From Candidatus Saccharimonadota bacterium (lineage in GTDB: Bacteria > Patescibacteriota > Saccharimonadia > Saccharimonadales > Saccharimonadaceae): a stretch of 34,568 nt of DNA. The stretch is from assembly GCA_018060465.1 (NCBI GenBank), contig JAGOVX010000005.1, positions 1 to 34,568 of the forward strand, given 5' to 3'. The translations under genes and the position numbers were made by a program. Positions 1-34,568 of the stretch are shown in pieces; the first letter of the stretch is position 1; each line of letters opens with the position of its first letter. The notes under the pieces were generated by a model, which did no database searches, was not told where the DNA came from, and was given only the letters and a program-made list of their open reading frames with translations.

Positions 1-373
1 CAGTATATACCGTGCCCTTCGTATCTGAGCCCGTGTCTTTTAGTGTCAGGAGCTTGTCTACCGTTCCTGGATCATCAGTAGTTGGTGCATCTGATGCCGG
101 ACGTGACTCAGGCTTGGTTTTTGAAACTCGTGTTTTCGAATCCTTAAAATATGCATCAAGCTCGTCATCAACTTTTTTTGCTATTTCGTCACACTGCTCA
201 TCTGTATCACATTCATAGTAGCATTCACCTTTTATCGGATCATACCTTTCGTACTTTGTGCAATCGCTTGTACCAAGTCGTGTAAACCACCATACTCCCG
301 CGCCAATTACAAGTAGCAACGCAATAACTAGTAGTACGATTCGCTTCACGATTTTAGCTTTTTTATGCACCAT
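1..373 (-). CDS. Partial membrane-anchored protein, 3' part outside window
   Basis: I translated this edge reading frame by eye. It opens with ATG at 373 and runs off the left end (about 124 residues visible). The N-terminus is MVHKKAKIVKR followed by one hydrophobic segment (about residues 12-30, IVLLVIALLLVIGAGVWWF), giving a signal anchor or uncleaved signal peptide with positive-inside topology. The exported part starts with a short Cys-rich stretch (CTKYERYDPIKGECYYECDT, four Cys in about 30 residues with the next one) and then becomes Lys/Asp/Ser/Pro-rich, like a linker. No catalytic motif is visible before the sequence ends, so I do not name a function. A TATAAT box lies at 390-385, and AAAGG sits between it and the ATG. 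Confidence 0.7.
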   Translation of the reverse strand, partial: MVHKKAKIVKRIVLLVIALLLVIGAGVWWFTRLGTSDCTKYERYDPIKGECYYECDTDEQCDEIAKKVDDELDAYFKDSKTRVSKTKPESRPASDAPTTDDPGTVDKLLTLKDTGSDTKGTVYT

Positions 374-384
374 ATGTACCTTTC

Positions 385-390
385 ATTATA
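385..390 (-). promoter_or_regulatory. -10 box of the partial membrane-protein gene
   Basis: TATAAT on the minus strand, 11 nt before the ATG at 373. The AAAGG in between could act as a weak ribosome site only if transcription starts unusually early. The AT-rich stretch around 400-425 could form a weak hairpin that ends the NUDIX operon, but it is not strong enough to call a terminator. Confidence 0.5.
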
Positions 391-433
391 CTCATTCCTC
401 AACGTAAAATGTTATTTTTGTTCGTAGTTAGTT

Positions 434-1024
434 CTATGCTTCACGTTCTACCGCTCCGCGCCTGTATGTGGCGCTAGATTTTATTGGTTTTTCAAGCGAG
501 AAGTTTTGGGCCGGCACCTGCACGTATGATTCGATGTTTTGAAGCAAAAATTCATAGCAATTTGCTACATCTTCAAGTGCGCGCCCCTCACTGGCAAGCT
601 GCGCTAGTTCGTCTGTGCTTGCCCACAAAAAGTCATCCGACTCATCTTCTGCCACATTTTCTTTTGGCAATTCCAACGCCACAAATCCGTAGCACAAATC
701 TGAATGATAATGTTCGTTACCCACACTATGTGTGTTCATAGCAAACGGTACTGGGTGTGAAATGTTTCCAACATCAGCCGGCAATGATTCGGTGTGTTGC
801 AGCACAAAAAGTTCTTCGGGTGTATAGCCACTTTCTTCGCGCAGCTCGTGCACCATTGTTTGCCACGGTGTTTCATCGAGCTCAATATGCCCACCAATTT
901 GCATGTATTTTTCAATTTTGCGGTGAAAATGCACCAAGCACTTCCACTCATCATCTACCCTGCGTACAATCCACGCGCTTGCGGTCATATCGTGCTGATT
1001 TTTTTTGGTGTGAATGTGTGGCAT
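434..1024 (-). CDS. NUDIX hydrolase
   Basis: A NUDIX-family pyrophosphohydrolase of 196 residues. Such enzymes cleave nucleoside diphosphates linked to another moiety; the substrate cannot be read from sequence. The NUDIX box is at about residues 45-67 (GHIELDE...HELREESGY). It matches G-x5-E-x7-REUxEExGU except that the usual Arg is His; the metal-binding EE pair is intact. A strong AGGAGATG ribosome site lies 6-7 nt before the ATG at 1024, which decides the start over the internal Met at residue 13. The gene is last in an operon with trhO and the alpha/beta hydrolase, only 17 bp after the latter, and its ribosome site sits in that gap. It is a housecleaning candidate with unknown specificity. 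Confidence 0.88.
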   Translation of the reverse strand: MPHIHTKKNQHDMTASAWIVRRVDDEWKCLVHFHRKIEKYMQIGGHIELDETPWQTMVHELREESGYTPEELFVLQHTESLPADVGNISHPVPFAMNTHSVGNEHYHSDLCYGFVALELPKENVAEDESDDFLWASTDELAQLASEGRALEDVANCYEFLLQNIESYVQVPAQNFSLEKPIKSSATYRRGAVEREA

Positions 1025-1041
1025 TGTTTCATCTCCTTACA

Positions 1042-1800
1042 TTACGCGATAGCATCGAGCCATTTCGCGGTATTTTCAAATACCTGCAAAAGCATCTCGT
1101 CACTCTCATCAAATGAATGCCCAGCATTTGGTATTGTTACAAAATTTTTCTTCGTCGGAATAGCATCAACATACAGGTGCTGGAATTTATATATCACACT
1201 TTTATCGCCGGATATGATTTCAACCGGATACGAAATGCTGCTCGCTAACTGTGAAGTATCTCCCAGGCTTTGATTCAATTTTTGCGCACCAATAGGACGC
1301 ATTGACCCAGGGCCATCCACACTAATCAACATATGATCAGACTTCTCGCTCCAGTTTCGTTTCACATCACCGCCATTGCTCCACGCCAATCCGTGACTTG
1401 GATCCCACAGCACTGCACCATCAATACCCACATTACTGCCTAAGATTGTCAGCCCGCCATAGCTGTGACCTATTGCGAAAATTTTATCTACTTTTAAACC
1501 TTGCAAATATGCAACGCATTCTTTGAAATCTGCAATATGCGTTTCGAGCGTACAGTCGATGGCGTCACGGTATTCGCTTCCATAGCTATACATATACAAT
1601 GCCAATGTTGTATACCCACGCTCGTGCAGAAATCTAGACCCCAAATACAGCAATAGCGATTTGGGTGAACCTATGAGACCATGCATCATCACTACAACGC
1701 GTGAATTTGCATCCAATGTGCCTCTCAGTATTCCGTGAAGCTTTTTTCCGTCTGCAAGCGAAATCTCAAAGTGAGTCTCGTCAGCGGAAGTATAATTCAT
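1042..1800 (-). CDS. Alpha/beta hydrolase family protein
   Basis: A 252-residue cytosolic serine hydrolase of the alpha/beta fold. Visible elements are the oxyanion-hole segment HGLIGSP (about residue 40), the nucleophile elbow GHSYGG with Ser113, a likely acid in SGDKS (Asp199) and the catalytic His in NAGHSF (His228). The order and spacing match a complete catalytic triad. There is no signal peptide. The family includes esterases, lipases and acyl-transfer enzymes; the C-terminal wording (KKNFVTIPNAGHSFDE) resembles dienelactone hydrolase-like or lysophospholipase-like members, but the substrate is unknown. It starts one base after the trhO stop (TAATATG), so it is translationally coupled, and is followed by the NUDIX gene in the same operon. 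Confidence 0.85.
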   Translation of the reverse strand: MNYTSADETHFEISLADGKKLHGILRGTLDANSRVVVMMHGLIGSPKSLLLYLGSRFLHERGYTTLALYMYSYGSEYRDAIDCTLETHIADFKECVAYLQGLKVDKIFAIGHSYGGLTILGSNVGIDGAVLWDPSHGLAWSNGGDVKRNWSEKSDHMLISVDGPGSMRPIGAQKLNQSLGDTSQLASSISYPVEIISGDKSVIYKFQHLYVDAIPTKKNFVTIPNAGHSFDESDEMLLQVFENTAKWLDAIA

Positions 1801-1801
1801 A

Positions 1802-2707
1802 TTAGGCTACTACTTTCGCTTCATGCTTTTTCTTGCATTCGTTGGTATGAAACAATAATGCGGGGTTTTCTTTGCAGTTTTCACATATCAGCACTAGGTC
1901 GTTGCATTCGCTGTGAGCGCAGTTTTCAAAGTTGCTGGTTTTGCCGTTGCAGTGCGTACATTCACCAATTGTTTTAGTATGATCGCTGAAATTCACTGTC
2001 ATGCGGTTATCGAACACGCGCAGGCTACCTTCCCACAATCCATCGTCGCCATATTTTTCGCCGTATTTCACTATGCCGCCATCAATTTGATAGACGTCTG
2101 TAAACCCGCGTTTCTTCATCATGGCACTAATCACTTCGCAGCGAATGCCGCCCGTGCAGTAGCTAATTACTTTTTTGTTTTTGATATCATCGTATTTATC
2201 GCTCTCAAGTTCGGCAATAAAATCTCGGCTGGTATTGGTATTTGGCACCACCGCGTTTTTGAATTTGCCAATCTTGGCTTCGTGCTCGTTGCGACCATCA
2301 AAAAACACCACGTCATCGCCGTATTTTTCGACCATTTCGTTTACTTGCTCTGGTTTTAGATGTTTTCCGCCACCAATCACGCCGTCCATATCTACATCAA
2401 ACTCATCATCGCTATTTTTAAACCCAACAAGTTCGCGTCGGTGCTTTACACTCATGCGCGGGAAATCTTCGCCGGTGCCGTCTGACCATTTCCACACAAT
2501 ATCTTTGAACCCTGGATATTGCTTGGTTGCCTTGACGTACGCCTTGCACGCATCAACATCACCACCCACCGTGCCATTTATCCCATGCCGACTTACCAAA
2601 ATCCGGCCCTTCAGCCCCAGGCTATCGCACAAGGTTTTTTGCCACAGCTTCACAGCCTCTGGATCGGTAATAGGAGTAAATTTGTAATACAGAAGAATTT
2701 TTTGCAT
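1802..2707 (-). CDS. trhO: tRNA uridine(34) hydroxylase, rhodanese-like
   Basis: This 301-residue protein matches the YceA/TrhO family, which makes 5-hydroxyuridine at the wobble position U34 of tRNAs. An N-terminal ferredoxin-like region (GRILVSRHGINGTVGG, about residues 35-50) is followed by a rhodanese domain with the active-site loop SYCTGGIRCE, Cys184. The C-terminus carries a Cys cluster (CTHCNGK, CAHSEC, CENC) typical of the longer family members and probably binding metal. The ATG at 2707 has no ribosome site. A TATACT box sits 8 nt upstream, so the mRNA is probably leaderless. It is the first gene of the trhO - hydrolase - NUDIX operon. It shares the theme of U34 modification with mnmA later in the window. 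Confidence 0.9.
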   Translation of the reverse strand: MQKILLYYKFTPITDPEAVKLWQKTLCDSLGLKGRILVSRHGINGTVGGDVDACKAYVKATKQYPGFKDIVWKWSDGTGEDFPRMSVKHRRELVGFKNSDDEFDVDMDGVIGGGKHLKPEQVNEMVEKYGDDVVFFDGRNEHEAKIGKFKNAVVPNTNTSRDFIAELESDKYDDIKNKKVISYCTGGIRCEVISAMMKKRGFTDVYQIDGGIVKYGEKYGDDGLWEGSLRVFDNRMTVNFSDHTKTIGECTHCNGKTSNFENCAHSECNDLVLICENCKENPALLFHTNECKKKHEAKVVA

Positions 2708-2714
2708 ATATCTA

Positions 2715-2731
2715 CAGTATATCGTATACTG
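2715..2731. promoter_or_regulatory. Palindromic bidirectional -10 element
   Basis: CAGTATA-TCG-TATACTG is a perfect inverted repeat with 7-bp arms and a 3-bp centre. Each arm holds a TATACT -10 hexamer facing outward: leftward (2721-2716), 8 nt from the trhO ATG, and rightward (2725-2730), 9 nt from the ATG of the small reading frame at 2740. It may therefore be a divergent promoter with mirrored -10 boxes. It could instead, or also, be a repressor operator. No clear -35 is seen on either side. Confidence 0.55.
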
Positions 2732-2739
2732 AAATAACT

Positions 2740-2793
2740 ATGAAGTCTTGGGCTTCCTCTACTCGTGTACGTTTGGACGAGCCAAACCGCTAG
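2740..2793 (+). CDS. Possible 17-aa leader peptide upstream of ABC genes
   Basis: This short frame encodes MKSWASSTRVRLDEPNR and lies between the palindromic promoter and the first ABC exporter. It would be leaderless, since its ATG is 9 nt after TATACT. Two small perfect stems overlap it: 2742-2756 (GAAGTC/GGCTTC, loop TTG) and 2771-2787 (GTTTGG/CCAAAC). Ribosome-mediated attenuation by a leader peptide is established for the Bacillus bmrCD ABC exporter (leader BmrB). The analogy here is my inference, and no T-tract terminator is visible before the transporter gene. It may be non-coding. Confidence 0.35.
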   Translation: MKSWASSTRVRLDEPNR

Positions 2794-2846
2794 CGATATC
2801 TTACATAAATACGTATACTAATTACTAGAAAAATAGGAGAATTCTT

Positions 2847-4601
2847 TTGCAAAAACAAACCTTAGTATTATTTTGGAAATTTGCCAAGCGCTATGCCATG
2901 CAGCGCAATTTCGCATTGCTCTTTTCTTTCCTAGCAGTCATCACCAATGGAATCGTTGCGCAGTACGTATTATCGCGGTTCATTGATACATTGCAGACAG
3001 GCGATATCACTCTCGCGAATAGCTGGACGCTTATTGCGACGTATGGTGCCCTTACTTTTTTCGGTGATGTGATTTTATGGCGACTGGCACTCTATTTTAC
3101 CTGGAGCTTTGAAATAAAAGGTCAACGAGATGCGTATTTAGCAATTTTCCAAAAATTATCCAATGAAAGTTTGGATTTTCACGCCAACCGTTTTGGTGGT
3201 TCACTTGTAAGTCAAAGTACCAAGTTTGTCGGCGCGTTCGAACGCTTTTGGGACATGATAATTTGGAGTACCGTTCCAGTTCTTTCTACTGTGCTTGGAT
3301 CTGTGGTTACACTCTCTATTCTTGGTCTCTGGCAGTATGCGGTATTTCTTGCCATATATTCCGTTACGTTTGGCGTAATCGTATACTACGGATCACGTTT
3401 CTTGAACGGAAGAAATAAACATGAAGCCGACAAAAGCAACTACGCCAATGGCTACCTTGCCGATATGATCGCCAACATCTCGACAGTCAAAGCATTTGGT
3501 CGCGAAAAATACGAGCAATCAGAAGCTACCAAACACATTGGTTCCTGGCATACTGCATCAACCCGTCTAAAATGGGGTGTACTGGGTGCTACGTCAGTAT
3601 TTAGTACTGTGTATGCGCTCGGTGCAATTGCCGCGTTTCTATTTGCAGTGCTGGGTGCCCAGTACGGTATGGCATCGGCCGGCATAGTGTATTTGGTATT
3701 TATCTATGCACTCAACATCAATCGTCAGCTATGGGAGCTCAACAACATTACACGTCAATATAGCCGTGTTATTGGTGATTCATATGAAATGACAAAAATA
3801 CTAAACAAGTCCTATGACCTAGTGGATCACACTACCAAAGCACTTGTACCAAAAAGCGGCGAAATCGTGTTTCATACCGTATCGTTTACCTACGAAGCGG
3901 ATGCGACAAATCATGTGTTTGATAATTTTGATCTTACAATTCCGGCCGGACAGCGCGTGGGAATTGTGGGTCATAGTGGCTCAGGCAAAACTACGCTGAC
4001 TAAAATTCTGCTACGTTTTTCCAATATTACACATGGAACCATTGCAATTGATGGGCAGGATATTAGTAACATAACCCAACAAAGCCTGCATGAAGCAATT
4101 GCCTATGTCGCGCAGGAACCCATGCTGTTTCACCGTAGCTTGCGCGAAAATATTTCGTACGGAAAACACGACGCAAGTCTTGATGAAATCATCCAGGTTG
4201 CCAAACGCGCACATGCCGATGATTTTATCATGCAACTCAAGGATGGCTACGAAACTATGGTTGGTGAACGCGGTGTCAAACTGAGCGGCGGACAGCGCCA
4301 GCGAATTGCGATTGCACGGGCAATGTTGAAAAACGCGCCGATCTTGGTCCTGGACGAAGCCACCAGCGCGCTCGATAGCGAAAGCGAAAAGTTGATCCAG
4401 GCAAGTCTGGGTGATCTAATGAAGAACCGCACTAGTATTGTGATTGCGCATCGCCTTAGCACCATCGCCAAGCTTGACCGAATTATTGTGCTCGATAATG
4501 GCAAGATTGTCGAAGACGGTACTCACGCAGAGCTACTGAAAAATAATGGAACCTACGCAAAACTTTGGAGCCATCAAAGTGGAGGATTTATCGAAGAATG
4601 A
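2847..4601 (+). CDS. ABC exporter, fused membrane and ATPase domains (1 of 3)
   Basis: A 584-residue type I ABC exporter half-transporter. The N-terminal part (about residues 15-310) has several hydrophobic segments of an ABC exporter membrane domain. The C-terminal ATPase has Walker A GHSGSGKTT (about residue 374), the Q-loop region AYVAQEP, signature KLSGGQRQR (about 479), Walker B ILVLDEATS (about 503) and an H-loop IAHRLST, so it should be active. The start is TTG at 2847, chosen because AGGAGA lies 6 nt upstream and no ATG fits. A TATACT at 2814-2819 could be its own -10. The stop overlaps the next gene by ATGA, so the two subunits probably form a heterodimer. The substrate is unknown; drug, lipid or peptide export are all possible. 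Confidence 0.9.
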   Translation: MQKQTLVLFWKFAKRYAMQRNFALLFSFLAVITNGIVAQYVLSRFIDTLQTGDITLANSWTLIATYGALTFFGDVILWRLALYFTWSFEIKGQRDAYLAIFQKLSNESLDFHANRFGGSLVSQSTKFVGAFERFWDMIIWSTVPVLSTVLGSVVTLSILGLWQYAVFLAIYSVTFGVIVYYGSRFLNGRNKHEADKSNYANGYLADMIANISTVKAFGREKYEQSEATKHIGSWHTASTRLKWGVLGATSVFSTVYALGAIAAFLFAVLGAQYGMASAGIVYLVFIYALNINRQLWELNNITRQYSRVIGDSYEMTKILNKSYDLVDHTTKALVPKSGEIVFHTVSFTYEADATNHVFDNFDLTIPAGQRVGIVGHSGSGKTTLTKILLRFSNITHGTIAIDGQDISNITQQSLHEAIAYVAQEPMLFHRSLRENISYGKHDASLDEIIQVAKRAHADDFIMQLKDGYETMVGERGVKLSGGQRQRIAIARAMLKNAPILVLDEATSALDSESEKLIQASLGDLMKNRTSIVIAHRLSTIAKLDRIIVLDNGKIVEDGTHAELLKNNGTYAKLWSHQSGGFIEE

Positions 4602-6379
4602 AACTATTTACTCGTGCCGACAGCAAAACTGTAAAACAAACGCTCGCGATCTATAAAGCAACGCTTGGTAGTGAAAAAAAGCGTCTTGTGATTGCTGCGA
4701 TATTGATCCCGTTGCACCAACTTTTCTATGTTGTATTACTGCCGCTACTCCTTAGTCTTTACACACAAAACTTACTCGAGCATTCACCAAATAGTACGTA
4801 TCAATGGTGGCTGATCGCCGGAATGGTAGGGGTCGGGATCGGGGCGCTCGTATGTTCACGCTTCGGCTTTATTGCGCTGTTTAATCATCAGGAACGCATG
4901 ACAACACACCTTACGGAATACGCGGCGAACGGGCTGCTTTCGCATAGCTATGCGTTTTTTACCAAAAACAAAGTAGGCGCACTTGCCGGTGAGGTAAATA
5001 CCTTTAGCCGATCGTATCTTAGTTTGATGGATACTATATTTCTTCAAGCAAGCAGCGTCGTAATCAATTTTATTGCCAGTATTATTATTGTGGCGTGTAT
5101 TGCCCCACTGATGCTTCCGGCAATCATTGGCATGACATTTGTCGTGATATACCTCGCGCTGCGTTCATACCTCAAGCGAAGTCCGTATCGCACAAAGCGA
5201 AAAGAGTTGCAATCGCAACTCATGGGATCGATCGGTGATGTTATTGGTAACCAAACATTAGTGCGCATGTTTGGTCGACGTCATCATGAAGTTGAAACGC
5301 TCATTACGCAGCGAAGGGCGATAGAAAAAGTAGCAAGTGAAGAAATTAAAATTCTTGAAGATGGCGCCGAGCTGCGTCTGGGCTTTTTAATCGCCGCACA
5401 AATCGCAACCTTGAGTCTTTGTGGATGGCTGTATAGCAACAACCTACTGGGTATTGCGGCGCTTGTATTCATACTCACCTATCTTGGACGTGTCACAAGC
5501 GGTCTTTTTGCTATCAACAGCACCGTACGCATGGCAGAGCAAGCGTTTCTTGACGCATCCAAAGTAACAGAAATTCTATCATCTAGTAGCGAAGTTATCG
5601 ATGCACCACACGCGAAAAAAATCACTGTTAGTAAAGGCGCGCTACGCTTTGACGCAGTACACTTTGCGTATAGTGATGTTCAAAACCAAGCTGTCTTTTC
5701 TGGTGTAAATTTGCATATTCCTGCCGGACAAAGTGTTGGATTGGTGGGGCGAAGTGGTGGCGGTAAAACAACGCTTACTCACTTGTTGCTACGCTATATG
5801 GATATCCAATCAGGCAGTATTACGATTGACGGCCAAGATATTGCACATGTTACACAGGATAGTCTGCGCGGTAGCATCGCCTATGTTCCGCAAGATCCCT
5901 TTTTGTTTCACCGTACCTTGCGAGAAAATATCGCCTACGGCAACCCCGACGCGAGTGACGAGGCTATTATTGTAGCCGTCAAAAAAGCAAACGCCTGGGA
6001 ATTTGTTCAAAAGCTCCCTCATGGTCTTGATACTGTTGTTGGTGAACGTGGCGTAAAACTAAGTGGTGGTCAGCGGCAGCGCATTGCCATTGCGCGAGCA
6101 ATACTGAAAGATGCACCAATTTTAGTCCTGGACGAAGCCACCAGTGCACTGGATAGCGAGAGCGAAAAGCTGATTCAAAACGCGCTCGAAACACTCATGA
6201 AAGATCGCACGTCAATTGTGATTGCCCACCGGCTTTCTACCATCGCCAAGCTGGACAGAATTATTGTACTCGATGATGGCAAGATCGTTGAAGACAACAC
6301 CCACCAAGCGCTCCTTGCTAAAAATGGTATCTACGCCAAGCTATGGTCGCACCAGAGTGGTGGGTTTATAGAAGATTAA
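4598..6379 (+). CDS. ABC exporter, fused membrane and ATPase domains (2 of 3)
   Basis: A 593-residue type I ABC exporter half-transporter, likely partner of the preceding gene. The ATG at 4598 overlaps the upstream TGA (ATGA); GGAGG lies 12 nt before it. A longer frame reaching back to 4565 is unlikely because it would run further into the previous coding sequence. The membrane domain is followed by Walker A GRSGGGKTT (about 383), signature KLSGGQRQR, Walker B ILVLDEATS and H-loop IAHRLST, all canonical. The last 110 residues are nearly identical to those of the first exporter, whereas the membrane domains differ greatly. Both end in a shared LWSHQSGGFIE tail. This suggests an old tandem duplication with the ATPase kept alike by conversion or constraint. 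Confidence 0.9.
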   Translation: MKLFTRADSKTVKQTLAIYKATLGSEKKRLVIAAILIPLHQLFYVVLLPLLLSLYTQNLLEHSPNSTYQWWLIAGMVGVGIGALVCSRFGFIALFNHQERMTTHLTEYAANGLLSHSYAFFTKNKVGALAGEVNTFSRSYLSLMDTIFLQASSVVINFIASIIIVACIAPLMLPAIIGMTFVVIYLALRSYLKRSPYRTKRKELQSQLMGSIGDVIGNQTLVRMFGRRHHEVETLITQRRAIEKVASEEIKILEDGAELRLGFLIAAQIATLSLCGWLYSNNLLGIAALVFILTYLGRVTSGLFAINSTVRMAEQAFLDASKVTEILSSSSEVIDAPHAKKITVSKGALRFDAVHFAYSDVQNQAVFSGVNLHIPAGQSVGLVGRSGGGKTTLTHLLLRYMDIQSGSITIDGQDIAHVTQDSLRGSIAYVPQDPFLFHRTLRENIAYGNPDASDEAIIVAVKKANAWEFVQKLPHGLDTVVGERGVKLSGGQRQRIAIARAILKDAPILVLDEATSALDSESEKLIQNALETLMKDRTSIVIAHRLSTIAKLDRIIVLDDGKIVEDNTHQALLAKNGIYAKLWSHQSGGFIED

Positions 6380-6541
6380 GCTTGTGCTTGCATACTGCCT
6401 ACAATGTTGCTAAAGTAGTAAATATTATTATCGTAACGGAAAGGCGAATCATACAATGAAACTACTTAGAATTATCGCCAACGTTACGCGTTGCGTTTAG
6501 CATAAAACTTGTAAAATATTTATACATTATCGGAGTGCCGC
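6380..6541 (+). other. 162-bp gap between ABC genes with a tiny reading frame
   Basis: This gap separates the second and third exporters. It holds a 14-codon frame, ATG 6456 to TAG 6500 (MKLLRIIANVTRCV), preceded by GGAAAGG. The stem CAACG/CGTTG lies at its end. TACATT at about 6525 may be a -10 for the third exporter. The frame could be a leader peptide, like the one before the first exporter, or chance. I see no terminator. Confidence 0.3.
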
Positions 6542-8317
6542 ATGGCCCATACAACACATTATTCCTCGCGAATGATAGGAGTTCGCTCGTATCTACATTT
6601 TATTCGTGGCTACAGACTCAAGCTACTAGTCGTACTTGTACTATTTTTTAGTGCCAACATTTTATTGGCGCTGATACCGATTTTTATTGGTGGTTTAGTA
6701 ACCGCTATATCAAGCAAGGTAGTGCATATGGATATCGCTTGGCAACATGCGTGGATATTGATTGCACTTAGCTCATTTCATGATATCGCGTGGCGAATGT
6801 CAGAACTTGCCTATCTTTATTTTCTAAATGAAATCCCAAATAGGTACGAGACGCATATATTCCAGGCGGTTGCCCGTAAACCCTACGCATACTTTGTCGA
6901 TAAGTTAACCGGTAAAATCGGAGGCTACGTTACAAATCTTGGTACTGAATTTCGTAGATTCATTGAAGTACTTACCTATGATTCCAGTGGGCACATCGTA
7001 GGACTTGGCACTACCATATTTATCCTCGCAACGCTTAACTGGCAGTCGGTTGCAATATTTATTACTGGTTTGGTTGGCATGTTTATAGTTGGGCGTAGTA
7101 CACTTCGAAAAAGTATGAAGCTTGAATCGGTCGCTACAGATATCGCTTCGAGTAAAAATGGCATTCTCTACGATGCAATAGCAAACTATCCGTCTGTGAA
7201 AGCGTTTCGTGCTACCGAAGCAGAGGTTCAAACGATTGCCCATGAACAAGAAAAAGCAATTGCAGCAAACAAACGTGCATCATTCAGTGGTATTATTTTC
7301 TGGGCATCAATGTCGCTATTTGTTCGACACTTTATATGGATAGCGATATTGCTTGTAAATACATGGCTGTTTAGTACGGGCAAGCTTTCGGTTGGCCAGT
7401 TTGCAACACTACTGAGTGCTATCCTTGTTTTTGCAAATACCATATGGAATGCCATATGGAGTATTTCACAACTTGGACAACAATTCGCACGTATTAACGA
7501 AGCTCACGAATATTTGTTTGGAGATGCTATGCCTACTTCCGCTGCGATACCACCTATTAAAAACCTAACGTTTCAACACACGCTTCGTATCGAAAATCTA
7601 TCCTTTGCATATCCAGATAAGCCCGAAACACGTGTGCTAAAAGATATTACCCTTTCAATTCGTCATGGAGAAAAGATTGGCATCGTGGGGCACAGCGGCA
7701 GTGGTAAAAGTACCCTTACGAAAATTATGCTAGGGCTTTACGAGGCGCCACCAACGTCATTTTTCTTGGATGATGTAGCCGTCACGACGGAACAGCTATC
7801 CGAACGTATGTCCTATGTGCCACAGGATACTGCGTTGTTTCATCGCTCAATTGCTGACAATATTGCGTACGGTAATTCTGCCGCGACACAAGCCAAGATA
7901 GAAGATGCTGCGAAATATGCGTTCGTGCATGATTTTATATTAGAGCTGCCTGATGGATACAACACATTAGTTGGTGAACGCGGCGTTAAATTAAGTGGTG
8001 GTCAACGACAACGAGTTGCAATAGCTCGCGCAATTTTAGCAAACAAACAAATACTTATTTTGGATGAAGCAACAAGTGCGCTGGACTCAGAAAGTGAGCA
8101 CCACATTCAGGAAAGTCTTGAAAGCTTAATGAAACACCGTACATCAATCGTCATTGCACACAGGCTTTCCACCTTACGTGCAATGGACAGAATTTTGGTA
8201 ATGGAAAAAGGTCGTATTGTAGAAGAAGGCACCCATGACGAGCTGCTTGCAAAGAAAGGCGCATATCAAAAACTATGGGCTCACCAAAGTGGTGGGTTTA
8301 TACGAAGCGACACGTAA
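6542..8317 (+). CDS. ABC exporter, fused membrane and ATPase domains (3 of 3)
   Basis: A 591-residue type I ABC exporter with complete ATPase motifs: Walker A GHSGSGKST (about 383), Q-loop SYVPQDT, signature KLSGGQRQR, Walker B ILILDEATS and H-loop IAHRLST. The start ATG at 6542 has GGAG 6 nt upstream. The nucleotide-binding domain is clearly paralogous to the first two exporters and keeps their unusual LW(A/S)HQSGGFI tail, but it is more divergent. Its separate promoter region suggests it may act as a homodimer or be regulated apart from the pair. The membrane domain begins with a longer hydrophilic N-terminus (MAHTTHYSSRMIGVRSYLHF). The substrate is unknown. The gene ends 29 bp from the convergent mazG-like gene. 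Confidence 0.9.
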   Translation: MAHTTHYSSRMIGVRSYLHFIRGYRLKLLVVLVLFFSANILLALIPIFIGGLVTAISSKVVHMDIAWQHAWILIALSSFHDIAWRMSELAYLYFLNEIPNRYETHIFQAVARKPYAYFVDKLTGKIGGYVTNLGTEFRRFIEVLTYDSSGHIVGLGTTIFILATLNWQSVAIFITGLVGMFIVGRSTLRKSMKLESVATDIASSKNGILYDAIANYPSVKAFRATEAEVQTIAHEQEKAIAANKRASFSGIIFWASMSLFVRHFIWIAILLVNTWLFSTGKLSVGQFATLLSAILVFANTIWNAIWSISQLGQQFARINEAHEYLFGDAMPTSAAIPPIKNLTFQHTLRIENLSFAYPDKPETRVLKDITLSIRHGEKIGIVGHSGSGKSTLTKIMLGLYEAPPTSFFLDDVAVTTEQLSERMSYVPQDTALFHRSIADNIAYGNSAATQAKIEDAAKYAFVHDFILELPDGYNTLVGERGVKLSGGQRQRVAIARAILANKQILILDEATSALDSESEHHIQESLESLMKHRTSIVIAHRLSTLRAMDRILVMEKGRIVEEGTHDELLAKKGAYQKLWAHQSGGFIRSDT

Positions 8318-8346
8318 GCTTCTTTATAGGAAAAGTCATTGCCGAG

Positions 8347-8634
8347 TTAGGTTCGACGAGCAGCGATCTTTTTTTGAAAACTATGTAGTTCTTTTGTTAT
8401 ATTTACGTCAAAACTATTTGCGAGTGTTGTGAGGCTGATAAATAAATCTCCAAATTCACTGCCAAGCTTGTCATCATCTTGCTTGTAGTCATTCTTGGTA
8501 ATCTTCTTTCGTATTGCTTCGGCAACTTCGCCAAATTCTTCGATAGCAAATAATAGTTGATCAATAAGTTCGGGCTGTACGTTACTTTTCGCCCAATCCT
8601 TCTTAACCCACTCTTGTAGTTCTTCAATTGTCAT
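8347..8634 (-). CDS. MazG-like nucleotide pyrophosphohydrolase
   Basis: A 95-residue single-domain protein of the all-alpha NTP pyrophosphohydrolase (MazG/dUTPase-2/HisE) superfamily. It has the paired acidic metal motifs EEFGEVAEAIRK (about residues 31-42) and SEFGDLFISL (about 60-70), the E-x2-E...E-x2-D pattern expected for Mg coordination. Such enzymes hydrolyse (d)NTPs to monophosphates and pyrophosphate, often cleaning up non-canonical nucleotides. The start is the ATG at 8634, preceded by AAGGAGA at 7-8 nt. A longer frame back to 8673 would run through the rplY terminator and is rejected. The gene follows bL25 but lies beyond that terminator, so expression is by read-through or an unseen promoter. 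Confidence 0.83.
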   Translation of the reverse strand: MTIEELQEWVKKDWAKSNVQPELIDQLLFAIEEFGEVAEAIRKKITKNDYKQDDDKLGSEFGDLFISLTTLANSFDVNITKELHSFQKKIAARRT

Positions 8635-8651
8635 AATGTTCTCCTTGTAAC

Positions 8652-8682
8652 AAAATACCCGCGCACTATGCACGGGTATTTT
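8652..8682 (-). terminator. Intrinsic terminator after the bL25 gene
   Basis: A perfect 10-bp stem AAAATACCCG/CGGGTATTTT with an 11-nt loop that can extend the stem. The minus-strand 3' arm ends in TATTTTGTT. It lies 18 bp after the bL25 stop and just before the ribosome site of the mazG-like gene. Confidence 0.75.
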
Positions 8683-8699
8683 ACATAGTTGCTTATATA

Positions 8700-9416
8700 C
8701 TATTCTGATTTTTCTTCAGTCGCTGCAGGCGCTGGAGCTTCGCCGTTTTCTGATTCTACTTCAGATTCATCAGTTGCATCACCCGCGGCTGAATCGTTGG
8801 CAGCAGCAAGCGCAGCAGGTTCCCAAACGCTGGCAACCATAAGATCAGTCACGCCCTGACGGTCATCGTCGTCCTCGTCGCCATGATGAGTATCATGATC
8901 TACAAACTCGACACCTTCAGGAAGTACTGCATCTCCCAGAGTTACTTTATCGCCTGCTTCCTTAAGTCCAAGTATCGATACATCAACGGCTTCAGGCAAA
9001 TCCATTGGTAACGCTTTTACTTCAACCTTGTCAATATTTTGCAATACAATTAGTCCTGCCTTTTCTGCCTCAGACTCGCCCTCGCCAACTAATCGCACTG
9101 GTACTTCGGCCACTACTGGATCGGTTGCCTTTACGGCGTGAAATGATACGTGTCGAATCGTACCTTTTATAGGGTCACGATCGACATCTTTTATCATAGC
9201 AATCTTCTTTTTTGTACCAATGGTCAAATGAATAGGCGCATGAGTACCGGCCTTTTTGTAGGCTTTGCTCATTATGCCGTCTTCTATTTGTACGCTAATT
9301 GGGTCAATCCCCGGACCATACACTACTGCTGGCACCAGGCCGTCTTTACGTAATTTGGCAACTTTTTTGCCGTGAAGCTCACGTTCATCAAGCTTCAGAG
9401 TAACTTTATCTCCCAT
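8700..9416 (-). CDS. rplY: 50S ribosomal protein bL25, CTC/TL5 type
   Basis: A 238-residue bL25 of the long (general stress protein CTC) type, which binds 5S rRNA in the large subunit. The N-terminal L25 domain (about residues 1-95: KLRKDGLVPAVVYGPG) is followed by the beta domain with VPVRLVGEGESEAEKAGLIV and the ending motif GVEFVDHDTHHG. The last 60 residues are a low-complexity Ala/Asp/Glu tail, longer than in E. coli L25, which lacks the second domain altogether. The ATG at 9416 has GGGAG 4 nt upstream. The promoter is the minus-strand extended -10 TGGTACAAT at 9475-9467. Transcription ends at the hairpin 8652-8682. Confidence 0.93.
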   Translation of the reverse strand: MGDKVTLKLDERELHGKKVAKLRKDGLVPAVVYGPGIDPISVQIEDGIMSKAYKKAGTHAPIHLTIGTKKKIAMIKDVDRDPIKGTIRHVSFHAVKATDPVVAEVPVRLVGEGESEAEKAGLIVLQNIDKVEVKALPMDLPEAVDVSILGLKEAGDKVTLGDAVLPEGVEFVDHDTHHGDEDDDDRQGVTDLMVASVWEPAALAAANDSAAGDATDESEVESENGEAPAPAATEEKSE

Positions 9417-9466
9417 CTCTCTCCCTTTCTTTGGATACTTTTTCGGAGTTAATAATTTGTTAGTTT

Positions 9467-9488
9467 ATTGTACCACATCTGTTACAAT
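9467..9488. promoter_or_regulatory. Back-to-back extended -10 boxes (rplY and dedA)
   Basis: Two TACAAT hexamers face outward, separated by 10 bp: the minus one at 9472-9467 (TGG before it) serves rplY, the plus one at 9483-9488 (TGT before it) serves dedA. Both fit the extended TGn -10 form. The plus box is 7 nt before GTG 9496, so dedA mRNA is probably leaderless. Confidence 0.6.
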
Positions 9489-9495
9489 AGATCTA

Positions 9496-10164
9496 GTGGA
9501 AGCATTTCTAAATCTTATAACTGGACTCGGCATTTTTGCAATTATCTTTGTAATTTATGCAGAATCAGGCCTCCTATTTGGTTTTCTTTTTCCTGGCGAT
9601 AGCTTGCTTTTTACTGCCGGTTTTTTGTTTCAGCAAGGAATTTTGCCGGGTGCTATTCCGATATCAATCCACGTGTTCGCATTTTTATTATTTATCGCAG
9701 CCAGCCTAGGGCAAAGTACGGGGTATTTATTTGGAAAGAAAGTTGGACGAAAACTATTTAACAGGCCCAATACTCGACTATTTCGGAAAGAGAATTTAGA
9801 ACGTACAGAGGTATTCTATGAAAAATATGGCCCTCTCGCCATTACTCTCGCCTGCTATGTGCCGCTAGCACGTACGTTTATCCCGATCGTGGCAGGAACC
9901 AGTAAAATGACTTATCGTCAATTTTTGCCATTCAATATACTCGGTGCGTTTTCGTGGACATATGGGTTTACGTACCTAGGCTACTTTGCTGGAAAAATTT
10001 TGCATGACATGGGTATTAATGTCGAGATAGCCGCACTAATAATCATTTTTGTATCTGTCTCGCCTATGCTTTACCACGTGCTTAAGGATGGTGATCGTCG
10101 CAGGGCAATGTGGGAAGGAACCAAGCGCGAGATACAGCTTTTGCTGCGCAGAACTAAACGCTAG
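9496..10164 (+). CDS. DedA family membrane protein (SNARE-associated)
   Basis: A 222-residue polytopic inner-membrane protein of the DedA/VTT family; DedA-family members include flippases for undecaprenyl phosphate and phospholipids. Visible are a hydrophobic N-terminal helix, the E-x-G motif region YAESGLLFGFLFPGDSLLF (about 20-40), the reentrant segment, and the conserved Arg motif VPLARTFIPIVAGTSKM with GAFSWTYGF downstream (about 130-165). I place the start at GTG 9496, not at a TTG 13 codons upstream. The TTG is inside the promoter region, whereas GTG lies 7 nt after the extended -10 and gives the normal family N-terminus. The C-terminus is highly basic. It stops 12 bp from the convergent uvrA stop. 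Confidence 0.88.
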   Translation: MEAFLNLITGLGIFAIIFVIYAESGLLFGFLFPGDSLLFTAGFLFQQGILPGAIPISIHVFAFLLFIAASLGQSTGYLFGKKVGRKLFNRPNTRLFRKENLERTEVFYEKYGPLAITLACYVPLARTFIPIVAGTSKMTYRQFLPFNILGAFSWTYGFTYLGYFAGKILHDMGINVEIAALIIIFVSVSPMLYHVLKDGDRRRAMWEGTKREIQLLLRRTKR

Positions 10165-10176
10165 CTCGCGCACTCT

Positions 10177-12996
10177 TTACTTTCGTAGCATTGGCTTTAG
10201 ATATTTGCCGGTATAACTTGCCGAGATTTGAGTGATTTCTTCGGGTGTTCCACTTGCCACAACTTCACCGCCGCCCTGGCCACCTTCTGGCCCCATGTCG
10301 ATAATGTGATCGGCAGTTTTTATCACATCTAAATTGTGTTCGATAATAATCATGCTATTGCCACCCTCGACTAATTTTTGCAAAATCGTCAGTAGCTTTT
10401 TTACATCTGCACTATGCAAGCCTGTAGTTGGCTCGTCGAGAATATACAAGGTCTTGCCTGTTGATCGACGCGAGAGTTCGGTAGAGAGTTTTATACGTTG
10501 TGCCTCGCCACCACTGAATGTTGTCGCTGGTTGGCCTAGCGTAATATACCCAAGGCCGACTTCATTGAGCGTATCTAATTTACGAGCAATGCTGGGAATA
10601 TTGAAAAAAAAGTCGGCAGCCTGCTCTACTGTCATATCCAAAACATCGGCAATAGTTTTGCCTTTGTATTTAATTTCAAGTGCCTCGCGGTTGTAGCGCA
10701 TGCCCTTGCATTCATCACATGTCACATATACATCGGGCAAAAAGTGCATTTCTATTTTTATCATGCCGTCGCCTTGGCAATTCTCGCAGCGTCCGCCTTT
10801 TACATTAAAACTAAAACGACCTGCCTTGTAGCCGCGAATATTTGCTTCGGGCGTTCCTGCGAATAGCTCACGAATAGGCGTAAAGACACCGGTATATGTG
10901 GCGGGGTTAGAACGCGGAGTCCGACCAATAGCCGACTGATCGATAACAATCACTTTATCAAGATGACTGATACCCTCAATATTTTCATGCGTACCTGGCA
11001 CTGTTTGCGCACGATGCAGGCGAGCAGATAATTCCTTTGCAAGAATATCATTAACAAGTGTAGACTTACCGCTGCCACTCACACCACTTACGACAGTCAA
11101 GACACCCAGCGGAAATGCAACATCTATTTTCTTCAGGTTGTTTTCGGCAGCTCCATATATTACCAACTGTCGATCTTTCATAATCGAACGACGTTTTTTA
11201 GGCACCGGAATAGTTTGCGTGCCACTAAGATACTGCCCGGTAATACTATTTTTATTCTTTGCCACTTCGCTTGGTGTACCGATGGCAATTATTTCACCGC
11301 CATGAATCCCCGCGGCTGGACCAATATCTACCAAATAGTCACTGGAGCGAATCGTATCTTCATCGTGCTCTACAACCAACACGGTATTACCAAGGTCGCG
11401 TAGGTGTTTCAATGTGGCGATCAAACGATCATTGTCACGCTGGTGCAACCCAATCGAAGGCTCGTCGAGCACATACAGGACGCCTTGCAGGCCCGAACCA
11501 ATTTGGGTAGCCAAGCGAATACGCTGGGCTTCACCGCCACTCAATGTATTCGCAGCCCGAGAAAGTTCCAGGTAGCTTAACCCAACATTATTCATAAACC
11601 CAAGTCGTGCGGTAATTTCTTTTACAATTTGTCGTGCGATGTACTGTTCTTGCTCGGTTAGATTGAGCCCTGTTTCAAAAAGAGCAAGTGCTTTGTCGAC
11701 ACCAAGATTGCATATGTCCATAATGCTTTTTCCATGTACAGTCACTGCCAAAACAACTGGCTTTAACCGAGCGCCCTGACACGAATGACACTCTCGCTCG
11801 CGCATAAAACGTTCGATGTCTTTTCGCATAAATTCACTATCGGTTTCTTTGTGTCGACGTTCAAGATTTGGAATAACACCCTCGTAGGTTGATTCATACG
11901 AGCGACCACTCCCTAACTCAACTTGGTACTTCTGTGTGCCAGTACCATACAATATGATTTCTTGTGCTGCCTTGGACAGATCCTTCACAGGCTTCGTAAG
12001 ACTAAACCCATGCGCATCAGCAACTTTTGCTAATCGTTTTATATACCACGCATCAGAATTTACGCGATTGTACGGACGAATCGAGCCTTCCGAAATAGTG
12101 AGATTTGGATTGAACACCAAACTAGGATCGACTTCTAGCCGACTTCCCAAACCTGTACAAACCGGACACGCACCATGCGGCGCATTAAAGCTAAACATAC
12201 GCGGCTCGAGCTCTGGAATATCTTCACCAGGATGATCGACACATGCATAGCGCTGCGAAAATACATGTAGCTGGTCGTCATCAGCATCAAGAATTTCCAC
12301 TACTCCATCGGCAATGTCCAATGCTTGTTCGATAGATTGCGTAATACGACTCATCTGACTGGTATCAATTACGATACGATCGACGACTATTTCTATGGTG
12401 TGTTTAAACTTTTTATCGAGGGCTGGAAATTCATCGAGGGCGTACACTACACCATCGACGCGAGCTCGAGCGAACCCTACCCGCATGTATTGTTCGGGTA
12501 TGTGGGCAAACTCTCCTTTTTTGTCGTTGACAACAGGTGCTAGAACCATGACACGCGTTCCGGCCGGTAGCTTCATTATTTCATCAATAATTGCCTGTGG
12601 CGTACGCCGCGATACTTCCTTGGCACACACTGGACAGTGCGGTACTCCAATACGTGCATACAAAAGACGCAAATAATCATAAATTTCAGTCACCGTTGCT
12701 ACAGTTGAACGAGGATTACGGCTGGTAGACTTTTGGTCGATTGATATAGCAGGGCTAAGACCATCTATTTGGTCAACGTCTGGTTTTTCCATTAAGCCTA
12801 AAAATTGCCGAGCATAGCTGGACAAACTTTCGACGTAGCGGCGCTGTCCTTCGGCGTAAATAGTATCGAACGCTAAACTAGACTTGCCTGAACCCGAAAG
12901 GCCCGTAATAACAACTAGCTTGTCACGCGGTATTTCTACAGAGACGTTTTTCAGATTGTGTTCACGCGCACCGATTACTCGTATTACATTCGACAT
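10177..12996 (-). CDS. uvrA: Excinuclease ABC subunit A
   Basis: A 939-residue UvrA, the damage-recognition ATPase of nucleotide excision repair. It forms dimers and loads UvrB on DNA. Both ABC modules are complete: Walker [10 protein letters not shown] (about 33) and GVSGSGKST (about 640), signatures [16 protein letters not shown] and [15 protein letters not shown], Walker [12 protein letters not shown] and [11 protein letters not shown]. Zn-binding Cys pairs are seen at CPVC (twice), CHSC and CENC...CDEC. Length is normal for the family. The ATG at 12996 has no ribosome site; TATAAT (13010-13005) sits 8 nt upstream, so the mRNA is probably leaderless. No uvrB or uvrC is in the window. No clear terminator lies in the 12-bp gap to dedA. 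Confidence 0.97.
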
Positions 12997-13004
12997 AGCA
13001 TATC

Positions 13005-13010
13005 ATTATA
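13005..13010 (-). promoter_or_regulatory. -10 box of uvrA
   Basis: TATAAT on the minus strand, 8 nt before the uvrA ATG, with no Shine-Dalgarno in between. No good -35 is seen. No LexA-type box was recognised. Confidence 0.55.
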
Positions 13011-13083
13011 CCATTTTTTAGAGTGATATGCCCAGATCGCAGCAGCCTGGCTATTGTACTGTTGTGCTTATGATTGCATAATA

Positions 13084-13113
13084 TTGACAAAAGGTCTATA
13101 CTGACGCTAAATA
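13084..13113 (+). promoter_or_regulatory. Promoter of the 91-aa membrane protein gene
   Basis: TTGACA (13084-13089) followed after 18 bp by TAAATA (13108-13113), with the GGAG ribosome site at 13126-13129. A second candidate, TTGTAC-17-CATAAT, lies at 13054-13082. Confidence 0.5.
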
Positions 13114-13140
13114 ATTTTATTGAGTGGAGTAAAATACTGT

Positions 13141-13416
13141 ATGCACAGCAAGATAATCACAGCATCACTAATAGGTTCAGCCATCGTTTTTGCGCTAACT
13201 ATTGATCTATTTTCAAATCTATTAATGTTTTTGCTTGTTGGGCAAGTTCCAGGCACTCATGTTGTACTGAGTCCTGCGCAAATGGGTATTGTATTGCTGG
13301 TATGCGTTGGGGCGCTGGTAATTTACTTTATCGAAATTCGCTACAAAGCAATTACCAAAATAAAATATAGCGACCTAAAAAGCCGCCTACCAAAACGTCG
13401 ATACTACCACGCATAA
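13141..13416 (+). CDS. Small two-helix membrane protein of unknown function
   Basis: A 91-residue protein that I do not recognise. It has two hydrophobic segments (about residues 5-34 and 45-68) around a short loop, and a basic cytoplasmic tail (KAITKIKYSDLKSRLPKRR), so both termini are probably inside. The ATG at 13141 is preferred over a TTG seven codons upstream because GGAG lies 11 nt before it. It sits alone between divergent uvrA and convergent exonuclease I, with its own promoter. No catalytic motif is visible. Base use does not look foreign compared with its neighbours. Confidence 0.7.
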   Translation: MHSKIITASLIGSAIVFALTIDLFSNLLMFLLVGQVPGTHVVLSPAQMGIVLLVCVGALVIYFIEIRYKAITKIKYSDLKSRLPKRRYYHA

Positions 13417-13439
13417 TACCTAAAGATTCTGTACCTTGT

Positions 13440-14858
13440 TTATTGCTCGTCTGCAGGAATAATTGCCTCAGCCCAAAGCTGAAGTTCCTGGACGATAAAC
13501 TGCTGGCTATCACTTGTGCTTTTGGAAAGACGCTGCAAAGCTTTTACAAATGGTTGCAGCTGGCTATACAGCCGCTTTTTGCGCCACAGTTCCCACTGCT
13601 CAACTTCATCTTCACTTAGACTAGCTGCGAAGCTACGTGCTTTGTAATGTAGCAATAGTTCAGGTAGGCGCTCGTCTTGGAAGTCGGGATGTACATCGGC
13701 CAGCTGATTGGCATCGGCATTTCGTATCATCTCGACCCGCAGCTTGTCACGATCGGCCAAAAAGCCATCATATAGCTGCGATTCTGGGTCGGTACCAGGC
13801 TTAAACTCACGAGACTTTTCATAAATAGTACGTAGTTTCTCGGCAAAGTCTGGATGTTGTAGCAATACTTTCTTGTGAGCTTCTATGTCCTCGAGGCGTA
13901 ACCCAATTCGATCCCAGCCATCTGCGTGCTCAAGTACCCCAAGTGGCGATACGGCTGGACAGCGATTGTACTGCAATACTTTAGTTGGCAGCGCCCTAAA
14001 GCCTTCTGCCTTGCGGTCTTCCCACGAAGCAAACACTTTTTTGGCAAGTTCATCAACTGATAAACTCACAAATTCAGTTGGGTCGTGACGCAAATCATAC
14101 ACGACAACATTGCCATTTGGCGCTGCTGTTATAGGAAATGCGATTGTCGCCTTGTGATAGGCAGCGTCAAACCGTCCACTTACATATACAAACGGTCGCT
14201 TTTCGTCGAGCTGTACCAGCGCTTGAACGGCTTTCTTGTCACGCATGCGCAACAAATGTTCAAATAGTTTTGGCTGCGTGCCTTTTACCAGACTGGCTAC
14301 TGCTATTAAGGCCCGTACGTCACTCAGTGCATCGTGGGCGTTCGTGTGTTCTAGCGTGTTGGCCTTGGTCAATAACTCTAGCCGATTTGTCGCGTTTCCG
14401 TCTGCATCGATTGGCCACTCGATTCCATCAGGCCGGAGTGCACGAGTCATGCGTACGACATCCAACATGTCCCAGCGACTACGACCTTCACTCCATGCCC
14501 ATTCATATGGGTCGTAAAAATTGCGCCACAAGATGTGACGAATAAATTCGTCGTCGAAACGTACATTATTAAATCCAACAGTAATAGTATCTGGTAAAAA
14601 GATCTCGTCAATAAGTAGCTTGGAAAATTCAGCTTCAGTTAACCCGTCAGACTGAGTAGCCTGTGGCGTGATGCCCGTTACTACTACCGCATCTGGGCTA
14701 GGCAATGTGTCATCGTTTAATTTTACAAAAATATTGTATGGTTCGCCGATTGGCTGCAAGTTCATGTCGGTACGCTGGCCAGCAAATTGCATTATTCGAT
14801 CGTCCCTGCCAGATAACCCACTCGTTTCAAGATCGTAAAAGAAAAAACTTTGACTCAT
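13440..14858 (-). CDS. sbcB: Exodeoxyribonuclease I
   Basis: A 472-residue DEDDh 3'-5' single-strand DNA exonuclease similar to E. coli ExoI along its full length. The exonuclease domain carries FFFYDLETSGL (Exo I motif, DE pair at about residue 10), GFNNVRFDDEFIRH (Exo II) and EHTNAHDALSDVRAL (Exo III, H-x4-D, about 180). It is followed by the SH3-like and helical C-terminal regions characteristic of SbcB and absent from plain DnaQ-type exonucleases. It acts in recombination and mismatch repair by removing 3' single strands. The ATG at 14858 has no ribosome site; TGCTATGCT, an extended -10, ends 8 nt upstream, so the message is probably leaderless. Confidence 0.9.
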   Translation of the reverse strand: MSQSFFFYDLETSGLSGRDDRIMQFAGQRTDMNLQPIGEPYNIFVKLNDDTLPSPDAVVVTGITPQATQSDGLTEAEFSKLLIDEIFLPDTITVGFNNVRFDDEFIRHILWRNFYDPYEWAWSEGRSRWDMLDVVRMTRALRPDGIEWPIDADGNATNRLELLTKANTLEHTNAHDALSDVRALIAVASLVKGTQPKLFEHLLRMRDKKAVQALVQLDEKRPFVYVSGRFDAAYHKATIAFPITAAPNGNVVVYDLRHDPTEFVSLSVDELAKKVFASWEDRKAEGFRALPTKVLQYNRCPAVSPLGVLEHADGWDRIGLRLEDIEAHKKVLLQHPDFAEKLRTIYEKSREFKPGTDPESQLYDGFLADRDKLRVEMIRNADANQLADVHPDFQDERLPELLLHYKARSFAASLSEDEVEQWELWRKKRLYSQLQPFVKALQRLSKSTSDSQQFIVQELQLWAEAIIPADEQ

Positions 14859-14866
14859 TACTATTT

Positions 14867-14872
14867 AGCATA
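14867..14872 (-). promoter_or_regulatory. Extended -10 box of sbcB
   Basis: TGC-TATGCT on the minus strand, 8 nt before the ATG. It lies downstream of the ncRNA terminator, giving sbcB its own start. Confidence 0.45.
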
Positions 14873-14892
14873 GCAGGTTTTGTAATAAGTAC

Positions 14893-14918
14893 AGAAAACC
14901 GCCCAGACTTCTGGACGG
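14893..14918 (-). terminator. Intrinsic terminator of the structured RNA
   Basis: A 9-bp stem (14899-14907 with 14910-14918, one G-U pair, very short loop) followed on the minus strand by TTTTCT. It lies 15 bp after the closing helix of the RNA and before sbcB. The only minus-strand unit it can serve is the RNA locus or read-through from obgE. Confidence 0.75.
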
Positions 14919-15110
14919 GAATATTGCAAATAATGACAAGATAGTACTGAGACTCTACGCAGGGTGATGGGGGCGAGACCACCACCCTGCGTAGATGTCA
15001 TGTGCTTACATCTAGGAGGTAGTGGCTTTGGGGCGCAGTTTGCTTTCTAGGCAAGCCGCGCCCCAAATCAAACGGCACGAATCATGCACATACTGATGCA
15101 CCTTCCGGTT

Positions 15111-15266
15111 TCAGCGATTGGATTTTAGGAGGCGAAAAGCGTCGTCTGGCCGTTGCCAGAGACGTAGCAATGCTGCGCGATCACCGCGCGATCCGTGTGG
15201 TGCGGAGAAATAGTGACGGTCGGCATAAGCTGCTTCTTTCTTTTTTCTCGAACCAAATAAAGTCAT
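15111..15266 (-). CDS. Doubtful 51-aa basic reading frame inside the structured RNA
   Basis: ATG at 15266 opens a frame beginning MTLFGSRKKKEAAYADRHYF and ending in DDAFRLLKSNR. The composition is protein-like and basic, so I keep it as an alternative or dual-function reading. Against it, there is no ribosome site, the ATG lies inside a 10-bp stem (15259-15282), and two further stems run through the frame. A longer frame to 15317 also lacks a ribosome site. Confidence 0.25.
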   Translation of the reverse strand: MTLFGSRKKKEAAYADRHYFSAPHGSRGDRAALLRLWQRPDDAFRLLKSNR

Positions 15267-15415
15267 TCGGATGAACGACTTTAGCCATTCCAGTGCAGAA
15301 CAGCGACAAATACACAAGAATAATGTCCTTGTCGCTATTCTGCACGCACTGTACTATCTTGTCAAAGAACTTTTCAGGATTCGGTTGCCCGTCTCTACCT
15401 CAAAGTATGAAGTAG

Positions 15416-15444
15416 ATTGTACCCCAATCTTCGACTCTATGCAA
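15416..15444 (-). promoter_or_regulatory. Promoter of the structured RNA
   Basis: TTGCAT (15444-15439), a 17-bp spacer, and TACAAT (15421-15416) on the minus strand. The -35 begins just after the obgE stop codon. Transcription would start near 15409, about 45 nt before the closing helix. Confidence 0.65.
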
Positions 15445-15449
15445 GCGTT

Positions 15450-16748
15450 TTATTGCTCTATTAGTGTAAATTCACTTGCACCTATGCGCACCACCGAGTC
15501 ACCTTGCGCCCCTTGACGGGTAAGTTCGTGGGTAATGCCCATTTTTTTCATAATGTCTCGCAGGCGATTTACGTTCTCGTACCCAGAGAAATTGGTACGC
15601 CGAGCAAACTTTTCTATTTTTGCACCTGAAACCACATACACGACAACTGTACTATCGGCTTGCTTTTGTACTTGCCATGACAGGTCTTTTGCTTCGGATG
15701 ACAGTGTAATCCTGGGTACATCCTCTGTGGCATCTGCCTGACTATCATTTTCTGCTGTCGCCGCATGCGCTTTGGCAACATGCTGCACAAGTACACGTAG
15801 TGTTTCCTTCAGGCCTTTATGTGCAAGCGCCGATATAGCTAGTATGTCACTATTTGGTGCCACAGTTTTCAGGGCATTTATCTGCATATCAATAAGCTCG
15901 CTGTCTAAGCCTTCAATTTTCGTAAGGACAATGACTTCAGGGCGATCTACTAGTGCCTGACTGTACCTCGCTAGCTCTTGTCGAATTGTTGTATAATCTT
16001 TGGCAATATCATTTGAGTAGGCATCGATCAAGTGGAGTAGCACGGCCGTTCGTTCAATATGACGCAAAAATGCATCTCCCAGGCCTTTACCCACACTGGC
16101 GCCCTCTATCAAGCCAGGAATGTCGGCGATTAGCAGGCTAGTATCGTCAATATCGGCGACTCCAAGGTTTGGCGTCAATGTTGTAAAAGGATAATCGGCA
16201 ATCTCTGGGCGCGCATTTGATACCACACTGAGCAATGTTGACTTACCAGCGTTGGGGAAGCCGACCAAGCCTACATCGGCGAGTAGCTTCAACTCAAGTT
16301 CTGCCTCAAATGTATCACCATCTTCACCTAGTTCAGCGATTCGTGGCGTTTGACGTGTTGACGACTTGAAGTGGGCGTTACCAAAACCACCATCCCCGCC
16401 CCTCGCGATTGTCGCCTCTTGATTGTCGTCAGTCAGGTCAGCAACGACATGGCCGCCACGTTTTACGATAGTACCCATCGGCACTTTTACAATCAATGGC
16501 TCGCCAGATCTGCCGGCACGATTGCGCTTGGCACCGTTGGCACCTGGCTTGGCTTTAAGCTCTGGCTTGTAACGAAAATCTAGCAATGTATTGACGTTTT
16601 TTGAGGCTTGGAAAATAACATCTCCGCCTTTGCCACCGTCACCACCGTCAGGACCGCCTTTGTCGACATAAATTTCATGGCGAAAACTGACAGCACCATT
16701 GCCGCCCTTTCCTGCCTGAATAAAAACTGTTGCTGTATCAACAAACAT
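15450..16748 (-). CDS. obgE: GTPase Obg
   Basis: A 432-residue Obg GTPase, a ribosome-associated essential GTPase involved in 50S maturation and stress signalling. The Gly-rich Obg domain spans about residues 1-158 (RHEIYVDKGGPDGGDGGKGG; GGDGGFGNAHFKSSTRQTPR). The G domain follows, with the P-loop GFPNAGKSTLL, switch region PFTTLTPNLG, G3 DIPGLIEGA and G4 LTKIEG. About 80 residues of a C-terminal OCT domain (about 350-430) complete it, ending FSGYENVNRLRDIMKKMGI and a short tail. The length is normal. The ATG at 16748 has no ribosome site but a TATAGT box ends 8 nt upstream. It is followed directly by the promoter of the structured RNA. Confidence 0.96.
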   Translation of the reverse strand: MFVDTATVFIQAGKGGNGAVSFRHEIYVDKGGPDGGDGGKGGDVIFQASKNVNTLLDFRYKPELKAKPGANGAKRNRAGRSGEPLIVKVPMGTIVKRGGHVVADLTDDNQEATIARGGDGGFGNAHFKSSTRQTPRIAELGEDGDTFEAELELKLLADVGLVGFPNAGKSTLLSVVSNARPEIADYPFTTLTPNLGVADIDDTSLLIADIPGLIEGASVGKGLGDAFLRHIERTAVLLHLIDAYSNDIAKDYTTIRQELARYSQALVDRPEVIVLTKIEGLDSELIDMQINALKTVAPNSDILAISALAHKGLKETLRVLVQHVAKAHAATAENDSQADATEDVPRITLSSEAKDLSWQVQKQADSTVVVYVVSGAKIEKFARRTNFSGYENVNRLRDIMKKMGITHELTRQGAQGDSVVRIGASEFTLIEQ

Positions 16749-16756
16749 ACTACTAT

Positions 16757-16762
16757 ACTATA
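16757..16762 (-). promoter_or_regulatory. -10 box of obgE
   Basis: TATAGT on the minus strand, 8 nt before the ATG, without a Shine-Dalgarno. A second overlapping TATAGT (16757-16752) is too close to the start to serve. The 74-bp gap after the LysM-CHAP gene has a T-run but no clear hairpin. Confidence 0.45.
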
Positions 16763-16822
16763 GCAAATATAGTAAAAAATTAACAGGGGTAGTTCAGAGG
16801 AGCTCGCTATCGACGCAACAAT

Positions 16823-18001
16823 CTAGTGAATATATTGGTAGCCACGGGCTTGGCCAGCCGAAATAGTACGCTGGTTTACGATACCAAAGCCACCATAGGC
16901 GTAGTTGTTCATTTCGGTTATCACTATGTCACCGTTTGATTTGACGCGCTCTACCACACCCACGTGTCCAAAGTATCCAGATGAATCTACCAAGACTGCA
17001 CCGGCCGCAGGGTTATTGTTGACGGGATAGCCTGCTGTACGAGCGTTGATAGCCCATGTATTGGCGTTACCCCAGAAGCTACCCACTGGACGACCCAGCT
17101 GCGCACGGCGTTCATAGGCATACCAGGTACAGTTTCCGTAGTAATATCTGTTACCCGCAGAAGTTTTCGCTAGATTGACATCAACAATGCTACTGCTGAT
17201 CGAGCCAGTTCTTCCAACCGCAGCCGAAGTGGTTTGGGTTGTAACAGGTGCGGCCTCTACTGGCTTGACACCATCTGGTACAACAATCCTGTTGCCGGCC
17301 TTTACCCCACTTAGCTCTAGGTCGTTTATCGAAACAATACGAGCTGCGTTCGAGCGGTACTCCTGAGCTATTGAACCTGCGGTTTCACCACTCTGAACCG
17401 TATGAAGCACGCCACTAACAGGCAATATAACAAGTTTTCGTCCTGGTTCAATCGCATCAGTATCGGCCATATTGTTTGCCCAACGAATAGTATTGGCAGA
17501 AATGCCAAATTGACCTGCAAGCGAGGAGACGGTGTCGCCTTTCTTTGCTTTGTAGGTGGTAATTGAACGATTTGTATTGGTTGGCTTTACAATTTGCGGC
17601 TTGCTCACTGCTGTAGTATCTGTCTGAGCAAGTTCACTTTTTACTGTCATAGAAATAGACATACTGGCTGCACTTGCGGCAATTGGTAGATTTGCTCGTT
17701 CGGCTAAATCTGCGGTTATGTCTGTCGCAATCACTTCATCTACCGATGGAACAGGAGCAACGTAGGTGGCGTCTGCGGCAGTAACCTTTAGTAAGTCTGC
17801 CTGCTGAACTCCAACGCCTTTTGGCGCATCGTACCCCACCGCAACAATGGCTATGAGGAATGAAAATATTCCAAGATACCCTGCGATGTGTGATGCAGAT
17901 AATTTTCGTTGTTTCGAAGCGCGTTTTTGTTTCACAGCGGCTGGTTGCTTGGTAGCTTCAGCCTTTGCTAGAGCAGTGCTCGGCGCAATATCGTTACGAA
18001 T
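16823..18001 (-). CDS. Peptidoglycan hydrolase with two LysM and a CHAP domain, ATT start
   Basis: A 392-residue exported cell-wall enzyme. After a basic N-terminus there is one hydrophobic segment (about residues 37-56, AGYLGIFSFLIAIVAVGY) acting as signal or anchor, an Ala/Thr-rich linker, two LysM peptidoglycan-binding repeats (about 150-195, KKGDTVSSLAGQFGISANT; and 198-240, VQSGETAGSI) and a C-terminal CHAP amidase/endopeptidase domain. The CHAP domain has the catalytic Cys in GNCTWYAYERR and His in FGHVGVVE. The only start with a ribosome site is ATT at 18001 (AGGAG, 7-nt spacing). The frame is closed by TGA 10 codons upstream. The alternative GTG at 17935 has no ribosome site and gives 370 residues. 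The gene has a roughly 250-nt leader and its own near-consensus promoter. Confidence 0.88.
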   Translation of the reverse strand: MRNDIAPSTALAKAEATKQPAAVKQKRASKQRKLSASHIAGYLGIFSFLIAIVAVGYDAPKGVGVQQADLLKVTAADATYVAPVPSVDEVIATDITADLAERANLPIAASAASMSISMTVKSELAQTDTTAVSKPQIVKPTNTNRSITTYKAKKGDTVSSLAGQFGISANTIRWANNMADTDAIEPGRKLVILPVSGVLHTVQSGETAGSIAQEYRSNAARIVSINDLELSGVKAGNRIVVPDGVKPVEAAPVTTQTTSAAVGRTGSISSSIVDVNLAKTSAGNRYYYGNCTWYAYERRAQLGRPVGSFWGNANTWAINARTAGYPVNNNPAAGAVLVDSSGYFGHVGVVERVKSNGDIVITEMNNYAYGGFGIVNQRTISAGQARGYQYIH

Positions 18002-18260
18002 TGTACTTCTCCTGCCAGACTCGATTGCTCAAGAAGGCTTCTACCATACTTTGTCTTTCTTCCTACACGTGGTGTAAGAACGAGGCACACTTGATCGACC
18101 AATTTATTAGTTAATATTGCTTCTAAATAGTTCTCGTTCGGTGCCCGTACGACAGTTCGGGTAGGCCCATTTTATTGCTTGAAAACGCTATCTCTTGCTA
18201 CTGAACTCCGGATGGAATTCTACACAAGACTCACTATCAACCATAAAATGTGCTCCTTTC
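18002..18260 (-). other. Long 5' leader of the LysM-CHAP gene
   Basis: About 250 nt lie between the promoter and the ATT start. It contains an 18-codon frame (18244-18188), a CCCG/CGGG hairpin around 18145-18170 and a small TACAC-CAC-GTGTA stem around 18060. I do not recognise a known riboswitch; in particular the conserved parts of the cyclic-di-AMP (ydaO) class, which often precedes such hydrolases, are not apparent. Post-transcriptional control is an inference from leader length alone. Confidence 0.4.
18188..18244 (-). CDS. Possible 18-aa leader peptide before LysM-CHAP gene
   Basis: The frame MVDSESCVEFHPEFSSKR starts at ATG 18244, with AAAGGAG 8 nt upstream. It is the first frame after the promoter. 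The ribosome site overlaps the expected transcription start, so its use depends on the exact start point. No function is known. Confidence 0.35.
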   Translation of the reverse strand: MVDSESCVEFHPEFSSKR

Positions 18261-18289
18261 ATTGTAACAACACTTGATTTTTATGTCAA
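18261..18289 (-). promoter_or_regulatory. Near-consensus promoter of the LysM-CHAP gene
   Basis: TTGACA (18289-18284), a 17-bp spacer, then TACAAT (18266-18261) preceded by TGT, an extended -10. This is the best sigma-70-type promoter in the window and suggests strong expression. Confidence 0.75.
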
Positions 18290-18300
18290 TATATTTCTTG

Positions 18301-19437
18301 CTATAGAATTTGGCACTTTTTCTGGCAATGATTCCTAATATTGGCCTCGTGTTCGGCATTTGTACGTGCAAAATATGTTATGTCATCATCGCCACTCAAA
18401 AAGTACAAATAGTCACCTTTTGCCGGATTTGCGACAGCCAGTAGTGCCCACTCTCCTGGTGATGCGATAGGGCCGGGAGGAAGCCCTGTATGAATACGCG
18501 TATTATACAGTGAATCAAGGCCAGGATCACGCGCTACGCCCATCATATCGGCAGCATACTGATAGGTAACATCGGAACCAAGCTGCATACCCTTTTTTAG
18601 TCGCGATAGAAATACCTGTGCAACCTTCGCTTGATCTGCGTTTTTAGAAACCTCGCGCTGAATGATAGAGGCAAGCGTAATACCTTCGTACAAGCTAAGC
18701 CCCTGCTTTTTATAGGCTGCCTGTAAGTTGTATTTCGTCACCACTCTGTCTAATTCCTGGAATGAACGCTCGAGCACTTGTGAAGCAGTCGCATCTGCTG
18801 GAAATGCGTAGGTTTCACCGTACACATAGCCTTCTAGGCTCGCCTTGGCTGGTTGACCCGCAAAAATCTTGCCAGAATAGTGTGCGAGAAGCGCCGCCTG
18901 GATCTCGGCAGCAGAAAATCCAGCCTGAGACAGAACTTTTTTATGCTCTGCCAAGGTAGCACCGGGTAGAAACGTAATGATAAATGTTTCAGTTTTACCA
19001 GAGGTTATAATGTCAACAATGCTCGCAACACTGGAGCCTCGACTAATCTTGTATAGCCCAGCCTGAAGTTTGTTACCTACTCCTCTTGTGCGTACATACC
19101 ACTCAAATGCAATGCTACTACGGATTACCCGATGCTGCTTGAGCAAGCCAGATAACTGCGCACTACTTGTGCCTACAGGAATCTTGACGGTAACTAATTG
19201 ATTGCTGCCAGGATCAACCGGACGAAGCTGCTGGCCATACCACAAAACCGCTGCAAGAATCACCAGAATACCACTAATAGCGGCAATACCGCCGTATTTT
19301 AGCCATCGTGATTTTTTAGTAGCTGCCAGCTGTACCATAGGAATATCGGGCATATCTACATCAGGCAATCTTGGTTTTTTCTCGATCGACGAGGCGCTCT
19401 GATTCAGCGGTCGTTTTGGAGGCCGAATATCATTCAT
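18301..19437 (-). CDS. mltG: Endolytic transglycosylase MltG
   Basis: A 378-residue YceG/MltG family protein, which cleaves nascent peptidoglycan strands in the membrane and may terminate glycan elongation. A cytoplasmic Pro/Arg-rich N-terminus is followed by one transmembrane helix (about residues 46-68). The YceG domain includes the LysM-like part and the catalytic region LASIIQREVSKNADQAKVA, in which the Glu of QREV aligns with the catalytic Glu of MltG. FLSRLKKGMQLGSDVTYQYA and THTGLPPGPIASPGEWALLA-like signatures and the ending YFARTNAEHEANI are all present (the second reads NTRIHTGLPPGPI). Its ATG overlaps the yqgF stop by ATGA, so it is coupled to the ftsA - baseplate-J-like - yqgF operon. 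Confidence 0.92.
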   Translation of the reverse strand: MNDIRPPKRPLNQSASSIEKKPRLPDVDMPDIPMVQLAATKKSRWLKYGGIAAISGILVILAAVLWYGQQLRPVDPGSNQLVTVKIPVGTSSAQLSGLLKQHRVIRSSIAFEWYVRTRGVGNKLQAGLYKISRGSSVASIVDIITSGKTETFIITFLPGATLAEHKKVLSQAGFSAAEIQAALLAHYSGKIFAGQPAKASLEGYVYGETYAFPADATASQVLERSFQELDRVVTKYNLQAAYKKQGLSLYEGITLASIIQREVSKNADQAKVAQVFLSRLKKGMQLGSDVTYQYAADMMGVARDPGLDSLYNTRIHTGLPPGPIASPGEWALLAVANPAKGDYLYFLSGDDDITYFARTNAEHEANIRNHCQKKCQIL

Positions 19438-19844
19438 GGCTGACGCTCCAGATAATCTTGCAGTATTATTGTTGCAGCTTCTATATCTATATCTTGCTTT
19501 TCGTAGGCACCGCCACGTTCTTGTAACCGTTTTTCTGCTACAACGCTCGTCAGTGATTCATCTTGAAATTCAATGGTGTCACACAGATTTTGTAGTTGCG
19601 TTGCGACATTCTCGACATAGGTCGATTGCGCAGTAGCCTCACCAGATTGATTCCGCGGATACCCAACAACTATTTTGCTAACAGCATGACTACGTACAAT
19701 CTCAGCCAATTCTGTATATTCATTACCGTCAACCATCACAGCACCTAGTGGTACCGCAATACGCACACTAGAAATATCTGCTATGGCTACTCCTATACGG
19801 GCAGCACCAATGTCTAGACCAAGAACTGTATTAGTTTGCGCCAT
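19434..19844 (-). CDS. yqgF: YqgF/RuvX family nuclease
   Basis: A 136-residue RNase H-fold protein of the YqgF (RuvX) family, a putative Holliday junction resolvase also linked to 16S rRNA 5' end processing. Conserved features are GLDIGAARIGVAIAD (first catalytic Asp, about residue 11), VVGYPRNQSGEATAQ (about 58-72), FQDESLTSVVAEKRL (catalytic Glu region, about 95-109) and the final DIEAATIILQDYLE (catalytic Asp). All acidic residues expected for metal binding are there and the length is normal. The ATG at 19844 lies 14 nt inside the end of the upstream gene, so translation is probably coupled. Confidence 0.92.
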   Translation of the reverse strand: MAQTNTVLGLDIGAARIGVAIADISSVRIAVPLGAVMVDGNEYTELAEIVRSHAVSKIVVGYPRNQSGEATAQSTYVENVATQLQNLCDTIEFQDESLTSVVAEKRLQERGGAYEKQDIDIEAATIILQDYLERQP

Positions 19845-21474
19845 TCAACTTGAATTCTACCGTTATCCGTTTTGCATCGCCTGGTACGGTGCTGATCCAG
19901 AATGGGAAGAACTGAACATCGACTGATTCTACTCCCTGTATCGACTGTAGGTCGGCTTGGATATCGCCGAACTTCATACCAACAGAACGCTGTTTTATAG
20001 CCTTTTCATCTATTTTCGGCCCGATCCTTCCGGTTGCAACCAAGGTTGCTTCGCCACCAACTTTTTTCTTTGTTACATCCTGGAATTGCGCTTTGGCAGC
20101 ACCACTTTCGTAAATTCGCTGCTCGCTGGCATTGGCCATGCTGTCTGTTAATGTAGTTTTTAGAAAATCATCAATTTCGCTACGGGCAACGCCATTCATT
20201 TTGTACGTGACTTTTCCTACCAACGAAGCCTTACCACCCGTCACTTCCTGGCCAACCGCCGGCGATGGCTTTACGCTGCCATAATCTACAGTAAAAGTAT
20301 CCTCGAGAGTCGCGACATTACCTTCAAATTTACCTTTTAATTCAGCTTTTATGTCGTCTGTTTTTGCATCCACCAATGTTTGCTTGGCCTTTTGCACGTC
20401 AGCATCTGTAATAACCGTAACTTTTTTATCTGTTCCACCAGCTGTGGGGCCGCTAAATGTTGCACTGGCACTATTTGGGGCACCACTTAGATTGCCAGAT
20501 GCGGCATTGTATTTCGCACCCGCTTCTTCGGCGGTAACACCAACAGTAGTGCTGCCTGGACAGGCCACAGGAAAACAGCCCGGACCAATTGTACTAGCGG
20601 GTATCGTTACTGCGCTGTCTGTCACAAAGCCTAGTCCGCTTGCGGAAACAAGCCTCGTACCCGCTGCGATTGTAGTACCTCCGAGTGATTGATTCGACAA
20701 ACTAACCGTTCCGGCCGCCTTATTTCCCACATTCTTACTGCCAGTTGCCGTAATATCCTGTGAAATATCGTCTATTTGCGACACTACTATGGCTTTCATA
20801 GTGCCTTTTTTCGCATCAGTTTTTAGACTGTCACCAATAATTACATCTGTATTGATCGACTTGCTTGTTGTCTTTGCAGCAATCACAATTGTTGCATGAG
20901 GCGCAATAAAGATCGCCCACACCAGGAACGCGACCAAGGCAATGCCTCCTGCGATCCCAAAAAACAGCTTTTTACGAAAGTTGTTGAAGTTTGGTACAGT
21001 AACTCGAGACTTCTTGGGCGTGCGAGGCTCGTGTACTGTTGCCGAAGCCGCTGCCGGTGCGGGTGTGTCATGTAGTTTTTCTATGGTTTCTTCTAGCGCT
21101 GCACTCTCGTTTGCCGAGGTATCATGGACGTTTTTTCCTACCGGCACTTCATTGCCATCTATCACATCTTCACTATCATCTTGCTCCGAGGCATTCACTT
21201 CGGGCAGCTCTGGTTTGCTTTGTAGATTTTTCGCAACCGGAATTGCCGCTGCCGCAGCCAAATTCACCAGTGATGCATGATGTGTGATGAGCACGACGCG
21301 CTTGTCATTATTTTTGGCAGCACGCGCCAGCAAGCGCAAGTTGACCGCACTCTGCAATACACCCGTATGTTTTGGAGGTACGAGGGCAATAATCTTTTCT
21401 TTCGAAGCTTTTAGTTTGCTAATAATAGCGGTAATATCGTCTTCGACATCGATGTATATAACGTCTTTATTCAT
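19831..21474 (-). CDS. Membrane-anchored protein with baseplate J-like region
   Basis: A 547-residue protein. The N-terminal about 95 residues form a cytoplasmic alpha/beta region (VIYIDVEDDITAIISKLKAS... RVVLITHH) that I cannot assign. An acidic, Ala-rich linker follows, then a transmembrane helix (about 173-192, FFGIAGGIALVAFLVWAIFI) and a large exported Thr/Gly/Ala-rich part. The segment AAGTVSLSNQS...TIAAGTRLVSASGLGF...ITDADVQKAK resembles the baseplate J/gp47 fold seen in many Patescibacteria surface proteins, but this is only a resemblance. It starts 4 bp after the ftsA-like stop and overlaps yqgF. Position in an ftsA - yqgF - mltG operon suggests a role in envelope or division. Confidence 0.75.
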   Translation of the reverse strand: MNKDVIYIDVEDDITAIISKLKASKEKIIALVPPKHTGVLQSAVNLRLLARAAKNNDKRVVLITHHASLVNLAAAAAIPVAKNLQSKPELPEVNASEQDDSEDVIDGNEVPVGKNVHDTSANESAALEETIEKLHDTPAPAAASATVHEPRTPKKSRVTVPNFNNFRKKLFFGIAGGIALVAFLVWAIFIAPHATIVIAAKTTSKSINTDVIIGDSLKTDAKKGTMKAIVVSQIDDISQDITATGSKNVGNKAAGTVSLSNQSLGGTTIAAGTRLVSASGLGFVTDSAVTIPASTIGPGCFPVACPGSTTVGVTAEEAGAKYNAASGNLSGAPNSASATFSGPTAGGTDKKVTVITDADVQKAKQTLVDAKTDDIKAELKGKFEGNVATLEDTFTVDYGSVKPSPAVGQEVTGGKASLVGKVTYKMNGVARSEIDDFLKTTLTDSMANASEQRIYESGAAKAQFQDVTKKKVGGEATLVATGRIGPKIDEKAIKQRSVGMKFGDIQADLQSIQGVESVDVQFFPFWISTVPGDAKRITVEFKLNGAN

Positions 21475-21478
21475 GCAA

Positions 21479-22759
21479 CTAAATACGCAAAATGCGGTTT
21501 AATTTTTCCTTTATAGAGCCATTGTCGTCACTTCCCACTATTGTATCATAGCCCACTCGTAGCAGCCCCATAGCAGTGATAAACGTATGGTCGTTTGCTT
21601 TATTTGTAGTGTCTCGTATGCCGACTACTGTATCTGGCGAAATAAGCTGCACAGTAGGCCGTTTTGTGAACGGAAGGTTCTTGTACCAATCCTGCGTGCT
21701 GAGTGACTCTACTAATTTTACCAAGCTTGCACCACCACCACACAACAAAATACGGCCCGGCAAATGGTCTACCGCGTTAAATTCACTTAGCGCGAGCTCA
21801 ACTCCAGACAGCCATACTTCCAGCGTTGTATCTATCGCTTCCTCTGCTTGCTGTCGTACGTGGGATTTTATATGCTCGTTATCAATATTTACTTTTAGTT
21901 TCTCGGCTTCGTTGTAGCTAAGATCCATCTCGCTTGCAATCGTACGCGTGAAACTACGCCCACCTATGCCGAACATCTTGGTGCCTTCCACGCCACCATC
22001 GTTTACCACCGCGATGTCGGTTGTTCCACCGCCAACGTCGGCTAGTATAGCAGTAAAGCTGCTGCTCGTATCGTTCCCGAGCACACTACGGCTTACGGCA
22101 AATGGCTCGGCTGCAACAGCCAAAAGTTCTAGTGCTAATTCATCGGCTACTCGTTCCAGCGCGCCAATATGTACCATTGGGGCAAATGCTGTATATATTT
22201 GCACAGACACGTCTTTACCTTGAAATCCAATCGGGTTTGATACTTTATAGCCGTCAATATGTATACCGACTAATGCCGAATTTACCAGCTTTACTTCAAC
22301 TTCCTTGTTGCCAGTCTCGAGCGCAATCTGTTTTTGAGCTTTAGCCTGGGCACGTTCCTGTACTTTTTCAATGATAAATTCCATCTCGGCAATATCCAGC
22401 GGCCTATCTGGCTGTGGTCGTCGGTAACGAATTGTATTGGTTGCACCAATCACTAGCTCGCCTGCGATGCCTATGACTACTCGCTTTGCCTGCAACCCGG
22501 CTTGGTCTTCAGCCTCGGCCAACGCCGCTTCGCAGTTTTGTACTACGCCGGCAATATCGGCGATGGCACCTGAATGCATGTCACTTACATTTTGACGCGC
22601 TCGGCCCACGCCCACAATACTCATTTTGTCATCATCTAGCTTGGCAATAAGCGCTTTTACAAATTCTGTACCAATATCAAGCGCCACTATGTGCTGCATG
22701 TCTTCGGCTTCTTCACGCTGGCGCTTCAACTGCTTCAACTTATCTACGATCTTTGGCAT
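21479..22759 (-). CDS. ftsA: FtsA-like actin-family division protein
   Basis: A 426-residue actin-fold ATPase of the FtsA family. FtsA tethers FtsZ to the membrane and recruits the divisome. Visible: phosphate-1 motif VALDIGTEFVKALI (about residue 25), the SHS2/1C subdomain, phosphate-2 ILADVGGGTTDIAVV, adenosine motif ILLCGGGASLVKLVE, and a C-terminal amphipathic helix SIKEKLNRILRI like the FtsA membrane-targeting sequence. PilM of type IV pili is the other option, but the C-terminal helix favours FtsA. A longer frame to 22936 would add 59 residues overlapping the divergent gene and is rejected. The ATG at 22759 lies 10 nt after TATAAT and has no ribosome site. Confidence 0.87.
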   Translation of the reverse strand: MPKIVDKLKQLKRQREEAEDMQHIVALDIGTEFVKALIAKLDDDKMSIVGVGRARQNVSDMHSGAIADIAGVVQNCEAALAEAEDQAGLQAKRVVIGIAGELVIGATNTIRYRRPQPDRPLDIAEMEFIIEKVQERAQAKAQKQIALETGNKEVEVKLVNSALVGIHIDGYKVSNPIGFQGKDVSVQIYTAFAPMVHIGALERVADELALELLAVAAEPFAVSRSVLGNDTSSSFTAILADVGGGTTDIAVVNDGGVEGTKMFGIGGRSFTRTIASEMDLSYNEAEKLKVNIDNEHIKSHVRQQAEEAIDTTLEVWLSGVELALSEFNAVDHLPGRILLCGGGASLVKLVESLSTQDWYKNLPFTKRPTVQLISPDTVVGIRDTTNKANDHTFITAMGLLRVGYDTIVGSDDNGSIKEKLNRILRI

Positions 22760-22769
22760 AGTTGTTACT

Positions 22770-22775
22770 ATTATA
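22770..22775 (-). promoter_or_regulatory. -10 box of the ftsA operon
   Basis: TATAAT on the minus strand, 10 nt before the ATG. It probably drives ftsA - baseplate-J-like - yqgF - mltG, since their junctions overlap or are under 5 bp. Confidence 0.55.
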
Positions 22776-22800
22776 CCACTTGTGGTTACCCCAACGATAG

Positions 22801-22829
22801 TTGTATTAATTGACTTTTTATGATATAAT
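22801..22829 (+). promoter_or_regulatory. Promoter of the 298-aa orphan gene
   Basis: TTGTAT (22801-22806), 17 bp, TATAAT (22824-22829), then 6 nt to ATG 22836. The predicted transcription start falls on the ATG itself, the clearest leaderless case in the window. Confidence 0.65.
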
Positions 22830-22835
22830 AGAATT

Positions 22836-23732
22836 ATGGATTTAGAACCTGAAGCCCGCGCACTGGAAAAGAATCGTGAAATTGAAGCAATGCGTCTAGC
22901 AAATCTTGTATTAAAGGGGTTTGATATCGCCGACAAACTACAGACCTCTGCCTGCGAGCCTCAAGGACGTGCCGTGTCGCTAACGGTAGAGCGCAATGTG
23001 CTCGATACAGTACGAGGTGATAACATCAGTCCCCAACTTGCCGACATACTATGCGACCCCTACGTGTACTTGTCGATCGCGTATAAGCGTCAAACAGTAG
23101 ATGCACGTCCCTCACTTGCGATTGAATTTATGCGCGATGACTCTGAATCACTTGAGCAAATCGGGGAACTTGCGAGACTCGGAGGAGATTTGCCCGAGGA
23201 TGGGCCGTTCACTGGCTTTGATGGCACGACAGCTGCTAATGATATTTCATGTTTGCTAACAGAACTTATCCGCCCAAAGAACGCGATCGTTGTTAATCTT
23301 GAAGGCGTGACTGATCTGGAGAAAGAGTCGCCGACAGAAATTACAGACCCACAATCACCAGGTCAAGCACTCGAGATAGAGGATATTCTGAAAGAAAAAG
23401 GCTGTCCGTATACTCAAATTGAAGAATACGTTTTTGATGATATTAACGGGTGCCGCTACATTATTCGTGTTGAGTCAGAGTGTGTCGATGACAATAGTCG
23501 CATAACGAGCATTACGATACTGAAAGATGATCGAATACTTGATATTGTTGACGGAGAACCCGTGCAATCTGGTACGCTTAATGGCGCCATCATCGAGTGT
23601 TCACCACTAGAGCACTCCATCAACTTCATCGAAGAAGATAGTTTTGGTGCTACCAAACCAGCAAAAGAAGATGCTATGGCAATCGCCGAACTTATGCGCC
23701 AACTGAGTGATATACAGGATGCCCTAAGCTAG
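22836..23732 (+). CDS. Acidic cytosolic protein of unknown function
   Basis: A 298-residue protein that I do not recognise. It has no hydrophobic segment or signal and is strongly acidic overall (many Asp/Glu runs, for example EFMRDDSESLEQIGELARLG), with seven or so scattered Cys that do not form obvious metal-binding pairs. Residues about 185-260 (EDILKEKGCPYTQIEEYVFD; YIIRVESECVDDNSRITSIT) read as alternating beta/alpha structure, with an earlier region (about 40-130) of similar style. So two related domains are possible. The frame opens at an apparently leaderless ATG. It is the only plus-strand gene between obgE and metG, divergent from ftsA, and its end overlaps the convergent alaS stop by 9 nt. 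Confidence 0.75.
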   Translation: MDLEPEARALEKNREIEAMRLANLVLKGFDIADKLQTSACEPQGRAVSLTVERNVLDTVRGDNISPQLADILCDPYVYLSIAYKRQTVDARPSLAIEFMRDDSESLEQIGELARLGGDLPEDGPFTGFDGTTAANDISCLLTELIRPKNAIVVNLEGVTDLEKESPTEITDPQSPGQALEIEDILKEKGCPYTQIEEYVFDDINGCRYIIRVESECVDDNSRITSITILKDDRILDIVDGEPVQSGTLNGAIIECSPLEHSINFIEEDSFGATKPAKEDAMAIAELMRQLSDIQDALS

Positions 23733-25619
23733 TACGGCTTTGATACGCCGGATGCCAGCACTTGATGACTCTTCTTTGGTGATCTTGAATATCTTGCCGC
23801 CTTCGCTAAGTTGACCAGTGTGTTCAACGTGTGGGCCGCCACAGATCTCGAAACTAAAGAGTGAATCGCCTTCACCAGCGCTATACACCTTTACAGTATC
23901 GCCGTATTTATCACCAAATGCACCCAGGGCACCTTTTTCAAACGCTTCGGCCGTTGGGTATTCTTTCCATCCCATTGGGAGGTCTTTTTTTATTTGCTCG
24001 TTTACAATATCTTCGACTTTTTTAATTTCTTCTGGCGTCATTTTTTCGGAATGCGAAAAATCGAACCGTAACCGCTCATCAGTGATATTGCTGCCCCGCT
24101 GGATTACATGGTCGCCGAGTGTCATTCGTAACGCCTTGTACATCAAATGAGTTGCGGTGTGGTATTTTTTGTGGATATCATCATGACCTGCCAGTCCACC
24201 TTTGAACGCGCCTTTGGCCGCAGTTTGCGAACGTTCTCGCTGCTGTTTCATTTTATCTTCAAACTCTTTACGCCAATCGTCTGAAAGTTTGGCATTTTCA
24301 AGTGTAGTCAGTACAGTTTCGGTCGATAGTTCAACAGGAAAGCCATATGTATCATACAAAGTAAACAAGTCGGAGCCGCTGAAGATGCCGCTATTTTGCT
24401 GCTGCATGTTCGATAGTTCCTTTAGGCCCTTGCGTAGCGTTTGACGGAATGCTTTTTCTTCCTTCACGAGTACCTTCACTACATCATCACGACGCTCGGC
24501 GACTTCAGGAAAATCAGCATGATACAAGTCGGCGATAACAGGTACAACTTCGGGTAGGAAGTTTTGTTCGATACCTAGCTCGAATGCAAAACGAATCGCC
24601 CTACGGAGCAAACGACGCATTACATAGCCAGCCTCTTTGTTGCTTGGCACGCAGCCATCAACCGCCAAAAATGTCGCAGCTCGCAGGTGATCGGCAATAA
24701 CACGCATACTTTCGGTGTGACTATCATAGTTTTTACCGCTCAGGGCTTGCAGCTTTTCGATAATTGGCCACAACAAACTGATCTTGAAAACATCTGGAGA
24801 ATTTAGCTGTGCTGCCGCGATACGCTCGAGCCCGCCGCCAAAGTCAACATTTTGCTTTGGAAGTTTTTCAAAACCTGTTTCTGTTTTGACATATTCCATA
24901 AAGACACTGTTGCCAATTTCCATGAAACGACCACAATCACAGTTTGGATGGCAATGCGCGCCCCATTTTGTATCGTGCTCAATAAAATCAAATTCATAAA
25001 ATACTTCACTGTCTGGCCCACCTGGCTGGCCAACGCTCATGTTTGATGGCTCGCCTTCAGGTGCCCACCAATTTTTCTTGGCATCATAATAAAAGATTCG
25101 CTCGCCTGGTTGTATGCCACGCTCATAGCCATTCGCCTCACTACCAATATCTACCACTTCAGCCGTGATGCCTTTTTTGGCAAACATATCTTTCCAAAGA
25201 TTAGCGCTTACTTCGTCTTTTGGCAGGTCGTAGTCGCTATCACCAGAGAACGCAGTAACATACAGTTTAGTTGGGTCTAGCCCCACTACTTCTGTAAGAA
25301 ATTCAAAAAACCACGGCAACTGATCTTCCTTAAAATAGTCGCCCAAGCTCCAGTTGCCTAGCATTTCAAAGAATGTCGTATGACGATTGTCGCCCACTTC
25401 ATCAATATCTTGAGCACGCAAGCACGTTTGACTATCGACCAGCCGCATACCGCGCGGGTGCGGCTGACCGAGCAAGTACGGCACAAGTGGCTGCATACCA
25501 CTACCCGTAAAAAGTGTTGTAGGGTCGTCTTGCGGCATCAGCAGCGCACGCGGAATTACCGCATGGCCACGATCTTCAAAGTACTGTAAGTATGCATTGC
25601 GTATATCTTGTGTATTCAT
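23724..25619 (-). CDS. alaS: Alanyl-tRNA synthetase, short form without C-Ala domain
   Basis: A 631-residue AlaRS charging tRNA-Ala. The catalytic domain covers about 1-250 (LFTGSGMQPLVPYLLGQPHP; TTFFEMLGNWSLGDYF; VDFGGGLERIAA, motif 3). The tRNA-recognition helices follow to about 440 (DHLRAATFLAVDGCVPSNKEAGYVMRRLLRR). The editing domain has HTATHLMYKALR and CGGPHVEHTGQL, the two Zn-site motifs that clear mischarged Ser or Gly. The protein stops soon after (SSSAGIRRIKAVLA), so the C-Ala/DHHA1 domain of the usual roughly 870-residue enzyme is missing. No downstream remnant is seen; the stop overlaps the convergent gene by 9 nt. The ATG at 25619 has no ribosome site; TACAAT ends 10 nt upstream. 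Confidence 0.94.
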   Translation of the reverse strand: MNTQDIRNAYLQYFEDRGHAVIPRALLMPQDDPTTLFTGSGMQPLVPYLLGQPHPRGMRLVDSQTCLRAQDIDEVGDNRHTTFFEMLGNWSLGDYFKEDQLPWFFEFLTEVVGLDPTKLYVTAFSGDSDYDLPKDEVSANLWKDMFAKKGITAEVVDIGSEANGYERGIQPGERIFYYDAKKNWWAPEGEPSNMSVGQPGGPDSEVFYEFDFIEHDTKWGAHCHPNCDCGRFMEIGNSVFMEYVKTETGFEKLPKQNVDFGGGLERIAAAQLNSPDVFKISLLWPIIEKLQALSGKNYDSHTESMRVIADHLRAATFLAVDGCVPSNKEAGYVMRRLLRRAIRFAFELGIEQNFLPEVVPVIADLYHADFPEVAERRDDVVKVLVKEEKAFRQTLRKGLKELSNMQQQNSGIFSGSDLFTLYDTYGFPVELSTETVLTTLENAKLSDDWRKEFEDKMKQQRERSQTAAKGAFKGGLAGHDDIHKKYHTATHLMYKALRMTLGDHVIQRGSNITDERLRFDFSHSEKMTPEEIKKVEDIVNEQIKKDLPMGWKEYPTAEAFEKGALGAFGDKYGDTVKVYSAGEGDSLFSFEICGGPHVEHTGQLSEGGKIFKITKEESSSAGIRRIKAVLA

Positions 25620-25629
25620 CTCTGTTAAT

Positions 25630-25635
25630 ATTGTA
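25630..25635 (-). promoter_or_regulatory. -10 box of alaS
   Basis: TACAAT on the minus strand, 10 nt before the ATG. TTAGCA about 18 bp upstream is a weak -35 that overlaps the pilin stop codon. Confidence 0.4.
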
Positions 25636-25655
25636 ATGTATTGTGTAAAAATGTG

Positions 25656-26111
25656 CTAATTTGGACAATTGGGGATGCCCCACCACCGACTGTCAAGGTT
25701 GTTGCCTGTTTTACACGCACCCGCTGGATAGGCAACATTGATTCCATAGCTTTCTTCGTTGAGTTGAGGTGAATAGGACGAATACGGACTAGCCGAAGCG
25801 TATACATACGACAATGACACTCCTGCATCCGGAAGCGCCGACATATAGCCCGGCACCAAGTAGGACGACAAGCTAGAAACTGCGCATGCAGCTCCCTCTG
25901 CACCACACGCATTCGGGTATTTGCCGGTGTCAGCACGATACAGGGCAAGACCCTTCTTTATAGACATCAAGTTGGAATTAATCCTGTCTAGAGTAGCTCG
26001 TTCCCGGACTCCACTATACGCAACAACAGTAACTGATGCGAGAATTCCTATAACCAAGATAACGACTAATAGCTCTACCACAGTAAAACCACCTCTACGC
26101 AGACTAACCAT
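25656..26111 (-). CDS. Type IV pilin-like protein (prepilin)
   Basis: A 151-residue prepilin. Leader MVSLRRGG is followed by the class III cleavage site G/F and the conserved N-terminal helix FTVVELLVVILVIGILASVT with Glu at mature position 5. The helix continues as ERATLDRINSNLMSIKKGLA. The C-terminal globular part is Ser/Tyr-rich and has four Cys (CGAEGAAC, ACK, NCP), which could form disulfides. The start is ATG 26111, 7 nt after TATAAT (leaderless), rather than ATG 26147, which lies upstream of the promoter and would give an odd leader. No assembly genes are nearby, so it is an isolated pilin or pseudopilin. A prepilin peptidase and PilBCM must be encoded elsewhere if it is assembled. Confidence 0.88.
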   Translation of the reverse strand: MVSLRRGGFTVVELLVVILVIGILASVTVVAYSGVRERATLDRINSNLMSIKKGLALYRADTGKYPNACGAEGAACAVSSLSSYLVPGYMSALPDAGVSLSYVYASASPYSSYSPQLNEESYGINVAYPAGACKTGNNLDSRWWGIPNCPN

Positions 26112-26118
26112 AAGTAGC

Positions 26119-26124
26119 ATTATA
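26119..26124 (-). promoter_or_regulatory. -10 box of the pilin gene
   Basis: TATAAT on the minus strand, 7 nt before ATG 26111, with no Shine-Dalgarno. It overlaps the longer frame and so argues against its start. Confidence 0.55.
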
Positions 26125-26189
26125 GCTGAAAACGAGGCATGTGTCACCTGCGTACAGTACCCGCGGTTTTTCCATTTCTCGCCTCTGTG

Positions 26190-26250
26190 ATTTTATGTAC
26201 TCACCAGGTGGGAAGTGTGTCTTGTGGCATCAATAGCGCAACGGCATTTG
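26190..26250 (-). pseudogene. Decayed fragment resembling the 5' part of alaS
   Basis: The minus strand here encodes ALLMPQD then TLPTW and a stop. AlaRS of this genome has ALLMPQD followed by DPTTLFTG near its N-terminus. At DNA level 26219-26240 matches 25527-25548 at 19 of 22 bases, and all three differences are transitions that keep the protein unchanged. Downstream, ACACTT recurs after an apparent 9-nt deletion. This suggests a small duplicated and decayed piece of alaS about 0.7 kb from the source. Chance cannot be excluded because the match is short. Confidence 0.35.
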
Positions 26251-26257
26251 TAACAGA

Positions 26258-28144
26258 TTAGTGATGATCTACCAATGTAAGTCCACCCCATTCGGTAACC
26301 GTAAAGCCATGGCGTGCGTGGTGTACAAGATGCTGAGCTGGCAGCTGGATTAGACTATCAAAACCATCCATGTCTAGAAACGTACGAATGATTGTATCTG
26401 GCTTTGGATACACCCGAAGTGGTGCCAATGCATTCATTTGTTCAGTCGTAAACCATGTCAGGCGAATATATGGCTTGTTTGGAATTCGAGAACCCCAGAA
26501 ATCCATAAAGTCAGCAACTTCTTTTTTATTGAAGCCTTGTTGGGCTAGTTGTGCTCGCATCGTAGCGGCCGCATGTTGACGTTTTACCACCGTACCCTCT
26601 GTGATACCTGGGTACTGCCCGTAGCCTTGCCCTTCCCAGAATAATGAATCGTACGCTTTGCCCTGATACTTCAAACTGCCATTGGGTTGTGCGTGTACAT
26701 TGCGCCAACCAGTGGCGGCAGGATAGTGCGGGTCAGACACTGTCACCTCTGCACCAACCTTAACTGATACATTCATTGGGCTTGTTGGGTAAAGATATAC
26801 AACAGGTTTGCCGCATCCGCCTTCGGCATGGTACTGGCTACGTACGTATACTAGTAGCTCTCCCTTGACATTTTTGATTATCAGTACTGCGTGATCTGCG
26901 TAGAATTTTTCTATTGCTACTGGTTTACCCCCCATCGCCGCGTACTCATCGTATGCTTTTTTCACGAGGCTACTTGTAATGGCACTCGGCACGTACACAG
27001 GGCGACCTTTATCGGTTTTACCCACAGCCACGAGGTCTTTCATTGTAAGGCCGTCCGAACGCGTAACAGACTCTAAGGAACCACCACAACCACGGGCAAT
27101 CGGCACAATGGTATCAGGCTTCATTACACCACTATCATCACGAACCAGTACAGGTATCTTGTCATCAAAACTGTAATGCTCAAGTGATGCTGTATTTGGT
27201 GTATAATCTGGGACGAATTCAACACCGATCGGGGTTGAAACTACATAGCCAATATTGGTTAGTTTTGTATCAACGTATGATTTTTCTATCAAGTATAGTG
27301 AATTTTTACCAATTCTTAGCAAGGGTTTTGTCGCATTCTCCGAGTAGCCGTAAGATACCAAGAATTGTGATGCTCGATAGGTCATTGTTTCACCATTACT
27401 GAGCTCTAGGTTCTTTGGTAACGAGAGCGAATCGTAATGCGTCGTGCTATCCAGCGTAACTTTTGCGTTACTATCTAGGTCATCCTTCATCATAGCCATG
27501 TCTTCACTCGTCAACTGGAAGCCGCTATTCGGACTGGCCACCCGAGAGATGAGTCCAGTCGAGGTTTTTTCAAAGAAAACAAATGACGTTTTACCAACTC
27601 CAATAAGTACGGGGACTTTTGCCATATATATCGTATTGCCGGCTCGTTTACCAACTTCAAAGTAGGAAGGCTTTCCTTCTTTGTACGAATTTTGGGCTTC
27701 TTTTTCTGTAGTACCTACCCCTCGATATGTTTCGATATGATCGCTTTTCAACCATCCTTGACTCGCTACTGGTAGTGGCGAGGCATACCAGGTTTCACCG
27801 GTAGTTGGATTTTTGAACTTCTGCAACGCCTCACTAGTTACCAATGTAAGCTCTGATGCATTCATAGTCGGTTTAGGCGTTTTGCTAGTCGTAGCTGATT
27901 TTTGAACCGAATTTTTCGTATGATCTGCCAACGATCGAGACCATACAACCCACGCAGCTACTATCGCCGCCAACACCACCAGTGCAATAATGAGCGTCTT
28001 TTTTGTATGAGTAGGCTTTAGTTTCATCTCGCCAGTACTGGTCATCGATGAGGGTGCTTCGTCAACCACTTGATCTGTTGCTATTGTCGGCTCTACTGCT
28101 AACGGGTTACCCTGTACACTCTCGTCTTTGTGGTCTTTTTCCAT
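26258..28144 (-). CDS. Membrane-anchored exported protein with KPVVYLYP domain
   Basis: A 628-residue protein with an acidic cytoplasmic N-terminus, one transmembrane helix (about residues 51-71, LIIALVVLAAIVAAWVVW) and a long exported region. The C-terminal third starts with CGKPVVYLYPTSPMNVSVKV and continues with YPAATGWRNVHAQPNGSLKY, SLFWEGQGYG and GFNKKEVADFMDFWGSRIP. This pattern occurs in many secreted bacterial proteins of unknown function (typically GKPVIYLYP...YLFWEG). The middle repeats a pattern of beta-rich segments. No catalytic triad is evident. ATG 28144 is chosen because AGAGGTG lies 5 nt upstream; the longer frame to 28195 runs into the promoter. It is a surface protein of unknown role. 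Confidence 0.8.
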   Translation of the reverse strand: MEKDHKDESVQGNPLAVEPTIATDQVVDEAPSSMTSTGEMKLKPTHTKKTLIIALVVLAAIVAAWVVWSRSLADHTKNSVQKSATTSKTPKPTMNASELTLVTSEALQKFKNPTTGETWYASPLPVASQGWLKSDHIETYRGVGTTEKEAQNSYKEGKPSYFEVGKRAGNTIYMAKVPVLIGVGKTSFVFFEKTSTGLISRVASPNSGFQLTSEDMAMMKDDLDSNAKVTLDSTTHYDSLSLPKNLELSNGETMTYRASQFLVSYGYSENATKPLLRIGKNSLYLIEKSYVDTKLTNIGYVVSTPIGVEFVPDYTPNTASLEHYSFDDKIPVLVRDDSGVMKPDTIVPIARGCGGSLESVTRSDGLTMKDLVAVGKTDKGRPVYVPSAITSSLVKKAYDEYAAMGGKPVAIEKFYADHAVLIIKNVKGELLVYVRSQYHAEGGCGKPVVYLYPTSPMNVSVKVGAEVTVSDPHYPAATGWRNVHAQPNGSLKYQGKAYDSLFWEGQGYGQYPGITEGTVVKRQHAAATMRAQLAQQGFNKKEVADFMDFWGSRIPNKPYIRLTWFTTEQMNALAPLRVYPKPDTIIRTFLDMDGFDSLIQLPAQHLVHHARHGFTVTEWGGLTLVDHH

Positions 28145-28166
28145 TATCACACCTCTTTCTAGTGCA

Positions 28167-28195
28167 AGTATACTGCTATTGCTTTGGGTTGTCAC
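28167..28195 (-). promoter_or_regulatory. Promoter of the KPVVYLYP-domain protein gene
   Basis: GTGACA (28195-28190), 17 bp, TATACT (28172-28167) on the minus strand, with the ribosome site and ATG 28144 downstream. It directly follows the terminator of the preceding transcription unit. Confidence 0.55.
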
Positions 28196-28199
28196 TATT

Positions 28200-28232
28200 A
28201 AAAATTCACCAGCTAGTCACTGGTGAATTTTT
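28200..28232 (-). terminator. Intrinsic terminator after the 79-aa gene
   Basis: A perfect 13-bp stem AAAAATTCACCAG/CTGGTGAATTTTT with a 7-nt loop. The minus-strand 3' arm ends in TTTTTAAT. It lies 31 bp beyond the stop of the 79-aa gene. Confidence 0.85.
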
Positions 28233-28263
28233 ATACTGTATACACGCGTTACGTGTAGTGTTG

Positions 28264-28503
28264 TTACTTCTGATCCTTGCCGACGCCAAGCGTTTCCTTT
28301 AGCTTGTCATCAATGTCGGTACCGGGAATATCTACGCTAGCCGCCATATCTTTCACGTCTTGCAATACTTCCCCAGCTTTGGCAATATTTCCTCTCGCTA
28401 CATCCTGAACATCGTTCATGAGTTCACCCATCTGCTCGGTTGTACTTGGTGCAGCTGCTTTTTTGCCGCCAAACATTCCTTTGATCGTATCTAGTAGTCC
28501 CAT
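28264..28503 (-). CDS. Small amphipathic protein of unknown function
   Basis: A 79-residue soluble protein. The N-terminus MGLLDTIKGMFGGKKAAA is amphipathic and could bind membrane. The remainder is a predicted helix (MGELMNDVQDVARGNIAKAG EVLQDV in two stretches) ending in an acidic-basic tail. I do not recognise a family. It has the strongest ribosome site in the window (AAGGAGG, 3 nt before the ATG by strict count) and a TATAAT box at 28531-28526, and it ends at a strong terminator. So it is a compact, single-gene transcription unit with signs of high expression. Confidence 0.75.
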   Translation of the reverse strand: MGLLDTIKGMFGGKKAAAPSTTEQMGELMNDVQDVARGNIAKAGEVLQDVKDMAASVDIPGTDIDDKLKETLGVGKDQK

Positions 28504-28525
28504 GTTCCTCCTTGTTTATGCATCT

Positions 28526-28531
28526 ATTATA
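28526..28531 (-). promoter_or_regulatory. -10 box of the 79-aa gene, overlapping mnmA stop
   Basis: TATAAT on the minus strand. The TAA stop of mnmA (28529-28527) is the last-but-one part of this hexamer, so two functions share the same bases. The leader would be about 15 nt and includes AAGGAGG. Confidence 0.5.
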
Positions 28532-29570
28532 CTACGATACCACCGCCAAGGCAGATTTCGTCACTATATACTACGACAGACTGACCCGGAGTAACCGCAC
28601 GCTGTGCCTCATCTATGTGCAAAAAATCTCCTTGCAGGGTAGCTGGTACGAGCGGGGCACGGTGACGGATGCGTACAGAAACGCTTGCTCCATCTGCTGG
28701 TGGTTCGGTAATCCAGTGCAACGATGCAAGCTGCAAATCTTTGCGCCACAAATGCTGATTGTTCAGATTGGTAGAAACATACACCTCATTTTTCTCCATG
28801 TCTTTTCCCACTACATAGTAGGGTAGCCCGCCGCCCACATCAAGGCCATGACGCTGCCCCAAGGTGTAATAGATGGCGCCATCGTGGCTGCCGAGCACTT
28901 GGTTATTCGCCTGATCGATGATAGCACCTGGTTTTGTCTCTACATATTGGCCCAAGAACTCACGCATACCGATTTGTCCAACAAAACAAATGCCCTGGCT
29001 ATCTTTTTTGGCAGCAGTATAGAGGCCTCGTGCTTCAGCCATGCGTCGCACCTCGGGTTTCGTAAAGTCACCAAGTGGGAATAATGTGTGCGCCAATGCA
29101 GCGCCAGTTACCCGATACAGAAAGTATGTTTGATCTTTGTTTTCATCAGCTGCTTTGGCCAAGTTAGCTACAGTTGGCGACACTGTGATAGTCCGTGCAT
29201 AATGCCCTGTTGCAATCATATCCGCGCCTTGTTCCAACGCCAGCTCCAAAAACAGTTTGAATTTTACTTTTTGGTTGCACATAATATCTGGATTTGGTGT
29301 ACGACCTGCCCGATATTCATCTATCATGTAGTGAACTACTTTGTGGCGATATTCCTTTTCGAAATCAACTACACGAAAATCAATACCTAGCTGCACGGCA
29401 ACCCTTTTTGCATCGGCTAAATCATCGGCCCACGGACAGCGCATGCCTGGCAAATCTTGTGTCCAATTTTTCATGTAGACGCCCGTTACATCATAGCCTT
29501 GCTCGACTAAAAGCGCGGCCGTCAAACTAGAATCAACACCTCCGCTCATTCCCACAAAAACTTTTTTCAC
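28527..29570 (-). CDS. mnmA: tRNA 2-thiouridine synthase MnmA
   Basis: A 347-residue tRNA-specific 2-thiouridylase. It adenylates and thiolates C2 of U34 in Lys, Glu and Gln tRNAs, using persulfide sulfur. The PP-loop is GMSGGVDSSLTA (about residues 7-18). The catalytic Cys pair is in NPDIMCNQKVKF (about 97) and DSQGICFVG (about 195), and the ATP/tRNA segment TGHYAR precedes YFLYRV. C-terminal beta domains follow. It starts at GTG 29570, whose G is also the last base of the upstream TAG stop (TAGTG), so it is coupled to the YdcF-like gene. A cysteine desulfurase that could supply the sulfur is two genes upstream in the same operon. The stop lies inside the next promoter. Confidence 0.95.
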   Translation of the reverse strand: MKKVFVGMSGGVDSSLTAALLVEQGYDVTGVYMKNWTQDLPGMRCPWADDLADAKRVAVQLGIDFRVVDFEKEYRHKVVHYMIDEYRAGRTPNPDIMCNQKVKFKLFLELALEQGADMIATGHYARTITVSPTVANLAKAADENKDQTYFLYRVTGAALAHTLFPLGDFTKPEVRRMAEARGLYTAAKKDSQGICFVGQIGMREFLGQYVETKPGAIIDQANNQVLGSHDGAIYYTLGQRHGLDVGGGLPYYVVGKDMEKNEVYVSTNLNNQHLWRKDLQLASLHWITEPPADGASVSVRIRHRAPLVPATLQGDFLHIDEAQRAVTPGQSVVVYSDEICLGGGIVV

Positions 29571-30175
29571 TACTGGCTTTGCCCCACATAAAACGCCAAT
29601 ATTTTTACTACTTCACCACCAGCCAGCCACCAACCACGTGGTGTGAGCCACCACCACTGGGACCAGTCGGTATCGTGTCTAGTTGGGTGATTACGCAGCA
29701 CAATATCACCGCCAACTGCCGCGTGAAATTCTAGGCTTGCACGTCGTTGGTGATATGGCGAAGTCACCAAAATTACGTCATCAATACTGTATTGCTGAAA
29801 CACTGTCGTTGTCTTCATGGCATTTTGTTTGGTTGTCTGCGCGAAATTTTCTATCAAAATATCGTCTGGGGAAACACCCGCATCGATGGCCTGCCGCTTC
29901 ATAACTTCGGCATTGCTTGGCCCCGAAGTATCTTTGGCAGCACCTGAAAAAATCAATTTCTTGCCCCAACCAAGTTTAAAAAGCTCGATAGCTTCAAGCA
30001 CGCGCTCGGACGTATTGCCTCCGCTAATTGCCACCACGGCATCGGCCTTTTGGCACACACCCTCAAGACTTGGCAATGTTTGACACTGCGCCAAATCATC
30101 GGGTGCAAGATAACTCCCTAGCATGGCTGTACCTGCCACCAGTAGCACAATAAATAGGGTGACCATCTTAATCAC
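29570..30175 (-). CDS. YdcF/SanA-like (DUF218) membrane protein
   Basis: A 201-residue protein. One N-terminal transmembrane helix (about residues 3-22, IKMVTLFIVLLVAGTAMLGS) is followed by an exported DUF218 domain: ADAVVAISGGNTSERVLEAI, KKLIFSGAAKDTSGPSNAEVM, ILIENFAQTTKQNA and DVILVTSPYHQRRA. The order is typical for the ElyC/SanA/YdcF group, which is linked to envelope integrity and undecaprenyl-phosphate metabolism. GTG 30175 has AAAGGG 6 nt upstream; ATG 30166, one base after the desulfurase stop, is nearly as likely. A start at 30247 would overlap the previous gene by 80 nt and is rejected. It is sandwiched between two sulfur-transfer genes, though no sulfur role is evident. Confidence 0.83.
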   Translation of the reverse strand: MIKMVTLFIVLLVAGTAMLGSYLAPDDLAQCQTLPSLEGVCQKADAVVAISGGNTSERVLEAIELFKLGWGKKLIFSGAAKDTSGPSNAEVMKRQAIDAGVSPDDILIENFAQTTKQNAMKTTTVFQQYSIDDVILVTSPYHQRRASLEFHAAVGGDIVLRNHPTRHDTDWSQWWWLTPRGWWLAGGEVVKILAFYVGQSQ

Positions 30176-31325
30176 GATGTACCCTTTCGTATTCCGCTGC
30201 AACCTCATCACCAATAATTTCCGCAGCACGCTGCATCGTTTCTTCATCGGATAATCTACCTAGCGTTATACGTAGACTGCCGTCAGCTATCTCGGCAGGA
30301 AGACCGATGGCCTCTAGCACATGAGAACGCGTACCTTTGTTGGCTGCACATGCGCTACCTGTTGCAACCAGGACTCCACGTGCTTCTAACCGAAACACTA
30401 GTCGTTCACCATCTAGATCGGGAAACGCAATATGGAGAGTACCGGGCAAGCGTCGTTTCGCATGACCCGAAACGACCGCAGAGGGAAAGCGCTGACACAA
30501 CGTAGCTTGCAGTGTATCACGCAATTTTGCGAGTCGTGTTGCTTCTGTTGGACGACGCGTAGTGGCCAGCACGGCAGCCTCGCTAAAGCCTACAACGCCC
30601 GCGACATTTTCAGTACCGCTGCGCAATCCTCGTTCCTGGCCGCCGCCAAAAATCAATGGCTGCTTGGTGACACCAGGCTTCAACCACAACAAACCAACTT
30701 GTTTTGGTCCATACATCTTGCCGCTATTTAGCGTTATCATATCAACTCCTAGTCGTGCCACATGCACATCGATATGTCCAAATCCTTGCGACGCATCAGT
30801 ATGCAAATAGAGAGGAGTTGTCTCGCCCGCCAAAGCCCTGCGTGCGCGCTCGGCTGCTACCACCAGTGAAATTTCCTTTAATGGCTGGATAGTTCCGATT
30901 TCGTTGTTGGCGAGCTGAATACTAACAAGCTGTGTAGCCGGCTGCAAAGCTGCCGTTATCGCCTCGGCTGTTATGATTCCCTGTTTTGTTGGCTGTACGA
31001 ATGTATGATTGTACTGCTGCGCAGTTGTGATTACCGCGTGATGCTCAATAGCAGAAGTAACCACGTGCCCAGAAATTCCGTGAAATGCTAAGTTGATCGA
31101 CTCGGTAGCACCGGCTGTTATCACCAGCTCATCGCCCTTGGCACCAAATGTTGCGGCCAGTCGAGATTTAGCCGCGTCATATTCACGTCGTACCTGCACT
31201 GCTGGTGCGTAGGGGCTCGACGGATTAAAGAAATTTGCACTAAAATATGGCTGCATAACAGCTCGCACATGCTCGTCTACCGGAGTAGCAGCAGCGTAGT
31301 CTAAATATAAAAAATCACCAGACAT
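30168..31325 (-). CDS. Cysteine desulfurase (NifS/IscS-like)
   Basis: A 385-residue class V aminotransferase-fold, PLP-dependent enzyme that removes sulfur from cysteine as a persulfide on an active-site Cys. Seen: YLDYAAATPVDEHV at the N-terminus, GATESINLAFHG (about 72), ANNEIGTIQPL, HTDASQGFGH with the PLP Asp, and LNSGKMYGPKQVG with the Schiff-base Lys. The residue before the Lys is Gly rather than the usual His. The persulfide Cys is in ATGSACAANKG (about 326). The ATG at 31325 has no ribosome site; TATAAT ends 10 nt upstream. It probably feeds MnmA two genes downstream. No IscU-like scaffold is present in the window, so Fe-S assembly cannot be claimed. Confidence 0.92.
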   Translation of the reverse strand: MSGDFLYLDYAAATPVDEHVRAVMQPYFSANFFNPSSPYAPAVQVRREYDAAKSRLAATFGAKGDELVITAGATESINLAFHGISGHVVTSAIEHHAVITTAQQYNHTFVQPTKQGIITAEAITAALQPATQLVSIQLANNEIGTIQPLKEISLVVAAERARRALAGETTPLYLHTDASQGFGHIDVHVARLGVDMITLNSGKMYGPKQVGLLWLKPGVTKQPLIFGGGQERGLRSGTENVAGVVGFSEAAVLATTRRPTEATRLAKLRDTLQATLCQRFPSAVVSGHAKRRLPGTLHIAFPDLDGERLVFRLEARGVLVATGSACAANKGTRSHVLEAIGLPAEIADGSLRITLGRLSDEETMQRAAEIIGDEVAAEYERVHRD

Positions 31326-31335
31326 TACCTGGCTT

Positions 31336-31341
31336 ATTATA
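31336..31341 (-). promoter_or_regulatory. -10 box of the desulfurase - ydcF-like - mnmA operon
   Basis: TATAAT on the minus strand, 10 nt before the ATG, lying in the 33-bp gap after the upstream gene. AGG just before the ATG is too close to be a ribosome site. Confidence 0.5.
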
Positions 31342-31358
31342 CCGCACTCTAGGGGTGT

Positions 31359-31790
31359 TTAGCTGAGTTTATACCCAGTTTTCGGATCACGCCGATAGAT
31401 CTCACGCATCACTCGTTCATAGTAACTTTGTACGGCTAGGCCAAAGTTTTGTAGCTCACTTCCTTCTAAAAAGCTGTAGCGTGAGCCGTCTTGTACTTTT
31501 AGCACACCGTTTTTCTGTACTTCATATCTTGTCGTAACTGAATGTTGCACACTCTTTTCATCTTTGTATTCTTCATGCCAAATCCAGGTATCGGCGTCAA
31601 GGCTAAAGAATTCACGGCGATGACCTGCAGGTATCGGTCCAAACAGTTCTTTTCCAATTTCACTTTCCAGCTGTATTAGCTGACGCTCTGTTACCGCTTT
31701 TTCTGGGCTGGTTTTTGGCACTTTTAGAAAACTAGCCGGATCATCGCTGCCAGTAAGCATTGTGAAAACTTGTCGAAATAGATGGTTCAT
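31359..31790 (-). CDS. Unknown 143-aa cytosolic protein
   Basis: A soluble, mixed-charge protein that I do not recognise. Residues about 35-60 (ERQLIQLESEIGKELFGPIP) are helical, the middle is beta-like and Trp/Glu-rich (FFSLDADTWIWHEEYKDE, RYEVQKNGVLKVQDGSRYSF), and the C-terminus is helical (LAVQSYYERVMREIYRRD). No signal, membrane helix or catalytic motif is seen. Its ATG at 31790 shares a base with the TAA stop of the preceding gene (TAATG), so the two proteins are co-translated and may work together. Confidence 0.75.
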   Translation of the reverse strand: MNHLFRQVFTMLTGSDDPASFLKVPKTSPEKAVTERQLIQLESEIGKELFGPIPAGHRREFFSLDADTWIWHEEYKDEKSVQHSVTTRYEVQKNGVLKVQDGSRYSFLEGSELQNFGLAVQSYYERVMREIYRRDPKTGYKLS

Positions 31791-32113
31791 TAGGCCGCCC
31801 TACTTTCTGGAATTTCGTAATTTTCTGGGGTTTTAGACTGAGGAAATCCGACAACGTTACTGTCGAGGGGATGCTGGCTACCAAGCACGTCTTGACGGGC
31901 TGCATGCAAATTATTTCCAACAGCGAGCGCATAGTCCCGTATGTGCTCCTCACTACTACTAGGCTTCTCTTTAGTACCTGCGTTATACACTGCTTGCACG
32001 TCCCGTAACGCACGGGCTGCATCAAGCGACATCAACCCACTATTTTTATTAAAATCTACAGCAGCACCGTCTGCAAACGATGTTCCGCGAGTATCTGGCT
32101 GTTTTGGTGGCAT
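31790..32113 (-). CDS. Unknown 107-aa protein
   Basis: A small soluble protein, not recognised. It is Pro/Ser/Asn-rich at both ends (MPPKQPDTRGTSFADG; GFPQSKTPENYEIPESRAA) with a helical centre (SLDAARALRDVQAVYNAG; SEEHIRDYALAVGNNLHAAR), and probably partly disordered. ATG 32113 has a strong AGGAGG ribosome site 6 nt upstream. It follows tatD by 45 bp and overlaps the next unknown gene at TAATG, making a two-gene cassette between tatD and the desulfurase operon. Confidence 0.75.
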   Translation of the reverse strand: MPPKQPDTRGTSFADGAAVDFNKNSGLMSLDAARALRDVQAVYNAGTKEKPSSSEEHIRDYALAVGNNLHAARQDVLGSQHPLDSNVVGFPQSKTPENYEIPESRAA

Positions 32114-32158
32114 GATAAACCTCCTACCTCACTTTTGTAGATGTTATGTAGTTACTGT

Positions 32159-32935
32159 TTATATAGAAAACAATTGTGAGGCGTTCGCTGAGGTAATGGT
32201 AGCAATTTCGTCTAAAGTTTTGTTGCGACGCAGAGCATGATGCTCGGCTATCAACCTCACAAACGCTGACTCGTTTATTTTACCACGGTGTGGCACAGGT
32301 GTCAAGAATGGTGCATCTGTTTCAAAAAGCATATGTTCTAAAGGGATAGCATCATACATTTTCTGCTGATTTTCATCTTTTGTAAATGTAGAGATGCCAT
32401 TGATACCCACATATAGCCCCTTTGAAAGCGCATGCTCCATATTTGACAAATTATCAGTATAGCTGTGAAGTACGCCTCTAAGGCCTTGAAAATTGCTAAA
32501 AATAGGCCAAAAATCATCAAACGCGTCACGAACATGAAACGAAACCGGCAAGTTGTACTCAGTTGCCCACTGCAGCTGCTGCTCTAGCACTTTTATTTGT
32601 ACATTGCGAGGTGAATTCATGTAATGATAATCCAGCCCAATCTCGCCAATGCCAACAATCGCGCCAGCATGCTCGGCAGATGAATCTAGATGTTCACGTA
32701 GAAGCTGATGTATGCCGTCGCAGCCTTCACTACTATCGTGCGGATGTAGCCCTATAATTGCCCATGTCTCTGGATGGTGTTTCGCAAACTCAATTGCTTC
32801 CTGCGACGTAGCCTTCGTTGTGCCAACACAGATCATCCGTACATGAGCTGCAATCGCTCGCTGGTAAACAGCTTCACGCTGGCTATCACTGTAAAATGCC
32901 GACTCGTGTATGTGGCAGTGCGTGTCAATCAGCAT
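32159..32935 (-). CDS. tatD: TatD family metal-dependent nuclease
   Basis: A 258-residue TatD-type metal-dependent DNase in the amidohydrolase TIM-barrel fold. Metal ligands are visible in order: IDTHCHIHE (about residues 3-11), GEIGLDYHY (about 95), VSFHVRDAFD (about 131), VLHSYTDN (about 157) and FETDAPFLTPVPHRG (about 203). Known members act as 3'-5' exonucleases in DNA repair; some remove D-amino acids from tRNA. The length is normal. The ATG at 32935 lies 3 nt after the metG stop, so it is co-transcribed with metG. The metG - tatD pairing is a common bacterial gene order. Confidence 0.92.
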   Translation of the reverse strand: MLIDTHCHIHESAFYSDSQREAVYQRAIAAHVRMICVGTTKATSQEAIEFAKHHPETWAIIGLHPHDSSEGCDGIHQLLREHLDSSAEHAGAIVGIGEIGLDYHYMNSPRNVQIKVLEQQLQWATEYNLPVSFHVRDAFDDFWPIFSNFQGLRGVLHSYTDNLSNMEHALSKGLYVGINGISTFTKDENQQKMYDAIPLEHMLFETDAPFLTPVPHRGKINESAFVRLIAEHHALRRNKTLDEIATITSANASQLFSI

Positions 32936-32938
32936 GTA

Positions 32939-34426
32939 TTAGGAACCTTGTTTTTGCTGTGGAGGCTGAGTGTGAAGGTATTTTTTAGGGAACATCACAC
33001 CTTCCACCGCTACCACTACACCACTTTCAAACATAGTATGAATATAGCTAGCTGTGTTTGGCAAAAATGGCACCAGCAAATCGGCAATCTGTAGCAAATT
33101 TCCAACGCAGTGCGCCAACACTTCTGATAGATGGCCTTCTGCATCCGAGTCTTTCTCTGTATTCTTGGCAATTTCCCATGGTTTTACTTCGTCAATATAT
33201 TGGTTTACCGAGCGTATCATCGTCCAAACTTCGTCTAGGGCACGATTGAATTCAAAATTTTCCATGGCACTGCGGTATGGCTGCATATCGTGTTCACCTT
33301 GTGGCGCATCACCAATCACACCCGCCTGGTACCGTGTAAGCATATTGGCAACTCGACTTACTAGATTGCCTAGGTCATTGGCTAACTCGGTATTATATGC
33401 AGTTTCAAACTTTTCCCATGTGAAATCACCATCGTCTAGTGTAGGAATATGACGTCCGAAATAGTAACGAAACGCATCTACGCCGTAATTGTCTATAACC
33501 TCATTTGGGTCTACTACATTTCCTACTGTCTTGCTCATCTTGCTGCCACCACTAGAAATATGGCCATGCACCAGTAGTGTTTTTGGCAGCCCAAGCCCGA
33601 TGCCAAGCAACATAGCTGGCCAAATACCAGCATGGAAACGCAAAATATCTTTGCCTACCACCTGCACGTCGGCCGGCCAATACTCTTTCCAGTCTATATT
33701 GTCGGGGTAGCCGAGTACCGTCACATAGTTCGACAACGCGTCTACCCACACGTACACGACTTGGCTATCATCGCCAGGAACGCTAACGCCCCACGATAAG
33801 CTCTTGCGTGGACGAGATATCGATACATCTTTCACGCCATCTTTTATTAATTCTAGAAATTCTTTTTTACGAAACGATGGTACGATCTTCATTTTGCCAG
33901 TTTCGATTGCGTCTCGTATCTTGTCAGTGAACTCACTTGTTTTTAGAAAGTAGTTTTCCTCGACAACCTGTTCGTACGGAGTTTGATGATCGGGGCAAAC
34001 GCCATTTGTCTGTTCAACTTCTTTGTCAGTAAAGAACGCCTCGTGCCCTACACAATACCAACCTTGATACGTATTTTTGTAGATATGCGGCTGTAGTTGT
34101 TGCCAAATATACTGCACGGCTCCTTTGTGATGGCCGTCGGTCGTACGAATAAAGTCTGTGTAGCTGGCTCCAACTTTTTTCATTAATACTTCAAAGTTTA
34201 CATATGACGCATCAGTAAATGCCTGTGGGTCAAGCCCAGCCTCTGCCGCCTTGGCAGCGATTTTGTTGCCGTGTTCATCGGTACCTACTTGAAAACGTAC
34301 TTCATGACCATTCTGCCGTTGATACCGAGCCCAAATATCCGCCACCAAATAGTCGAGGGCATTGCCAATGTGCGGAGTGCCGTTGACGTATGGAATCGCC
34401 GTAGTAATGTATAATTTTTTTCCCAT
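32939..34426 (-). CDS. metG: Methionyl-tRNA synthetase, short form
   Basis: A 495-residue class I aminoacyl-tRNA synthetase charging initiator and elongator tRNA-Met. The HIGH motif is PHIGNALDY (about residue 15), followed by QVGTDEHGNKIA, the knuckle region YCVGHEAFFTDKEVE... GVCPDHQTPYEQ, the Trp/His methionine pocket region YVWVDALSNY and the KMSKS motif KMSKTVGNVVDP (about 295). The alpha-helical anticodon-binding domain completes it. The C-terminal EMAP/Trbp111-like tRNA-binding domain of longer bacterial forms is absent. The start is ATG 34426: the ATG at 34435 lies inside the promoter (TATAATG), so a transcript would begin after it. This gives a leaderless message. tatD follows 3 bp downstream. 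Confidence 0.94.
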   Translation of the reverse strand: MGKKLYITTAIPYVNGTPHIGNALDYLVADIWARYQRQNGHEVRFQVGTDEHGNKIAAKAAEAGLDPQAFTDASYVNFEVLMKKVGASYTDFIRTTDGHHKGAVQYIWQQLQPHIYKNTYQGWYCVGHEAFFTDKEVEQTNGVCPDHQTPYEQVVEENYFLKTSEFTDKIRDAIETGKMKIVPSFRKKEFLELIKDGVKDVSISRPRKSLSWGVSVPGDDSQVVYVWVDALSNYVTVLGYPDNIDWKEYWPADVQVVGKDILRFHAGIWPAMLLGIGLGLPKTLLVHGHISSGGSKMSKTVGNVVDPNEVIDNYGVDAFRYYFGRHIPTLDDGDFTWEKFETAYNTELANDLGNLVSRVANMLTRYQAGVIGDAPQGEHDMQPYRSAMENFEFNRALDEVWTMIRSVNQYIDEVKPWEIAKNTEKDSDAEGHLSEVLAHCVGNLLQIADLLVPFLPNTASYIHTMFESGVVVAVEGVMFPKKYLHTQPPQQKQGS

Positions 34427-34433
34427 TACCTTC

Positions 34434-34439
34434 ATTATA
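34434..34439 (-). promoter_or_regulatory. -10 box of metG-tatD
   Basis: TATAAT on the minus strand, 7 nt before ATG 34426. The upstream ATG at 34435 uses the last bases of this box, so it cannot be the main start. Confidence 0.6.
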
Positions 34440-34477
34440 CCAGTATTCTATGTGAAGGGTTCGTGCCTACGTAGATA

Positions 34478-34568
34478 CTAAATAAGCTGAGCAACTACGG
34501 CAGAGCGGTCATTACTATCACGCTGAGAGTGGGAAAAATAATTTGGATCTGTGGCCGTAGTAACAGGC
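34478..34568 (-). CDS. Partial gene, 3' end of an unknown protein
   Basis: The minus strand from the right edge is open for about 29 residues, ending NYFSHSQRDSNDRSAVVAQLI and a TAG at 34480-34478, 38 bp before the metG -10 box. The composition is protein-like, but too little is visible for a family call. A second frame is also open for part of this stretch, so the assignment is tentative. Confidence 0.4.
   Translation of the reverse strand, partial: PVTTATDPNYFSHSQRDSNDRSAVVAQLI

Follow-up and report, generated by a model that had tools for sequence, protein, structure and literature searches.

Hok-type mRNAs are closed by pairing between their 5' and 3' ends, carry small ORFs and are of great stability. 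The RNA locus described here lies between obgE and sbcB in a window of 34,568 nt (the whole stretch of DNA that was analysed, from contig JAGOVX010000005.1 of a Candidatus Saccharimonadota bacterium). It resembles such type I toxin mRNAs (hok/AapA-like) in that an ORF for a small peptide is placed inside a highly structured, 5'-3' closed and presumably stable mRNA. It differs from them in lacking an identified antitoxin, in having hypervariable and mostly non-hydrophobic peptides, in its actinobacterial codon and stop usage, and in its additional conserved mini-ORFs. With tmRNA the element shares a long-range helix that closes a structured RNA with a short ORF within, but no tRNA-like domain was found in it, and its ORFs are unrelated and vary in length. 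Like OLE, GOLLD, ROOL, HEARO and raiA, it covers several hundred nucleotides, forms its own transcription unit and has an ornate fold, but no Rfam match to any of these RNAs was obtained; to our knowledge, they have been described without a systematic hypervariable ORF.

The rRNA precursor is a further point of comparison. There, as in the element, a leader hairpin and a BoxA-like box are followed directly by a long 5'-3' helix around the RNA body (rrn antitermination and leader-trailer biology, PMC10250234). The element differs from an rRNA precursor in being short, in containing no rRNA, in having its own intrinsic terminator and in the presence of ORFs. From the comparison of related loci, the element is interpreted below as a polycistronic mRNA that is protected and encodes small peptides, and that is most likely intended for translation in an actinobacterial host.

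The locus and its predicted fold

A promoter, a perfect 14-bp closing helix (P1) that encloses 403 nt, internal stems and a terminator are all present on the minus strand, as had been reported in the initial annotation of this DNA (Table 1). The internal inverted repeats of the RNA measure 22, 17, 17 and 11 bp. The predicted fold of the locus RNA had an energy of -218 kcal/mol, a value reached by 0 of 100 dinucleotide shuffles, with a z of -11.4 for the minus strand that is stronger than the -8.7 of the plus strand. The same annotation had seen no convincing protein gene, which was wrong: an ORF of 33 codons, preceded by a weak Shine-Dalgarno (SD) sequence, is present and has equivalents in related loci. 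Taken alone, this ORF would not have convinced as a gene.

Table 1. Features of the obgE-sbcB element in the window (P1 to P3, helices).
Feature	Position	Strand	Basis or remark
Promoter TTGCAT-17-TACAAT	15416-15444	-	Exact position; relatives have equivalents
BoxA-like, rRNA-type antitermination sequence GTTCTTTGACAA (putative)	15359-15370	-	Overlaps 5' arm of closing helix
Closing helix P1, 5' arm	15351-15364	-	Perfect 14-bp inverted repeat, pairs with 14934-14947; covariation in 31 distinct elements
Hairpin P2, 22-bp arms, 86% complementary	15293-15345	-	Just inside P1
11-bp hairpin TAAAGTCGTTC/GAATGACTTTA	15258-15283	-	Inverted repeat
Weak SD-like sequence AGAAAGAAG	15233-15241	-	Upstream of 33-codon ORF
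33-codon ORF MPTVTISPHHTDRAVIAQHCYVSGNGQTTLFAS, TAA stop	15125-15226	-	GC3 and comparison with relatives
Mini-ORF MCMIRAV (TGA)	15068-15091	-	SD-like GGAAGGTG upstream, about 15099-15107
17-bp GC-rich hairpin GGGGCGCGGCTTGCCTAGAAAGCAAACTGCGCCCC	15027-15067	-	Inverted repeat
Hairpin P3, 17 bp	14954-14995	-	Just inside P1 3' arm
Closing helix P1, 3' arm	14934-14947	-	Inverted repeat and covariation
Intrinsic terminator CCGTCCAGAAGTCTGGGCGG-TTTTC	14894-14918	-	Terminator-like hairpin 14918-14899, then T run; starts 15 nt past closing helix

None of 4227 Rfam models (6S, OLE, GOLLD, ROOL, HEARO and raiA among them) matched the locus at gathering score, and a permissive scan of the locus returned nothing meaningful; the absence of a known family, on which the initial proposal depended, was thus upheld. 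The layout had been likened to that of RNase P RNA or tmRNA, without the conserved sequences of either, and neither is encoded at the locus. The RNase P RNA models (RF00010/RF00011) gave no match in 14850-15480 even at E 10, and RNase P RNA-like partial hits, both below cut-off, were located elsewhere in the same genome (C26:7113-7390 and C45:5115-5273). The tmRNA of this genome (RF00023) was also found elsewhere, above cut-off, at C26:3832-4240, and ARAGORN called neither a tRNA nor a tmRNA gene in the window. One of the two partial RNase P hits stops at a contig end, and either one split gene or two copies are possible. A retron was rejected, the flanks being obgE and sbcB with no reverse transcriptase.

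Homologous loci and shared architecture

A DNA search of 198 genomes of the family yielded the leader of one congener as the only true match, because the sequence of the element is not conserved. Homologous loci were collected by synteny through SbcB, as DNA similarity fails past the leader. The genomes compared are mostly MAGs, and their actinobacterial hosts are presumed. Within the genus of the window, an obgE-sbcB element of 488-808 nt was present in 8 of 14 genomes (equivalent to species), and the other six have a short gap of 24-84 nt, with the element absent at the locus. Of the 89 distinct obgE-sbcB gaps obtained across the family, 29 are shorter than 150 nt; among the 60 longer ones, a minority are occupied by ordinary protein genes or by other sequence. 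The closing helix was verified in 33 elements, which come from many genera besides that of the window, and some loci harbour tandem elements, two or three per gap (for example, L035 and L042). The leader pattern GTTGAAACN{2,8}GTTTCC was matched at most once per genome, and all five genomes with a match had it in the obgE-sbcB gap.

The order of the parts was constant in these elements, with a sigma-70 promoter followed by a leader (often including a small hairpin), the BoxA-like box and P1. The promoters of the relatives have a constant spacer of 17 nt and mostly stand 40-51 nt upstream of the closing helix, and at least 9 of 12 consensus positions are matched in 28 of the 33 elements. A BoxA-like box (..TTGA/TTAA..) is conserved directly upstream of the helix in the 33 elements, and P1 begins at a fixed register after it. 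Similar boxes occur in the native 23S leaders of the genomes (for example, TTTAACAATTTGGATGTAAG), and the element therefore begins like an rRNA precursor; in the window's own assembly no LSU rRNA was found. The location of the box, directly before a 5'-3' helix, is that of a putative rRNA-type BoxA leader with a leader-trailer helix. In the members of the genus, P2 follows immediately after P1; the interior beyond it is variable, and the GC-rich P3, the P1 3' arm and the terminator complete the element. The long hairpins in the P2 position differ in sequence and occupy the same place.

The P1 sequences of 31 distinct elements differ widely, with 98.5% of cells paired and 133 compensatory cells compared to a mean of 34 and a maximum of 53 for shuffled 3' arms, and 16 divergent representatives gave 98.9% paired and 84 compensatory cells (shuffle mean 21, maximum 46), all of these values being inflated by the complementarity search through which P1 was found. 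Against this search bias, the box sets the register of the 5' arm, and we estimate the expected number of 11-mer complements in 600 nt at ~1.4e-4. Compensatory change in homologous loci, the lack of which would have told against the structured RNA first proposed, thus supports the closing helix. The sequence features, from the promoter and BoxA-like leader through P1, P2 and P3 to the terminator, delimit a ring-shaped scaffold in which the helix is kept through compensatory change and the sequence turns over.

Coding signatures within the scaffold

Most of the elements have a short, SD-preceded ORF downstream of the first long hairpin, P2, and the SD sites of the relatives (GAGAGGAG, AAGGAG, GGAGG) are stronger than that of the window. 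The GC3 of 22 such 5' ORFs, which were hand-picked by eye from lists of SD-preceded ORFs, a choice that favours GC-rich frames, had a mean of 0.88 compared to 0.44 in obgE and sbcB of the same loci, and was higher in every case (p 4.8e-7). Nearly all of the 22 are mutually unrelated. TGA was the stop codon in 19 of them, versus 16 of 213 native genes (Fisher 1e-15). For 15 of 18 short ORFs, the GC3 was unequalled: no stretch of the same length from the remainder of the gap reached it, whichever frame was read. The values by codon position in the short ORFs were GC1 0.51, GC2 0.56 and GC3 0.92, and GC richness alone therefore cannot explain the bias; the preferred codons are Ala GCC (share of 0.77), Gly GGC (0.89), Thr ACC (0.82) and Val GTC (0.76). 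Regional GC was rejected as a cause, since the remainder of each gap has an overall GC of 0.48. Translational selection as in highly expressed native genes was likewise rejected: the pooled GC3 of native genes from six genomes (n=213), ribosomal protein regions included, was only 0.38-0.46. By these statistics, the near-exclusive use of C/G-ending codons and the TGA stops are in the actinobacterial style, and unlike any native gene class tested.

The ORF of the window is among the weaker cases, with a TAA stop, a weak SD and a GC3 of 26/33 (0.79), where native genes have ~0.42 (binomial p 1.8e-5). No stretch of equal length outside it within the gap reaches this GC3, whatever the frame. Several elements are without a clear GC-rich ORF (for example, L031, L034, L045, L058 and L077). 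Most of the short-ORF peptides are rich in Thr, Ser and Ala and are non-hydrophobic. The only related pair of ORFs had a dN of 0.117, a dS of 0.062 and in-frame indels, whereas the values for obgE were 0.014 and 0.23; resting on two synonymous changes only, this is suggestive of a peptide that is changing with the codon ends held. Codon bias and stop use in the 5' ORFs, and the in-frame indels and apparent synonymous constraint of the sole related pair, are as in protein-coding sequence; in that pair dN is above dS, so the peptide does not show purifying selection of the classical kind.

In the 3' part of the elements, mini-ORFs of 4-9 codons with a strong SD were found 58 times on the transcript strand and 10 times on the opposite strand. 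A peptide ending in SGF-x-stop occurred 12 times on the transcript strand versus once on the other (MVRSGFT, MHTSGFT, MHYSGFT and MYTSGFI are examples), and this ending is kept between genera with synonymous codon differences. A second class of mini-ORF is basic (MRKRYI, MKKRHM, MKRCR). A hairpin often follows directly after the mini-ORF stop, with a mean of -9.3 kcal/mol compared to -7.0 kcal/mol for random stretches of the same elements (p 0.003). The stops of the mini-ORFs are mostly TAG, and their codons are mixed and more native-like. Mini-ORFs were weak or absent in several elements, including most of those in the genus of the window, and a class-wide search with the SGFT mini-ORF pattern returned three true elements amid near-chance noise. 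The presence, inside most scaffolds, of a hypervariable 5' ORF and then of 4-9-codon mini-ORFs with strong SD sequences is well supported.

The initial proposal holds in so far as the RNA is lineage-specific, standalone and highly structured, is of a kind not described before, and has a promoter and a terminator of its own. The other part of the proposal, a catalytic or purely regulatory non-coding RNA, could not be demonstrated and is at odds with small ORFs that bear coding signatures. As these signatures are systematic (GC3, stop use, SD and conserved mini-peptides), the term structured mRNA fits better. The element has been missed by gene finders because its ORFs are too short, and by RNA finders because its interior is too variable.

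High-GC3 genes outside the element

In the related genome G017 (UBA1050; 792 kb read), GC3 was above 0.70 in 19 of 724 genes, the codon shares of which were GCC 0.42, GGC 0.54, ACC 0.49 and GTC 0.51. These genes were apparently acquired horizontally, and the capture of actinobacterial DNA does seem to occur. On contig C1 of this genome (47% GC), islands of larger high-GC3, mostly TGA-ending genes at 270-281 kb and 733-738 kb were likely acquired from high-GC bacteria. Small GC3-rich ORFs preceded by an SD were observed on the same contig, outside the ring element: MGSSNSDWQMPASPPETEYSGTDITGVPIEELTGKIT (TGA) at ~139294-139407 on the plus strand and MPFYERQTNKRSTSDSQGAG... (TAG) at ~181524-181664 on the minus strand. 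Host-style small genes may extend beyond the obgE-sbcB locus.

Possible role of the element

Because their C/G-ending codons and TGA stops are unlike those of any native class tested, the 5' ORFs appear to be adapted to actinobacterial ribosomes, and such an adaptation would make the RNA most likely an effector message for the host. We infer that these ORFs are translated, and that this happens in the host. The reading that we prefer, and to which we would give slightly less than an even chance, is that the element is an armoured peptide mRNA produced by Saccharibacteria and meant for the ribosomes of the host. The constitutive-type promoter, the rRNA-type BoxA leader, P1, P2/P3 and the intrinsic terminator would together make a standalone armoured RNA. 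BoxA would let RNA polymerase read through a long, poorly translated structured RNA, and the helices would shield this RNA from exonucleases, during transfer and afterwards. The episymbiont would make the message and the host ribosomes would translate it into small peptides, whose place of action would be the host.

In culture, Saccharibacteria live as obligate epibionts on Actinobacteria (PMC11665869). Their epibiotic growth requires a conjugation-type (conjugation-derived) T4SS (PMC12102498), so that macromolecules have, in principle, a route; this T4SS, for instance, could be the route of transfer. The papers searched contained no report of RNA transfer. Delivery into actinobacterial hosts and translation there, with the hypervariable small peptides as effectors, is a tentative proposal, possible but some way short of probable.

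The main rival to a host-directed mRNA is cassette capture, in which a native RNA scaffold would repeatedly take up actinobacterial small ORFs, for instance for bacteriocins or immunity peptides, and express them for the bacterium itself, the codon usage simply reflecting their origin. Codon usage alone does not distinguish translation in the host from origin in the host. Unrelated cargo ORFs do occur in scaffolds with a common leader and P1 (such as L064/L066/L099), the related genome has other high-GC3, TGA-ending genes, both in an island and singly, and the longer cargo ORFs (146-204 codons) are intermediate, with a GC3 of 0.63-0.87. We nevertheless regard capture as rather doubtful. The short ORFs combine a GC1 that is not raised (0.51) with their GC3 of 0.92, their preference for C-ending codons is stronger than that of the probable horizontal genes, and dS was low in the one related pair, all of which argue for adaptation over origin; a codon bias beyond that of the high-GC3 genes of G017 suggests that the codons have been optimised and do not simply reflect where the ORFs came from. 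In addition, searches of Pfam, NCBIfam, PHROGs and phage records returned neither a family above cut-off nor a phage match for the four long cargo proteins (146-204 aa), and one of them had no match in plasmid records either.

The resemblance of the architecture to hok-type mRNAs, together with the hydrophobic peptide of L022 (MNDRFFTFLMMLCSTLAFATAGGRRVTS), might point instead to a type I toxin-like or self-acting peptide mRNA, where the 5'-3' helix silences a stable mRNA until processing and the peptide acts in the Saccharibacterium. This is unlikely, as the peptides are otherwise mostly Thr/Ser/Ala-rich and non-hydrophobic, no antisense RNA gene was identified, although one may exist (a simple scan for promoters across 14600-15700 gave none on the plus strand), and the foreign codon usage would be left unexplained. 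If the conserved units of SD, mini-ORF and hairpin were the core of a ribosome-engaging RNA, acting by ribosome sequestration, peptidyl-tRNA drop-off or stalling, with the 5' ORF secondary, the codon usage of that ORF would again have no explanation. The strand bias of the mini-ORFs, the SGFx-stop kept between genera and the better folding after the stops would suit such a function, but with mini-ORFs missing or weak in several elements we consider it very improbable. A large catalytic or regulatory non-coding RNA with incidental ORFs has the strong fold and the pre-rRNA-like BoxA leader and closing helix in its favour; it seems more improbable still, since no conserved core of sequence or structure was found between the hairpins, and the interior is swapped wholesale between relatives while the coding signatures persist.

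Much is still to be learned about the ways in which Patescibacteria/CPR episymbionts act on their hosts. If the host-directed reading is true, structured RNAs with ORFs for host ribosomes would add a new kind of effector acting between bacteria, and would offer a natural design for stable, deliverable mRNA. We know of no earlier case in which one bacterium acts on another through an effector RNA that is translated there. Even under capture, this would be a structured-RNA locus not described before, with mini-gene cargo that can be exchanged, and present across many genera of a widespread family. Existing Saccharibacteria co-cultures would allow the question to be tested, provided that the strains carry the element.

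Other RNA-like units and reading frames

Elsewhere in the window, the Rfam family lysM-TM7 was matched at 18009-18166 on the minus strand (82.7 bits, above gathering), upstream of an ORF for a LysM protein (16823-17935), and MDR-NUDIX at 2737-2796 on the plus strand (68.3 bits, above gathering score). These two families help to assign the window to Saccharibacteria (TM7). The L041 gap (genome G034) has, within the ring, an ORF of 168 codons whose product looks secreted (MSHSSNIGRRIFGLAATSG...ARADG...); no family, phage or plasmid match was found for it. In genus g2, sbcB is no longer next to obgE, and some of its members have a different short RNA-like stretch downstream of obgE; in L218 and L224 this is promoter-driven (GCTGGTACGCTTCACAGGG..TTCCACTGA..GTGGAGTGTGGAGAC..) and possibly represents another small RNA family. 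A second compact RNA-like unit, with arms acagcgacg/cgtcgctgt, was observed at ~1965-2150 of L009 (the gap of G138), and its reading frame ends VISDKLRDFIDRLRRKLRKHAPQVGVA, which is cationic and amphipathic in appearance.
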